64,000 nucleotides of DNA. It comes from Hyphomicrobiaceae bacterium (GTDB taxonomy: Bacteria; Pseudomonadota; Alphaproteobacteria; Rhizobiales; Hyphomicrobiaceae). Each line of letters begins with the position of its first letter. The first letter of the stretch is position 1. Location: NCBI GenBank assembly GCA_022844225.1, contig JALHMC010000006.1, forward strand, positions 62,001 through 126,000, in the 5' to 3' direction. Shown piece after piece: positions 1 to 64,000 of this stretch. A program made the position numbers and the translations under genes. The notes under the pieces were generated by a model. The model did not search any database and had not been told where the DNA came from. It was given only the letters and a program-made list of their open reading frames with translations.

Positions 1-33
1 GTCGAGCGTCTCGGCCTCGTCAAGAAGGACTGA
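1..33 (+). CDS. 3' end of a truncated upstream CDS (VERLGLVKKD*), probably a TTT/Bug substrate-binding protein
   Basis: In-frame end resembles the C-terminus of the next gene (ESIGLARKD*); the rest is outside the window. Confidence 0.5.
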   Translation, partial: VERLGLVKKD

Positions 34-116
34 CACCGCCAATCCAATCCATGCGTCGACAGAATGCGGAGGTCGCGGAACAAGCGACCCCGCGAGGAAA
101 CCCCGGGAGCAATGCC

Positions 117-1097
117 GTGAAGCGCAGAGACGTCGTCAAAGGGCTGGGGGCCGCGCTTGCGGCGCCTGCGCTCATCTCGAAAGCCGCAGCGCAAGGCGCA
201 GCCGGTTTTCCTTCGAAGCCGATCACGATCATCATGGGATGGCCGCCCGGCTCCGGTCCGGACGTATGGCATCGTTCGCTCGCAGATGCGATGACGCGCA
301 TCCTTGGGCAACCGGTCGTCGTTGAGAACAAGGCAGGCGGCGGCGGAACGATCGGGCCGGCGCACATGGCCGCCAACGCCAAGCCCGACGGCTACACGAT
401 CGCCCACATTCCGATCACCGTGCTGCGCTTTCCCGTAATGCGTAAGGTGTCGTGGGATCCGCTGAAGGATTTCAGCTGGATCGTACACATGTCGGGCTTC
501 CAGTTCATCACTGCCGTCAGGGCCGACAGCCCAATCAAGACCAAGCAGGAGATGATCGCCTTCGCCAAGGACAACCCAGGTAAGCTCACCTATGCCTCGC
601 CGGGCTCTGGGACGTCGCTCCATATCGGCATGGAACTCATCGCCAAGCATGCCGGCGTGCAGTTCACGCATGTGCCGTTCAAGGGCAGCATCGAGTCGGT
701 TGCGGCGCTCGAGGGCGGTCACGTCATGGCCATGGCGGGCGGCTCGGAAGCATACCCGATGGTCGCGGCCGGCAATATCCGAGCGCTGGCCGCCTGGACG
801 GACAAACGGCTCCCGAGCCTGCCGGACACTCCGACGTTGCAAGAAGTCGGCTTGCCGTTCGTCTTCGACAGTCCCTACGGAATGGCTGGCCCCAAGGGCA
901 TGGACCCTGCCATCGTGAAGATCCTTCACGACGCGATCAAGCAGGCCATGGAGGACCCGAAGACCATCGAGGTGCGCAACCGGTTCAACATGCAGGATCG
1001 GTACATGGATACGGCGACATATGCGCGGTTCAATGCGGAGTTGTTCGAGAAGGAGAAATCTTATCTCGAGTCGATCGGGCTCGCGCGGAAGGACTGA
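117..1097 (+). CDS. Tripartite tricarboxylate transporter substrate-binding protein (Bug/TctC family)
   Basis: ORF 51..1097; likely GTG start at 117 after CGGGAG; RR-type signal peptide, FPSKPITIIMGWPPGSGPD motif and Bug-like body; followed by TctB and TctA. Confidence 0.9.
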   Translation: MKRRDVVKGLGAALAAPALISKAAAQGAAGFPSKPITIIMGWPPGSGPDVWHRSLADAMTRILGQPVVVENKAGGGGTIGPAHMAANAKPDGYTIAHIPITVLRFPVMRKVSWDPLKDFSWIVHMSGFQFITAVRADSPIKTKQEMIAFAKDNPGKLTYASPGSGTSLHIGMELIAKHAGVQFTHVPFKGSIESVAALEGGHVMAMAGGSEAYPMVAAGNIRALAAWTDKRLPSLPDTPTLQEVGLPFVFDSPYGMAGPKGMDPAIVKILHDAIKQAMEDPKTIEVRNRFNMQDRYMDTATYARFNAELFEKEKSYLESIGLARKD

Positions 1098-1180
1098 TGA
1101 GCGATGCGCACGAACTGAAAGATAATGTCGGTGGAGGCTGTGGCAACAAGCAGCCCCGCCTAGTCGCACGGGAGAACCAC

Positions 1181-1306
1181 ATGCGACGCAGAAAAATCAT
1201 CAAAGGCGTGGCGGCGACGCTCGCGGTGCCAGTGCTCGTGTCAAATGCAGCTGCCGAGCAAGTCGCCGAGCCGAAGGCGCAGGTCGAAGCTCGGCCTCGC
1301 GTGTAA
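1181..1306 (+). pseudogene. Orphan signal-peptide ORF, remnant of a TTT/Bug substrate-binding protein gene
   Basis: MRRRKIIKGVAATLAVPVLVSNAAA closely matches KRRDVVKGLGAALAAPALISKAAA of the upstream SBP, then stops at 41 codons. Confidence 0.5.
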
Positions 1307-1339
1307 AAACTAGAAACTGGAGTTGAGGGGAGCAGCGCG

Positions 1340-1822
1340 ATGCAGAACCAGACAAAAGGGCTCGCCAACGCGGAGCTGTGGGGCGGTATCGCATGGTTGG
1401 CACTCGGGCTGTTCGTCACTTGGCAGGGATGGACGCAGGGATTGGGCGTGCTTTCCGAGCCCGGCTCCGGCTTCGCCGTTTTCTGGTGCGGCGTCATCAT
1501 GTCCGGCCTGTCCGCCACCATCGTCGCCACGGCGATTAGACAGGGTGGACCGCCACTGAAATCTCTATGGTCCGAGACGCGATGGCAGAAGGTCCTGCTG
1601 GTGATGGGTCTGCTGTTGCTGTTCGGCTTCTTCTTCGAGCAGATCGGCTTTATCCCGAGTTCGCTCGTACTATTGCTCGTACTGATGCGGTTCATCGACC
1701 CCGTGCCGTGGTGGCAGGCGATCACCGTTTCGTTCGGCGCCGTGCTCGGCGTCTGGTTCCTGCTCGCGAAATTCTTGAAGATCCAGCTTCCCGCCGGCGT
1801 CCTCGCGCCGTTGCTCGGGTGA
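1340..1822 (+). CDS. Tripartite tricarboxylate transporter TctB family protein
   Basis: Small four-TM protein between SBP and TctA. Confidence 0.85.
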   Translation: MQNQTKGLANAELWGGIAWLALGLFVTWQGWTQGLGVLSEPGSGFAVFWCGVIMSGLSATIVATAIRQGGPPLKSLWSETRWQKVLLVMGLLLLFGFFFEQIGFIPSSLVLLLVLMRFIDPVPWWQAITVSFGAVLGVWFLLAKFLKIQLPAGVLAPLLG

Positions 1823-1832
1823 GGTAAGTCAA

Positions 1833-3338
1833 ATGGACGTTGTTGCCAGCCTCGCCCACGGCTTTTCCGTCGCCCTTCAACCTTACAACCTGCTCGCTTG
1901 TTTCGCCGGCGTCTTCGTCGGCACCCTGATTGGCGTGCTACCGGGCATCGGTCCCGTCACAGCGATGGCGTTGCTCTTGCCCGTCACGCTGTCGGCACCG
2001 CCCGAGGCTGGCATCATCATGATGGCCGGCATCTACTACGGCTCGATGTATGGGGGTTCCACCACCTCGATCCTGGTCAACATCCCTGGCGAAGCGGCCT
2101 CCGTCGTTACCTGTCTCGACGGCCACGAGATGGCCAAGCAGGGACGTGCTGGCCCCGCTCTCGGCATTGCGGCGCTGGGCTCCTTCTTCGCGGGCACCGT
2201 GGCGATCGTCGCGCTGATGCTGGTCGCTCCGACTTTGGCGCGCTGGGCCTTGAAATTCGGGCCAGCGGAGTATTTTAGCCTGATGGTGCTGGGGCTCACC
2301 CTGCTGAGCTTCCTGACCCACGGGTCGATGGCCAAGGCATTGCTGATGGCATCCGTCGGTATCGTGCTCGGGCTGATCGGCACGGATGCGATCACGGCCG
2401 AGGAGCGCCTCACATTCGGCCGGCTCGAACTGCTCGACGGTGTCGGGATCGTGCCGGTGGTAATGGGCCTTTTTGGTGTTGCCGAGATTCTCTCGAACCT
2501 GGAGCGCAAGATCTCCCGAGAAGTCATCAAGGCCCGGATTGGTAGTCTCTGGCCAACGCGTGAGGATTGGCAGCGCAGTGTCGGCCCAATGACGCGAGGC
2601 ACCTTGCTCGGCTTCTTCGTCGGCACATTGCCGGGTGGCGGCGCGGTGATCTCCTCGTTCGCATCGTACGCTCTCGAAAAGCGCATTTCAAAGACGCCGG
2701 AGCGGTTCGGCAAGGGCGCCATCGAGGGAGTCGCGGGTCCTGAGGCAGCCAATAACGCGGCGGCCGGCGGCGCCTTCATTCCTCTGCTCACGCTCGGCAT
2801 CCCCCCGAACGTCATCCTGGCGTTGCTGCTCGGCGCCTTCATCATTCACGGCCTGCAACCCGGCCCGCTTCTGATGGTCCAGAAGCCCGATGTGTTCTGG
2901 GGAATTGTTGCTTCGATGTACATCGGCAACGTCATGCTGCTCGTACTGAACATGCCTCTGATCGGCATGTGGGTGCAGGTGCTCAAGGTGCCGTACCCGC
3001 TCCTCTTCCCACTCATCCTGATGTTCTGCATCGTCGGCGTGTTTTCCTCGAACGCCGCTGTCTTCGATGTCTTCGTGATGGTGGTGTTCGGGGCTATCGG
3101 CTACCTGATGCGGAAATTCGGCTATGAGCCGGCCCCGTTGGTCCTGGCCTTCGTCCTTGGACCGCTCCTCGAGAACAACCTCCGAAAAGCGCTGATCCTG
3201 TCGCGCGGCGATTTCTGGACGTTCGTCGAGCGGCCCATCTCGGGTACCTGCCTTGCGCTCGCGGTGCTGATGCTGCTCATACCGCTGCTGCCGTCGCTCG
3301 CAAGAAAGCGCGAAGCAATTGCGCTGGATAAGGACTGA
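1833..3338 (+). CDS. Tripartite tricarboxylate transporter permease TctA family
   Basis: [17 protein letters not shown] and [20 protein letters not shown] motifs; about 500 aa membrane protein. Confidence 0.95.
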
Positions 3339-3361
3339 TCCGGCGCCCCGTTTGATGGTTT

Positions 3362-3391
3362 GTGCGCCCGGCCATTGCACGGCGGGCGCAC
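3362..3391 (+). terminator. 9-bp perfect hairpin after tctA-like gene
   Basis: gtgcgcccg (3362-3370) / cgggcgcac (3383-3391); no U-tract. Confidence 0.4.
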
Positions 3392-3449
3392 CTGCCGTTG
3401 AATGGACCCAGGACGCGATAAGATCCGAAGGTTCGACCAGGAGATCCCC

Positions 3450-4661
3450 ATGGACCTGCGCTTCAGCCCCGAGGAAGTGGCCTTTCGAGAAGAGGTCAGG
3501 ACCTTCTTCCAGACGCAAGTGCCGCTCTCGATCCGCCGAAAGGTTATCGAGGGTCGCGAGCTGACCAAGGACGACATCGTCACGTCGCACAAGACGCTGC
3601 ACAAGCGCGGCTGGGCAACGCCGGGCTGGGCGAAGGAGTGGGGTGGCACAGGATGGTCGCCGATCGAGTTCTACATCTTCGGCGAGGAGATGCAGATGAA
3701 TGGCGTACCGTCACCCGTCGGCTTCAATGTCACCATGCACGGCCCCGTGCTGATCCAGTTCGGCACCGAAAAGCAGAAGAAGCACCACCTGCCGCGCATC
3801 GCCGCCTGCGATGACTTCTGGTGCCAGGGCTTCTCCGAGCCGGGCTCGGGTTCGGATCTCGCCTCGCTGAAGACGACCGCGGTGAAGCAAGGCGACCACT
3901 ACATCGTCAACGGCCAGAAGATCTGGACGACTCTGGCGCAATACGCCGATTGGATTTTCTGCCTGGTGCGCACCGACCCGGGCGCGGCCAAGAAGCAGCT
4001 CGGCATCTCATACCTGATGATCGACATGAAGACGCCGGGCATCACCACGCGCCCGATCATCACGATGGACGGTGGGCGTGAGGTGAATGAGGTGTTCTTC
4101 GACAACGTCAAGGTCCCTGTCGAGAACCTCGTCGGCGAAGAGGGCCGCGGCTGGGATTGCGCCAAGTACCTGCTCGGCAACGAGCGCACCGGCATCGCCC
4201 GCGTCGGCACATCGAAAATGCGCGTCGCCCGCATCAAGGAGCTGGCCCGCATCGTTCCTTCCGGTAATGGCTCGCTGATGGACGACCCGCAGTTTGCCGA
4301 GAAAGTCGCCATGGTCGAGGTTGAGCTGAAGGCGCTCGAGATGACGCAACTTCGCATCATCTCCGAGGACCGGAAGTCGGGTCGCCGCGGCAAGCCGAAC
4401 CCGGCCTCGTCGATCCTGAAGATCAAGGGCTCCGAATTGCAGCAGGCGACGACCGAACTCCTGATGGAAATCGCCGGCCCGCTGGCGCTGCCCTACGTCA
4501 ACCAGGATCCCGACGACATCGGCCATAACGAGGGTCCGGTCGGCGTAGATTGGGCACTGCCGACGGCGCCCGCGTATTTCAACAACCGCAAGGTCTCGAT
4601 CTACGGCGGCACCAACGAGATCCAGCACAACATCATCGCCAAGGCGGTGCTGGGGTTTTGA
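3450..4661 (+). CDS. Acyl-CoA dehydrogenase
   Basis: ATG 3450 with AGGAGA; WCQGFSEPGSGSDLASL and YGGTNEIQ motifs. Confidence 0.93.
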   Translation: MDLRFSPEEVAFREEVRTFFQTQVPLSIRRKVIEGRELTKDDIVTSHKTLHKRGWATPGWAKEWGGTGWSPIEFYIFGEEMQMNGVPSPVGFNVTMHGPVLIQFGTEKQKKHHLPRIAACDDFWCQGFSEPGSGSDLASLKTTAVKQGDHYIVNGQKIWTTLAQYADWIFCLVRTDPGAAKKQLGISYLMIDMKTPGITTRPIITMDGGREVNEVFFDNVKVPVENLVGEEGRGWDCAKYLLGNERTGIARVGTSKMRVARIKELARIVPSGNGSLMDDPQFAEKVAMVEVELKALEMTQLRIISEDRKSGRRGKPNPASSILKIKGSELQQATTELLMEIAGPLALPYVNQDPDDIGHNEGPVGVDWALPTAPAYFNNRKVSIYGGTNEIQHNIIAKAVLGF

Positions 4662-4719
4662 GTGAGGTGTACCCGTCGACGCCGAAACCGCATTGAAAAG
4701 AAGTCGGGAGACGACAGCA

Positions 4720-5028
4720 ATGGCGAACAAGGCATACTGGATATTCCAGATGAACGTCTCGGACCCTGAAGGCTACAAGGCCTACCAGGAGGCGGCAGGG
4801 CCTCTCGTTGCCAAGTACGGCGGGCATTTCATCGTGCGTGGAGGGCGTAGTGCCGTGGTCGAGGGCAGTGTCCCCGGCCGCACCGTCATCTTGGAGTTCA
4901 AGGATTACGAGACGGCGCTCGCCTGCTGGAACTGTCCGGAATATGCCCACGCGAAATCGCTTCGCACGCCATATGCCGCCGGATGCGTGGTTATCGTCGA
5001 AGGCTACGATGGCTCTCAGCACCACTAG
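4720..5028 (+). CDS. DUF1330 domain-containing protein
   Basis: MANKAYWIFQMNVSDPEGYKAYQEA..., about 100 aa, typical DUF1330. Confidence 0.85.
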   Translation: MANKAYWIFQMNVSDPEGYKAYQEAAGPLVAKYGGHFIVRGGRSAVVEGSVPGRTVILEFKDYETALACWNCPEYAHAKSLRTPYAAGCVVIVEGYDGSQHH

Positions 5029-5179
5029 ACCAGCGCCGACCCGGGCGGCGTTCTCGACCGAGAGCATGATCCGCGGATTCAATCAGTTGGGCGCTGACCT
5101 CCCTACCGGGGCTCGCGCCGCGATCGGGGCGCTTCGCCAATGAGGCCGGCGCTTGGGATGAAAGGAGCCGAAACGCTCG

Positions 5180-5914
5180 ATGTCTAGGCCGCTCGCAGGC
5201 AAGGTTGCCCTGGTCACCGGTGCTGGTCGCGGCATCGGCCGCGCCATCGCCATCGGTTTTGCGGAGGCGGGCGCTGCGGTTTGCTGCTCGGCTCGCACGG
5301 CAAGTGAGATCGAGGCAACGGCCGCGACGATCAGGGCGCAATCAGGCGCAGCGATGGCACATGCCGCCGACGTGACTGACAGGCTCGCTGTCGAGGCCCT
5401 CATCCGGGCGACGGTCTCGAAATTGGGCCGGCTCGACATCGTCGTCATCAACGCGGGCATCAGTACCGGCCGGGGAGCCGTTGCCGACAGTGACCCGGAC
5501 GGCTGGCGCGCCACGATCGACGTCAATCTCATCGGTGCCTACTATTGTGCCAGGGCAGCCGTCCCCGCGCTCCGGCACGGCGGCGGCGGCAAGATTATCA
5601 TGATCGGGTCCGGGATCGGGCATCGTGGGACGGCCGGGAACTCGGCCTATGCATGCTCCAAGGCCGGATTGTGGATGTTGACGCGGGTTCTGGCGCAAGA
5701 ACTCGCCCCTGACCGGATCAGCGTCAACGAGCTGATTCCCGGCCCTGTCGACACCGGTCTCCTCCCGTCTGATCCGGCGGGACGCGCATTCATGGGCGAG
5801 AGTGAATGGCTGAAACAGCCGGAAGATGTCGTGCCAATGGCGCTGTTCCTAGCGACGCAGCCTGCCGTTGGCCCCAGTGCGCAGAGTTTCAGCCTCATGC
5901 GACGGGACAAATGA
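5180..5914 (+). CDS. SDR family oxidoreductase
   Basis: TGAGRGIGRAIA cofactor motif; YACSKAG active site. Confidence 0.92.
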   Translation: MSRPLAGKVALVTGAGRGIGRAIAIGFAEAGAAVCCSARTASEIEATAATIRAQSGAAMAHAADVTDRLAVEALIRATVSKLGRLDIVVINAGISTGRGAVADSDPDGWRATIDVNLIGAYYCARAAVPALRHGGGGKIIMIGSGIGHRGTAGNSAYACSKAGLWMLTRVLAQELAPDRISVNELIPGPVDTGLLPSDPAGRAFMGESEWLKQPEDVVPMALFLATQPAVGPSAQSFSLMRRDK

Positions 5915-5984
5915 CAAGTCCGCAGCGCGCGCCCCGCCCTCGATCACCCATCCCGCGATAGTACAAGAGCAACAGGAGCATTCA

Positions 5985-7157
5985 GTGGACCTCGAACTCA
6001 CCGACGACCAGCGCCTCCTGAAAGACAGCGTCAATGGCCTGCTCACGCGCCGCTATCCGGATGTCGTTAAGACCCGTGCCGAGATGGCGAAGGAGCCGGG
6101 CGGATATAACGCCACCGGTTGGAAGGAATGGGCGGAGCAGGGACTCACTGCGATTCCCTTCGCCGAAGACGACGGCGGCCTCGGCCAGGGGCCCGTCGAG
6201 ATGGCACTCGTTGGCGAGGCGATCGGCCGGACACTGGCGCTGGAGCCGTTCCTCGCGACGGTCGTACTGGGTGGTGGTGCGATCCGCCATGCCGCAACGG
6301 CCGATCAGCGAGCCCGCCTCGTACCCGGGATCGTATCTGGCGATCTGACCCTCGCGCTCGCCCATCAGGAGAAGCAGTCGCGCTTCGACCTTTTCGACGT
6401 CGCGACGACGGCCAAGCCGGACGCCAGCGGTGGCTACGTTCTCGAAGGCGAGAAGATGGTCGTGCTGAACGGCGACAGCGCCTCGAAGCTGATCGTCTCG
6501 GCCCGTACGGCGGGGGACCGGCGCGCGAAGGATGGCATCGGGCTTTTCCTCGTCGATCCCAAAGCGACGGGCGTTTCTATTCGCGGCTACGCAACCCAGG
6601 ACGGACGCCGCGCCGCCGATATTTCCCTGTCGAGCGTCAAGGTCGCGAAGGACGACGTTTTGGGTGACCCTGCCAAAGCCCTGGCCGCACTCGAACGCAC
6701 GGCCGATGAGGCCATCGCCTTCCTCGCTGCCGAGGCGGTCGGCGCCATGGAGGTGCTGCACGAGGCGACGCTGGAGTATGCCAAGACGCGCAAGCAGTTC
6801 GGCGTCGCGATCGGCTCGTTCCAGGTGATCCAGCACCGTCTCGTCGACATGTTCACGGCCCTCGAGCAGGCGCGCTCGATCGCGATCTACGGGTCCATGA
6901 TGGCTGGCGAGGACAATGCCACCGAGCGCCGCCGAGCCATGCACGCGGTCAAGGTGCAGATCGGCAGATCGGGAAGGCTCGTCGGCCAGGACGCCATTCA
7001 GTTACATGGCGGCATCGGCATGACCAGCGAGTACAAGGCCGGCCACTATTTCAAGCGGCTGACCATCATCGAGCTCAGTTTCGGCAACACCGATCATCAC
7101 TTGCGCGAGCTGGCCCGCATGGGCGGTCTGATCGAAGCCTCGAAGCCGGCGGCGTAG
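5985..7157 (+). CDS. Acyl-CoA dehydrogenase (partner-type, degenerate C-terminal motif)
   Basis: GTG 5985 after AGGAG; VDLELTDDQRLLKDSV, YAKTRKQFGVAIGSFQVIQHRLVDM; FGNTDHH in place of the EGT/GGTxEI motif. Confidence 0.88.
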   Translation: MDLELTDDQRLLKDSVNGLLTRRYPDVVKTRAEMAKEPGGYNATGWKEWAEQGLTAIPFAEDDGGLGQGPVEMALVGEAIGRTLALEPFLATVVLGGGAIRHAATADQRARLVPGIVSGDLTLALAHQEKQSRFDLFDVATTAKPDASGGYVLEGEKMVVLNGDSASKLIVSARTAGDRRAKDGIGLFLVDPKATGVSIRGYATQDGRRAADISLSSVKVAKDDVLGDPAKALAALERTADEAIAFLAAEAVGAMEVLHEATLEYAKTRKQFGVAIGSFQVIQHRLVDMFTALEQARSIAIYGSMMAGEDNATERRRAMHAVKVQIGRSGRLVGQDAIQLHGGIGMTSEYKAGHYFKRLTIIELSFGNTDHHLRELARMGGLIEASKPAA

Positions 7158-7289
7158 CGGTTACCTTACAGAACGGCTGCGCGCGCCCGTGGCTGACCTC
7201 CGGATCGGCGTTCACGACGGGGCCGCGATCGGATGGCGTCTGATCGCGATAAATGCGATAAGCACGCGACATAAACTAGGGAGAGAAAC

Positions 7290-8870
7290 ATGAGCGCGCC
7301 TATGCTGCGTCTCGGTTTGTCGCTGGCGCTGGCGGCGAGCATCGCTGCGCCGGCATCGGCACAGACGCCAAAGTCGGGTGGTACGCTGACCTATGCCGTG
7401 ACAGCCGAAGCGCCGACCTTCGACTGCCATGCCACGACCACCTACGCGGCCATTCATATTCTGGCGCCGCACTATTCGTTGCTCGTCAAGATCGACCAGC
7501 AAGATTACCCAAAGGTCAAGCCGGACCTCGCCGAGAGCTGGACCGTCTCGCCGGACGGGCTCGTCTATACGTTCAAACTGCGCCAGGGCGTCGTATTCCA
7601 CGATGGCGCGCCGCTGACGTCTGCTGATGTCAAAGCGAGTCTGGACCGCATCAGGAAGCCGCCGGAGGGAGTGGTCTCGGTTCGCAAGGCGGCGTTCGAG
7701 GATATCGCCGACATCACTGCGCCGGACCCGCATACGGTCGTGATGACGCTGAAAGCGCCAGACCCGCAAATTCTTGATCTGATCGCGTTGCCCTTCAACT
7801 GCATCTACAGCGCCGAAAAGCTCGCGGCCGATCCGCAGTTTCCGGCGAAGAACATTCTCGGCACAGGACCGTTCGTCGCCTCGGAGCATGTGGCCGGTTC
7901 ACATTTCACAGGCAAGCGCTTCGACAAGTATTTCGAGACGGGCAAGCCCTACCTCGACGGCTTCAAGGCGCTGATGATGAAGGCGGCGGCGCTCGGCCCC
8001 GGTTTCCAGGGCGGCCAGATCCAGGCCGAGTTCCGCTCGATCACACCAGCAGAGCGCGAGCGGCTGTCGACCGCTATGGGCAGCAAACTGGTGACCTCGG
8101 AGAGCCCGTGGCTCTGCAAGGTCGAGATGATGTTCAATACGGAAAGGAAGCCATTCGACGACGTTCGCGTACGCCACGCGATCAGTATGGCACTCGACCG
8201 CTGGAGCGGCTCGGATGCGCTGTCGAAGATTTCGATCATGAAAGCAGTGGGTGGACCGCTGCGTCCCGGCAACGTTTATGCGCTGCCGCCAGAGGAGCTT
8301 GCCAAGCTGCCAGGCTTCCGCCGGGATGCCGAAGCGGAGCGAACGGCCGCGCGCAAGCTGCTCGATGAAGCTGGCGTCAAGGATCTCAAGTTCAAGCTGA
8401 CGAACCGCAACGTCAGCCAGCCGTTCACGCCGGCCGGCGTCTACGTGGTCGACCAGATGCGTCGCATCGGAATCACGGCCGAGCACGTCCAGATGGACGT
8501 GAGCACCCAGAAGAAGTCTATAGCGGCCGGCGATTATGACGTCGCACTCGACGGCTTCTGTGGCGACAACGAGGACCCGCGTCCCGTGCTCCTCGCCTAT
8601 CTCTCGAAAAGCCGCAGTCCGCGCAATATGACCCGTAACGAGGCACCTGAGGTCGACGCCCTGTTCGACAAGTACAAGGCTGCCAAGACAGCCGACGAGC
8701 AGAAGGCGATCGCCTTCGACGTACAGAGGGCCATTATCAATGGCTCCTATAGCGTGCCGGTGCTCTGGTACAACCGCATCGTCGCCCATACCTCAGAGGT
8801 AAAGGGCTGGAAAATCACCCCGAGCCATTTTGTTGGACAGAACCTCGCCGACGTCTGGCTCGACAAGTAG
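7290..8870 (+). CDS. ABC transporter substrate-binding protein, family 5 (dipeptide/oligopeptide type)
   Basis: Signal peptide; GGTLTYAVTAEAPTFDCH and DGLVYTFKLRQGVVFHDGAPLTSADVKASLDR. Confidence 0.92.
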   Translation: MSAPMLRLGLSLALAASIAAPASAQTPKSGGTLTYAVTAEAPTFDCHATTTYAAIHILAPHYSLLVKIDQQDYPKVKPDLAESWTVSPDGLVYTFKLRQGVVFHDGAPLTSADVKASLDRIRKPPEGVVSVRKAAFEDIADITAPDPHTVVMTLKAPDPQILDLIALPFNCIYSAEKLAADPQFPAKNILGTGPFVASEHVAGSHFTGKRFDKYFETGKPYLDGFKALMMKAAALGPGFQGGQIQAEFRSITPAERERLSTAMGSKLVTSESPWLCKVEMMFNTERKPFDDVRVRHAISMALDRWSGSDALSKISIMKAVGGPLRPGNVYALPPEELAKLPGFRRDAEAERTAARKLLDEAGVKDLKFKLTNRNVSQPFTPAGVYVVDQMRRIGITAEHVQMDVSTQKKSIAAGDYDVALDGFCGDNEDPRPVLLAYLSKSRSPRNMTRNEAPEVDALFDKYKAAKTADEQKAIAFDVQRAIINGSYSVPVLWYNRIVAHTSEVKGWKITPSHFVGQNLADVWLDK

Positions 8871-8884
8871 ATCCGGCAGAGTGA

Positions 8885-8917
8885 CGCGTGGCGCAACGGC
8901 AGTGGGTGCGCCACGCG
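8885..8917 (+). promoter_or_regulatory. 11-bp perfect intercistronic hairpin
   Basis: cgcgtggcgca (8885-8895) / tgcgccacgcg (8907-8917), 11-nt loop, just after the SBP stop. Confidence 0.65.
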
Positions 8918-8930
8918 AAAGAGAGGCTGA

Positions 8931-9896
8931 ATGATCCCCATTTCCGCCATTCAGAAGACCGCCGAAGCATTGATGGCCAAGGCCGCCATCGAGATTCCGG
9001 ACGACTACCTCGGCGGCTTGCGGGCGTGCGCCAATTCCGAGAAGGGCGATCTTTCCTCATTCGTCATTCAGGCGATGCTTGAGAACTACGAGGCCGCCAA
9101 GGAGGATCGCCGCGCCATGTGCGGCGATACCGGCGTCCCGCGGTGGTACGTGAAATTCGGCAACGACGCCCGCGTCGAGGGCGGCCCCGTCGCACTCGAG
9201 GCAGCATTGCGCCGAGCGACCGCGCGCGCCACTCAGGACGTGCCGCTGCGCCCGAACCGCGTGCACCCCCTCTGGCGCACCGATCACAACAACAACTGCG
9301 GTATCGGCGCGCCCGAGATCGAATACGCCTTTCACCCCGAGGGTGACTGGATCGACCTCGTGACCGTGCACAAGGGTGGGCTCTTCGGCACCGACTACCG
9401 GATGCTTTTTCCGGGTGACGGCATCGAGGGCATTAAGCGGTTCTTCCTCGACACCTGCATTGCCTTCGGCAAGCGCGGCCTCGCCTGCCAGCCGGCGATC
9501 GTCGGTATTGGCCTCGGTGGCTCGAAGGACATCTGCTCGGTCTTGGGCAAGCAGGCGGCGTGTCTCCGCGTGGTCGGCTCGAAGAACCCGGACCCGAAAA
9601 TCGCCGCACTCGAGGACGAGCTGAAGGAACTCGGCAACTCGATCGGCATGGGCGCCATGGGTTTCATGGGCTCGTCCATGGTCGTCGCGGCCCACATCGA
9701 GGTCGGCTATTGCCACACCGGCGGCATGCCGATGAGCGTGCACATGTTCTGCCTGTCATCGCGTCGCGCTGTGGCGCGCATTTTCGCAGACGGCCGCGCC
9801 GAGTTCCGCACCGATCCAGAGTGGTTCACGGACTACTCCCGGCGTTCCACCGTAGAGTGGGAGACGCCGGGCGCGGGGGCGCAGGCGGCAGAGTAG
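8931..9896 (+). CDS. Class I fumarate hydratase / tartrate dehydratase alpha-subunit family
   Basis: CGDTGVPRWYVKFG, HPLWRTDHNNNCG, KEL/GIGLGGSKDIC motifs typical of the Fe-S hydrolyase alpha domain. Confidence 0.88.
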   Translation: MIPISAIQKTAEALMAKAAIEIPDDYLGGLRACANSEKGDLSSFVIQAMLENYEAAKEDRRAMCGDTGVPRWYVKFGNDARVEGGPVALEAALRRATARATQDVPLRPNRVHPLWRTDHNNNCGIGAPEIEYAFHPEGDWIDLVTVHKGGLFGTDYRMLFPGDGIEGIKRFFLDTCIAFGKRGLACQPAIVGIGLGGSKDICSVLGKQAACLRVVGSKNPDPKIAALEDELKELGNSIGMGAMGFMGSSMVVAAHIEVGYCHTGGMPMSVHMFCLSSRRAVARIFADGRAEFRTDPEWFTDYSRRSTVEWETPGAGAQAAE

Positions 9897-9908
9897 AAGC
9901 GTCCCCCA

Positions 9909-10343
9909 TCAGCCGAGCCAGAGGTAGGCCTTGGCCAGCACCACATAGCGCAGCGTCTTGGCGATGCCGACGAGCGTGACGAAGATCAAGAACCGCTCTC
10001 GCATGACGCCGGCTGCGACCGTGATGGGGTCGCCGATGATCGGCACCCAGCTCAGCAGCAACGACCAGCGGCCGTAGCGTGCATAGCGTGCCTGCGCTTT
10101 GGCTAGACCCACTTCCGAGACCGGAAACCAGCGGCGGCCCTTGAACCGCTCAAGGCCGCGCCCAAGCCACCAGTTGACGACCGAGCCGAGCACATTCCCG
10201 ACGCTCGCGACAGCCACGAGAGCCCATGCCGAATGGCTTCGCTGGGCCAAGAGAGCGACGAGAACACTTTCTGACTGCGCCGGAATGATCGTGGCCGCGA
10301 GAAATGCCGCCGCGAACAGGCCCACATAGACTGTGACCTCCAT
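9909..10343 (-). CDS. YqaA family membrane protein (DedA/SNARE-associated type)
   Basis: LFAAAFLAATIIPAQSESVLVALLAQ, VGNVLGSVVNWWLGRG. Confidence 0.85.
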   Translation of the reverse strand: MEVTVYVGLFAAAFLAATIIPAQSESVLVALLAQRSHSAWALVAVASVGNVLGSVVNWWLGRGLERFKGRRWFPVSEVGLAKAQARYARYGRWSLLLSWVPIIGDPITVAAGVMRERFLIFVTLVGIAKTLRYVVLAKAYLWLG

Positions 10344-10449
10344 GGCTGGTGACCTGATGACCTCGCTTGCCCCGGATCTTCTCCTATCGCATCCTCAGCT
10401 CCGTGACGACGCCCCTCGTGATCACAGGAGCCCGCCCGTGTCCCTTCCT

Positions 10450-11334
10450 ATGCCCCCGCGCGGCGTCGTGCCGCCGATGACGACCCCGTTCGCGAAGAAC
10501 GGCGACTTGGCCCTCCAGCACCTGAAGGCACAGGTCGATTGGCTCGTGGCAGCCGGCTGCACGGGCGTTGCCGCAGGCGGCTCGACCGGCGAAGGCCACA
10601 CCCTCGACCGCGAGGAGTATCGTGACCTGATCGCCGCCGCGACGGAGGCCGCTGCGGGACGTATCCCGGTGGTCGCCGGCATCATCGTCGACTCGACGCG
10701 CGATGCGATTTTGCGCGGCAAGATCGCCAAGGATACGAAGGGCGTGTGCGCGCTTCAGGTGACGCCGGTGCATTATCTGTTCCGGCCAACCGACGATGCG
10801 ATGGTCGATCATTTTCGTGCCATGGCGGCTGAGACGAATATGCCGATCATCATCTACAACGTGATCCCGTGGAGCTACCTCTCGCCGGCGCTGCTCGTGC
10901 GGATCATGACGGAGGTGCCGCTGGTCGTCGGCGTCAAGCAGTCGGCCGGCGATCTCAAGCTGTTCGCCGATCTGATGCTGATGGCGCCGGAGAAATGCAT
11001 CTATTCTGCCGTCGACGCGCTGCTCTACCTTTCGTATGCGCTCGGTGCCTACGGTTCTATCGCGGCGCTGCCGGCTGCGGCCCCGCATGCCTCGGTGAAG
11101 GTCTGGGACGCGGTGCAGAAGGGCGATCACAAAACGGCGCTCGATCTCCACAAGAAGCTGCTCGTCCTCTGGAATGCGATGATCGCCGATAATCTCCCGG
11201 CCGCAACCCGGTATGCGCAGGAGTTGCAAGGCCTCCCAATGGGCACCTTCCCGCGCGCGCCGATGCCTATTGCAACCGAGCAGCAACGTGTGGCCATCAG
11301 GAAAGCGCTCGATGGGCTGGGGGCGTTGCGCTGA
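10450..11334 (+). CDS. Dihydrodipicolinate synthase family protein
   Basis: GVVPPMTTPFAKNG, GGSTGEGHTLDREEY, IIYNVIP, GVKQSAGD; start may be GTG 10438. Confidence 0.9.
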   Translation: MPPRGVVPPMTTPFAKNGDLALQHLKAQVDWLVAAGCTGVAAGGSTGEGHTLDREEYRDLIAAATEAAAGRIPVVAGIIVDSTRDAILRGKIAKDTKGVCALQVTPVHYLFRPTDDAMVDHFRAMAAETNMPIIIYNVIPWSYLSPALLVRIMTEVPLVVGVKQSAGDLKLFADLMLMAPEKCIYSAVDALLYLSYALGAYGSIAALPAAAPHASVKVWDAVQKGDHKTALDLHKKLLVLWNAMIADNLPAATRYAQELQGLPMGTFPRAPMPIATEQQRVAIRKALDGLGALR

Positions 11335-11376
11335 CGCACCGGGTTCGGGGCGCTGCACATCATAGGAGCGGATCGC

Positions 11377-12600
11377 ATGGTCACGGCACCGCACGAGGAC
11401 ATATCGAGCTACCGGCGCAATGTGCCGGTGCTGGCGTTCGCCCAGGGACTGTTCATGACCGTCCAGTCGATGGGGACGGTCACGCTGCCGCTCGCTGCTC
11501 TCGCGATGCTGGAGCCCAAGTGGCACTGGCTGGCCACGATGCCGCTTTTCCTCAATCACGCCGGCATCATGGCGCTTACGATCCCGGCTTCGCTGTTCAT
11601 GGCGCGTGTCGGCCGGCGCGCGGGGTTCACGGTTGGCGCCTGCCTCTCGATTTCGTTCGGCGTGCTAGCCGCCCTTGCCGTGCTCTGGCGCAGTTTCGAG
11701 CTCCTCTGCTTTGCGGCTTTTCTCAAAGGTTCGGCAGCCGCCTTCGCGCACTACTATCGATTCGCGGCCGCCGACGTGTCGCCCGTGCTCCTGAAGCCGC
11801 GGGCGATCAGCTATGTGATGGCGGGTGGTGTCGCGGCGGGCTTCATCGGGCCGGAACTTGCCAAGGCCACCGTCGACTGGTTCGCACCGGTCACGTTCAT
11901 GGGGATCTTCGTCGCCCTGTCGCTCGTCGCTGCTGCAAGCCTCCTGCTGCTGCAGACGCTCGCGATCCCGCCCCTCACCGCCACCGAGAAAGCCAAGGGC
12001 GGCCGACCTCTTGCCGAGATCGCGCGCCAGCCGGCCTTCATCACGGCCGTCATGTCGTCCATGTTCGGCTATGCGGTAATGACGCTGGTCATGACTTCGA
12101 CGCCGCTCGCCATGGTCGCCTGCGGCTACGGCTTCCGGGAGAGCGCGACGGTGATCCAGTGGCACATCATTGCGATGTTCCTGCCGTCGTTCTTCACCGG
12201 CCACCTGATCCAGCGGATCGGTGTGCTGCCCGTCATCGCGATTGGCGCCATCACTCAGGTCGGCTGTGCGATCATCAATTTGTCGGGGATCGACTTCTGG
12301 AACTTCCTCTTCGCCAATGTGCTCGTCGGCCTCGGCTGGAATTTCACCTATGTCGGCGGTACGACGCTCCTGACGCGCACCTACGAGCCGATCGAACGCG
12401 CCAAGGTCCAGGCCGCCCATGATTTCACCGTCTATGCAACGACGGCGACCGCAGCCCTTTTCTCGGGAGTGATGCACGCCTCGGCCGGTTGGCTCGTCAT
12501 CAACGTCGCCACGCTTCCGCTGATGCTCACGATCGTGCTCGCAACACTGTGGCTCGCCCAGCGGGAACGGATGGGGCGAGCCGAGCCCAGCCGGACCTGA
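11377..12600 (+). CDS. MFS transporter
   Basis: About 12 hydrophobic segments. Confidence 0.8.
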   Translation: MVTAPHEDISSYRRNVPVLAFAQGLFMTVQSMGTVTLPLAALAMLEPKWHWLATMPLFLNHAGIMALTIPASLFMARVGRRAGFTVGACLSISFGVLAALAVLWRSFELLCFAAFLKGSAAAFAHYYRFAAADVSPVLLKPRAISYVMAGGVAAGFIGPELAKATVDWFAPVTFMGIFVALSLVAAASLLLLQTLAIPPLTATEKAKGGRPLAEIARQPAFITAVMSSMFGYAVMTLVMTSTPLAMVACGYGFRESATVIQWHIIAMFLPSFFTGHLIQRIGVLPVIAIGAITQVGCAIINLSGIDFWNFLFANVLVGLGWNFTYVGGTTLLTRTYEPIERAKVQAAHDFTVYATTATAALFSGVMHASAGWLVINVATLPLMLTIVLATLWLAQRERMGRAEPSRT

Positions 12601-12626
12601 GCTGGAAGGCTGCCACCTGCCAGCTC
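12599..12626 (+). terminator. 7-bp hairpin overlapping the MFS stop codon
   Basis: gagctgg (12599-12605) / ccagctc (12620-12626); no U-tract. Confidence 0.3.
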
Positions 12627-12708
12627 GGTCCTTTGCCTTGGCCCCAGAGCGCAGGCCGGCTAGGCTCACGCGAATCCTTTTGCGCACGCCTGATCCGAGG
12701 GAACTGCC

Positions 12709-13812
12709 ATGAAAACCCGCGCCGCCGTACTCACCGAGGTCAACAAGCCGCTCCAGATCATGGAACTGGAGCAGGAAGGACCGAAAGCCGGCGAGGTGCG
12801 CGTCAAGGTGAAGGCCGCCGGCGTCTGCATGTCCGACTGGCACATCATGATCGGCGACTGGCCGCTGCCGCTGCCGATGGTCCTCGGCCACGAAGCTGCT
12901 GGCATCATCGACGAGGTCGGCCCTGGCGTCACCAGCGTCAAAAAGGGTGACCACGTTATCTTCTCGTTCCGCTCGAACTGCGGCCACTGCGCCTACTGCT
13001 CGAAGGGACGCACGGTGCTTTGCATCGGCTTCAACGACACGCCACGCTGGGGCATGCACGACGGCACCAGCCGCGTGAAGCTCAATGGCGAGCCGGTCAA
13101 CGTGATGGCGCGCATCGGCACGTTCACCGAATACTCGGTCTGCCCTGTCGATCAGGTCGTGAAAGTCCGCGAGGACCTGCCCTGGACGCACGCGGCGATC
13201 ATCGGCTGCTCGGTCGCGACCGGCGTCGGCGCCGTGATCCGTCATGCGAAGGTGGAGGCGGGCTCGACGGTGCTCGTGGTCGGCTGCGGCGGCGTCGGGC
13301 TCAATGTCATCCAGGGCGCGCGGCTCGCTGGCGCAAAGACGATCATCGCCTGCGATCTCCTCGACAATAAATTGCAGATGGCCACCAACTTCGGCGCGAC
13401 GCACATCGTCAACGGCAAGCGGCAGGACGTGATCAAGACGGTGAAGGAGATCACCGGCGGCCTCGGCGTGGACTACGCCTTCGACGCCATCGGCACCGAG
13501 CCGACGGTTCTGCAGATCGTCGATTCCCTCGCCCCTGCCGGACATGCCGTCATCGTCGGCATTCCAGCGTTCTCCACGCGCGCACCGATCGCGCCACATC
13601 TCATGGTCTACGGCGAGCAGACGCTGTCCGGCACCTACTACGGCTCTGTGCGCCCGGCCGTTGATTTCGGCACCCTCGCGGATCTGTCCATGGATCGAAA
13701 GCTCAATCTCGACGACCTGATCTCACGCACCTACACGTTCGACGAGATCAACGAAGGCTTCCAGTTGATGGCCAAGGGCCAGGTTGCCCGCGGCGTGATC
13801 CTGTTCGATTGA
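12709..13812 (+). CDS. Zn-dependent alcohol dehydrogenase (MDR superfamily)
   Basis: [27 protein letters not shown] structural Zn, [20 protein letters not shown]. Confidence 0.93.
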
Positions 13813-13820
13813 GCCAGCAC

Positions 13821-14465
13821 ATGCTCATCCTCTACTTCACGCCCGAGACGTGCTCGCTCGCGACGCACATCGCTCTGGAAGACGCCGGAGCCGCCTATGA
13901 GCTGCGCCGAGTCGACTTCGCGGCGACACAGCAGCAATCCCCAGCATATACCGCGATCAATCCCAAGGCCCGGGTACCGGCCTTGGTGACGTCGCGCGGC
14001 GTTCTCACGGAAACGCCGGCGATGCTCGCCTTTGTCGCGCAGAGCTACCCGGCGGCACGGCTAGCCCCCATCGACGACCCGTTCGCTTTCGCCGAGGTCC
14101 AGGCCTTCAACAGCTATCTCTGCTCAACGGTGCACGTTGCTCATGCCCACCGAATGCGCGGCTATCGATGGGTCGATGACCCTGCCGCCATCGCGGCCAT
14201 GCAGAGAAAGGTGCCCCAATCGGTTGGCGCCTGCTTCGATCTGATCGAGCGTCATATGTTGAAAGGCCCATGGGTGATGGGCGACGCCTACACCATAGCG
14301 GACCCTTACCTCTTCACGCTGGCCCGCTGGCTCGAGAAGGACGGCGTTGATACGGCGCGGCTCCCGCGTGTCATGGAGCACCGCGCACGCATGGCTGCCC
14401 GATCGCAGGCGGCCAAAGCTCTAGCCGACGAGATGGCGGCACCTATCGGAACACCTCCGGCATGA
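13821..14465 (+). CDS. Glutathione S-transferase family protein
   Basis: MLILYFTPETCSLATHIALEDAG; C-terminal DPYLFTLARWL. Confidence 0.88.
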   Translation: MLILYFTPETCSLATHIALEDAGAAYELRRVDFAATQQQSPAYTAINPKARVPALVTSRGVLTETPAMLAFVAQSYPAARLAPIDDPFAFAEVQAFNSYLCSTVHVAHAHRMRGYRWVDDPAAIAAMQRKVPQSVGACFDLIERHMLKGPWVMGDAYTIADPYLFTLARWLEKDGVDTARLPRVMEHRARMAARSQAAKALADEMAAPIGTPPA

Positions 14466-15040
14466 AGCTCGCGATCGTCTCCGACATCCACGCCGACGCG
14501 AAGGCACTCCGGCGCGTCTTCGATGACATGCCGTCCGTCGATCGGGTGCTGTGCGCGGGCGATGCGTGCAGCGATTATCGCTTCTGCCCGGAGACGGTGG
14601 AGATACTGCTCGAGGTCGGCGCCCAATGCATCCAGGGCAACCACGAGCATGTGCTGTTCGGCGGCCAGAACCCCGGCTATCTCGCCAAATGCCGCGCACA
14701 ATACGATCACGCGCTGCTCGACGTTCTGGCCGAGGCGCCGCACTCTTTCGATCTCGAGGCGGCGGGTGCCCGCGTGCACATGATCCATGCGACGCCGTGG
14801 AGCCCGTTCTCCGGCTACATCAACCCGGGCAGTCCCAAGCTCGCCCAGTTCGCGTCGCTGCCGTATGACTTCGTGATCCTCGGCCACACCCATGTGCCGA
14901 TGGTCGAGCGCGCCGGAAGTGTCACCGTCATCAATCCCGGCTCGCCCTCGCAGCCGCGTGACGGTGACCGGCGCGGGGCCTATGCCGTACTCGATCTCGA
15001 AACCCGCGAGGCCACGATCCACCGCGTTCGCCTGGATTGA
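14462..15040 (+). CDS. Metallophosphoesterase, YfcE family
   Basis: VSDIHADAKAL, GDACSDY, GNHEHV, GHTHVPM, NPGSPSQPR; ATGA overlap with GST. Confidence 0.9.
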   Translation: MKLAIVSDIHADAKALRRVFDDMPSVDRVLCAGDACSDYRFCPETVEILLEVGAQCIQGNHEHVLFGGQNPGYLAKCRAQYDHALLDVLAEAPHSFDLEAAGARVHMIHATPWSPFSGYINPGSPKLAQFASLPYDFVILGHTHVPMVERAGSVTVINPGSPSQPRDGDRRGAYAVLDLETREATIHRVRLD

Positions 15041-15065
15041 TACCGCCTGAGCATCTGGCGGGTAT
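15040..15065 (+). terminator. Hairpin at the stop codon of the phosphoesterase gene
   Basis: ataccgcc (15040-15047) / ggcgggtat (15057-15065), one bulge. Confidence 0.35.
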
Positions 15066-15118
15066 GCGCCTTCCCCTGCTAGGCTCAGTGGCGACGACAG
15101 CAGCGGAGCCCCACGTCC

Positions 15119-16099
15119 ATGCAGTATACACAGCTCGGCCGAACGAGCCTCCGTGTTTCGGTCGCCGGGCTCGGATGCGGCGGCAACAGCCGGCTGGGGC
15201 TCGGTCGCGGAAAGAGCGACGCTGAGGCCATCGCGCTGGTACGCGCCGCCCGCGACGAGGGCGTCACGTTTTTCGATACCGCCGAGGTCTATGGCACCGA
15301 GCACATCATCGGCGAGGCGTTCTCGCCGTCGGAGCGCGCGGAGGTCGTGGTCTCGACCAAGAGCCGCATCCTCAAGGGAAGCGAGCGCATGACCGCCGCG
15401 GAGGTGGTGGCCAATCTCGACGCCTCGCTGAAACGGCTCAAATGCGAGCGCGTCGAGGTGTTCTTGTTCCACGGTGTCGCGCCGGCACACTACGACTATG
15501 TTCGCGAGGTGCTGGCGCCGGCGCTCCTCGCCGAGAAGCAGAAGGGCAAGATCGGCCATCTTGGCCTCAGCGAGACAGGCCCCAACGATCCCGAGCACGA
15601 GATGTTGCGGCGCGCGCTCGACGATCCGCTGTGGGAGGTGGGCATGCTCGCCTTTCACATGATGAACCAGAATGCCCGCGCGAATATCTTTCCACGAGCG
15701 ATGGCGCAGGGTTTTGGGACGCTTCTGATGTTCGTTGTTCGTAATATCTTCTCGAAACCGGGACTGCTCGCGGAGACCATGCGCGGCCTCGCCGCCGAGG
15801 GGAAGGTGCCGGCAGAGCTGGCGGCGAGGGAGAACCCGCTAGATTTCCTCATCCACCCCGGTGGGGCATCCTCGCTGCTCGATGCCGCCTATCGCTTCGC
15901 GCGCCACGAGCCGGGGGCTAATGTCGTTTTGTTCGGCACGAGCGACATTGCTCACATGAAAACAAATGTCGCTTCGATTCTGGCGCCGCCTCTGCCAGCG
16001 GTCGACGTGGCTCGCCTCTACGACCTGTTCGGCCACTTGACCGGTGTCGGGCTGGATTTGCCGGATCACATCAAGCCGCAAGCGAAGACGGCGCCATAG
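15119..16099 (+). CDS. Aldo/keto reductase
   Basis: MQYTQLGRTSLRVSVAGLGCGG, FFDTAEVYGTE, VVVSTKS. Confidence 0.92.
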   Translation: MQYTQLGRTSLRVSVAGLGCGGNSRLGLGRGKSDAEAIALVRAARDEGVTFFDTAEVYGTEHIIGEAFSPSERAEVVVSTKSRILKGSERMTAAEVVANLDASLKRLKCERVEVFLFHGVAPAHYDYVREVLAPALLAEKQKGKIGHLGLSETGPNDPEHEMLRRALDDPLWEVGMLAFHMMNQNARANIFPRAMAQGFGTLLMFVVRNIFSKPGLLAETMRGLAAEGKVPAELAARENPLDFLIHPGGASSLLDAAYRFARHEPGANVVLFGTSDIAHMKTNVASILAPPLPAVDVARLYDLFGHLTGVGLDLPDHIKPQAKTAP

Positions 16100-16281
16100 T
16101 GATCCATGTACGAGGCAGGGTACGCGAGGGGGAGACGATGAAGGTCGATGCCCGACATGGCAGCCCTGCCGTTTTTCCCGCTGCTTGCGGCGCAAGGCAC
16201 GCAGCAAAGGACCCTGTCTTCGGATCCGCCTGGCTGACGGGCACCGTGCACGTCGCCTTCATTCGCTTCGCGGCATAAGCG

Positions 16282-17301
16282 ATGGCGCTCGGATCGACAG
16301 GCACCGCGGCACCGGCAGGGGGCAGGCTCGCCAACATTGGGCTTGCCATCGCGCCCATCGTTTTTCTGCTGTTCTGGTCGGCGGGATTTCCGTTTGCCAA
16401 AATCATCCTGCAATACGCCGAGCCGCTCACCGCGCTTGCGACGCGCTACCTCATCGTGCTGGTGGTGATGGTGGGCATTGCGCTTGTCATGCGGCCGCCG
16501 ATGCCGCGCACGCTGGGACAGCTCGGCCACATGCTGGTCAGCTCCGCGCTGCTGCAGATCGGCTATTTCGGTGCCTGCTGGTACGCGTTCTGGCTCGGCA
16601 CCTCGAGCGGCACAGTGGCGCTGATTCTGTCGTTACAGCCGATTGTCGTCTCGGTGCTCGCCCCTGGACTGATCGGCGAGCGCGTGCGGGCAATCCAATG
16701 GGTCGGACTGGCACTCGGCATCGCGGGTGCCGCAGCCGTCATCCTGGCGCGACTTCAGGTCGAGACAGTTTCAGCCCTCGAGTACGGCTTGGTTCTTGCA
16801 GCACTAGCCTCGATCACGGCGTCGACGCTTTATGAAAAGCGTTTCGTCGCCCCCCACCATCCGGTCACCGTCAGCCTCGTACAGCATCTCGTCGGGGCAG
16901 GTGGCACCGCATGGCTCGCGGTTGCCCTCGAGACGTGCCAAGTGCAGTGGACGTTCGAATTCGCTGGGTCGCTGGCGTGGTTCGTCGTCTGCAACTCGCT
17001 CATCGCCGTGAGCCTGCTCCTCTACATGATTCAGAAGGGTGAGGCCGCCCGCGTCTCGGCTCTGTTCTTCCTGGTGCCGCCGACGGCCGCCCTATTGTCT
17101 TGGTTGATGCTTGGAGAGACGATGCCGCTGCTGGCTTGGCCGGGAATGGCGTTGGCGGGCGCCGGCGTCATTCTGGCAACACGACGACCGCGGTTGGGCC
17201 CTCGTGCCGCGAAGGCGGTCGAAAGGCCGTTGCCGCCGCCGCCGCGACCATTCCGTACGCCGGTGGACCCGCTGCTGCCGATTAGCCATCCTCCGCGTTG
17301 A
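16282..17301 (+). CDS. EamA/DMT family transporter
   Basis: 10-TM pattern with duplicated EamA halves. Confidence 0.85.
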   Translation: MALGSTGTAAPAGGRLANIGLAIAPIVFLLFWSAGFPFAKIILQYAEPLTALATRYLIVLVVMVGIALVMRPPMPRTLGQLGHMLVSSALLQIGYFGACWYAFWLGTSSGTVALILSLQPIVVSVLAPGLIGERVRAIQWVGLALGIAGAAAVILARLQVETVSALEYGLVLAALASITASTLYEKRFVAPHHPVTVSLVQHLVGAGGTAWLAVALETCQVQWTFEFAGSLAWFVVCNSLIAVSLLLYMIQKGEAARVSALFFLVPPTAALLSWLMLGETMPLLAWPGMALAGAGVILATRRPRLGPRAAKAVERPLPPPPRPFRTPVDPLLPISHPPR

Positions 17302-17351
17302 TCCGGGCTGCTATGCTCGGGAGCGAGCACGAGCCGTAGCCGGATGAGACG

Positions 17352-18011
17352 ATGACCAAGCTGAAAACTGTTGATCTGCACTTGCCAGCCACGCGCGAGG
17401 ATTTGGCCAAGCTCGAGATCGGAACTGTGGTCTATCTCTCGGGCCGCGTTCATACCGCTCGCGAGGGCGTCTACAAGCGCGCCGTCGAGGAGCACGCCAA
17501 CGTCCCCGATGCGATCGGTACGGCGAGCTTCCACTGTTCGCCCGCTGCCTCCGTCGGTCCCAATGGCGAGCTGACGGTTGGCGCCGTGACCGCCACGGCT
17601 TCCTTCCGCTTCGCAAAATGGATCGACGGTTGGCTGGAGCGCTCCGGATGCAACGTCATCATCGGCAAGGGCGGCATGTCGAGCGAGATCTACAAGTCGA
17701 GCTTCCTGCCCCACGGTGCCATTTACTTGACCACTGTCGGCTACGGTACGGGCGCCTTGCTCGGTCGCGGCATCAAGAAAGTCGTCGCCGCGCATTGGCT
17801 GGAAGAAGTGGGAATCGCCCAGGCCATCTGGGTCCTGGACGTCGAGCGCTTCGGACCGTTCCTCGTGGAGAGCGACTTGCAGGGCCGCTCTCTATTCGAG
17901 CGCGAGAACGCGAAGATCGCACCGGGCCTGGAAAAGCTCTATGCAGGCACGCGGCCAGCCACGCTTCGGCGTTTTGGCGAGACCGACGACAAGACTGACG
18001 AGGTTATTTGA
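17352..18011 (+). CDS. Class I fumarate hydratase / tartrate dehydratase beta-subunit family
   Basis: LPATREDLAKLEIGTVVYLSGRVHTAREG, IIGKGGMS, HWLEEVGIAQAIWVLDVERFGPFLV. Confidence 0.88.
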   Translation: MTKLKTVDLHLPATREDLAKLEIGTVVYLSGRVHTAREGVYKRAVEEHANVPDAIGTASFHCSPAASVGPNGELTVGAVTATASFRFAKWIDGWLERSGCNVIIGKGGMSSEIYKSSFLPHGAIYLTTVGYGTGALLGRGIKKVVAAHWLEEVGIAQAIWVLDVERFGPFLVESDLQGRSLFERENAKIAPGLEKLYAGTRPATLRRFGETDDKTDEVI

Positions 18012-18046
18012 GGGGACGCGAGTTGTCGCCCGCATCCGCGGCTAGA

Positions 18047-18187
18047 TCACCACCAGAACGAGAAGCCGGTGCGATAGTACGGGCGGTATCCGTAAGTGCA
18101 ATAGCCGTAATATCCGTAGTGGCTGTAAGAGTAAGTCCGATAATAGTGTGGCCTGTCATAGTATCGGGGAGCATACCCGGCATACTA
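18047..18187 (-). pseudogene. Decayed Tyr-rich tail of a BA14K-like/small secreted protein gene
   Basis: Minus-strand frame reads YAGYAPRYYDRPHYYRTYSYSHYGYYGYCTYGYRPYYRTGFSFWW* with an in-frame TAG at 18187-18185 and no start codon. Confidence 0.6.
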
Positions 18188-18236
18188 ATGAGGCCGATAT
18201 GCGTGCGGTGCGGCTTCACCCGCACCGCCTCATAGC

Positions 18237-18560
18237 TTACCGACCGCGGTTGTTTCCAAATACGCGAGAACGATACGACTCCCCATAGGGGTAGTAGTTG
18301 AACCGCTCCCGGTAGTTGCCATAGCCGTAATAGCGGGGTCCGTAGCTGTAATAACCGGGCCCGCTGCGGTAGCCGTAATGGCGATGGCGCTTGTAGTATT
18401 GATGATTCCGCCAGAGATCGCGGGTGCTATGCACCTTCTCGATCGCTCCCGCCTCTACAGCGAGAGGCTTGCCGATTGAAGGTCCGGCGGCTTGGGCCGG
18501 AGCCCACGCTCCTGCCGTAAGTGTGAATACAAGGCCAACGGCCAGCAATCTCAGTCTCAT
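18237..18560 (-). CDS. Small secreted Gly/Tyr/Arg-rich protein (BA14K-like)
   Basis: MRLRLLAVGLVFTLTAGAWAPAQAA signal peptide, AGAIEKVH motif, then YGYRSGPGYYSYGPRYYGYGNYRER tail; ATG 18560. Confidence 0.75.
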   Translation of the reverse strand: MRLRLLAVGLVFTLTAGAWAPAQAAGPSIGKPLAVEAGAIEKVHSTRDLWRNHQYYKRHRHYGYRSGPGYYSYGPRYYGYGNYRERFNYYPYGESYRSRVFGNNRGR

Positions 18561-18753
18561 CTCGGTCTCCTTTCGAGCAGCTTGCTTCGCTGCGGTCGAC
18601 ATCCCCTGCGGATGCAACGAGGCCGGGACCGAAAAGTTCGGAAATGAACGAGCCTTGAGAGTTTGCCGATTTCACGATGCCGTGAAAGTCCGCCCGCAAT
18701 GGAGATCGGTCACATCAGTCACAATGCGGCCGATCAGCAATAGGTGTCTAAAC

Positions 18754-18777
18754 AGCCTCCAGTTTCAACTGGAGGCT
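18754..18777 (-). terminator. 11-bp perfect hairpin downstream of the Tyr-rich gene
   Basis: agcctccagtt (18754-18764) / aactggaggct (18767-18777), 2-nt loop; minus-strand continuation gtttag. Confidence 0.6.
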
Positions 18778-18948
18778 CTAACGGGCACGATCAACAACGC
18801 CGGTGCCCTCCACGGTGACCGGAGTGCCGGTGCTGCAGATGGTTAGGCCGGTAGACCCGATAAGGCCGGGAAAATTAGTGCTCTCGACTTGCGTGCACAG
18901 CACCGGTCTAAAGTGACTGCGGATTGCCGAACGCGCGCGGTTCCCCGA

Positions 18949-19254
18949 CTACCAGCGGCGATAGTGGTGCCGATGTCTGTAGTGCTTACGATAATACGGG
19001 CGATGGTAGTACCGGCGCTTGTAGTAGTGCCTGGGCCGGTCATAGTAGCCGTAGATTCGCGGCACGCTGTAGCCATAATACGAACGGTAGTGGCGCCGAT
19101 GACGATAATGCACTTGCTCGACGGCGCTTGCTGCCTGGATTTGCCCACTTGTCACGACGGCCGCCGCCGCACCAGCGTTGGCCTGCGATGTCACGCCGCC
19201 GTAGCCGAACGCCGTGGCAATAGCCAACGCCGCGGCCAAGATGAAACGTCTCAT
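18949..19254 (-). CDS. Small secreted Tyr/Arg/His-rich protein
   Basis: MRRFILAAALAIATAFGYGGVTSQANA signal peptide, ASAVEQVH motif, then about 52 aa dominated by Y/R/H. Confidence 0.75.
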   Translation of the reverse strand: MRRFILAAALAIATAFGYGGVTSQANAGAAAAVVTSGQIQAASAVEQVHYRHRRHYRSYYGYSVPRIYGYYDRPRHYYKRRYYHRPYYRKHYRHRHHYRRW

Positions 19255-19516
19255 TTAAGCCTCCAATTCAAATCCTCCCACGCCGGTCTGAGATTAAGTG
19301 AGATCGTCTCCAAAGCAAGACCTTGAACTCTCAATTCTATGGGGGTTGCGCCTTTTTAGTGAACAGAGTGGTCCTGGTAGACCGTAGTACTACCGAATGT
19401 CGGTTGCCCAACGAGCAGGACTTGACGCCACCCGTCGGGCAGCGCCCTATTCAAGGCCGCCGGGCCGCCCGTGTCATGCCCGCAAGCCAGCCGATCAAAG
19501 CCCGAGATGACGTGAG

Positions 19517-20770
19517 ATGAACGAAAGCCGCAGTACCAGAGGCGCGCTCGACGGCGTCCTCGTGATCGACTTCACCCAGATGCTGTCCGGCCCCTTCGCT
19601 GCAATGATGCTCGCAGACCAGGGCGCCCGGGTCATAAAGATCGAGCCGCCGGGCGGCGACCAGACGCGCAAGTTCGGGCCCTTCCGCCCCGGTCAGCTGA
19701 CGATGGCGGACGGGGGGTACGGCGGATATTTCGCCTCCACCAACCGCAACAAGGAAGGTCTTTGCGTCGACCTGAAGTCGGCGCAGGGTCGCGAGGTGAT
19801 CCGCCGCCTCGTCGCCAAGGCGGATATCGTCATCGAGAACTTTCGCTCGGGCGTCATGGAGCGCCTCGGCCTCGGCTACGAGGCGCTGGCCGAGATCAAT
19901 CCTCGTCTCGTCTATGGCGCCATTCGCGGCTTCGGCGATGCGCGGACGGGCAAGAGCCCCTACGGCGAATGGCCCGCCTACGACGTCGTCGCCCAGGCCA
20001 TGGGCGGCATCATGGGCATCACCTCAACGGAGCCGGGCGGCCAGCCGACCAAGATCGGCCCGGGCGTAGGCGATATCGTGCCCGCGATGCAATGCGCCTT
20101 CGGACTTGTCTCGGCGCTCTATCGGGCGCAAGCGACTGGCAAGGGTCAGTTCGTGGACGTGGCAATGGTCGATGGTGTACTGGCTCTGTGCGAGCGCATC
20201 GTATTCCAGCACGGTACCGACGGAACAGTGCCCGGTCCCGAGGGCAACAGCCATCCGCTGCTGATTCCCTACGGCCTCTTCCCCGCGAAGGACGGATGGG
20301 TAGCGATCGGCTGCCCCCACGACGAGTTCTGGCGGCTTCTCGCCCGCGAGATGGGGCGTAACGATCTCGCCGAGGACCCGCGCTATCAAACGACGCCGCA
20401 GAGGCTAGCCTTGCGTGCCGAGGTCGAAGGCGCGGTCTCGTCCTGGACGAGCGCTCGCACCAAGGCCGAGATCGCGGCCGTGCTCGGCGGCAAGGTGCCG
20501 TTCGGCCCGGTGCTCCGGGTCGACGAGATCTTCGCGGATGGGCATACGGCGGCGCGCGGTATGCTGGCGAGCGTCGAGCTCCCCGGTGTGCCGGACCACC
20601 CCCTCGTGATCGCGGACACGGCCGTCAAGATGACCGGCACGCCGGGCGGCGTGAGGGTGCGTGCGCCCCTGGTCGGGGAGCACACCGCCCAGGTTTTGGC
20701 CGATGTCGGATATACGTCGACCGAGATCAAAGCGCTGACTGGCTCCGGCGGAGCATGTCGGGCGAAATGA
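19517..20770 (+). CDS. CaiB/BaiF family CoA transferase
   Basis: LDGVLVIDFTQMLSGPFAAMMLADQGARVIKIEPPGGDQTR. Confidence 0.93.
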   Translation: MNESRSTRGALDGVLVIDFTQMLSGPFAAMMLADQGARVIKIEPPGGDQTRKFGPFRPGQLTMADGGYGGYFASTNRNKEGLCVDLKSAQGREVIRRLVAKADIVIENFRSGVMERLGLGYEALAEINPRLVYGAIRGFGDARTGKSPYGEWPAYDVVAQAMGGIMGITSTEPGGQPTKIGPGVGDIVPAMQCAFGLVSALYRAQATGKGQFVDVAMVDGVLALCERIVFQHGTDGTVPGPEGNSHPLLIPYGLFPAKDGWVAIGCPHDEFWRLLAREMGRNDLAEDPRYQTTPQRLALRAEVEGAVSSWTSARTKAEIAAVLGGKVPFGPVLRVDEIFADGHTAARGMLASVELPGVPDHPLVIADTAVKMTGTPGGVRVRAPLVGEHTAQVLADVGYTSTEIKALTGSGGACRAK

Positions 20771-20816
20771 AGGGTTTGCGGCTCGAGGTCCGAAAGAGCA
20801 CGGCGCGGGGGCCGAG

Positions 20817-21914
20817 ATGAGCAGCGCAACCGGGAGGCTGGCGGGGAGATCGGCTGCGGTTCAGTGGCTGGCGCTGCTTGTTCTGTCGTTGGCCTTCGTC
20901 GCAATCGCCCTTGCGGTGCGCCTGCCGGCCGCGCTGATGATCGGACCGATGGTCGCCGCGATCCTGATAGGCACGTCCGATGGCACGATCCGAGTGCCGA
21001 TGCGCCCGATGATCGCCGTACAGGGCGTGATCGGCTTCCTGATGGGCCGCGCGATTCCGCTGACCTTCCTCGAGGATCTGGCGCGCGACTGGCCGTTGCT
21101 GCTGATGGGCCTCGCGGGGGTCATCGTGGCGGCGAGCGTCATCGGACTAGCGCTGACCCGTTGGGGCGGGCTCCCTGGGACGACAGGCGTCTGGGGCATC
21201 TCCGCCGGCGCCTCGACGCCGATGATCATCATGTCCGAGCAGTACGGCGGCGACCCGCGCATCGTCGCGGTGATGCAACAGATCCGCATCATCCTGGTGA
21301 TTGCCATAGCTGCCCTCGTCGCGCGCATCTGGACTCCGTCCACCGCCGTGCAGGCGATGCAAACCGCGTGGTTCCCGGCAGTGCCGTGGCTCGCCTTTCT
21401 CGCCAGCGTCGGTCTTGCGGTGGCCAGCGCCTTTCTCGCGGCCTGGCTGCGTGTCCCGGCCGGCCCGATGCTGGTTCCGCTGGCGCTGGCGGTGGTGCTG
21501 CAGGAGACCGGGCTGCTGATGATCGAGCTGCATCCGGTGCTGCTTGCCGCGTGCTACGCGGTTGTCGGTTGGAACGTGGGCTTGCGCTTCACGCGCCCCA
21601 TCGTCTGGTACGCCTTCCGCGCTCTGCCGATCATTCTGGCCGCGACGTTCGCGCTGATCGCGGCGTGCGGCCTGCTTGCCTGGGCCATGGTGATCTTCGG
21701 CGACGTCGACCCTTTGACGGCGTTCCTGGCGACGAGCCCCGGTGGCGCCGATACGATCGCCATCATCGCCGCATCGAGCGCCGTCGACATGCGTTTCGTG
21801 ATGGCCATGCAGACCACACGACTTGTCGTGGTGCTGCTGATGGCGCCGGGCCTGTCGCGGCTGCTGGCGCGGTGGGCGGGCAGCGGCAATGGCGCATCGC
21901 CACCGCCGCCGTGA
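20817..21914 (+). CDS. AbrB family membrane protein (Gneg_AbrB_dup type)
   Basis: Duplicated hydrophobic AbrB-like halves, WGISAGASTPMIIMSEQYGGDPRIVAVMQQIRI. Confidence 0.85.
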   Translation: MSSATGRLAGRSAAVQWLALLVLSLAFVAIALAVRLPAALMIGPMVAAILIGTSDGTIRVPMRPMIAVQGVIGFLMGRAIPLTFLEDLARDWPLLLMGLAGVIVAASVIGLALTRWGGLPGTTGVWGISAGASTPMIIMSEQYGGDPRIVAVMQQIRIILVIAIAALVARIWTPSTAVQAMQTAWFPAVPWLAFLASVGLAVASAFLAAWLRVPAGPMLVPLALAVVLQETGLLMIELHPVLLAACYAVVGWNVGLRFTRPIVWYAFRALPIILAATFALIAACGLLAWAMVIFGDVDPLTAFLATSPGGADTIAIIAASSAVDMRFVMAMQTTRLVVVLLMAPGLSRLLARWAGSGNGASPPPP

Positions 21915-21927
21915 CCGTCACCTGTCT

Positions 21928-22695
21928 TTAAATCGTCCGGTAACCGCCGTCGGCCATGACGATGGTGCCGGTGACGTACTGCGAGAGGTCCGAGGCGAGG
22001 AACACTGCGGGGCCGACGATGTCCTCGGGTTTGCCCGGCCGGCCGAGCGGCGTGTGGTCGAGGAAGATCCGCACCAGCTCCGGGTTGTTGGCGCGCGCCT
22101 GGGCGTTGAGCGGCGTCTCGATCAGGCCGGGACCGATGGCGTTGCAGCGCACACCGAACTTGCCGAGCTCGGCGGCCATGGCCTTGGTGAAGCCCAGGAC
22201 ACCATGTTTCGAGGTGGTGTAGGCCGCCGAGTTGGGCGTGCGCACATGCACGAACGACTGGATCGAGCCGATGTTGACGATCCGCCCCTTGGTCTCGCGG
22301 AGTGCGGGCAGGAACGCGTGCGTGACGTTGAACACGCCCATCACGTTGATGGAAATGATGTCGTCCCAGTCCTTGAACACGGCCGCGTCGTCGCCCGTGA
22401 TCGGGTTGCGCCGGTTGATGCCCGCGTTGTTGACGAGGATCGAGACGGGTCCAACCTTTGTGGTGACCTCGTCTGCAATCTTGTGCGCGGCCTCGCGGTC
22501 GGTGACGTCGAGCCTGAACACGTCGGCCTTGCCGCCCGCCGCCGTGATGAGGCGTTGCGTCTCCTTCGCGCCCTCCGGGTCTGCATCGAGAATGACAATG
22601 CGCGCGCCTTCACGGGCATAGCCTTCGGCGATGGCCCGCCCGATGCCGGACCCGGCACCCGTGATGGCGGCGATGTGGTTGGTGAGTAGGGGCAT
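21928..22695 (-). CDS. SDR family oxidoreductase
   Basis: TGAGSGIGRAIAEGYAREGA, NNAGINRR, YTTSKHG, C-terminal ADGGYRTI. Confidence 0.93.
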   Translation of the reverse strand: MPLLTNHIAAITGAGSGIGRAIAEGYAREGARIVILDADPEGAKETQRLITAAGGKADVFRLDVTDREAAHKIADEVTTKVGPVSILVNNAGINRRNPITGDDAAVFKDWDDIISINVMGVFNVTHAFLPALRETKGRIVNIGSIQSFVHVRTPNSAAYTTSKHGVLGFTKAMAAELGKFGVRCNAIGPGLIETPLNAQARANNPELVRIFLDHTPLGRPGKPEDIVGPAVFLASDLSQYVTGTIVMADGGYRTI

Positions 22696-22744
22696 GGGGT
22701 GGGCTCCTTGGAGATGTGCAGTAGAAAGTTACCAAGAGCTACCT

Positions 22745-23164
22745 TTAGCTCCTGGCGAGGGAATGCCAGATCCAAGCCGCCGCAGACACGATGCCGCCTA
22801 TCACTAACCCGGCGATATCAAAGTTGGCCGCCTTATCTCCGAGCACAAAATTTCTGCCAGCGAAGCTCACTATGGCAGTCGCGATCCCAGCTGTGGTCCA
22901 GACAATTGCGACGGCTAAGCACAGCGTTCGATAGAAAACATTGAGGCGAAACCGCTCGCGCGCTAGCTCGAGGAGCACTAGCGGCCAGCAAAGCCCCACT
23001 AACGACACAACAACCCCAAAGACCAAAGTGGCTGCTCTTGCACCATAGGATTGTGGCACCAGCTTTGCGACGTCGGCGGCAACTATTTGGATGGCCGCGC
23101 AGGCCACCAAAAACATCGCCAACATGCACAGCCTTATCCAACTCTCGCGGCTCATGGCGAGCAT
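22745..23164 (-). CDS. Hypothetical four-TM membrane protein
   Basis: Open frame with four hydrophobic segments; no family recognised. Confidence 0.5.
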   Translation of the reverse strand: MLAMSRESWIRLCMLAMFLVACAAIQIVAADVAKLVPQSYGARAATLVFGVVVSLVGLCWPLVLLELARERFRLNVFYRTLCLAVAIVWTTAGIATAIVSFAGRNFVLGDKAANFDIAGLVIGGIVSAAAWIWHSLARS

Positions 23165-23252
23165 GCCTACGAACTAAAGTCGGCAAAGCGTTGTCGGCGT
23201 GTGCTACTCCACAGCGTTATTTTCCGGTGCTTGAAACTGGCTTGGGTGTCTT

Positions 23253-23384
23253 CCCGGTGCTTGTCACCGGGACCCATCGGGCCGCAGGCGCATGGGCGGA
23301 TGTTGAGTTTGAAAGCGTCACTTTGTCCTTCGGATGCTCGACCCGGACTCGTGGTTGGATGGGTCCCGGCAACACGTGCCGGGA
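23253..23384. repeat. Composite inverted repeat of two palindromic units (REP/BIME-like)
   Basis: Unit 1 cccggtg/caccggg (23253-59/23265-71); unit 2 tcccggca/tgccggga (23364-71/23377-84); units inverted via cgggacccatc (23268-78) / gatgggtcccg (23358-68). Confidence 0.75.
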
Positions 23385-23399
23385 TGACAGACTGAGGGC

Positions 23400-24635
23400 T
23401 TACTTCGCCTTCCCCGTCGGCACTTTGTTGAACGGCACGTCCTTGTCGACGCGCACGTCGGCCGGCAAGCCCAGCACGCGCTCGGCGATGATGTTGCGCA
23501 TGATCTCGTCCGAGCCGCCGGCAATCCGCGCCGAGGGCGAGGTCATCAGCGTCTGGTGGAAGAGGGCGGCCATCGGCGCCACCTCGGGATCGGTGATGAC
23601 GCCGCCCTGCTCGAGCACGTCGAGCGCCATCGCGGACATGTTCTGGAGCTTCGGCCCAGTCACCAGCTTGCCGATTGAACTCTCAGGACCCGGCGTGTCG
23701 CCGCGCGAGAGCGCCGTCATGGTGCGGAAGTGCGAATACTTGAGGCCGCGGCTCGCCACGTACCAGTCGGCGATTTTGTCGCGAACAGTCGGGTTCTTGA
23801 GCGCCGGGCCGTCCTCCAGCTCGATGCCGCGGGCAAGCTCGAGGAACTCGTCGACGTCGACGCCTGCGCGTCCGCCGATCGTGAAGCGCTCGTTCATCAG
23901 CGTTGTCAACGACACCTTCCAGCCGTCACCGACCTTGCCGAGGCGCTGGCTGTCGGGAATGCGCACGTTGTTGAAGAACACCTCGTTGAAGTGCGAGGCG
24001 CCCGAGATCTGCTTGATGCCGCGGATCTCGACGCCGGGTGAGCGCATGTCGAGGAAGAAGTAGGTGAGGCCCTTGTGCTTCGGCGCGTCGAAGTCGGACC
24101 GTGTGACGATGACGCCGTACTGGCAATAGTGGGCGCCGCTGGTCCAGATCTTCTGGCCGTTGATGACCCAGTCATCGCCGTCGCGGACGGCGCTGGTGCG
24201 TAGCGCCGCGAGGTCCGAGCCGCCCGCCGGCTCGGAAAAGAGCTGGCACCAGACCTCCTCGCCCTTGAGCGCGGTGACGGCGTAGCGGTCGCGCTGGGCC
24301 TGCGTACCCCAGGTGCAAACGGTTGGAATGCACATGCCGAGGCCGATCTCGTAGATGCCGCGCGGCACCGAGAACTGGGCCTCCTCCTGGTCGTAGATCA
24401 CCTGGTTGATCGCTGAGAGGCCCTGTCCGCCCCACTCCTTGGGCCACGTGATGCCGGCGAAACCCGCCGCGTGTTTCTTCTTCTGCCAGTCGCGCGCCTC
24501 GGCGAGCACGTCCTCGGTGGCATGCGCCGCGCGGTAGAGCATGCCCTTGCCGGTGCGCGGCTTGGCGTTTGTGGTCAGGAAGGCGCGAGCGCTGGCGCGA
24601 TACTCGGCTTCTTCCTTGGTGTCCTCGAAGTCCAT
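23400..24635 (-). CDS. Acyl-CoA dehydrogenase
   Basis: ATG 24635 (MDFEDTKEEAEYRASARAFL); LFSEPAGGSDLAALRTSA, GGSDEIMRNIIAERVLGL. Confidence 0.93.
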   Translation of the reverse strand: MDFEDTKEEAEYRASARAFLTTNAKPRTGKGMLYRAAHATEDVLAEARDWQKKKHAAGFAGITWPKEWGGQGLSAINQVIYDQEEAQFSVPRGIYEIGLGMCIPTVCTWGTQAQRDRYAVTALKGEEVWCQLFSEPAGGSDLAALRTSAVRDGDDWVINGQKIWTSGAHYCQYGVIVTRSDFDAPKHKGLTYFFLDMRSPGVEIRGIKQISGASHFNEVFFNNVRIPDSQRLGKVGDGWKVSLTTLMNERFTIGGRAGVDVDEFLELARGIELEDGPALKNPTVRDKIADWYVASRGLKYSHFRTMTALSRGDTPGPESSIGKLVTGPKLQNMSAMALDVLEQGGVITDPEVAPMAALFHQTLMTSPSARIAGGSDEIMRNIIAERVLGLPADVRVDKDVPFNKVPTGKAK

Positions 24636-24702
24636 TGGGTGTCTCTCCGTTGCGAGAGTGGAATTGAAGTGATGGCGCAAAGCGCGCCGTCGTATCGCGC
24701 GA

Positions 24703-25818
24703 TCAGCCCGGCGCGTTGGCGCTCTCGAGCTCGGAGACAAGACGCTCCTTCCAGAGGCGGGTCGAACCGTTGGCGACGGCGAGCACCTTGGCGCGGCGAT
24801 AGTAGAGGTGGCAGTCGAAGGCCCAGGTGAAACCCATGCCGCCGTGCACTTGGATGTTCTCTTTCGCCGCCAGCCAGAACGCTTCGTTGGCGGAGACACG
24901 GGCCGTGGCAGCGGCGAGGGCAAGCTGCGGCGCGTTCTTCGACAAGGCCCAGGCCCCATAGTACGCATTGGAGCGGGCCAGCTCCGTCGCGACGTAGACG
25001 TCGGCGAGCTTGTGTTTGATCGCCTGGAACGAGCCGATCGGCCGGCCGAAGGCATAGCGCTCGAGCGCATAGTCGCGTGCCATCTCGAGGCAGCGCTGTG
25101 CACCACCGACCTGCTCGAAGGCCATCAGAATGGCGGCGCGCTGCTCGATGAGCGCGAGCAACCGCTCACCGTCACCGGCGGCGCCGAGCAATTCGCCAGG
25201 GACGTTGGCGAACGTGAGGCGCGCCTGCTTGCGGCTTTCGTCGAGCGTTTCCACATGCTCGCGCTTGACGCCGGCATGGCTGAGGTCAGCGAGCACGAGG
25301 CCGATACCGCGGTCCGTCTGCGCGACGACGACGGCAAGGTTGGCGGCCGTGCCGTCCGGAACGGGCAGCTTCTCGCCGTTGAGCACGCCGTTGCGGAACG
25401 TGGTGCGGACGCGCTTCGGCGTCGCCTTGCCAGGTCCCTCCGCGAGGGCGAACGTACCGATGAACTCGCCCTTGGCGATTTTCGGCAGCCAAGCCTTCTT
25501 TTGCGCATCGGAGCCGCCGGCCATCAGGGCCTCGGCAGCGAAATACATCGTCGATGCGAAGGGGACCGGCGCCAGCGAGCGACCGATTTCTTCAGCGAGC
25601 ACGCAAAGCCCCAGCGCGCCCATGCCCGCGCCGCCCAGTTCTTCCGGGATCGAGGCGCCGGTCCAGCCCATGGCAGCCATCTCGTTCCACAGCGCCTTGT
25701 CGTAGCCGTCCGGTCCCTCGAGAACGCGGCGCACGACCTCGGGCGAGGACTTGTCGTCGAGGAACTTGCGCGCCTCGTCCTTCAGGAGCTTCAGGTCGTC
25801 GCTGAAATCGAAATTCAT
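24703..25818 (-). CDS. Acyl-CoA dehydrogenase (partner-type, degenerate C-terminal motif)
   Basis: ATG 25818 (MNFDFSDDLKLLKDEARKFL); ANGSTRLWKERL in place of GGTxEI. Confidence 0.9.
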   Translation of the reverse strand: MNFDFSDDLKLLKDEARKFLDDKSSPEVVRRVLEGPDGYDKALWNEMAAMGWTGASIPEELGGAGMGALGLCVLAEEIGRSLAPVPFASTMYFAAEALMAGGSDAQKKAWLPKIAKGEFIGTFALAEGPGKATPKRVRTTFRNGVLNGEKLPVPDGTAANLAVVVAQTDRGIGLVLADLSHAGVKREHVETLDESRKQARLTFANVPGELLGAAGDGERLLALIEQRAAILMAFEQVGGAQRCLEMARDYALERYAFGRPIGSFQAIKHKLADVYVATELARSNAYYGAWALSKNAPQLALAAATARVSANEAFWLAAKENIQVHGGMGFTWAFDCHLYYRRAKVLAVANGSTRLWKERLVSELESANAPG

Positions 25819-25834
25819 GGGGTCTCCTCCTCGT

Positions 25835-25869
25835 CCTCTCCCCAGGGACAGTGCAGATTTGGGGCGAGG
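25835..25869. repeat. Imperfect intergenic inverted repeat cctctcccc...ggggcgagg
   Basis: 9-bp arms with one mismatch; same core as the 49687..49724 hairpin. Confidence 0.5.
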
Positions 25870-25877
25870 GAACGTGT

Positions 25878-26648
25878 CTACCAGTTCGGCTTCCGCTTCT
25901 CGTTGAAGGCGGCAAGGCCTTCCTTGGCGTCGTCCAGCTCTATGATGTTGCAGATCGTCTCGACGGTATTCTCGATGGCGCGGCGATATTCGTAGTCGTT
26001 GGCACGCATGAAGCTGTCGCGCGCGAGTTGCATCACAGCCGGTGATTTCGACGCCATCTCGGCGGCCAGTTCGCGTGCCTTGGCCAGCACCTGATCGGGC
26101 GGTACGGCATAGTTGATGAGACCGCGCTTCTCGGCCTCGATGGTCGAGATGGGCCGGCCCGAGAACAGCAGCTCGAACGCCTTGTGCCGGCCGATCTGGC
26201 GCGGCAGATGCACGAAGTGCATGGCCGGGATCAGTCCGACGTCGATCTCCGGATAGCCGATCGAGGCCGTGTCGCTGGCAACGATCATGTCGCAAGAGAC
26301 GGCCATGGTGACGCCGGCGGCGCGCGCTGGGCCGGTGAGCGCGGCGATCGTCGGCTTACCGAGGCGGTACTGCGCATCGTGCATGCCGAAGTAGAGCTTC
26401 TCGAGAAAGCGCCGGAGATCGATGCCGCGCCCCGTCTTGATCATGGCGAGGTCCATCCCCGCCGAGAATGCCTTGGAGAAAGCGCTCGTCAGGATCACGG
26501 CGCGGACACCCGGATCAGCCTTGGCTTGGGCATAGGCGGACAGCAGATCCTCGATCAGGGCGTGGTCGATGGCGTTGACGGGGGCACGCCGCATGGTGAT
26601 CTCGGCGACACGGTCGCGGACGGCATAATCGATGTGGACGAGGCTCAC
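25878..26648 (-). CDS. Enoyl-CoA hydratase/isomerase family protein
   Basis: VHIDYAVRDRVAEITMRRAPVNAIDHAL, SAGMDLAMIKTG; GTG start at 26648 inferred. Confidence 0.88.
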   Translation of the reverse strand: MSLVHIDYAVRDRVAEITMRRAPVNAIDHALIEDLLSAYAQAKADPGVRAVILTSAFSKAFSAGMDLAMIKTGRGIDLRRFLEKLYFGMHDAQYRLGKPTIAALTGPARAAGVTMAVSCDMIVASDTASIGYPEIDVGLIPAMHFVHLPRQIGRHKAFELLFSGRPISTIEAEKRGLINYAVPPDQVLAKARELAAEMASKSPAVMQLARDSFMRANDYEYRRAIENTVETICNIIELDDAKEGLAAFNEKRKPNW

Positions 26649-26908
26649 GGGACAGCGGCTCCGGTCGGTGGTGGAACGGCGGTGGACGCCACAGTCGAGC
26701 GCGATCCGAGCGCCGGTGCAAGCAACAATGCGAGCGTGATCGGCTCGGCGGGCAAACGGCATGACCGGTGCCTGTGTGACTTCGTCACCGACGCTGACCT
26801 CAGTCAGCGCCAAGGTGTGCTCCAGAGCATCGCTGCCGCCACCACCGGCTTGCTTGCAGTCAAGGCGGCGGTGGCGGCGCGGTGCATATGTGAAGCAACG
26901 TCAACCCC

Positions 26909-27442
26909 ATGATGGAGCACCTCATGCCTAGCCTCAGCGACAAGGCGTGGTCGCCTTACATGGCCGGCGTCATCATCGGCCTTCTGCAGATCCCGACGTT
27001 TCTGCTGATGGACACGGCACTCGGGGCGTCGTCGTCGTTCGTCACCGTCGGGGCCCACCTCGCGGCTCTCGTGGATCCCGGTGTGGCGCAGATCAAATAC
27101 TTCACCTCGCATATGGCCGGCGCCAAGAACTGGTGGCAGGTGGCGGTCGTCGTCGGTATCGCCATCGGCGCCTTCGTGTCTATGAAGCTGTCGGGGTCCA
27201 GGCGGCCAGCAGTCTCGGCGGTCTGGGCAAGGGCCACAGGCGCCACTTCGCTCGCAGGGCGCGCCCCCATCGCGTTCTTTGCTGGCTTTCTGATGCTGCT
27301 CGGCGCCCGCATCGCCGGTGGTTGCACCTCCGGTCACGGCATTTCCGGTATGGCGCAACTCTCGGTCGGCTCGACGGTCGCCGTCGCGGCGATGTTTGCG
27401 GGCGGGATGCTGGTCGCCAATCTGTTCTTCAAGCGCGTCTGA
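26909..27442 (+). CDS. YeeE/YedE family (sulfur-compound transport) protein, half-size
   Basis: GARIAGGCTSGHGISGMAQLSVGS motif. Confidence 0.88.
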   Translation: MMEHLMPSLSDKAWSPYMAGVIIGLLQIPTFLLMDTALGASSSFVTVGAHLAALVDPGVAQIKYFTSHMAGAKNWWQVAVVVGIAIGAFVSMKLSGSRRPAVSAVWARATGATSLAGRAPIAFFAGFLMLLGARIAGGCTSGHGISGMAQLSVGSTVAVAAMFAGGMLVANLFFKRV

Positions 27443-27465
27443 GATCTGCTGACAAGGAGAGTGCC

Positions 27466-28089
27466 ATGACTGTTCTCACCGGCATCCTGATCGGACTAGC
27501 GACCGGTATTGTCTTCGGCTTCGTGCTGGAGAAATCACGCGTGTTCGAGCCCGGCATCATCGTCGGGCAGATGCAGCTTCGCAGCTTCATCATGCTGAAG
27601 GTTTTCCTTGCCGCCGTGATCACCGGCCTGATCGCGCTCGCCGTGATGCACGGCGCGTTCGGGGTAAAGCTCTCGCTGAAGCCGCTGGTGTGGCAGGCCG
27701 ACATCATCGGCGGGCTGGTCCTCGGTGCGGGGATCGCGCTCGCGGGAGCGTGCCCCGGCACCTCGCTCGCCCAGGTCGGTGCCGGCTATCGGGATGCCTG
27801 GTTCGTCGTTCTCGGAGGCATCGCCGGAGCTGTGTTCTACGGCTACTTCGATACAAGCATTACGGCGTTCTTCGCCGAGAAAGGGGCCAAGGTCACGTTC
27901 GCTGAACTCGCCGGCTACCCGTTCTGGATGGTGGCGATCGGATTTGCGGCCGTGCTGACGATCTTCCTCGTCGCCCTCGAGCGCATGATCCCTTGGCGCC
28001 AGGAGGTGGGGACCAACGTCGATGGGGTCTTGCCCCAGGATGCGGTGACGGGATCTGCGCCGAGCCGTGAGACCTCACATCGGGCCTGA
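27466..28089 (+). CDS. YeeE/YedE family protein, half-size
   Basis: ATG 27466 after AAGGAGA; GAGIALAGACPGTSLAQVGAGYRDAW motif. Confidence 0.88.
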   Translation: MTVLTGILIGLATGIVFGFVLEKSRVFEPGIIVGQMQLRSFIMLKVFLAAVITGLIALAVMHGAFGVKLSLKPLVWQADIIGGLVLGAGIALAGACPGTSLAQVGAGYRDAWFVVLGGIAGAVFYGYFDTSITAFFAEKGAKVTFAELAGYPFWMVAIGFAAVLTIFLVALERMIPWRQEVGTNVDGVLPQDAVTGSAPSRETSHRA

Positions 28090-28114
28090 ACTCGGCGTGG
28101 TGACAGCTTGAAGA

Positions 28115-28145
28115 GGGGCGCCCTGATCGGGTGCCCCATTTTCTT
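28115..28145 (+). terminator. Rho-independent terminator
   Basis: ggggcgccc-tgatc-gggtgcccc stem (one G-U pair) followed by attttctt. Confidence 0.85.
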
Positions 28146-28232
28146 GGGCCCCTGGTCCGCCAGTGAGGCCGCACTTGCGCGTTGGCGATGGCTGCGTCAG
28201 TTTCGCGCCGAACGAGGGGCTCGGGAGGAACG

Positions 28233-28661
28233 ATGAGCAGCTACGCGAAACGGTCGGTCACGGCGGAAAGCGCACTGGTGGCGGTGCAAGGAGCGGTGGC
28301 CAAGGCACGCCAGCTCGGCCATTCCATGTCGGTCGTCGTCAGTGATGAGACGGGGACTACCAAGGTCGTGATGCGAATGGACGGCGCTTCCGAGGCGACG
28401 CTCAGGATTGCCGGCGACAAGGCTTACACGGCGGCTTCACTTGGGCGTCCGACGCATGCGCTCTGGGATTTCGTGAAGAACGATCCGCCGCTGCTCCATG
28501 GTCTCGTCAACTATCCTCGGATCATCGTCTTCGGTGGCGGCTATCCACTCGTGGAGGACGGCAAGGTCATCGGCGCCATCGGTGTATCGGGCGGGCATTA
28601 CAGCGACGATATGGAAGTGGCCCGTGCCGGGTTACAGGCCATCGGAGCCCCGGTCGGCTAG
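28233..28661 (+). CDS. GlcG/HbpS family heme-binding protein
   Basis: GAVAKARQLGHSMSVVVSDETG, FGGGYPLVEDGKVIGAIGVSGG; ATG 28233 after GGGAGG. Confidence 0.88.
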   Translation: MSSYAKRSVTAESALVAVQGAVAKARQLGHSMSVVVSDETGTTKVVMRMDGASEATLRIAGDKAYTAASLGRPTHALWDFVKNDPPLLHGLVNYPRIIVFGGGYPLVEDGKVIGAIGVSGGHYSDDMEVARAGLQAIGAPVG

Positions 28662-28686
28662 CGGAGATACAGTCATCCGCGCCCGG

Positions 28687-29196
28687 TCAAGTCGCAGGTG
28701 CAACGCCCTCGAGACCTATCGGCAGCGGCAGTTCGGGACGTTGTACGCCTGCGGTCGGATCATCCATCCGCCGTGACTTGCCCTCGAAGAAGGCACCCTG
28801 TTCGATGGCGAGCTGACTGTGGAAGATATCGCCTTCGACCTTGCTCGAGGACTGTAGAACGACGCGTTTGCCGCGGATCGAGCCCATTACGAGACCACGT
28901 ACGATGACCTCGTCGGCGACAAGCCCACCCGTGATCCGCGCCGTCTCACCAACCACGATATTGGCTGCGTGCAGGTCGCCCTGGACCTCACCATCGATCT
29001 GGATCTCGCCCTTTGAGACGAGATTGCCGATGATGACGAGATCGGCACCGATGCGCGATTCACCACCACCTCTGGTCGCGCCAGGCCGCCCCATCGTCGG
29101 ATTTGCGCTCGGCATGGGGCCGCTCGGAGGGATGGGCGGCGATGCCCGAGAGAGATCGAACGCTGTCGGCTCCTTGTCCGGCTTCTTCGTGAACAT
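28687..29196 (-). CDS. Bactofilin (polymer-forming cytoskeletal) family protein
   Basis: RIGADLVIIGNLVSKGEIQIDGEVQGDLHAANIVVGETARITGGLVADEVIVRGLVMGSIRGKRVVLQSSSKVEGDI. Confidence 0.93.
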   Translation of the reverse strand: MFTKKPDKEPTAFDLSRASPPIPPSGPMPSANPTMGRPGATRGGGESRIGADLVIIGNLVSKGEIQIDGEVQGDLHAANIVVGETARITGGLVADEVIVRGLVMGSIRGKRVVLQSSSKVEGDIFHSQLAIEQGAFFEGKSRRMDDPTAGVQRPELPLPIGLEGVAPAT

Positions 29197-29424
29197 GACT
29201 CGAACTCCCCTCACTGCAGTCGTTGCTGCAACCCCCCGGAGGCAGCACTAGATCGTTACTACTTCACGCCGGCAAGAGTCGATTCTTACGCTCGTCTCCA
29301 GTCGCGCAGCAGACTTGTCGATCATCGTCACGCCACGAGTGCCGATTTCGATTACCATGCCTTGTCCCGTTGGTCATGAGCGGCTGTCCAAAAAATTACC
29401 GACAGCGGTCGTCCGACGACACCT

Positions 29425-30279
29425 TCACGAAAATCGACCGACGGCGACAAGAGGCTTGTAGAATCCCGAAGTGAGTCCGGCTTCCGCGCGCGCGCGATCA
29501 TTGAACGGCGGCTTGATCGGACCTCGAAAATTCTGCCGCACGATGTAATGGAAGAGCGGCTCTGGGGCACACCCCTCGCGCTCCGCGAGGAAGCGGAACC
29601 ATTTGGCGCCGCATGCGACATGCCTCATCTCGTCGCGGTAGATGACTTCGAGCACGTCGGCCGACGATCGATCACCCGCAGCCTCGAGGCTCGCGATCAA
29701 GGCAGGGCTGACGTCGAGGCCCCTAGCCTCGAGCACGAGCGGTACGACCGCGATGCGAGCGATGAGGCTGTGGCCAGTCGCTTGCGCGGCCTGCCAGAGC
29801 CCGTCGTGGGCCGGAAGGTCGCCATAGGCCGCATCCAGCTCTCCGAGCCTCTGCGACACCAATGTGAAGTGTTCGGCCTCCTCCAGCCCCACGCCGACCC
29901 AATCGTCAAAAAAGCTGCGCGGCAACGGCTCGCGCGCGAAGCGCCCGATCAGGTCCCAGGTCATGTCGACGGCATTGAGCTCGATATGGGCGAGCGAATG
30001 GAGCAGCGCAACTCGACCTCGCGCGCCATGCGAGGAGCGCCGTGGCATCTCTCGCGGAGGCAGGAGGAGGGGACGATCGGGCCGACCCGGGCGGTCCGGC
30101 ATTGCGTGCTGGACGCTTAGGGCGCCGAGCGACAGCGCCCGCTCACGCCAGGTGCGTGCCGTGAGCCGGGCGAGACGCACCTTTTCTGCAGGATCGCCGG
30201 CTGCAACAATCGCCCGTGCGCCGTCGACGAGGCTCCGGGGGGTATCGCTGGCCGGTCCGTCGGAAGCGGATGGCGTCAC
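29425..30279 (-). CDS. DUF455 family protein (ferritin-like)
   Basis: LLHSLAHIELNAVDMTWDLIGRF, EAEHFTLVSQRL, DEMRHVACGAKWF. Confidence 0.88.
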   Translation of the reverse strand: MTPSASDGPASDTPRSLVDGARAIVAAGDPAEKVRLARLTARTWRERALSLGALSVQHAMPDRPGRPDRPLLLPPREMPRRSSHGARGRVALLHSLAHIELNAVDMTWDLIGRFAREPLPRSFFDDWVGVGLEEAEHFTLVSQRLGELDAAYGDLPAHDGLWQAAQATGHSLIARIAVVPLVLEARGLDVSPALIASLEAAGDRSSADVLEVIYRDEMRHVACGAKWFRFLAEREGCAPEPLFHYIVRQNFRGPIKPPFNDRARAEAGLTSGFYKPLVAVGRFS

Positions 30280-30743
30280 GCTTCGAGCGCCTTCACGGCA
30301 GCGAGCACCTCTTCCGCATGGCCCGGAACCTTAACTTTGCGCCAGACACGGGCAACCTTCCCTTTTGGGTCGATGAGAAAGGTCGAGCGGTCGACGCCCA
30401 TGTACTTGCGGCCATACATGGATTTCTCGACCCATACGCCGAAGGCTTCGATGGCTTCCCGCTGCGGGTCTGCTGCGAGATCGATGCCGAGATCGTACTT
30501 CGAGCGGAACTTGGCGTGACTTTCGATGGTGTCCGGTGAAATGCCGATCACCCGCGCGCCGGCGGCAGCGAATGCGGGAGCCAGCTCCGTGAACGCCTGC
30601 GCTTCCTTGGTGCAGCCTGACGTGTCGTCCTTCGGATAAAAATAGACCACCACGGGCTTTCCTTTCAGCCCGGACAATTTGACCCTGTCACCGGAATCGG
30701 TCGCCAAGTCGAAATCCGGCGCCTTCTGCCCTTCTTCGGCCAT
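30276..30743 (-). CDS. bcp: Peroxiredoxin (BCP/PrxQ family)
   Basis: MAEEGQKAPDFDLATDSGD, VVVYFYPKDDTSGCTKEAQAF; ATG 30743. Confidence 0.92.
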   Translation of the reverse strand: MAEEGQKAPDFDLATDSGDRVKLSGLKGKPVVVYFYPKDDTSGCTKEAQAFTELAPAFAAAGARVIGISPDTIESHAKFRSKYDLGIDLAADPQREAIEAFGVWVEKSMYGRKYMGVDRSTFLIDPKGKVARVWRKVKVPGHAEEVLAAVKALEA

Positions 30744-30882
30744 GCCCGCCTTCCTTTCGTCTCTTTTCGGTTTGAGATCGACGCTCCTGACGTAGTCGAG
30801 ATGACGGAGCTTCGCCAGGGGGGCTGGCAAGGCAGTACCGGTCTGTTTCGTCGTTCCAGGACAGGTCTTTGGCCGTGGAGCG

Positions 30883-33800
30883 ATGGGCCGAGCGGACCAA
30901 TCCGCGGTAGGAGTGTCGCCTGCCGCTTCAAGGGGAGAATTTGTGGGCTCGGCGCGAGACGGCGACAACTCGGGAGACGGTAATGCGGCCCGCACGCCCT
31001 TGCGCGGTCGCACTGTCGAAGATTTGCGCACCACGCCGCGGAGCCGCCCTGGGGCTACGCCAAACACCTATCGAGCAGCGGCCGATCCGCGTACCGAGCC
31101 GTCGCGAGGTGCAGCGCCCGAGGCGCGCGCAATAGCGACCCGAGAGCGGCATCGCCCGTTTCGCGTCCTTTTGACGCCACTGCGCTGGATCGCCGTCTCG
31201 ATCGGCGCTTTCGTGCCGCTCGTCCTGCTCGGCCTTGGCCTCGTCTACCTCAAATTGCTCTATGGCGCCGTTCCGCTCCACTTTCTAGTGGAGCCCATCC
31301 GCCAAGCATTGGCCGCCGAGCTGGATGGATTGGATGTCGCCGTTGCCGACGCGGCGCTGCATCGCAATCCGAACGGCGGCTATGAGGTGCGCCTCACGGA
31401 TCTGCGCCTATCGGCCAAGACAGGCGATACGGCGGTGCGCGCTGCAGAGGCCATCGTCGATCTCGAACCACGCGCCTTGTGGTCGGGCCATGTTGCGGCT
31501 TCGCGGATTGTTCTTGTCGGTCCACGACTCGCGCTGTCTCAGGACGAGGCGCGCATGCCCGGCTTTGCTGCGCCGTCCTGGCCCTCGGCGAGTAGCCCGG
31601 CGCCTTCCGAAGCACTGCCCGCGTCTGGTGCCGGCACACCTCAGGCTCGCGACTCTGGGGAGCGGATCGACCTTGCGCGTGCGGTGGCGGAAGCCATGGC
31701 GCATCTGCGAACCAGCGGTGACGCCGCCTCTCACTTGCGAACGTTTGGCGTGCGCAATGCGACGCTCGAGGTCGAGGAGCGCGGTCGACGGACCATCTGG
31801 CTCGTGCCGGAAATGGAGGTGGCACTCGATCATCTGAAGCGCCGGAGCGTGATTTCGGGACAGGGTCGCATCGCGGCTGGTGGAGTGCCGTTCGGTGTCG
31901 AGTTCCGTCTGGAAGAAATCGGTAAGGCCGGCGCACTGAAACTCGAGACCAGGGTCGAAGGCCTCAGTCTTCCGGCACTCGCACGCAATCTGCCGCATCT
32001 CGGCCTCCTGGCAGCGCTGGACGTTCCGGTGACGGCGCGCGGCGACATGGAGTTGACGCGTGACGGGCATATTGTCGAGGGTCGCTTCGACGTCGCACTG
32101 GGGCGCGGCAGCTTGTTGCCTGAGGCACTGGGCGGATTGGCGGTGGGTATCGAAGGCGGTCGGCTGTCGTTTCGCTACGCTGGCGCAGAGAAGCGACTGA
32201 CGCTGGCGCCAAGCAAGCTTGAGTTTGATGGCAGTTGGGTTCGGCTCGAGGGAGATCTCACTCAGGTCGCCGCAGCCGGCGATGCGCTTCACGGCTGGCA
32301 AATAGACCTCGCCTCGAGCGAGGGGGCATTGACGGCAACCCGCGATCGCGCGGCGATTCCGATCGACGCGCTTGCACTCCGCGCTCGGCTGTGGCCGGCG
32401 AGCGGGGCCTCTGAACTCCTCTCGCTCGTGTTCAAGGCTGGCGGGGCCCAGCTGGAGGCTCGCGGTACGATGATCGGTGGCGAAGAACGGAGCGCCACTC
32501 TCGAGGGTCGTATCGGGGCCATGCAGGCGGATAAAATAAAGGCATTCTGGCCGGCCGGCGTCGCGGGGAGTGCGCGGGCCGCTTTCCTGGAGCGGCTCGT
32601 GGCTGGAAAGCTGAACGGCGGCACCTTCCGAGTTGCCACAGTCGCGGGACGCGCAACGCCAGCGATATCGCTCTCGCTCGAAGCCGAGGGCATCGCGCTC
32701 GCATCCGTGAGCGGCCTCGCGCCGGTCACGGTGCCGCGCGTCCTGCTTGCTCGGGAGGACGACCGGATCGAGATCTCGATTCCTGAAGCGCACTTCGCTG
32801 CATCGCCGACGCGTCGGGCGAGCATCAAGGGCGGCTCGATCGTGATCACCGGCCTCGACCGCCCCGTTCCCGTCGCCGAGATCACCGGACGCGGGCAGAC
32901 GACGATCGCAACGCTGGTCGAGATCGCCGGACGCGAGACGGTGGGGCTTCTCGCACCAGGGCAGGCGCCCGCAGGTGCCGACGGCAAAGTCGACGCCCAG
33001 TGGCGCGCGACCGTCCCCGTCGCTGAGCAGATTGCGCTGGCGGACACGAAAATCGAGGCCAAGCTCCGAATCACCGATGGCCGCATTCCGAATGTCGTGG
33101 GTCCACACGATGTAACCGGCGCGTCGTTCACGATTGGCGCCACCGACCGAGCCATCGACGTCAAGGGTGAACTCCTGGTGGCGGGCATCCTCGCCAAGGC
33201 CGGCGGGCAGTGGGTCCTTGGGGAAAGCCATGACCGGCAGTCGCCATTTGTTGTCACGACCCGTCTCGATGGTGCTGACCGGCGCCGTCTCGGCCTCGGC
33301 CTCGACGAAGAGGTGCTTGGTGAGGTGCCGGTCGAGGTGCAACTCGCGCCGGCGAGCGACGAGCCGGGTAAGGTTCGGGTCAGCGCCGATCTCACCGGCG
33401 CCGAGCTGCAGCTCGGTGGATTGGCCTGGCACAAGCCGACCGGCCGCACCGCACGCCTGTCGTTCGAGGTGGTCCGGCCCAAAGGCTCGCGAACGCTCGA
33501 GTTGCAGGACTTCAAGCTGTCTGGCGACAGTATCGCCATCGACGGCACCGTGAGCCTGGGCCCCGATGGACAGCCGATCGCCTACCGGTTTCCGGGCTTC
33601 TCGCTCAACGTCGTGAGCAATCTCGAGGTGGAGGGTGTCCGCCGGTCGGACAAGGTCTGGGACGTGAAGGCGCGAGGCAAGACGTTCGACGGCGGTGCCA
33701 TCATGCGCTCCCTCTATGCTGTCGAGACCCAGCGATCGTCGAAATCGACCGGCGCAATGGACCTGGACGCGCGCATCGACACCCTGATCGGTGTCAACGA

Positions 33801-34704
33801 TACGACCGTCAAGCACGCTCATCTCGTATTGCGCCGTCGTGGGGACGCGATCATGGGGCTCGAGTTCAAGGGCTTGATGGACGGCGGCAAGCCGGTCGAG
33901 GCTCGCCTCATGCCCGGGCCGGCTCGCGTCGTTCAGGTCGACACGACCGATGCCGGGCAAGCCTTGAAGACGATCGGCTTCTACACCAGCATGATCGGCG
34001 GGGTGGGGACCTTGAGAGTGCATCTGGACGGTCGCGCAGGAGCCGAGCGGGGCGGCGAGATCAAGGTGTCGAAGTTCCGAATCCAGGGCGACCCGATCGT
34101 CAGCGAATTGGTTCAGGGAGTGGACGAGAGCCAACCGGCCATTGCAACCGGCAAGGTTCGTCCCGCGCGCCGGGTCGTCCGCGAGGAGATCGCATTCGAT
34201 ATGCTGCGCGGCAGTTTCGCGAGCGGCAATGGTCAGGTGGCGATCGAAGGTCTGAATGCCGCCGGCCCGATGATCGGCGCGAGCGTGCGCGGCAAGATGG
34301 ATTTTCGCACCCGTTCGTTGTCCCTCGGCGGCACGTACGTGCCACTCTCTGGCCTGAACCGCGCACTGGCGGGGATACCGATATTCGGAGAGATACTGAC
34401 CGGACCTCGCGGGGACGGCATCATCGGCATCACCTTCGCAGTAGACGGGCCTATGGCCAGTCCGAATGTGATCATCAATCCGTTGTCCATGGTCGCCCCC
34501 GGTGTGCTCCGCGAGATCTTCCAGATGGTGCCCGAGAACCCGCGCGTGACGCCGCAGGAGGCCATTGTCACGGCACCCGGTGGAGGCCCTCGCGTCCGCT
34601 CCAGCCAACCCGAGACCTTCCGAGGGGGCGCGGCTGCTCCGACCCAGCCGCGAGTGCTCGACGGCTGGTCATCGAAGTCGCAGCCGCCGACAGGTGGCCG
34701 CTAA
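30883..34704 (+). CDS. Large AsmA-like/DUF3971 domain protein (YhdP/TamB-like architecture)
   Basis: 1273-aa ORF; N-terminal TM after basic stretch, long beta-rich body, AsmA-like C-terminus (FRIQGDPIVSELVQG, GIPIFGEILTGPRGDGIIGITFAVDGPMASPNVIINPLSMVAPGVLREIF). Confidence 0.85.
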   Translation: MGRADQSAVGVSPAASRGEFVGSARDGDNSGDGNAARTPLRGRTVEDLRTTPRSRPGATPNTYRAAADPRTEPSRGAAPEARAIATRERHRPFRVLLTPLRWIAVSIGAFVPLVLLGLGLVYLKLLYGAVPLHFLVEPIRQALAAELDGLDVAVADAALHRNPNGGYEVRLTDLRLSAKTGDTAVRAAEAIVDLEPRALWSGHVAASRIVLVGPRLALSQDEARMPGFAAPSWPSASSPAPSEALPASGAGTPQARDSGERIDLARAVAEAMAHLRTSGDAASHLRTFGVRNATLEVEERGRRTIWLVPEMEVALDHLKRRSVISGQGRIAAGGVPFGVEFRLEEIGKAGALKLETRVEGLSLPALARNLPHLGLLAALDVPVTARGDMELTRDGHIVEGRFDVALGRGSLLPEALGGLAVGIEGGRLSFRYAGAEKRLTLAPSKLEFDGSWVRLEGDLTQVAAAGDALHGWQIDLASSEGALTATRDRAAIPIDALALRARLWPASGASELLSLVFKAGGAQLEARGTMIGGEERSATLEGRIGAMQADKIKAFWPAGVAGSARAAFLERLVAGKLNGGTFRVATVAGRATPAISLSLEAEGIALASVSGLAPVTVPRVLLAREDDRIEISIPEAHFAASPTRRASIKGGSIVITGLDRPVPVAEITGRGQTTIATLVEIAGRETVGLLAPGQAPAGADGKVDAQWRATVPVAEQIALADTKIEAKLRITDGRIPNVVGPHDVTGASFTIGATDRAIDVKGELLVAGILAKAGGQWVLGESHDRQSPFVVTTRLDGADRRRLGLGLDEEVLGEVPVEVQLAPASDEPGKVRVSADLTGAELQLGGLAWHKPTGRTARLSFEVVRPKGSRTLELQDFKLSGDSIAIDGTVSLGPDGQPIAYRFPGFSLNVVSNLEVEGVRRSDKVWDVKARGKTFDGGAIMRSLYAVETQRSSKSTGAMDLDARIDTLIGVNDTTVKHAHLVLRRRGDAIMGLEFKGLMDGGKPVEARLMPGPARVVQVDTTDAGQALKTIGFYTSMIGGVGTLRVHLDGRAGAERGGEIKVSKFRIQGDPIVSELVQGVDESQPAIATGKVRPARRVVREEIAFDMLRGSFASGNGQVAIEGLNAAGPMIGASVRGKMDFRTRSLSLGGTYVPLSGLNRALAGIPIFGEILTGPRGDGIIGITFAVDGPMASPNVIINPLSMVAPGVLREIFQMVPENPRVTPQEAIVTAPGGGPRVRSSQPETFRGGAAAPTQPRVLDGWSSKSQPPTGGR

Positions 34705-34871
34705 CAGTCATCTCCATCCTATGGCGACCGCGAGGACCGAAGCCCATCACGCTGGACTACTCGCGATGCGCTGCCCGGTAGGATTTCATTAAGGCAAAAG
34801 CGCTAAATTGGCGCCCGGATGATTACGTGCACTCAATGTTCAGTGCCTTGAGTGAACCGTGAGGCGAAATC

Positions 34872-35240
34872 ATGATTAACTATTCTGATACGGCCTCTGC
34901 AACACCGGTGAGGGCGTCTCGGCTCATGGCGACCTTGATGGGTCTGAATGGGATCGTTTCGAGCGCCATTCTGTTCGCCTGGACATATATCGCGCTCTTT
35001 GTCGCCGAGCCGCTCTCCTGGGCCACTTGGATGCCGATCTCGCGAGGCCACGGGTTCACCGGCGTACTGGATTATCCCTTCGTCATGCTTTGGGTAATGC
35101 CGCTGATCGGTATCTTTGGCGCGTGGGTCGGCTTACAGGGTGGCCGTAAGCCTCTTGCCTATGCGTTCGTAATGGTGCCGCTGGGCATGCTCGCGATGGT
35201 CATGGGCTGGTATCACCTGGTGCCGACGGACTGGCACTGA
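34872..35240 (+). CDS. Hypothetical membrane protein
   Basis: Three to four TM segments; own upstream region with lower GC. Confidence 0.6.
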   Translation: MINYSDTASATPVRASRLMATLMGLNGIVSSAILFAWTYIALFVAEPLSWATWMPISRGHGFTGVLDYPFVMLWVMPLIGIFGAWVGLQGGRKPLAYAFVMVPLGMLAMVMGWYHLVPTDWH

Positions 35241-35265
35241 ATCGCTACTCTGAGCCCAAGGCGGT

Positions 35266-35613
35266 TCAGATCGAAAAGCTCGTTCCGCAGCCACACGCCG
35301 CCGTCGCCTGAGGGTTGTTGACGCGGAACGATGACCCGATCAGATCGTCTACGAAATCGATCTCGGACCCAGCCAGATAGGCGATCGACACGGAATCGAT
35401 CACCACCAGCGCTCCGTCGCGCTCCACGACAAGGTCGTCACCCTCAGGGCCGGCCACGAGGTCGAGTTTGTACTGGAACCCCGAACAACCACCCCCTTCG
35501 ACCTGTACGCGCAGCACGGGCCGAGCTGGATCCGCAGCCGCTAGCTCACCTAGCCGCTCGGCAGCGCGCTTTGTCATCGTGATGTCGGAGCCCGGCGCAA
35601 GTGTCTCGGTCAT
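35266..35613 (-). CDS. erpA: HesB/IscA/ErpA-family iron-sulfur cluster insertion protein
   Basis: VEGGGCSGFQYKLDLV and C-terminal CGCGTSF; ATG 35613. Confidence 0.92.
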   Translation of the reverse strand: MTETLAPGSDITMTKRAAERLGELAAADPARPVLRVQVEGGGCSGFQYKLDLVAGPEGDDLVVERDGALVVIDSVSIAYLAGSEIDFVDDLIGSSFRVNNPQATAACGCGTSFSI

Positions 35614-35778
35614 GGCTGGCCTGCTGTGGTTCGGCGATCGATGAGTGGCGGGATGGGCGGTACACAAGTGCAGCAACGCGCTTTGACTGTAGTTAGATAA
35701 GCGGCTTGGTCGCTGAGTCAAATGGCGCGGGCCGGAATCGCTGTTATTAGGGGTCGCGTCTCGTCTTGGAGCCCGGCC

Positions 35779-36981
35779 ATGCAGCACTCGTCGGAGATCT
35801 GGTCGCCTCGTCCCCGCAATTTAGCACCCTGGGCGGCCGACCCGGCGGCCTCGCGAGGCCGCCTGCATCCTGAGGCCGGGTGCCCGATGCGCACGCCGTT
35901 TCAGCGTGATCGGGACCGGATCGTGCACGCAACGGCCTTCCGGCGGCTGAACTACAAGACGCAGGTCTTCCTGCTCCACGAAGGAGACCATTACCGGAGC
36001 CGGCTGACCCATACCCTCGAGGTCGCGCAAATTGCGCGCGCCATTGCACGGCAACTTGGCCTCGACGAGGATCTTGCCGAGGCGCTTGCGCTCGCCCACG
36101 ACTTGGGCCACCCGCCGTTCGGTCACGCCGGCGAGCGCGCGCTGGATCGGGCGCTAACGGCGATCGGTGGTTTCGATCACAACGCCCAGAGCCTACGCGT
36201 AATCACACGACTGGAGCGCAAGTACTGGGACTTCGACGGACTCAATTTGACGTTTGAGACGCTCGAAGGGCTCGTGAAGCATAATGGGCCGCTCGATGGC
36301 GCTCGCCAGCCGCTGCTTGCCGAGGCGCTCGCCGACGCCGGTCTAACGGGGCGTTTGGACGAAGCCCTGGAAGCGCCCGCCGAGGCGCAATGTGCCGCTA
36401 TCGCTGACGATATCGCCTACAACAATCACGATATCGACGATGCCTTGCGGGCAGGCCTCGTAAGCCTCGATGATCTGGCAACCGTGCCGATCGTGGGCTA
36501 TTTCGCACGGGGGGCAGCGGAGCGCTCGGGCAGCGGCGACGCACGGCGGGCCGTCTACGAGATCAATCGGCGTATGATCACGGCCATGATCGAGGACGTG
36601 CTAGCCTCGAGCCGGAGTCGGATTGCCCGTCTCGAGCCGTCGTCGGCCGCCGATGTCCGTCGCGCCGGCGAGGCGATGGTTGCGTTCTCCAGCGAGATGC
36701 ATGGCGAACTCCAGGGCCTGCGGGCTTTTCTGTTCGGCCATGTTTACCGGCACGATCGCGTCATGCGGGTCATGCGCAACGCGGAGACCATCGTCACGGA
36801 CTTGTTCGAACGTTATACAACTGATCCGTTGTCGCTTCCGGGAGGCCGTGGCGAAGGGCTCGCTGCAGCCGGGGAGACGGCCCTCATCCGAGCCGTCGCC
36901 GATTTCATCGCCGGCATGACAGATCGCTTTGCCATCGCCGAACACCGTCGCCTGTTTGACCTGACCCCCGATCTCGGCTAG
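35779..36981 (+). CDS. dgt: Deoxyguanosinetriphosphate triphosphohydrolase-like protein (HD domain)
   Basis: [55 protein letters not shown]. Confidence 0.95.
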
Positions 36982-37052
36982 GCCGCGTGTGCTGTTTTGA
37001 CGCCAAGCCGGGCCCGAAGTGGCTCGGCCGGCCGCCTGCCCCGAGGAGACGC

Positions 37053-38813
37053 ATGAACGCCCTGGCGACGATCGAAGCACGGATTGCAGCCGCGCTCGAG
37101 ACCCTGAAGAGCGACGGTACGCTGCCGCCCGATCTCGACACCGCCAACGTCGACCTCGAGCCGACCCGCGACGCGGCCCACGGCGATCTCGCCTCGAATG
37201 CGGCCATGGTCCTCGCCAAGCCAGCCAGGAAAAAGCCACGCGACATCGCGGATGCTCTGAAGGCGATTATCGAGAAGGACCCGCTGGTGGCATCGGCAGA
37301 CGTCGCCGGGCCCGGTTTTCTCAATCTACGGCTGCATCCAGAGGCGTGGCAGCGTGTCGTCGCCGAGGTGTTGACCGCCGGAGGCGACTTTGGCCGCGCC
37401 GACATCGGCAAGGGCGAGGCGGTCAACGTCGAATACGTCTCCGCCAATCCCACTGGCCCGATGCACGTTGGGCACTGCCGAGGCGCCGTGTTCGGCGATG
37501 CGCTGGCCAATCTGCTCGCATTCGCGGGATGGAAGGTGACGCGCGAGTACTACATCAACGATGCCGGTGCCCAAGTCGATGTGCTGGCTCGATCCGCCTA
37601 CCTTCGCTACCTCGAAGCCATGGGCGAGGAAATCGGCGAGATTCCTGAAGGTCTCTATCCCGGAAGCTACCTCGTGCCCGTCGGTGAGAAGCTCGCTTGG
37701 GAGCATGACACCGTTTTTCAATCGCTGACGGAGGATGACTGGCTGCCGTTCGTCCGCTCGTTCGCGATCGACGAGATGCTGGCCATGATTCGCGACGATC
37801 TGGCGGCCCTCAACATCCGCCATGACGTCTTCTTCTCGGAGCGATCTCTCACTTGGGGCGGACGCGATGAGGTGGCCGAGACGATCCGAGAATTGCGCGA
37901 GCGGGGCCTGGTCTTCGAGGGGCGCCTCGAGAAGCCGAAGGGCCACGACGCCGAGGAATGGGAGGACCGGGAGCAAACGCTGTTCAAAGCAACCGCGTTC
38001 GGAGATGACGTCGATCGTGCGTTGATGAAGTCCGACGGTTCCTACACCTATTTCGCTGCGGACATGGCTTACCATCACAATAAGCTCGCCCGTGGTTTTC
38101 GCCATCTGATCAATGTCTTCGGTGCTGACCATTCAGGCTACATCAAGCGTATGCAGGCCGCAGTGAAGGCGCTGTCCGGCGGACAGGCCGATCTCGACAT
38201 CAAGGTCTGTCAGCTCGTCCGGCTCTTGCGTGCCGGTGAGCCGGTCAAGATGTCGAAAAGGGCGGGCACGTTCGTCACCTTGCGAGAGGTCGTCGACGAG
38301 GTCGGGCGGGATCCGGTCCGCTTCATGATGCTCTACCGGAAGAATGACGCGACCCTGGATTTCGATCTGGCTAAGGTTGTGGAGCAATCGAAGGACAATC
38401 CTGTCTTCTACGTCCAGTATGCCCATGCACGAGCCTGCTCGGTGCTCCGGAACGCACAGGAAGCGTTGCCGGGGACGGACCTCGGGGCGTCGGCGTTGGC
38501 GAAGGCTGACCTCGGCCGTCTCGACGATCGCGGCGAACTCGAGCTGCTGCGGCGGATGGCGCTTTGGCCTGGAGTGGTCGCTGGTGCGGCGCGGGTGCAT
38601 GAGCCGCATCGCATCGCGTTCTACTTGTACGAACTGGCGTCTCTGTTCCATGGACACTGGACAAGAGGCACTGATTCGCCACATTTGCGATTTATACGTG
38701 CAGAAGATCCAGGGCTCACCTTGGCACGACTGGCCATGGTTCGAGCTTGTGCACAGGTGATTGCGACCGGGCTCGAAGTCCTTGGCGTCGAGGCGCCGCC
38801 AGAAATGCGATAA
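37053..38813 (+). CDS. argS: Arginyl-tRNA synthetase
   Basis: [42 protein letters not shown]. Confidence 0.97.
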
Positions 38814-38859
38814 TAATGACCGAATCGGGCGGTTCTGAACTCGGTGAGGGAGTTACAAT

Positions 38860-40704
38860 ATGGCTGGGTCGAACGGCTCACCTGCACAAAGAGGCGATCA
38901 CGCGGCGCAGTGGCCGGCAGAGACCGACGAGCAGGCGAGGGCCCTCGAGCTCGAGCGTTGGCATCAGTATCAGGCCCAGCAGCGCGCCTACCAGCAGTCA
39001 CAGCACGGTTATGCAGCTCCCGCTGGCTATCCGCAGCCGGGACACGGCGAGCCCGCTCACGCGCCCCATGGATATGCCCAACCTCACGCACAGGATCCTC
39101 ACGGGTCGATGCCGCGTAATCCGTTCGAGGCGCAGGGCTATGTCGAAGGTGCCGGGGGGCCTCCACCGTCCGGCCATTTCGCCCCTCAGTTCGAGCGCTA
39201 TGCGCCCCAACAGCCGTCATCGCACGGCCACTTCGATCCGCGGGTCCATCACGATCCGCACGCTTATCAGGCTGGCATGGCTGAGGCCCCCCCTCCGCCG
39301 ATTCACGATCCCTTCGATCCGCACCGCGCGCCGCCCCAGTTCGATCCCCAGCACGGCTATGCGCCATCCCAGCAGCAGCCGCCATTCCAAGGTCATCACG
39401 ATCAGCGCGGCGATCTGCAGCATTGGGATCTATCGCATTACCAGCCGGGGCAAATTCCGCAGGGTTATGCACAGCCGGGGCATCTCACGCAGCCGGCCCA
39501 TCCTGAATGGCAACAGCAGCAGGGCGGTCACGAACCGGCTTGGCAACAGCCGCAGCATGGTCACGCCCAATGGCAGCACCCCGACGCCGCTCACGGCCTG
39601 CAACCCTATGACGGGGGCGCACCGGGGCACTATCCGCCGAACCAGCTCGATCCGGGCTACGATCCGCGCGGGGCGCACGAGGCTGGTGCGGACATCGATG
39701 AGATGGATGCACCGGAAGAGCCCCGGCGCGGTCCCGGTACCGTGCTTGTCGTGAGCATGCTCGTTGGAGCTATCGTTGTCGGTGGCGGCTTGGCCTTCGC
39801 CTACAAGCAATTCGGCGGTGGTGGCAAAACGTCGGCGAACGTCGCTGAGATCAAGCGCCAGACCACGCCCGAGAAAGTCCGTCCGGTCGATCCGGGTGGC
39901 AAGACGATCGAGCACAGCGACAAGAAATTCCTCAATCGTCTCGCTTCGGACTCGCCTGCGAGCGATCAGCGCCAGAGCGATATTGAAGGCGCGACCAAGA
40001 AGGTGTCCACGATCCCGATCGTGGTCAACCGGGATGGCTCACTGTCTCCGCAACCGGCGACAAGCGCTCCGGAAGTGCCGAGTTCCGGTGTGCCTGGTTT
40101 GCTGATCGATGGATTGGGGCCACCGCCGGTGCCGGTCGCGCAGTTACCCCGGTTGCGAGGCAACGCGGCCTCGGAGCCGGCAGTGACGCAGACCGCCTCG
40201 CGGTTGCCACCGCCTCCACCTGCACCGCCGACGGCGCCGACAGCTCGGGCCGCGCCCCGCGTGGCCGACCTTCCGTTGCCGAAAGTCACCAACAGTCCAC
40301 CTCCGGTCACTGCCGCCGTTGAAAGGGCAGCGACAGCGCGGCCGGAGCGTGATGATTTCCTGTCGCAGAGGGACTCGACTGCAACGGCCGGAGCGAGTGG
40401 GCTCGGTGCGCCGGCAGCGGCGCCGCGCAAGCCGGCACCGGCGGCAAGCACGAGTGGCTACGTCGCCGTGCTCGCCTCCAAGCGCAGTCGCCAGGATGCG
40501 CTCAACACGTTCGCCGACCTGCACTCCCAGTATCCCGACATCCTCGGCGGCATCACGCCTGACGTGCGAGAGGCGAACTTGGGCGACAAAGGCGTCTGGT
40601 ATCGCCTGATTGGCGGACCGCCCGGCTCTCGTGAGGCGGCGCGCTCGATCTGCGTAAAGCTCAAGGCTAAGGGTATGAAGGACTGCTGGCCGGTTGCCTA
40701 CTGA
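38860..40704 (+). CDS. SPOR domain-containing protein with long Gln/His/Pro-rich N-terminus
   Basis: Low-complexity N-terminus, single TM (VLVVSMLVGAIVVGGGLAFAY), C-terminal SPOR repeat (YVAVLASKRSRQDALNTFADLHSQYPDILG...). Confidence 0.92.
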   Translation: MAGSNGSPAQRGDHAAQWPAETDEQARALELERWHQYQAQQRAYQQSQHGYAAPAGYPQPGHGEPAHAPHGYAQPHAQDPHGSMPRNPFEAQGYVEGAGGPPPSGHFAPQFERYAPQQPSSHGHFDPRVHHDPHAYQAGMAEAPPPPIHDPFDPHRAPPQFDPQHGYAPSQQQPPFQGHHDQRGDLQHWDLSHYQPGQIPQGYAQPGHLTQPAHPEWQQQQGGHEPAWQQPQHGHAQWQHPDAAHGLQPYDGGAPGHYPPNQLDPGYDPRGAHEAGADIDEMDAPEEPRRGPGTVLVVSMLVGAIVVGGGLAFAYKQFGGGGKTSANVAEIKRQTTPEKVRPVDPGGKTIEHSDKKFLNRLASDSPASDQRQSDIEGATKKVSTIPIVVNRDGSLSPQPATSAPEVPSSGVPGLLIDGLGPPPVPVAQLPRLRGNAASEPAVTQTASRLPPPPPAPPTAPTARAAPRVADLPLPKVTNSPPPVTAAVERAATARPERDDFLSQRDSTATAGASGLGAPAAAPRKPAPAASTSGYVAVLASKRSRQDALNTFADLHSQYPDILGGITPDVREANLGDKGVWYRLIGGPPGSREAARSICVKLKAKGMKDCWPVAY

Positions 40705-40709
40705 CGCCG

Positions 40710-41726
40710 ATGCGAGCATCTCTCATCATAGGCGTAGCCGGTCTCACCCTGACCGGGGACGAGCGCCGTCTCTTGGCCCGGTCTCGGCCGGCCGGCATCA
40801 TCCTGTTCGCACGCAATATCGCATCGGCGGATCAGACGCGCGCACTGGTCGCCGAGGTCAAGGCCGCTGTCGAGAGCGAACAAATGCTCGTCCTCGTCGA
40901 CCAGGAGGGCGGCCGCGTCCAGCGGATCAAACCACCGCTCGCCTCTCTGCTCCCGCCCGCCGCGGCCTACCTCGCCCATTTCGAGGGCGACTTGACTGCC
41001 GCGGCTGACGCGGCCCGGAGCGTCGCGAGGTTGCTCGCCGACGAGCTTCGCTCCTTGGCAATCAACACCGACTGCGCGCCGGTGCTCGACGTGCCCGTTC
41101 CCGGCGCTCACGGGATCATCGGCAACCGCGCTTTCGCGACCAATGTGAACGACATCATCGCTCTGGGTCGTGCCTTCGCGGCGGGCCTCATGGACGGCGC
41201 GATTTTGCCGGTAATGAAGCACATACCGGGACACGGCCGCGCGCTCGCTGACAGTCATCTGGAACTTCCCGTCATCGACGCAACCCAAGCTACCCTTGAG
41301 ACGAGTGATCTCGTCCCGTTCCGCGCGCTCGCCGATCTTCCGGCTGCCATGACAGCCCACGTCGTCTTCAAGGCGCTCGATCCCGCTGCTCCGGCCAGCA
41401 CCTCACGCCACGTCATTGAAGAGATTGTTCGCGGGCGATGCGGTTTCGCGGGACTTCTCATGAGCGATGATCTCGGCATGAAGGCGCTGAGCGGATCATT
41501 CGCTGAGCGGACCCGCGCGGTTCTCGCGGCCGGTTCCGATCTGGCGCTACATTGCAGCGGCAACTTCGAAGAGATGACGGCTGTTGCTGGCGCTGCCCCC
41601 ACCATGCAAGGCATCGCGCTCCAACGGTTCGAGACGGCATTTGCCGTCACGACCCGGACACCTGTGCCCTACGATCGGGCCAAAGCCGGTGCGGTGCTCG
41701 AGGCACTCGTCGCCCGTGTCGCCTGA
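40710..41726 (+). CDS. nagZ: Beta-N-acetylhexosaminidase
   Basis: LVDQEGGRVQRIKPP, KHIPGHGRALADSHLELP, SDDLGMKAL. Confidence 0.95.
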   Translation: MRASLIIGVAGLTLTGDERRLLARSRPAGIILFARNIASADQTRALVAEVKAAVESEQMLVLVDQEGGRVQRIKPPLASLLPPAAAYLAHFEGDLTAAADAARSVARLLADELRSLAINTDCAPVLDVPVPGAHGIIGNRAFATNVNDIIALGRAFAAGLMDGAILPVMKHIPGHGRALADSHLELPVIDATQATLETSDLVPFRALADLPAAMTAHVVFKALDPAAPASTSRHVIEEIVRGRCGFAGLLMSDDLGMKALSGSFAERTRAVLAAGSDLALHCSGNFEEMTAVAGAAPTMQGIALQRFETAFAVTTRTPVPYDRAKAGAVLEALVARVA

Positions 41727-41799
41727 ATCAGTATAGACTGGTGGGCGAATGTCTCGGTGTTCCCGAGACTTGGGCGAGCTGAGGCTCGGTGGAGCAGCG

Positions 41800-42672
41800 A
41801 TGATCGGCGACGAGCGTCGGGATTTGAACGGAGAATGGCAGGCCGCCCAGCCGGCCCGCAGTTCCGCTTCTGCCGATCCTTGGGGCGACACTGCCGACGA
41901 TCGCGCCCCGGACGAGGTGCTGATCGTCGACCTCGCCGGTTTCGAGGGCCCACTCGATCTGCTCCTGGCGCTCGCGCGAACCCAGAAGGTCGACCTCGCC
42001 CAGATCTCAGTCCTGCGGCTCGTCGAGCAGTATCTGGAATTCATCGCCCGAGCGCAGACGCTACGCATCGAACTCGCGGCCGACTATCTCGTCATGGCCG
42101 CTTGGCTGGCGTTCCTGAAGTCGCGCCTTCTCTTGCCCCGCGAGGAGAAGCAGGGAGACGAGATCAGTCCGGATGAACTGGCGGCACGGCTGCATTTCAG
42201 GCTGCAGCGGCTTCAGGCGATGCGCCAGGCAGCGGCCCATCTGTTCACACGCCAACGCCTCGGCCGGGATGTCTTTCCGCGCGGTATGCCCGAGGGAACC
42301 CGCACCATCCGCGAGCGTCAGTACTCGGCCGGGATCTACGACCTGATCAAGGCCTATGCCGACCAGCGCAAGCGGACCACGGTGAAGCGCGCGCACATCG
42401 TCCGCCGGCGCGTGGTGTGGTCGATCAAGGATGCCCGGCAGCGTCTCGAGCGGCTCGTCGGTCAGTCGGCGGGCGGCTGGGTTCAGCTCGATCTCTTCTT
42501 GCACCAGTACATGCCGGCTGCCGAACTGAGCCGAACCGCGCTGGCGAGTTCCTTCGGAGCCACGCTCGAAATGGCTCGGGAGGGACTGATCGAGATACGG
42601 CAGGACGCCGCCTTCGCACCGATCGAGATGCGGCGGCGCGCCCCTGAGGACGGCAAGGCTGGTGGGAATTGA
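41800..42672 (+). CDS. scpA: Segregation and condensation protein A
   Basis: FEGPLDLLLALARTQKVDLAQISVLRLVEQYL; ADYLVMAAWLAFLKSRLLLP. Confidence 0.95.
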   Translation: MIGDERRDLNGEWQAAQPARSSASADPWGDTADDRAPDEVLIVDLAGFEGPLDLLLALARTQKVDLAQISVLRLVEQYLEFIARAQTLRIELAADYLVMAAWLAFLKSRLLLPREEKQGDEISPDELAARLHFRLQRLQAMRQAAAHLFTRQRLGRDVFPRGMPEGTRTIRERQYSAGIYDLIKAYADQRKRTTVKRAHIVRRRVVWSIKDARQRLERLVGQSAGGWVQLDLFLHQYMPAAELSRTALASSFGATLEMAREGLIEIRQDAAFAPIEMRRRAPEDGKAGGN

Positions 42673-42755
42673 TTGCGGGTTAGGTACGTGTTGCGTGACG
42701 GAGCTTGCGATTGGCTAGGGCACCCAGAGATAGGGCCGGAGACGGGGGAGCAGGC

Positions 42756-43616
42756 ATGGAACGGCCGAACCGCGAGATTTATGAGGCAACGGACACCCGT
42801 CACGCCACGCGGCAGGAGAGCGCGGCCAACGACTCGCACCCCGATATTGTGCCGATCGCAAAATCCGGCCGTCGTGGGCGCAAACTCCCGGCCAACGTAG
42901 CGGCGCTGCCGTCCGCCGACCGGGGCGAGGCACTGCGTATCGTCGAAGCGCTCCTGTTCGCGGCCTCAGAGCCATTGGACGAGGCCTTTCTCGCCAGACA
43001 CCTTCCTGCCGACGCCGATGTCGGCGCACTCCTTGCCGAAGTGCAGGGCTTTTACGCCGGTCGCGGCGTCAATCTGGTCCGTGTCGCCGGAAAATGGGCG
43101 TTCCGCACCGCCAGCGATCTGGCCTATCTCCTGGAGCGGCACGCACTTGAGGAAAAGCGCCTGTCCCGCGCCGCCCTCGAGACGCTGGCCATCGTCGCCT
43201 ACCATCAGCCTGTGACCCGCGCAGAGATCGAGGAGATCCGCGGCGTCGAGACGTCCAAAGGCACGATCGACATCCTTCTGGAGACGGGCTGGGTTCGGCC
43301 ACGCGGCCGCCGACGCGCACCGGGCAAGCCGATCACCTTCGGCACCACGGCGGCATTTCTCGATCATTTCGGGCTCGAGTCGATCAAGGATCTGCCGGGC
43401 CTCGCGGACCTGAAGAGCGCCGGCCTCCTCGATTCGACCTTGCCGCCCGGCTTTCAGGTGCCAAGTCCGACGGACGTGGCTGCCCTGATGCCTGACGAGT
43501 TGCCGCTGGAGATTGCCGAGGAGGCCGAGCAGGCCGAGCTCACCTTCGAAGCAGACGACACTGAGGCCGAGACGCCCATCGACGACGGCGATGCCGATGC
43601 GGGTCCACGCTCATGA
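42756..43616 (+). CDS. scpB: Segregation and condensation protein B
   Basis: RIVEALLFAASEPLDEAFLARHLP; LETLAIVAYHQPVTRAEIEEIRGVETSKGTIDILLETGWVRPRGRR. Confidence 0.95.
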   Translation: MERPNREIYEATDTRHATRQESAANDSHPDIVPIAKSGRRGRKLPANVAALPSADRGEALRIVEALLFAASEPLDEAFLARHLPADADVGALLAEVQGFYAGRGVNLVRVAGKWAFRTASDLAYLLERHALEEKRLSRAALETLAIVAYHQPVTRAEIEEIRGVETSKGTIDILLETGWVRPRGRRRAPGKPITFGTTAAFLDHFGLESIKDLPGLADLKSAGLLDSTLPPGFQVPSPTDVAALMPDELPLEIAEEAEQAELTFEADDTEAETPIDDGDADAGPRS

Positions 43617-43891
43617 CCGCCGGCCCAGCTCGTGAGGCCATTTCTGAGAGACCGTCGTACGGCGTCGTGTTGCTGTCGATCGCGATAGCGCACGCCCGAC
43701 GCTTGAAACGGCCGTTGGGGGCGCTCGTGAGCCGGTTGGCCCTGGCCGTAGCCCTCACCCTGGCAGCCAGCCTTCTGGCCCCGATCCTGGCGAATGATGC
43801 GGGCCCCGTGGACGTCGAGCGGATGAAACCTGGTCCGTCCTGGAGCTTGCCGGTTGCGTCTTGCCGACGCCTGGGGCATCCCCACATGTAG
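43613..43891 (+). CDS. Hypothetical small protein with one hydrophobic segment
   Basis: ATGA overlap with the scpB stop; LALAVALTLAASLLAPILAN hydrophobic stretch; no family recognised. Confidence 0.35.
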   Translation: MTAGPAREAISERPSYGVVLLSIAIAHARRLKRPLGALVSRLALAVALTLAASLLAPILANDAGPVDVERMKPGPSWSLPVASCRRLGHPHM

Positions 43892-43954
43892 AGCGTCACC
43901 GCGTGGATTGACGCGCGTCGACTTTGGCCTTTGTGCCATCCAAGGAGCTTCGAG

Positions 43955-45553
43955 ATGCTTGCAGACCCGTCGATCGGCGGATCGCTCGACAGTCAGGTCC
44001 GCCGTCGGCGCACGTTTGCGATCATCTCGCACCCGGACGCCGGCAAAACGACGCTGACCGAGAAGTTGCTGCTGTTCGGCGGCGCCATTCAGCTTGCGGG
44101 CCAGGTCAAGGCCAAGAAGGACAAGCGCAGCACGCGCTCGGACTGGATGGCGATCGAGCGCGCGCGCGGCATCTCGGTCGCAACGTCCGTCATGACGTTC
44201 GAGTACGGCGGCGCCGTCTTCAATCTGCTCGATACGCCGGGTCACGAAGATTTCTCCGACCATACGTACCGCACGCTGACGGCCGTCGATTCAGCGATCA
44301 TGGTCATCGATGGCGCACGTGGTATCGAGGCGCGAACCCGCAAACTGTTCGAGATCTGTCGTCTGCGCGACATCCCCATCATCACCTTCGTCAACAAAAT
44401 GGATCGCGAAAGCCGCGAGCCGCTCGAACTCCTCGACGAGATCGAGAAGACACTCGCCCTCGACACGGCGCCCATGGTCTGGCCGATCGGACGTGGCCGG
44501 GACTTCCGTGGCACGTTCGATCTTGCCGCCGCCCGCATCCGCCAGCTCGACCAGAGCGACGAAGGCGTGGTCGTGTCCGGCATCGACGATCCAATGATCG
44601 ACGAGTTGCTTGGCGCGGATCACACGGACCTCTGGCGCGAAGAAATGGGTCTCGTAGAGGGGGCTTGCGGACAGTTCGAGCTCGAAGCCTTCCGCCAGGG
44701 CACGCTCACACCTGTGTTCTTCGGCAGCGCACTCCGCAACTTCGGTGTGCGCGACCTGCTGGACGCGCTCATCGCCCATGCCCCGCCGCCCCGCAACCAG
44801 CCCGCCGAGCCGCGTCCGATCGTGGCGACCGAGCCGGGTATGACGGGGCTCGTTTTCAAAATCCAGGCGAACATGGACCCGGCCCACCGCGATCGCATCG
44901 CGTTCATGCGGGTGTGCTCGGGTAAGTTGACGCGTGGGATGAAGGTCAAGAATGTGCGGACTGGCCGAACGGTCGTCCTTCAGGCGCCGCAGTTCTTCTT
45001 CGCGCAGGACCGCTCCCTGGCCGAGGAAGCCTTCGCGGGCGATATCGTCGGCCTCCCGAACAAGGGCCTCTTCCGCATCGGCGACACGCTCACCGAGGGC
45101 GAGAACGTCACCTTCGTCGGCATCCCGAGCTTCGCGCCCGAGATCCTTCGCCGGGTGCGACTGGAGGATGCGATACGCGCCAAGAAGCTGCGCGAGGCAC
45201 TGGCTGAGATGGCGGAGGAGGGGGTCGTGCAGCTCTTCTCGCCGCTCGACGGTTCGCCGCCGATCGTGGGGGTCATCGGCGCTCTGCAGCTCGATGTGCT
45301 CGGTGATCGGCTGCAGAACGAGTACGGCCTCGCCATAGCGTTCGAGTCGGCGCCGTGCGATGCGCTGCGCTGGATCCTTGCCGACGACCCGAAGGAAATC
45401 GAGAAATTCGTCGCCAAGAGCCGAAATTCGGTCGCCGTCGACGTCGATGGCGATCACGTCTACCTGGCGCCGTCCGCCTTCTATCTGGACCTTGCAGTCG
45501 AACGTAATCCCGGCATCCGCTTTGCCGACATTAAGACCTCGACCGCACGCTAG
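43955..45553 (+). CDS. prfC: Peptide chain release factor 3
   Basis: RRTFAIISHPDAGKTTLTEKLLLFGGAIQLAGQVKAKK, SDWMAIERARGISVATSVMTF, DTPGHEDFSDHTYRTL. Confidence 0.96.
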   Translation: MLADPSIGGSLDSQVRRRRTFAIISHPDAGKTTLTEKLLLFGGAIQLAGQVKAKKDKRSTRSDWMAIERARGISVATSVMTFEYGGAVFNLLDTPGHEDFSDHTYRTLTAVDSAIMVIDGARGIEARTRKLFEICRLRDIPIITFVNKMDRESREPLELLDEIEKTLALDTAPMVWPIGRGRDFRGTFDLAAARIRQLDQSDEGVVVSGIDDPMIDELLGADHTDLWREEMGLVEGACGQFELEAFRQGTLTPVFFGSALRNFGVRDLLDALIAHAPPPRNQPAEPRPIVATEPGMTGLVFKIQANMDPAHRDRIAFMRVCSGKLTRGMKVKNVRTGRTVVLQAPQFFFAQDRSLAEEAFAGDIVGLPNKGLFRIGDTLTEGENVTFVGIPSFAPEILRRVRLEDAIRAKKLREALAEMAEEGVVQLFSPLDGSPPIVGVIGALQLDVLGDRLQNEYGLAIAFESAPCDALRWILADDPKEIEKFVAKSRNSVAVDVDGDHVYLAPSAFYLDLAVERNPGIRFADIKTSTAR

Positions 45554-45736
45554 GGCGGCACGGGAGGGAGCGTCCCCAGCGCGTGACGGTGGCTCAGCGC
45601 CAACCGCCATGCTATTGGCCTGAAAGGGAAAGCGGTCATTCAACTCGAGTAGCGGTTGTCCTATGTCGCATTTCGTCCGCCCTCTGCCGCCAGTTGCAGC
45701 CCGGGCCCTGATCGCAGACGTCTCGGGTCGGCCTTG

Positions 45737-46537
45737 ATGGACCGCCAAGGCCCATTCCCGGATCCGGGGCGCAGGACGAGCCGGACATCGCCACCGACCG
45801 TGCCTCGGCTCCGGGCCGAGCCGATCACCGAGCCCGCCACTTCGCGTAGAGGGCGTCCTCGGCGATCTTGGGCATCGCGCTGGACCCGTCGCATTGCGGC
45901 GGCGATTGCGCTGCTGGTCCTCGCGCTCGTCGCACTGATCGTCATCTACCGATTTGCCATGCCCGCATGGACGCCGACGATGGCCGCGCGCAGTCTCATG
46001 GGCGAGCCCGTGAGGCAGCGCTGGATCCCGCTGCGTCGCGTCTCGCCGCTCCTGATCCGGGCCGTTCTCGCCTCGGAGGACGCCCGTTTCTGCATCCACG
46101 ACGGCATCGATCTCGGCGAGCTGAAAGCGGCCATCGAGGAGGCGAAAAGCGGAGCTTCGCCACGCGGCGCCAGCACCATCACCATGCAGGTCGTGAAGAA
46201 TGTCTTCCTGTGGCCCGGCCGCAGCTACGTACGTAAGGCGATCGAGCTGCCGCTCGCACTCGCCGTTGATTTCGTCTGGCCGAAGCGGCGCATCCTCGAG
46301 GTCTACCTCAACATCGCCGAATGGGGGCCGGGGATCTACGGAATTGATGCCGCCGCGAGCGATGCGTTTGCCAAGCCGCCATCGAATTTGACGGCACGCG
46401 AGGCGGCGCGGCTGGCCGTGGTGCTTCCCAATCCGCTCGACCGCGATCCAGCCAATCTCGAGCCGCGCATTGCACGCGTTTCGCAGATCATAGGGGCTCG
46501 GATGCGCGGCGGCGTCAACACCAGCTGTCTCGATTGA
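45737..46537 (+). CDS. mtgA: Monofunctional biosynthetic peptidoglycan transglycosylase
   Basis: RAVLASEDARFCIHDGID, GASTITMQVVKNVFLWPGRSYVRK, EVYLNIAEWGPGIYGIDAAA. Confidence 0.94.
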   Translation: MDRQGPFPDPGRRTSRTSPPTVPRLRAEPITEPATSRRGRPRRSWASRWTRRIAAAIALLVLALVALIVIYRFAMPAWTPTMAARSLMGEPVRQRWIPLRRVSPLLIRAVLASEDARFCIHDGIDLGELKAAIEEAKSGASPRGASTITMQVVKNVFLWPGRSYVRKAIELPLALAVDFVWPKRRILEVYLNIAEWGPGIYGIDAAASDAFAKPPSNLTAREAARLAVVLPNPLDRDPANLEPRIARVSQIIGARMRGGVNTSCLD

Positions 46538-46547
46538 GGCGTCGGCC

Positions 46548-47810
46548 TTAGGGCATTGCTTTCCGCGCGCCGCGATCGCCGGTCAGCTCCTCCGGCCGGA
46601 TATGCCAGAAGGCGAGCAGCGCTGCGGCCATGAGCACGGCGACGCTGCCGAAGGCCATGCTCCAGCCGAGCGTCGACATGCCGCCTGAGTAATCCAGGAT
46701 CCACCCGACGAGCAGCGGTCCGACGAAGCCGCCAGCATAGCCGAGCATAGAATGAACGGCGAGCGTCGCGCCTCGGCGCGAAGGCTCGGCGGTCCCGGCG
46801 GCGCCGGCTGTCAGCGAAGACGAGTCCAGCCAGACGATAGCGCCGTAGACGATCAGCAGCGCTGCGGCCAGCTCGTACGAGCCCGAGCCGACATAGCCGA
46901 TGCTAGCCGCCAACACGATCGATGCCAGCATCGCCACTTGCACGAGCCGTCGTCTCCCGAGCCGGATCGAAGCCTCGTTGCCGAGAATGCTGGTCGCGGT
47001 GCCGACAAGTCCCAGCGTCGTCGCCAGAACGGCCGGCGAGAGTGCGGCTTCACTGTTTCCGGTGCGCAGCGCGACCCAGGCGAGGAACGCGACGCCCCAG
47101 CCCCTGAGCGCGCTCATCTCCAGGGTGTGGATCGCATAGGCGAGCGCGTACGCCATCGCCGATTTGTTGCGAAAGACCGGGCGAAAATCGTAAAGCGCGC
47201 CGCCGTCTGCCGCCTTACGAGCCGATTCTCGTTGAGCCGGCACCACGGCCACGATCACGACCCAGGCGATCGCCGCGCTGATCGCGGCAGCGATGAACGC
47301 CGATTGCCAGCCGGCAAGCTGCGCCAGCCATTCCCCTGTTGCAAACGAGAGTGCGCCGGAGATACCGATACTGGCCGCATGCCCGGCCGTGGCGCGCGAC
47401 ATCAGTTTGGCATCGACGCGGTCGGCGAGGAGCTTCAAGCCCGTCATGTACGTGCCGGCCCACCCGATGCCGGTCACCGCGCGACAAATAAGTGCAGACC
47501 AGAAGTCGGTTGCGAAAAGCCCGAACGCCAAGTGGCCGCCGAACGTCAAGGCGACTCCCAAGAGATAGATCCGCTTTGGATCCAGCCTGTCGGTCAGCGT
47601 CACGAGCACAGGCACGGCCAGCATGTAGGCACCGTAGAACGAGGCCGTCACCCACCCTGCTTCGCTGTTCGACAGTCCCCACAACGGTGCCAGCCGTGGC
47701 AGCAGAGCTGGCCAGAAGAAGGCGCCGATCTGGACGAGCACCTGTGCGAGGCAGACGAGCGCGACCAAACGTCGGGCCGAGAGCGCTTGCTCGGTCGTCC
47801 CTCCACTCAT
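46548..47810 (-). CDS. MFS transporter
   Basis: 12-TM pattern; ASFYGAYMLAVPVLVTLTDRLDPKRIYLLG. Confidence 0.88.
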   Translation of the reverse strand: MSGGTTEQALSARRLVALVCLAQVLVQIGAFFWPALLPRLAPLWGLSNSEAGWVTASFYGAYMLAVPVLVTLTDRLDPKRIYLLGVALTFGGHLAFGLFATDFWSALICRAVTGIGWAGTYMTGLKLLADRVDAKLMSRATAGHAASIGISGALSFATGEWLAQLAGWQSAFIAAAISAAIAWVVIVAVVPAQRESARKAADGGALYDFRPVFRNKSAMAYALAYAIHTLEMSALRGWGVAFLAWVALRTGNSEAALSPAVLATTLGLVGTATSILGNEASIRLGRRRLVQVAMLASIVLAASIGYVGSGSYELAAALLIVYGAIVWLDSSSLTAGAAGTAEPSRRGATLAVHSMLGYAGGFVGPLLVGWILDYSGGMSTLGWSMAFGSVAVLMAAALLAFWHIRPEELTGDRGARKAMP

Positions 47811-47939
47811 GAAAGCATTCCCTCTTCAGGTGCCGGCTAATTCGCCGAGCGTACTACGATTTGTGATCCGACTGGCAACGCCGCTCCCGACATCGAGATT
47901 GTCGGATCTCAGCGGATGTACGGCTCGGGGAAACCGCCA

Positions 47940-47969
47940 TTGACAATGACGCTACAAGCGCCGGATAGT
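47940..47969 (+). promoter_or_regulatory. Candidate sigma70-type promoter for the ABC transporter operon
   Basis: TTGACA (47940-47945), 18-nt spacer, GATAGT (47964-47969). Confidence 0.4.
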
Positions 47970-48033
47970 TTTGTTCGTCGGCGGCGCGAGCCTGTCCAGG
48001 CACAAAAACAAAATTGCACTTGGGAGGTCGCCA

Positions 48034-49677
48034 ATGGTGTTTCGCTCGCGGGTTCTTGCACCCGCCATGACGGCATGTGCCGCTCTGCTTGCAACGAGCC
48101 CGGTCGCGGCTCAGGAGCCGAAGGGCACCCTGGTATTCGCGGTCGATTCGTTGGCTGCCCAGACCCTCGACCCGATCCTTGAGCAGCGCCCGGGCAACGC
48201 TGTCTATCAGGCCGCCATGTATGACAGCCTTGTCGGCTTCAACATCGAGAGGGGCGGCATCGGCCCAGGCGTCGCCGAAAGCTGGACCATTGCCGACGAC
48301 GGTCTCGCCTGGACCTTCAAGCTACGCGCCGGCCAGAAGTGGCACAACGGCGACCCGCTCACCGCCCACGACGTCAAGTTCAGCCTCGAGCGCGTCATGT
48401 CGCCGGCCTCGCAGGCGGCGGCTGCCGCATCGCTGCGCCGTTCGATCAAGAGCATCGAGGTGGTCGACGACCTGACCGTGCGCGTCAACACGAACGGCAC
48501 GCAGATCGGGCTCCCGGCCTCGCTGAGCCGAGCGGTGGCACCCGAGGGCTCGATCATGCCCAAGGCCTACATCGAGAAGGTCGGCGACGAGGAGTTCCGC
48601 AAGAAGCCCATCGGCAGCGGCCCCTGGAAGTTCGTGCGCAACGTGCCCGGCGACCGCATCGAGTTCGAGGCCGTCGATCATGCGCACTGGCGCGGCCGCC
48701 CGAAGTTCAAGAACCTGCACGTGCTGCTCGTCCCGGAGGAGGCGACGCGTGTCGCCATGGCGCGCACGGGTGAGGCGGGCATCGCCGCCATCACGCCCGA
48801 GACGATAGAGGGCGTCGTCAAGGCCGGCCTCGAAGTGTTGACGGTGCCGGGCACCACCGCGCCAGTCTTCCAGTTCTGGGGAACGTGGCGCGAGGGCAGC
48901 AAGGACAGCCCACTCGCAAAGAAGCGCGTGCGCCAGGCCTTGTCGCTGGCCCTCGACAGGAAGCAGATCATTCAGCACGTGATGGCCGGCAAGGCTGCGA
49001 TGCCGCGGCCGTTCTCGACGTTCTCGTTCACCGATAGCCTGAGCGTCGATCGGTGGAAGACGTGGTCCGAGGAGAATTTCCGCTATGATCCCGAACTCGC
49101 CAAGAAGATCCTCGCCGAGGAGGGTTACCCGAACGGCTTCGAGCTGAAATTCGCCAACACGGCGCTGCCCGGCACCCAGTTCATGGTCGCAGTCGGCACA
49201 GCGATGGTCGACATGTGGACCAAGATCGGCATCAAGGTGACGGTCAAGCATTACGAGTGGGGTGCCTTTTCGCCCCTCGTAAGGGGCGACCAGCCGCATC
49301 TCACCGGTTGGGCCTCGATGTATCGCACGGTCGGCCGCCCGGATGCGCCGTGGCGCTACAATGCGGCCTTCTCGCCGGACAGCGGCGAGCGGCTGTTCGG
49401 CGACAAGGATAACTGCGGCGAGGTTTGCACGAAGTTCGTCGAGCTCTATAGCGGCGTGATCAACGAGCGCGATCCGAAAAAACGGACCGAACTCAACGAC
49501 GCCATGGTCGAGCACGTTGCCAACCAGTGGATGTCGATTCCGATCATCGAGGGCATGGGCTATTACGCGATCAACGCCAAGAAGGTTGGTCAGTTCGCCG
49601 CGATCGCGGGCCGCCACGAACTCGGCGACGTCTTCGAGCGAGTGCCGCACCCCGATCAGAGTCCCTGGAAGAAGTGA
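48034..49677 (+). CDS. ABC transporter substrate-binding protein, family 5
   Basis: ATG 48034 after GGGAGG; signal peptide; DDGLAWTFKLRAGQKWHNGDPLTAHDVKFSLERV. Confidence 0.94.
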   Translation: MVFRSRVLAPAMTACAALLATSPVAAQEPKGTLVFAVDSLAAQTLDPILEQRPGNAVYQAAMYDSLVGFNIERGGIGPGVAESWTIADDGLAWTFKLRAGQKWHNGDPLTAHDVKFSLERVMSPASQAAAAASLRRSIKSIEVVDDLTVRVNTNGTQIGLPASLSRAVAPEGSIMPKAYIEKVGDEEFRKKPIGSGPWKFVRNVPGDRIEFEAVDHAHWRGRPKFKNLHVLLVPEEATRVAMARTGEAGIAAITPETIEGVVKAGLEVLTVPGTTAPVFQFWGTWREGSKDSPLAKKRVRQALSLALDRKQIIQHVMAGKAAMPRPFSTFSFTDSLSVDRWKTWSEENFRYDPELAKKILAEEGYPNGFELKFANTALPGTQFMVAVGTAMVDMWTKIGIKVTVKHYEWGAFSPLVRGDQPHLTGWASMYRTVGRPDAPWRYNAAFSPDSGERLFGDKDNCGEVCTKFVELYSGVINERDPKKRTELNDAMVEHVANQWMSIPIIEGMGYYAINAKKVGQFAAIAGRHELGDVFERVPHPDQSPWKK

Positions 49678-49686
49678 GCAAACTTC

Positions 49687-49724
49687 TCCCTCTCCCCATT
49701 ACAGCGCAGGAATGGGGAGAGGGA
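49687..49724 (+). promoter_or_regulatory. 14-bp perfect intercistronic hairpin
   Basis: tccctctccccatt (49687-49700) / aatggggagaggga (49711-49724), 10-nt loop. Confidence 0.75.
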
Positions 49725-49755
49725 AACGCGCCAAGGCAGCCACTTCGGAGTTTTC

Positions 49756-50673
49756 ATGGGTCGCTTCATTGTCCGCCGGTTGTTGCATGGCCTGGTGCTG
49801 CTGTTCATGGTGGCGACCGTCGTCTTCGTCCTCGGTCGCCTGACGGGCAATCCCGTCGACCTGATGCTGCCCGAGGACGCGACGGCCGAGGATCGGACAC
49901 GTCTCATCAAGTCGCTCGGCCTCGACGGGCCGATGCACACGCAGTTCCTGGTGTTCATCGGCAATGCGCTCCAAGGTGATCTCGGCACCTCGATCCGGAT
50001 GCGGCAGCCTGCCGTGGACCTATTCTTCTCGCGCCTGCCGAATACGCTGGTAATCATTCCCTGGGCCATTCTGCTGGCAATGGTGGTCGGCATTCCGCTC
50101 GGTGTGGTGGCCGCGCTCAACCGTGGCAATATGCTCGACCGAGGTGCCGGCACGATCGCGGTGCTTGGTATCGCCACGCCGAACTTCTGGCTCGGGATCG
50201 TGCTGATCTTCGTGTTCTCGGTCGAACTCGGCTGGTTACCGTCGGGGCGGATGGGCGGGCCCGAGCATTACGTACTGCCGGTGATCACGCTCGGCACGTT
50301 CCTCACCGCAGGCTTCATGCGGCTGACCCGCTCGAGCATGCTCGATGTTCTGGAAAGCGAGTTCGTCAAGCTGGCGCGCATCAAGGGCTTAAGCGAGACG
50401 GTGGTGATCTGGAAGCACTGCCTGCGCAACGCCATGATCCCGCTGCTGACGCTGTGGGGCGTGTTCGTCGGCAACCTCATAACCGGGGCCATCGTCACCG
50501 AGACAGTGTTCGCTTGGCCCGGCGTGGGGCGCCTCACCTACGAGGCCGTCATCTATCGCGATTTTCCCCTACTGCAAGCCGTGATCATCCTGAAGTCGAT
50601 CCTGATCCTCTCGATCAATCTCCTGGTCGACATCCTCTATGCCTACGTCGATCCGCGGATCAGGCTGAGCTAG
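49756..50673 (+). CDS. ABC transporter permease (DppB/OppB-like)
   Basis: MGRFIVRRLLHGLVLLFMVATVVFVLGRLTGNP; EAA-type loop. Confidence 0.94.
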   Translation: MGRFIVRRLLHGLVLLFMVATVVFVLGRLTGNPVDLMLPEDATAEDRTRLIKSLGLDGPMHTQFLVFIGNALQGDLGTSIRMRQPAVDLFFSRLPNTLVIIPWAILLAMVVGIPLGVVAALNRGNMLDRGAGTIAVLGIATPNFWLGIVLIFVFSVELGWLPSGRMGGPEHYVLPVITLGTFLTAGFMRLTRSSMLDVLESEFVKLARIKGLSETVVIWKHCLRNAMIPLLTLWGVFVGNLITGAIVTETVFAWPGVGRLTYEAVIYRDFPLLQAVIILKSILILSINLLVDILYAYVDPRIRLS

Positions 50674-50681
50674 GAGACCTG

Positions 50682-51506
50682 ATGCAACGGCTACCCTGGA
50701 TCCCGATCCTGATCATCCTGACCATCTTCGCCATGGCGATTTTCGCGCCGCTGCTCGCACCGCACGACCCGATCGACCAGACGCTGAAGGACAAGCTGCT
50801 GCCGCCGTTCTGGTTCGAGGGTGGCAGTACCAAGTACATTCTCGGCACGGACGCCTTCGGCCGCGACATTCTCAGCCGGCTCATTTACGGAGCGCGCGTC
50901 AGCTTGCTGGTGGCGCTTCTCGCGCTGACCGTCGGCGGCGGCGTCGGGCTCACCATCGGCATCGTGGCAGGCTACCTCGGCGGCACCATCGAGACCATCC
51001 TGATGCGCCTCGTCGATGCCGCCTTCACGTTCCCGGCCATCCTATTCGCGCTCTTGCTGTCGGTGACGCTCGGCCAGGGTCTCGGCACGCTGGTGATCGC
51101 CATCAGCCTGCTGCTGTGGGCGAGCTTCGCCCGTATCATCCGAGGCGAGGTGCTGGCCTTGAAGCAACGCGATTTCGTTGCGCTCGCCAAGGTGCGCGGC
51201 TGCTCGACGCTGCGCATCATGGCCACCCACATCCTGCCCAACGTGCTCAACACGTTCCTCGTGCTCGTAACGCTCAATATCGGCGTCGTCATCATCGCCG
51301 AGGCATCGCTGTCGTTCCTCGGCGCGGGCATTCCACCGCCGACGCCGACCTGGGGGCTGATGGTCTCGGAAGGGCGCGGGCGCATTGCCGATGCCTGGTG
51401 GGTGGCGCTGATTCCAGGCATCGCGATCACGCTGCTGGTGCTGTCGGTCAATTTGTTCGGCGACTGGCTGCGCGACCGGCTCGACCCGAGGCTGCGGCAG
51501 CTATGA
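50682..51506 (+). CDS. ABC transporter permease (DppC/OppC-like)
   Basis: ATG 50682; LGTDAFGRDILSRLIYGARVSLLVAL. Confidence 0.94.
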   Translation: MQRLPWIPILIILTIFAMAIFAPLLAPHDPIDQTLKDKLLPPFWFEGGSTKYILGTDAFGRDILSRLIYGARVSLLVALLALTVGGGVGLTIGIVAGYLGGTIETILMRLVDAAFTFPAILFALLLSVTLGQGLGTLVIAISLLLWASFARIIRGEVLALKQRDFVALAKVRGCSTLRIMATHILPNVLNTFLVLVTLNIGVVIIAEASLSFLGAGIPPPTPTWGLMVSEGRGRIADAWWVALIPGIAITLLVLSVNLFGDWLRDRLDPRLRQL

Positions 51507-52480
51507 ACCAGGATACTGTGCTCCAGGTTCGCGACCTCGCCACCTACTTCGAACTCAGGCGCGGCGTCGTTAAGGCCGTCGACGGCGTCAGCTTCGATCT
51601 GCGCCGGGGTGAGGTGCTGGGCCTCGTCGGTGAGTCCGGTTGCGGCAAGAGCCTGACCGCGCTCTCGATCATGCGGCTGCTGCCGAAGGGGGGCGCGCGC
51701 ACCGTCCGCGGCGAGGTTCGCCTCGGCGGCGAGAACATCCTCGAGCTGCCCGCCAGCCGAATGCGCGACATTCGCGGCCGGCGGATCTCTATGATCCTGC
51801 AGGACCCGCAAACATCGCTCAATCCGGTCTTCACCATCGGCGAGCAATTGCGCGAGGCGATCTTCCGGCGCGCGCCGGCCAAGACGGCCGAGATCATGAA
51901 GGAGGCGGTTGCCGCCTTGCGTCGCGTCGAGATCGCAGCCCCGGAAAGCCGCATTAGCCAGTATCCGCACCAGATGTCGGGCGGGATGAAGCAGCGCGTC
52001 GTCGGCGCCATCGCCATGAGCGGCGAGCCACAAGTGCTCATCGCGGACGAGCCGACGACCGCGCTCGACGTCACGATCCAGCTGCAATACTTGAAGCTGC
52101 TGAAACGCCTGCAGACCGAGACCGGCATGGCGATCCTGTTCATCACGCATGACTTTGGCGTGGTGGCGCGGATGTGCGATCGCGTCGCCGTCATGTACGC
52201 CGGGCGTATCGTCGAGTGCGGCCCTGTCGCCGAGGTGTTCGAGCGTCCGGCCCATCCCTACACCCGCGCGCTGATCGCCTCGGTGCCCAAGATGACCGGA
52301 GAACGCGGACGCTTGGCCACGATCGAAGGTCAGCCACCGTCTCTGCTCGACTTGCCGCCCGGATGCCGTTTCGCACCCCGCTGTAATCTTGCCGAGCCGC
52401 AGTGCATCGCGACCTATCCGGAGACGGCCGACATCGGCCCCGCGCATACCGTTTCTTGCTGGAGGTCCGACACGCGATGA
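51503..52480 (+). CDS. ABC transporter ATP-binding protein (DppD/OppD-like)
   Basis: GESGCGKSLTAL Walker A, SGGMKQRV signature, LIADEPTTALD Walker B. Confidence 0.95.
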   Translation: MNQDTVLQVRDLATYFELRRGVVKAVDGVSFDLRRGEVLGLVGESGCGKSLTALSIMRLLPKGGARTVRGEVRLGGENILELPASRMRDIRGRRISMILQDPQTSLNPVFTIGEQLREAIFRRAPAKTAEIMKEAVAALRRVEIAAPESRISQYPHQMSGGMKQRVVGAIAMSGEPQVLIADEPTTALDVTIQLQYLKLLKRLQTETGMAILFITHDFGVVARMCDRVAVMYAGRIVECGPVAEVFERPAHPYTRALIASVPKMTGERGRLATIEGQPPSLLDLPPGCRFAPRCNLAEPQCIATYPETADIGPAHTVSCWRSDTR

Positions 52481-53502
52481 GTGACGAGCCGCTGCTGCGC
52501 GTCGAAGGCTTGAAGAAGCATTATCGCGTGACCAAGGGCGTCCTGTTCTCACGGACGCTCGGTCACGTGAAGGCTGTCGATGGCGTGTCGTTCACCCTGC
52601 GGGCCGGCGAGACGGTGGGCCTCGTCGGCGAATCCGGCTGTGGCAAGACGACGACATCGAAGCTCATTCTCAACCTCGAGGCGCCGACCGAGGGCGAGGT
52701 TCTCCTGGACGGCAAGCCGATCCATGATCTCGACGGGGCGGAGTTGATCGCCTTTCGCGCCAAGGTACAGGCCGTGTTTCAGGACCCCTGGTCGTCCTTG
52801 AATCCGCGCATGACCGTCGGGCGCACCATTGCCGAGAGCCTGATCGTCAATGGCTGGACGCAAGAGCGCATCAAGGCGCGCGTCAGCGATCTTCTGGTTC
52901 AGGTCGGGCTGCGCGCGGAGCAGGCCACGCAGTACCCGCACGAATTCTCCGGCGGCCAGCGCCAGCGCATCGCACTTGCGGCCGCGCTCGCCTCGCATCC
53001 GAAGCTGATCGTACTCGACGAGCCGATCTCCGCGCTCGACGTCTCGATCCGCGCGCAGATGATGAACCTGCTGAAGGACATCCAGGCAGAGCAGAATGTC
53101 GCCTACCTGCTGGTCGCGCACGATCTCGCCACCGTGCGGCACATGGCTGATCATACGGTCGTCATGTACCTCGGCAAGATCGTCGAGCAGGGGCCGACGG
53201 AGAGCCTGTTCCGCGACGTGCGCCATCCCTACACGAAGGCACTGTTCTCAGCCGTGCTCGAAGCCCGGCCCGGTGCCGCGGCAGACGAGATCGAGCTGAA
53301 GGGGGAGGTGCCGTCGCCGCTCAATCCGCCCGGCGGCTGCCGATTCCACCCGCGCTGCCCGTTCGCCTTCGATCGATGCAGCCACGACGAACCGGACTTG
53401 CGCGAGGTCTCGCCGGGCCACAACGTCGCCTGCCACCTCTATGATGCGGTCGAGACCGGGAAAACGAGCGACGCGGTCCGTGCGACGAGCCCTGCATCGT
53501 GA
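52477..53502 (+). CDS. ABC transporter ATP-binding protein (DppF/OppF-like)
   Basis: [42 protein letters not shown] overlap. Confidence 0.95.
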
Positions 53503-53519
53503 TAGTCGTGAGACCAAGG

Positions 53520-53598
53520 CTAGTGTAGCGCCACTGACGTTTGGTACCCGGTTGCGGCTCGGCTCGTCACCAAACGTCAGGGGCAAAAGCTACACTAG
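53520..53598. repeat. Two-segment hairpin element A
   Basis: ctagtgtagc (53520-29) / gctacactag (53589-98) enclosing ctgacgtttggt (53534-45) / accaaacgtcag (53569-80); all arms perfect. Confidence 0.9.
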
Positions 53599-53611
53599 AT
53601 ACATTGAGTTG

Positions 53612-53685
53612 TAGTGTTCCTTTGGCGCCGACATTTGCTCCCGACCTAGCCGCGAAGGGAAGCAAATGTCAGCGCCGGAACACTA
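53612..53685. repeat. Two-segment hairpin element B, diverged relative of A
   Basis: tagtgttcc (53612-20) / ggaacacta (53677-85) enclosing ggcgc (53624-28) / gcgcc (53672-76) and gacatttgct (53630-39) / agcaaatgtc (53661-70). Confidence 0.9.
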
Positions 53686-53714
53686 GGCCGCGCGAGACGA
53701 TCGAAGGATGTCGA

Positions 53715-54563
53715 ATGACCGACTGGATTGAAACCTATCGAGGTGTCGTCAGCGCCTGGGAGTGCGATATCGTCGAGCACTTTACCATCGCCTACTATTT
53801 CGAGAAATTCTCCGACGCGACACGGAATTTCGTCGAGTTGATCGGCGAGAACGAGGCGCTGGGCCCGCAGGTCGGCACCGGGCCATCGCGCCTCGTCACC
53901 ACCTTCCAGGCCGAGCTTCGCGCGGGCGCAGCGTTCCACATGACGAGCGCCGTGACGGGCATTGACGAGACCACGCTGCGGATCGGCCATCAGGTCGTCG
54001 ACACCACGAGCGGCAAGACGATCACTTGGCTGGCCGAAAGCCTCGCGCTTCCGTCCGCCATCACGCCGGCGACGCGCCAGCGGCTGGCGGCGCTCGTCGT
54101 CGAATGGCCGGGCCCCGAGGTGGCACCGCCCGCGCCCTTGCCCAAAGCCAAGGGCGAGCTGACCGGTCGCGATCGGGTCAAGCCTTGGGAGCTGGACGAG
54201 CGCGGTCACCTGTCCCTCTCGGATCACGTTCATCGGTTCTCTGCCGCGGGCATGCATTTTCTCACCTCGGTCGGCATGACCGGCGGCTACATGCACGCCA
54301 ACCGTCGGGGCTTCTCCACGTTCCTGCTTGATGTCGAGCTGATCTCTCCGGCTCTGCTCGATGAGCGGATCGACATGCACACGGCCGTGGCCCAGATCGG
54401 CAACACATCGATGCGCTACGTCCACCGCATGACCGGCGCCGACGGGCGGAATATCGCGACGATGGTTCAGGCCGGCGTGCAACTCGATCTCGATGCGCGG
54501 CGACCGACGCCCTTCCCTGCCGAGATCAGGGAGCGGGTGGCGCCACTCTTGCCGAAAACCTGA
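53715..54563 (+). CDS. Tandem hotdog-fold acyl-CoA thioesterase family protein
   Basis: ATG 53715; two thioesterase-like halves (WECDIVEHFTIAYYFEKFSDA; ELDERGHLSLSDHVHRFSAAG). Confidence 0.8.
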   Translation: MTDWIETYRGVVSAWECDIVEHFTIAYYFEKFSDATRNFVELIGENEALGPQVGTGPSRLVTTFQAELRAGAAFHMTSAVTGIDETTLRIGHQVVDTTSGKTITWLAESLALPSAITPATRQRLAALVVEWPGPEVAPPAPLPKAKGELTGRDRVKPWELDERGHLSLSDHVHRFSAAGMHFLTSVGMTGGYMHANRRGFSTFLLDVELISPALLDERIDMHTAVAQIGNTSMRYVHRMTGADGRNIATMVQAGVQLDLDARRPTPFPAEIRERVAPLLPKT

Positions 54564-54591
54564 CAAATCGACCTGCAACCGGAGGAACACC

Positions 54592-55809
54592 ATGTCCAGC
54601 CAACCGCACGGCCCGCTGCAGGGCGTGAAGGTCGTCTCCTGTTCGACGGCGCAGGCCGGAACCGTGCCTTACATGCTGATGGCTGACCTCGGCGCCGAGG
54701 TCATCAAGATCGAAACACCGAACGGCGGCGACAACTCCCGCACCATGTCGATCCTACCGGGGATGCCGAGTTCGTTCTTCGAGACGAACAACCGCGGCGT
54801 CAAGAGCGTGACGCTCAACCTGAAGAGCGCGGAAGGCCAGGCGATCCTGAAGAAGCTCGTCGCCCGCGCTGACATCTTCGGCCAGAATTTCCGTCCCGGC
54901 GCCGCCGAGAAGAACGGTTTTGGCTACGAGGAGCTGAGCAAGGTCAACCCCAAGCTCGTCTACATCTCGATCTCGGGTTATGGCCCCGACGGCCCGAACG
55001 CGCATCTGCCGGGCACCGACTCCATGGCCCAGGCGCTCGGCGGGATCGCGCAGGCCTACGCCACGCCCGGCCAGCCGATGAAGACCGGCATAGCCTCCGT
55101 CGCCGACGAGACGTGCGCCTTCCTCGCGTTCGGTGGAGCGCTGGCGGCGCTGACCCACGCGCGCACCACCGGCCAGGGCCAGAAGGTCGAACTGTCGCTG
55201 CTCGGCGGCATTGTGCGCCTGCTCGGATGGACGTTCCAGACCACGATGTGGCGCGGCACTGACCCTGTCACGGGCCAGGCTCGCGTCGCGGGAACGAAGG
55301 AGCGGCCCGCCATGTCGGCGTCCTTCAACGATCGTGACGGCAAGCCGTTCGTCTTCCAGCTGGCGCGCGACCAGTGGAAGGAGGCGATGACCTCGCTCGG
55401 CTTCTACGATCGGATTACCGAGGCGGGATTCGGTCATCTCGGCGTTGCCATGGAATCCGACGCCAAGCGCGAGGAATTGCTGGCCCTGCTGGGTCGTCTC
55501 TTCGCGACTGGCTCGCGCGACGAGTGGGTGTCGAAGCTCCGTGCCGGCGACATCGTCTCGGCGCCGATCAACACCATACTTGAAGCTGCCGTCGATCCGG
55601 ACGTGGTCGCCAACGGCTATGTCGCCGAGATGGATTATCCCGAGCACGGCAAGCGCCTCAAGGTACACGGAACTCCGTGGAAGTTCTCTGAGACACCAGC
55701 CAAGATCGGTGTCGCCCCGAAGCTCGGCGAGCACAACGACGAGGTGCTGGCATCGCTCGGCTACAGCAAGGCGGAGATCGCGGGACTGCGGGAGCGCAAG
55801 GCGATCTGA
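54592..55809 (+). CDS. CaiB/BaiF family CoA transferase
   Basis: ATG 54592 after GGAGGA; LQGVKVVSCSTAQAGTVPYMLMADLGAEVIKIETP. Confidence 0.93.
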   Translation: MSSQPHGPLQGVKVVSCSTAQAGTVPYMLMADLGAEVIKIETPNGGDNSRTMSILPGMPSSFFETNNRGVKSVTLNLKSAEGQAILKKLVARADIFGQNFRPGAAEKNGFGYEELSKVNPKLVYISISGYGPDGPNAHLPGTDSMAQALGGIAQAYATPGQPMKTGIASVADETCAFLAFGGALAALTHARTTGQGQKVELSLLGGIVRLLGWTFQTTMWRGTDPVTGQARVAGTKERPAMSASFNDRDGKPFVFQLARDQWKEAMTSLGFYDRITEAGFGHLGVAMESDAKREELLALLGRLFATGSRDEWVSKLRAGDIVSAPINTILEAAVDPDVVANGYVAEMDYPEHGKRLKVHGTPWKFSETPAKIGVAPKLGEHNDEVLASLGYSKAEIAGLRERKAI

Positions 55810-55837
55810 GCCGCCTGTCTTTGCAGAAAGCTGAAGC

Positions 55838-56581
55838 ATGAAGTCGGTCTTGATCACCGGAGGCAGTCGCGGGATCGGTCGTGCGACGGCACTCATCGCC
55901 GCGTCGCGCGGTTGGAACGTGGCAATCAATTACGTGCGCGACGAGGCATCCGCCAAGGACACCCGGGCCGCGATCGAGCGGGCCGGCGGCAAGGCCATCT
56001 GCATCAAAGGCGACATTGCACGGGAAGCAGACGTGACGGCGATGTTCGCGACGGCCGCGAAAGAGTTCGGTAGCCTGGATGGCGTGGTCATCAATGCGGG
56101 CGTGGTCGCTCCGGCGATGACGCTGGCGGAGATGTCGGGCGAGCGGCTGGAGCGGATGTTCCGCATCAACGTTCTCGGCTCGTATTTGTGCGCCCGCGAG
56201 GCCGTTCGGCACTTGTCACGAGCAGGGTCCGGCAGGGGCGGCTCGATCGTCAACGTCTCGTCTTTGGCGGCGCGCACGGGCTCGCCCGGCGAGTACGTCG
56301 ACTACGCCGGCGCGAAAGCGGCCATGGACACGATGACCGTCGGCCTCGCCAAGGAGGCTGGACCGCTCGGCATCCGGGTCAATGCCGTGAGACCGGCCTT
56401 TATCGACACCGAGATCCATGCCACCTCGGGCAACCCGGATCGCGCACGCATCCTCGGTAAGCAGACGCCTCTTGGTCGCGAGGGAACAGCCGACGAAGTC
56501 GGCGAGGCGATCTTGTGGCTTTTGTCGGACGCGTCATCGTATGTGACGGGTGCATTGATCGACATGGCAGGCGGACGTTGA
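55838..56581 (+). CDS. SDR family oxidoreductase (FabG-like)
   Basis: TGGSRGIGRATALIAASRGW, VINAGV, YAGAKAAMDTMT, IDMAGGR. Confidence 0.93.
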   Translation: MKSVLITGGSRGIGRATALIAASRGWNVAINYVRDEASAKDTRAAIERAGGKAICIKGDIAREADVTAMFATAAKEFGSLDGVVINAGVVAPAMTLAEMSGERLERMFRINVLGSYLCAREAVRHLSRAGSGRGGSIVNVSSLAARTGSPGEYVDYAGAKAAMDTMTVGLAKEAGPLGIRVNAVRPAFIDTEIHATSGNPDRARILGKQTPLGREGTADEVGEAILWLLSDASSYVTGALIDMAGGR

Positions 56582-56608
56582 AGTCGCCAGCTGCTGAGAG
56601 GACCCCGA

Positions 56609-57757
56609 ATGGACCCGACCTTGCCGGACGAGCTGCGCTCTATCCAGGAAACCGCCCGTCGTTTCGCGATCGAGAAGATCGCGCCCGGCTACATGACGCG
56701 CGAGGCGGAAGGGCGCATCGACCGTGCTCTCATCCGCGAGATCGGAGCCCTGGGGCTGATCGCACCGGAAATCCCTGAAAGCCTGGGTGGGCTGGGCCTA
56801 CCGAGCCTGACCAGCGGGCTCATCGCCGAGGCCATCGGCTATGCCGATCCGAACGTCGCCTACCTGCAGATCCTGGGCTCTCTCAACGCCAAGATCATCG
56901 CGAGCCACGCCGCGCCCGACCTCGCGCGCCAGTGGCTTCCCCGCCTCGTCTCGGGGGAGGTCGTAGTGTCGCTGGGCTTGACCGAGCCCCGCGGCGGATC
57001 TGATGCCGCCAATCTCGTTCTGTCCGCCCGCCGCGACGGCGACCGCTACATCCTGAAGGGCGAGAAGTCCTCGATCAGCATGGCCGACCAGGCCGACGCC
57101 ATCGTGCTGTTCGCGCGAAGTGGGCCGGTCGAGGCGAGAGGCCGTGGCGTCAGCGCCTTCCTCATTCCGATGAGCACGCCAGGGATCACGACGCAGCGCT
57201 ATCGCGATCTCGGTAGCCATGCCGTCGGCCGCTGCTCGATCTTCTTCGACGATGTCGTCGTGCCGGCCGCGTGGCGCCTTGCCGAGGAGGGGCAGGGCTT
57301 CGTCCAGGTCATGCAGGGTTTCGATTTCTCGCGCGCGTTGATCGGGCTGCAGGTGCTGGGTGCCGCACAAGCCTCACTCGACGAGTCATGGGCCTATACG
57401 CAGCAGCGCGAGGCGTTTGGTGCTCCGTTGGCCCGCAACCAGGGCGTGACATTCCCGTTGGCCGAGGCCGAGACGATGGTCTCGGCGGCACGTCAGCTCT
57501 GCTATCACACGCTGCGCCTGAAGGACGCCGGCCTGCCACACACCGCCGAGGCGGCCATGTGCAAATGGCTCGGCCCCAAGACGGCCGTCGACGTCATCCA
57601 CCAGTGCCTGTTGACCCACGGCCACTACGGATGGTCGCTTGACTTGCCCCACCAGCAGCGGCTTCGCGACGTCATGGGCCTCGAGATCGGCGACGGCACC
57701 GCCCAGATCATGAAGATGATCATCTCCCGCGAGCGGCTGGGGAACCGGAGAGGATAG
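56609..57757 (+). CDS. Acyl-CoA dehydrogenase
   Basis: SLGLTEPRGGSDAANL, YTQQREAFGAPLARNQGVTFPLAEAETMV, GDGTAQIMKMIISRERLG. Confidence 0.94.
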   Translation: MDPTLPDELRSIQETARRFAIEKIAPGYMTREAEGRIDRALIREIGALGLIAPEIPESLGGLGLPSLTSGLIAEAIGYADPNVAYLQILGSLNAKIIASHAAPDLARQWLPRLVSGEVVVSLGLTEPRGGSDAANLVLSARRDGDRYILKGEKSSISMADQADAIVLFARSGPVEARGRGVSAFLIPMSTPGITTQRYRDLGSHAVGRCSIFFDDVVVPAAWRLAEEGQGFVQVMQGFDFSRALIGLQVLGAAQASLDESWAYTQQREAFGAPLARNQGVTFPLAEAETMVSAARQLCYHTLRLKDAGLPHTAEAAMCKWLGPKTAVDVIHQCLLTHGHYGWSLDLPHQQRLRDVMGLEIGDGTAQIMKMIISRERLGNRRG

Positions 57758-57781
57758 ACGGGACCCGTGCGTGGGCCCGTC
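57757..57781. terminator. Hairpin between convergent genes
   Basis: gacggg-(a)-ccc / gggcccgtc, 6-nt loop; no U-tract. Confidence 0.5.
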
Positions 57782-57813
57782 GTGTGCGTTTGGAGCATGT
57801 GACTCGAGGGCCG

Positions 57814-58782
57814 CTACTCCATGCTGAGCTTGAGTTCCTTCGCAAGCGCGCCGAACCGCTCGGTGTCCTTCTTCAGGATTGCGGCCAGATCTTCCGGTGT
57901 GCCGGCCTTCGGACGAAGCGAAACGCGCGCGAGCTGCGCCTTGTATTCATCGGTTTTCGCGATCCGGTTCATTTCCTCGGCCATCCTGCGAACGATGGGT
58001 TCGGGAGTGCCTGCGGGTGCGAAGAGGCCGAACCACCAGATGTCGTCCAGCTGGGGATAAGCCTCACGAAGCGTCGGAATGTCCGGGAAGTCGGGATGGC
58101 GCTCGCTGTCGAACACGGCAAGCAGCTTCACCGTACCCGCCTTCACATGCGGCATCGCGTTGGGGTCGAGATAGAGCTGAGTTACACCCTTCAGGAAGTC
58201 GGGCAGCGCTTCGCCTGCGCCCCGATAGGCGACCTGCGTGAGCTGGATGCCGGCCGCACGCGCGAACAGTTCCGAAAAGAGATGCGCCGCCGTGCCTTGA
58301 CCTGGGTTGCCGAAATTGAGCTTCCCCGGATTGTTCTTGGCGTAAGCGACCAGCTCGGCGAGCGAATTGGCCGGAACCGACGGATGCACGGTGAGCAGTT
58401 GTGTGCCGTCGATGAAGTAGCTGACGGGCGCGAGGTCCTTCTGCATGTCGATTGAAAGTTTGCGCAGGTTCGGCAGGATCGCGGCCGTCGACGATGACAT
58501 GACGACGTAGGTGTAGCCATCGGGTGTCGCTTTGGCAGCGAATTCAGCACCGATCGCGCCGGAGGCACCACCCCGGTTCTCGACAATGAATTGCTGGCCG
58601 AGACCTTTCGACAAATGCTCCACGAGCGGGCGTGTCGCATTGTCGAGCGAGCCACCGGGGGCAGCCACGACAACGATTCTCACGGGCTTCTGTGGCCAGG
58701 GTGCGGACTGCGAAATTGCGGGCGTCGCAGTCGCCGCGGCCATCGCCAGGACTGCAAGAACGCTTTTGACAAGTGTGTACAT
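57814..58782 (-). CDS. TTT/Bug family substrate-binding protein (orphan)
   Basis: Signal peptide; WPQKPVRIVVVAAPGGSLDNATRPLVEHLSKGLGQQFIVENRGGASGAIGAE. Confidence 0.93.
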   Translation of the reverse strand: MYTLVKSVLAVLAMAAATATPAISQSAPWPQKPVRIVVVAAPGGSLDNATRPLVEHLSKGLGQQFIVENRGGASGAIGAEFAAKATPDGYTYVVMSSSTAAILPNLRKLSIDMQKDLAPVSYFIDGTQLLTVHPSVPANSLAELVAYAKNNPGKLNFGNPGQGTAAHLFSELFARAAGIQLTQVAYRGAGEALPDFLKGVTQLYLDPNAMPHVKAGTVKLLAVFDSERHPDFPDIPTLREAYPQLDDIWWFGLFAPAGTPEPIVRRMAEEMNRIAKTDEYKAQLARVSLRPKAGTPEDLAAILKKDTERFGALAKELKLSME

Positions 58783-58847
58783 CGTGCTCCCTTCGATGAA
58801 GTTAGAACGCTTCTTTTGGCGCTCGCCAACGATGTGCTCCTCTTGGG

Positions 58848-58876
58848 CATTCCCGCACGTTGGCCTAGCGGGAATG
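58848..58876 (-). terminator. 9-bp perfect hairpin between enoyl-CoA hydratase and Bug SBP genes
   Basis: cattcccgc (58848-56) / gcgggaatg (58868-76). Confidence 0.5.
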
Positions 58877-58889
58877 GCGCGGAAAAGGC

Positions 58890-59687
58890 CTACTTCTTTT
58901 CCAAGCCCGGCATCCGGTAGCGATCCTGCGGGTCGAGCCAGCCTTTGAAGTCGGGCTTGCGCTTGGCGGCGAAGGCGGCGCGGCTCTCGATCAGGTCGCT
59001 CTTGTCTCCGTGTTCGTGCAGTTTCTTGGCGAGCTCCTGGTGCGCGTCGGAAGGCTCGGGGCGCATCAGACGCATCATGTGCACCGTGTTGACGCGCGAC
59101 GCCGGTGGCAGCGTCAGCATGTGCTCGGCCATCTTGATCGCGGTTGGGATCAGCTCGGCCTGCGGCGCGATCCGGTTGATGAAGCCGATCTGGTGGAAGC
59201 GCTCGGCCGTGAAGCGGAAGCCGAGCGCCATCTCCATCGCGATAGGATAAGGCACATTGGCGAGATGGCCGTGGTTGTAGCCACCGAGAAGCCAGCGCTT
59301 CGCCTCGCTGACTTCGAATACGGCCTCCGGCACCGCGACCCGCAGATCCGTGCGCTCCACCAGCATGAAGCCGCCACCCATCGCGAAGCCGTTGACGGCC
59401 GCGATCACCGGCTTTTCCAGCGTCCCTTCCATGAACGGGTCGGGGATCGAGGGCCGCGTGCCGCCGGGCTTCTTTGCCGCGAGCGATTCCTTCATGTCCT
59501 CGCCCGCACAGAAGCCGCGGCCCGTGCCGGTGAATATCGCCACTTCCAGCTCCTTGGAATGGCGGAACTCGGTCCAGGTCTCGGCGAGCATCTGGCGCAT
59601 CTCGGTGTTGAGTGCGTTCAGGTTCTCCGGTCGGTTCATGCGAACGACCAGGATTTGTCCGTGCCGTTCGGTCTCGACGACAGCCAT
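58890..59687 (-). CDS. Enoyl-CoA hydratase/isomerase family protein
   Basis: ILVVRMNRPENLNALNTEMRQML, GTGRGFCAGEDMKE. Confidence 0.93.
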   Translation of the reverse strand: MAVVETERHGQILVVRMNRPENLNALNTEMRQMLAETWTEFRHSKELEVAIFTGTGRGFCAGEDMKESLAAKKPGGTRPSIPDPFMEGTLEKPVIAAVNGFAMGGGFMLVERTDLRVAVPEAVFEVSEAKRWLLGGYNHGHLANVPYPIAMEMALGFRFTAERFHQIGFINRIAPQAELIPTAIKMAEHMLTLPPASRVNTVHMMRLMRPEPSDAHQELAKKLHEHGDKSDLIESRAAFAAKRKPDFKGWLDPQDRYRMPGLEKK

Positions 59688-59734
59688 GGGGTTGCCTTTC
59701 CTTCTGCAGAGCTATGGTTATTTCGGGTTTTCGA

Positions 59735-60685
59735 TCAGCAGAGCCGCTCGCGCATCCGGCGCGCGATCAGCGCCAGCATCTCGCGGGAGGTTTCGCTCTC
59801 CTTCGTCCAACCGAGAAAGCCGTGGGGATGCCCGGGAGCTTCCGCGACCTCCACTTCGACGCCAGCGTCCTTGAGACGCTTCGCATAGGCAAGTCCTTCG
59901 TCGACGAGCGGGTCGAGGCCGGCGAGGATGACGAGCGCGGGTGGTTGTCCCGCGAGCGATGCGGACAGCAGCGGCGAGGCGCGCGGGTCTGTCGCCTGGG
60001 CGGCATTGGCGAGATACATATCGATGTACGCCCGCATGCGCGCCTCGGTCAGCGGATAGCCGGTCCCGAGATCCTTGTATGAGGGCTGCGAGCACGTCAG
60101 GTCGGTCACGGGATAGACGAGGGCCTGGAACCGCAAGGCGCTCCCCAACTCCGCCGTGAGCGCCTGCGCCGCCGCTGCGGCCAGATTTCCGCCGGCACTA
60201 TCGCCACCGATCGCCAGCCGCCGGGGATCGACGCCAATGTCGGCTCCGGACCGCACGACCCACCGCGTGACCGCGATCATGTCGTCGAAGCCGGCCGGAA
60301 ACTTGTGCTCGGGCGCAAGCCGGTAATCCACCGAGACGACGACCACGCCCGCGTCCCGGCAGATCGTGCGGCAGACGGTGTCGGCCATGTCGAGATCACC
60401 GACCACGAAGCCGCCGCCATGGGCGTGGATATAGCCCGGCAGTTGGCGGCCGGCGCTCGCCTCGGGCCAGTACATGCGGACAGGCACCTTGCAACCGTCG
60501 CTCTCGACAACCCGGTTCTCCATGCGGCCGACGGGCGGGGGCGGCGCCGCGAGGCGCGCATTGCGGCGCTTGGCGTAAGCGCGCATCTCGGGCACCGGGA
60601 CCGGCGGCACGATGTCTTTGTCCAGCTCGGCAATGATATCCATGATACGCCGGGCTTCCGACGCGACGGGCGCAATCTTGCGCAT
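59735..60685 (-). CDS. Alpha/beta hydrolase (HSL/lipase family)
   Basis: YIHAHGGGFVVGDLD (HGGG), AIGGDSAGGNLAAA, GHPHGF; ATG 60685. Confidence 0.93.
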   Translation of the reverse strand: MRKIAPVASEARRIMDIIAELDKDIVPPVPVPEMRAYAKRRNARLAAPPPPVGRMENRVVESDGCKVPVRMYWPEASAGRQLPGYIHAHGGGFVVGDLDMADTVCRTICRDAGVVVVSVDYRLAPEHKFPAGFDDMIAVTRWVVRSGADIGVDPRRLAIGGDSAGGNLAAAAAQALTAELGSALRFQALVYPVTDLTCSQPSYKDLGTGYPLTEARMRAYIDMYLANAAQATDPRASPLLSASLAGQPPALVILAGLDPLVDEGLAYAKRLKDAGVEVEVAEAPGHPHGFLGWTKESETSREMLALIARRMRERLC

Positions 60686-60947
60686 GGGTCTCTCCTTCGC
60701 ATGGTCTTGTATGGACCGTTGACCAACTATGGCATCCAAATTTCAGCGGAGGCGAGCCCCTTTCGCAAAACGCCCTCGACGGTAGTGCGGACGCGCCGAG
60801 GATCGGCCGGCTGGACTTGGGGCGCCGTACGGACAGGGCGGCAGATGACCTGTGCGGATTGATGCTATGGACCTGCCGCTGTGGAAGCTCCACAATCGGC
60901 GGCTGCGAGTCGTGGAACCAGGCGGTTTTCAATCTCAACCGGATGAC

Positions 60948-61745
60948 ATGGGCAGAAAAGTCAAAGTGGGCAGCGCGATGTCGAGACCCGTTGTCGGTGT
61001 GATCGGCAACTCGCACATCGTCGAGAACCGCTTCCCCGCACAGATCTGTGGCGAGAAGAATTTGCGGGCCGTGGCGGAGGTAGCGGGTGCGCTGCCACTC
61101 GTCTTCGCCGGCGTACCCGACATCACCGACGTCGGCGCTCTACTCGAGGTGGTCGATGGGATTCTGCTGACCGGCGCGCGGGCGAACGTGCATCCGACTC
61201 GATTTCGGGCCGAACCGCACGCCAAGCACGAGCCCTATGATGAACGACGGGACTCTGTCGCCCTGTCACTCGTCGAGGCGTGTGTCGAGAAGGGCATCCC
61301 CATCTTCGGCATCTGCCGCGGACTGCAGGAGATGAATGTCGCGATGGGCGGCTCGCTCCACCCTGAAATCCGCGAGATCCCGGGGCGCATGAACCACCGC
61401 ATGCCGCGTCTCGAGAATGGTGAGATTCACCCCGATCCCACGGTCGTGTTCGCCGATCGCCACGACGTGACGCTCGTTCCCGACGGCGTCTTCGCGCGAC
61501 TGCTCGGGCGCGAGACGATCCGGGTCAACTCGCTGCATGGTCAAGGTATCGAGGAGCCCGGCCCCCGCGTGGTGATCGAGGGGCTCGCCGACGACGGCAC
61601 GGTCGAGGCGATTCGCATCGCCGACGCGCCCGCCTTCGCGCTGGGCGTCCAGTGGCACGCCGAGTACGAGGCGGCGAAGAACCCCATCAACCGCGTGCTG
61701 TTCGAGGCCTTCGGCACAGCCCTCGCAGCGCATAAGCGGGCGTGA
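60948..61745 (+). CDS. Gamma-glutamyl-gamma-aminobutyrate hydrolase family (class I glutamine amidotransferase)
   Basis: PIFGICRGLQEMNVAMGGSLH, VNSLHGQG, ALGVQWHAEYEA; start could be 60978. Confidence 0.92.
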   Translation: MGRKVKVGSAMSRPVVGVIGNSHIVENRFPAQICGEKNLRAVAEVAGALPLVFAGVPDITDVGALLEVVDGILLTGARANVHPTRFRAEPHAKHEPYDERRDSVALSLVEACVEKGIPIFGICRGLQEMNVAMGGSLHPEIREIPGRMNHRMPRLENGEIHPDPTVVFADRHDVTLVPDGVFARLLGRETIRVNSLHGQGIEEPGPRVVIEGLADDGTVEAIRIADAPAFALGVQWHAEYEAAKNPINRVLFEAFGTALAAHKRA

Positions 61746-61841
61746 GGGCGAGCAAACGGCAACGCGTCCCGCTCCCAGGGCGGTGCCGGTCCGGGTCGGC
61801 ACTCTCTGGTCAACCCTGGGGCAGGCGAATGCCGCAGTTGC

Positions 61842-62273
61842 TCAGACGGCGCCGACGCTCATCGGGATCGCGCCGTTGGTGGCGGCCCGCAGGAACGGAT
61901 AGCTCTCCCAGTCGTCGCAGAACGTGCGGTAGTCCTCGGTGATCTCCTCGCCCTTGGCGATGTCGCGCTTGGCGACGGACCAACCGAACACGTCGGCGTT
62001 CGGATAGACGCCGTAGCTGTTGGGATGGTCGGAGTGGTTCGTGAAGATCGCGTGGTCCGCGCAGTGGATCCAGTAGCCCTTCCACAGATAGGCGTACGTG
62101 GTGACGTGCTGCTGGGCGAGGGGCGGTAGGGCCTCGACCTCGGCAGGTGTAAGAACCTTGTCGAACCCCTCGACAAACTTCCACCACACCGTGCCGGCGG
62201 CAATCGGCTCGGCAGCGTAGAGCCCGAATCCGGCAATCGGACTGGGGGCAACGAACGTTGGCACCAAGAGCAT
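61842..62273 (-). CDS. SET domain-containing protein
   Basis: SPIAGFGLYAAEPIAAGTVWW, FTNHSDHPNSY, AKRDIAKGEEITEDY; ATG 62273 inferred. Confidence 0.85.
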   Translation of the reverse strand: MLLVPTFVAPSPIAGFGLYAAEPIAAGTVWWKFVEGFDKVLTPAEVEALPPLAQQHVTTYAYLWKGYWIHCADHAIFTNHSDHPNSYGVYPNADVFGWSVAKRDIAKGEEITEDYRTFCDDWESYPFLRAATNGAIPMSVGAV

Positions 62274-62438
62274 CTGGTAGACCCTCACGAAGACGACACG
62301 AGCAGAACCGCCCCGTCATTCACGGGCGAAGTTCATAAGAGGGCGCTCGGGTGTCGTCTATGCGTTTTGCTACGGTGTCATCGTTTTTTTATGTCGGCCG
62401 GCGGACGCGCCATCGGACTGCCTGACTAAGAGGCAATC

Positions 62439-64000
62439 TCAAGAGCCGAACACGACCGCCGGATCCTTCACGACGCGGCGTACGTCGCCCTGCCGAAGGG
62501 TGAGGCCGCGACGGTCGAAGTGCTCGAGGATCTGGATGCCGACGTTGCGCCCCGAGCCGGCGCGGTCGCGGAACTCGGCGGCCGAAAACGTCTTGGCTTC
62601 GTTGCTCTCGGCGAGTTCACCAGCCATCCGACCCAACTCGAGCAAGGCCGGCTTCAGGAAGAAGCGATCGCTCGCGACTTCCACGACCGCGCCCATGCGC
62701 GCCATCGTTTTCAGGAGCTTGCGCACGACCGCAATGGGCTGCCCCGTCGCCTCCGAAAGCTCGCGCACCTGCGGTGGCCGGTAGCGATTATCGCCGCCGA
62801 TCGCCGCCTCGATCCGTTCCCAGAGGCGCTGGTCGTTGGCACCCAGGCTCGACGAATGACTGGCGAGACGCACGAGCCCGCCCTGCGCAACGATCTCACC
62901 CGCCGGTGCCAGCATCGCGAGCGCGGCCTTGAGCTGCGGACGCGTCAGGCGCGTCGGAATCCCAAGGCGCAACGCATCTTCGGCCATACCGGGACGCTCG
63001 GGCGAGGCCCTGTGGAACTGCCCCAACCGCTCCACGATCTCCCGCCCGAGTTTCTCGACGGTAGCCGGCGCTGCGGCGTAGCGATGGCCTTGCAGGTCCG
63101 CAACCGCGGGCTGGACCTCTTCGATCAAGCGGTCGGTCTCGCTAGGCGACAGCCCGCGCCCGATGGCGAACCCGGTCAGGTCGATGATGCCGGGTGGCAA
63201 TTCGATCAACTCGGCCAGCGCCATCTCGGCATCACGCTCTGCCATCGCAGCCAGCGCTGCGAGGCGGGCAGGCGCACGCCGGAACCTCTGCGGGGCTGCA
63301 GGATCGATCACCGCGCCGCCGCCCAATGTTCGTGCCCCGCCGGCATCGCGCGCTACGAAGCGATCGCCACACCGGACTGGAAGTGGGCTCGACGCCACGA
63401 TCTGCACGAGGCTGCTGGCCCCTGGCGCCAGCGTCTCCCCTTCGAGCAGCACGATGCGCGCCTCGATCTCGCTGGTGCCGACGTGCAGGTGCACGGGCGT
63501 CCAGGTGCGGAGGGCGCGCGTCTCGCTGTCCAGCAGGCGAAAGCGGGCATCGAACCGGGCGCTGGAGGAGCGCTGCTCGGGCGCTACGAGCCAGTCGCCG
63601 CGCGCCACCGATTGCCGGTCGACACCGGCGAGGTTGAGCGCGACGCGCTCTTCGGCAAGGCCCTTCTGCGAGGGTTGGCCGAGAGCATGAATGGTGCGCA
63701 CCCGCGCCTCGTTCCCGCTCGGCAGGGCGACGATCGTTTCGCCCACGCCAACCGTGCCAGAAACGATGGTGCCCGTCACCACTGTTCCCGCGCCGGCAAC
63801 TGTGAACGACCGGTCGATCGCCATGCGGAAGGCGCCACGCGTGGCACGCTCGGGGCGGCTCTGGGCTTCCTCGATCAAAGTCTCGCGGAGGCCGGCGATG
63901 CCATCACCGGTCGCGGCAGAGACGCGCACGATCGAAGCGGCGTCCAAAGACGTGCCGGCGAGCACCGCCCGGATCTCGCCCTCGACCTCGTCCAGCCGCG
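62439..64000 (-). CDS. selB: Selenocysteine-specific translation elongation factor SelB, N-terminus beyond window
   Basis: FRMAIDRSFTVAGAGTVVTGTIVSGTVGVGE; C-terminal winged-helix repeats; open frame continues upstream to position 64000. Confidence 0.93.
   Translation of the reverse strand, partial: RLDEVEGEIRAVLAGTSLDAASIVRVSAATGDGIAGLRETLIEEAQSRPERATRGAFRMAIDRSFTVAGAGTVVTGTIVSGTVGVGETIVALPSGNEARVRTIHALGQPSQKGLAEERVALNLAGVDRQSVARGDWLVAPEQRSSSARFDARFRLLDSETRALRTWTPVHLHVGTSEIEARIVLLEGETLAPGASSLVQIVASSPLPVRCGDRFVARDAGGARTLGGGAVIDPAAPQRFRRAPARLAALAAMAERDAEMALAELIELPPGIIDLTGFAIGRGLSPSETDRLIEEVQPAVADLQGHRYAAAPATVEKLGREIVERLGQFHRASPERPGMAEDALRLGIPTRLTRPQLKAALAMLAPAGEIVAQGGLVRLASHSSSLGANDQRLWERIEAAIGGDNRYRPPQVRELSEATGQPIAVVRKLLKTMARMGAVVEVASDRFFLKPALLELGRMAGELAESNEAKTFSAAEFRDRAGSGRNVGIQILEHFDRRGLTLRQGDVRRVVKDPAVVFGS

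Follow-up and report, generated by a model that had tools for sequence, protein, structure and literature searches.

Paired-hairpin intergenic repeats bounded by CTAG in Hyphomicrobiaceae and other Alphaproteobacteria: a probable family of non-autonomous mobile DNA elements

Introduction

Several kinds of short repeat resemble the one described here. REPs are defined as hairpins of 20–40 bp that carry a GTAG or CGTC tag on one side (PMC3733652), and two inverted, bulged hairpins that act as one intergenic unit in mosaic arrays follow the logic of REPINs (PMC3116915, PMC3733652). MITEPsy1 duplicates CTAG or YTAA on insertion (PMC3189936). For IS630, the preferred target is TA within CTAG (Tenzen and Ohtsubo, 1991, as cited in PMC2170065).

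The locus studied here, in the genome of a Hyphomicrobiaceae bacterium, holds a palindromic unit that is close to each of these systems and differs from all of them. Like REPIN/BIME elements, it is a non-autonomous, intergenic pair of inverted, bulged hairpins that forms arrays and mosaics and has subfamilies within genomes. Unlike them, it has hairpins of 75–80 nt, CTAG at both feet in place of a one-sided tag, a fixed 13-nt spacer, duplication of CTAG and no association with RAYT. It shares with MITEs a small size (about 167 bp), many dispersed copies, the lack of a gene and duplication of a CTAG target, but no parent insertion sequence with matching ends was seen at the hairpins inspected in two genomes (G170 and G064). 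MITEPsy1 and other MITEs with CTAG or TA targets are likewise short and gene-free and duplicate CTAG; the unit differs from them in that each end is itself a hairpin, that there are four arm copies and that no parent IS was found. The IS630 family has the same target, TA within CTAG, but several carriers of the unit are without DDE_3 and no IS630 with such ends was found. RIME and the GTAG- or CGTC-tagged REPs are also palindromic intergenic repeats, partly in the same order.

Integron attC sites, too, are similar: their single-strand hairpins are imperfect, contain unpaired bases and have conserved feet. The unit is set apart from them by its CTAG feet, by having two hairpins and by the absence of cassette genes at the copies seen. 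We found no earlier description of the element in the open-access literature searched; one may exist elsewhere. The repeat class is common and apparently unnamed, in a bacterial class of environmental and agricultural importance. In our view the unit is, with a probability of roughly 0.85, a copy of a MITE/REPIN-type mobile DNA element that is non-autonomous.

Locus and unit structure

An earlier note on this DNA had described two hairpins, A and B, as side-by-side elements filling the gap at 53503–53714 between a transporter gene and a thioesterase gene. Both hairpins were found where the note placed them and occupy that gap, and the flanking genes encode an oligopeptide-type ABC ATPase and a thioesterase-like protein (Table 1). 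A and B are, however, halves of a single unit (53520–53686) rather than two elements. The spacing between such hairpins elsewhere is usually exactly 13 nt (94 neighbouring pairs; 13 further pairs abut via a shared CTAG).

Pairing is perfect in the outer arms of hairpin A (CTAGTGTAGC/GCTACACTAG) and of hairpin B (TAGTGTTCC/GGAACACTA; hairpin at 53611/53612–53686). The inner arms are 94% complementary in A (53530–53545/53569–53584) and 89% in B (53624–53642/53658–53676). The fold of A+B has an energy of −88.7 kcal/mol, compared with −56.1 ± 3.75 for shuffled sequences (z = −8.7; 0 of 200 shuffles as stable). In the 64-kb window, by which we mean the whole stretch of DNA analysed (64,000 nucleotides), a covariance model of the half-unit (R1) matches the A+B unit only.

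Table 1. Features of the paired-hairpin unit and its flanking genes, in window coordinates.
Feature	Coordinates	Strand	Remarks
Complete two-hairpin unit, probably mobile	53520..53686	-	167 bp; on the minus strand when read in canonical orientation (TTCC hairpin first)
Hairpin A (AGC type)	53520..53598		79 bp; CTAG at each foot; R1 88.1 bits, from a copy used in building R1
Hairpin B (TTCC type)	53611..53686		76 bp; inner foot GTAG here, not CTAG; R1 77.5 bits, from a copy used in building R1
Spacer between hairpins A and B	53599..53610		12 nt, compared with 13 nt in most copies
AAAA bulge of hairpin A, spacer side	53585..53588	+	4 nt, read from the sequence
TTT bulge of hairpin B, spacer side	53621..53623	+	3 nt, read from the sequence
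Inner-arm motif GACGTTTG of hairpin A, proposed recognition sequence	53536..53543	+	Partner CAAACGTC at 53571-53578; common to both hairpins of the unit, type-specific
Inner-arm motif GACATTTG of hairpin B	53630..53637	+	Partner CAAATGTC at 53663-53670
Left CTAG, putative target-site copy	53520..53523		Sharp boundary in 68 copies; nested insertions
Right CTAG, putative target-site copy	53683..53686		Sharp boundaries; nested insertions
Upstream gene, oligopeptide/dipeptide ABC transporter ATP-binding protein	52477..53502	+	PF00005, PF08352
Downstream gene, thioesterase-like (4HBT_2)	53715..54563	+	PF13279

Across copies, the element is a unit of fixed form and about 167 bp, in which two bulged-hairpin half-units lie in inverted orientation, 12–13 nt apart; it is dispersed in intergenic DNA. 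Complete units among the DNA-level matches are nearly always about 161–169 bp long. Both bulges point toward the spacer in 70 of 82 units, and the units that break this polarity are mostly visibly nested or abutting copies. The same plan recurs with other outer-arm types (TTGC, TCCC, GCCC/GCCT, TGGC, TGAT, GGTC, GAGC and more). The two ends have TGTNNCG and the GACRTTTG motif in common, yet each end pairs best within its own hairpin. Among 12 hand-picked subfamily representatives, the inner-arm motif is closer to that of the partner hairpin than to those of other units (7.6 versus 6.1 of 10; 0 of 20 000 permutations). Between copies in the same genome, arms are better conserved than loops in the genomes measured. 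This anatomy is clean and testable: the feet are invariant, the paired stems vary and a putative specificity motif changes in step in both hairpins.

Some arrangements are more elaborate. At L368 (G010:C2:894500-895700), two tandem units of TGAT/TCCC type have one CTAG in common; the loops of their first hairpins are identical and those of their second hairpins differ. At L210 (62–396 and 995–1493), several units of different types are arrayed within 1.5 kb. One hairpin loop at L370 (G010:C2:229900-231100) contains a stray internal GGGACACTAG, which resembles an arm copied into the loop.

Copies and distribution

The genome that carries the locus is assembled into 82 contigs that total 4.37 Mb and is 85% complete, and the related genomes in collections are mostly Hyphomicrobiaceae MAGs. 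A simple pattern search of this genome gave 21 matches, with none in the reversed control. BLAST with a 166-base consensus located eight or more units that are full or nearly so, on contigs C3, C4, C5, C6, C11, C26, C66 and C73, and a partial unit on C18. The copies on C3, C4, C5, C26 and C73 are 95–99% identical to the consensus and lie in different surroundings; the A+B unit is 87% identical to the consensus of the other copies in the genome (query 1–166).

A covariance-model search, which the earlier note had suggested as a check, yielded further copies in the family, the order and the class. At the DNA level, matches occur in 13 of the 60 genomes searched, counting the genome of the locus. 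R1 finds matches in all 16 family genomes tried, at 2 to at least 148 half-units per genome, with no more than 150 candidates scored; in these counts a strong hairpin may score again on the antisense strand. R1 carriers make up 63 of the 398 sampled genomes of the order (31 of 141 genera) and 19 of the 385 sampled genomes of the class. Among the named plasmid carriers are Rhizobium, Martelella, Ochrobactrum, Agrobacterium, Aminobacter, Bradyrhizobium and Sphingobium. The phage records searched held no copy. Two short IMG/VR contigs classed as viral (L386 and L387) carry units of the superfamily and are the only IMG/VR matches.

Insertion sites

The edges of the unit are sharp: they fall at C/TAG...CTA/G in 61 of 68 copies, and the bases beyond are near-random. 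Whole units lie inside the CTAG sites of other, older copies and have CTAG on each side (L119, L122, L123, L124 and L114). At the corresponding position the host type without a nested unit, L158, has one CTAG. Since nested copies are flanked twice and the un-nested host once, CTAG appears to be duplicated on insertion. CTAG is palindromic, so a TSD of 2 bp (TA) and one of 4 bp (CTAG) read alike.

In a genome of the same genus (G002), the joined flanks of the A+B locus match continuously over 484 bp at 80% identity and the element is absent. This empty site has diverged, and the exact pre-insertion sequence of the locus cannot be read from it. Beside this comparison, the covariance model gave no match in L274. 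A second locus, L024, also has an empty counterpart in G002, and the gene there terminates at the same codon, TAG with the element and TGA in G002. No plasmids were close enough to provide exact empty sites.

By a simple gene model, the TAG of the element is the stop codon at 9 of 29 neighbouring gene 3′ ends, and 31 of 32 classifiable copies are intergenic with 0 within a gene (p about 6e-21). Three independently annotated plasmid genes, from Agrobacterium, Allorhizobium and Bradyrhizobium, show the same arrangement: at its stop, each shares exactly 4 bp with the element. From the edges, the nesting, the empty sites and the stop codons, CTAG, a rare sequence, is best read as a pre-existing target of insertion. 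Landing in a CTAG that includes a TAG stop codon would be harmless, because the unit has TAG at its edge in either orientation and the gene would still end at the same codon. Such harmless landing, together with selection against gene disruption, would explain the position of the element. The use of stop codons as landing sites would then be a simple form of harm avoidance by a selfish element.

The earlier note had offered a family of non-autonomous palindromic elements as one of two readings of the hairpins. The dispersed copies, sharp ends, empty orthologous site, nested insertions and CTAG duplication bear this out, and that the element is mobile, non-autonomous palindromic DNA is strongly supported, with movement deduced from comparison of sequences.

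Stem covariation

Compensatory variation between the arms, proposed earlier from two copies, holds in a broader sample. In 21 diverse aligned units, both partners vary in 35 of 46 stem pairs, and covariation is scored at 0.62 compared with 0.19 for shuffles and 0.04–0.13 for slid structures. Stem covariation is also strong in an alignment of 38 units, and in many subfamilies both stems remain paired. Among the 1557 stem cells of that alignment, G-U and A-C occur 10 times each. A selected RNA would favour G-U on its own strand; as G-U is no commoner than A-C, pairing looks like a property of the DNA, and the stems appear to be kept paired in DNA and not in RNA.

This bears on the other reading in the earlier note, a structured RNA with a boundary or attenuator role. 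We took the reading to cover an attenuator, a terminator or a boundary for mRNA stability, kept by selection between the two flanking genes. Such an RNA would fit the very stable fold and the placement of copies between genes. It does not fit the equal G-U and A-C counts, by which neither RNA strand is favoured, and an Rfam scan of the window gave 0 matches above the gathering score. No terminator-like site or tail was found at A+B. The orientations of genes flanking the copies are mixed (10 −−, 9 ++, 7 −+, 5 +−) with no preference for convergent genes, and G002 has the identical gene pair without the element. We therefore give the RNA reading very little credence. The element may have an incidental influence on read-through.

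Alternatively, one arm might correct the sequence of the other at stalled replication forks and copies might spread by ordinary recombination, which would account for the paired changes with no dedicated mobiliser. Nearly all stem changes are complete Watson–Crick swaps, and some recent copies, such as L024, have single-arm mismatches, both of which agree with correction. It leaves unexplained the precise CTAG-bounded insertion and the nested whole units, and likewise does not account for bulge polarity or stop-codon placement. As a full explanation it is improbable; arm-to-arm correction during replication, without hairpin recognition, could partly keep the stems paired.

Mobilization

If the unit is a non-autonomous mobile element, an enzyme encoded elsewhere would move it. 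We looked for three transposase types in carrier genomes. In the family test 9 of 10 carriers have no Y1_Tnp, and the complete genome of carrier G010 also has none; across 398 genomes it occurs in 15 of 63 carriers and 53 of 335 non-carriers, which is no association (Fisher p = 0.14). DDE_3 is absent from carriers G000, G001, G006, G010, G024 and G027, of which G001 and G010 have 100% completeness, and DDE_Tnp_1 from carriers G000, G010, G073, G104 and G390. All three are missing from the genome of the locus and from the 100%-complete G010. With their presence in carriers this inconsistent, Y1 (RAYT), IS630-type and IS4/IS5-type transposases are unsupported as the mobiliser.

A Y1 (RAYT) tyrosine transposase acting on an element of the REPIN/BIME type would fit the two-hairpin plan, but given these Y1_Tnp counts, and the hairpin length and two-sided CTAG feet noted above, this reading is highly improbable. 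Descent of the unit, as a MITE, from an insertion sequence of the IS630/Tc1-mariner or IS5 type with TA/CTAG targets is a better candidate, still on the unlikely side. The target here agrees with those of IS630 and MITEPsy1. Against such a parent stand the carriers without DDE_3 (six) or DDE_Tnp_1 (five), the failure to see any insertion sequence whose ends resemble GTGTTCCG/GTGTAGCG, and the four arm copies in two separate hairpins where a MITE would have one TIR pair.

An autonomous copy was sought at lone hairpins in G170 and G064, two complete genomes of one genus, and none was found at those inspected. Most lone model hits there lie near a decayed partner hairpin, others look degenerate, and no transposase gene lies between hairpins. 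An autonomous element with its gene between the hairpins was rejected, as widely spaced pairs at the loci have ordinary chromosomal genes between them. One plus/minus pair at L345 (1908–3420, G064:C12), 1.4 kb apart, has the orientation expected of an autonomous element; its hairpins are degenerate and not of the CTAG form, and inspection showed no obvious transposase ORF between them.

The absence of three usual transposase types from several complete or nearly complete carriers points to an unknown mobilising enzyme or to one lost after use; it is possible that the enzyme disappeared after its activity or belongs to a family outside the models used. For the non-autonomous element that we favour, the likeliest mechanism is inferred to be hairpin recognition in trans combined with CTAG targeting. 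A trans-acting transposase or recombinase would bind the inner-arm motif (GACRTTTG here) of arms folded as DNA hairpins or cruciforms, and each subfamily would have its own recognition motif, present in both hairpins. The enzyme would cut at the CTAG feet and join the unit to another CTAG, producing the TA/CTAG duplication. More tentatively, and somewhat short of an even chance, the units may form a class of paired-hairpin mobile DNA that is undescribed, extends across the Alphaproteobacteria and is served by an unknown enzyme that reads DNA hairpins, targets CTAG and depends on a subfamily-specific motif in both hairpins.

On plasmid pSR3 of Aminobacter sp. SR38, a separate intergenic repeat (L391, 1349–1455) lies 45 bp from a two-hairpin unit. 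R1 does not match this repeat, which is abundant in Rhizobium and Sinorhizobium plasmids and is probably RIME.
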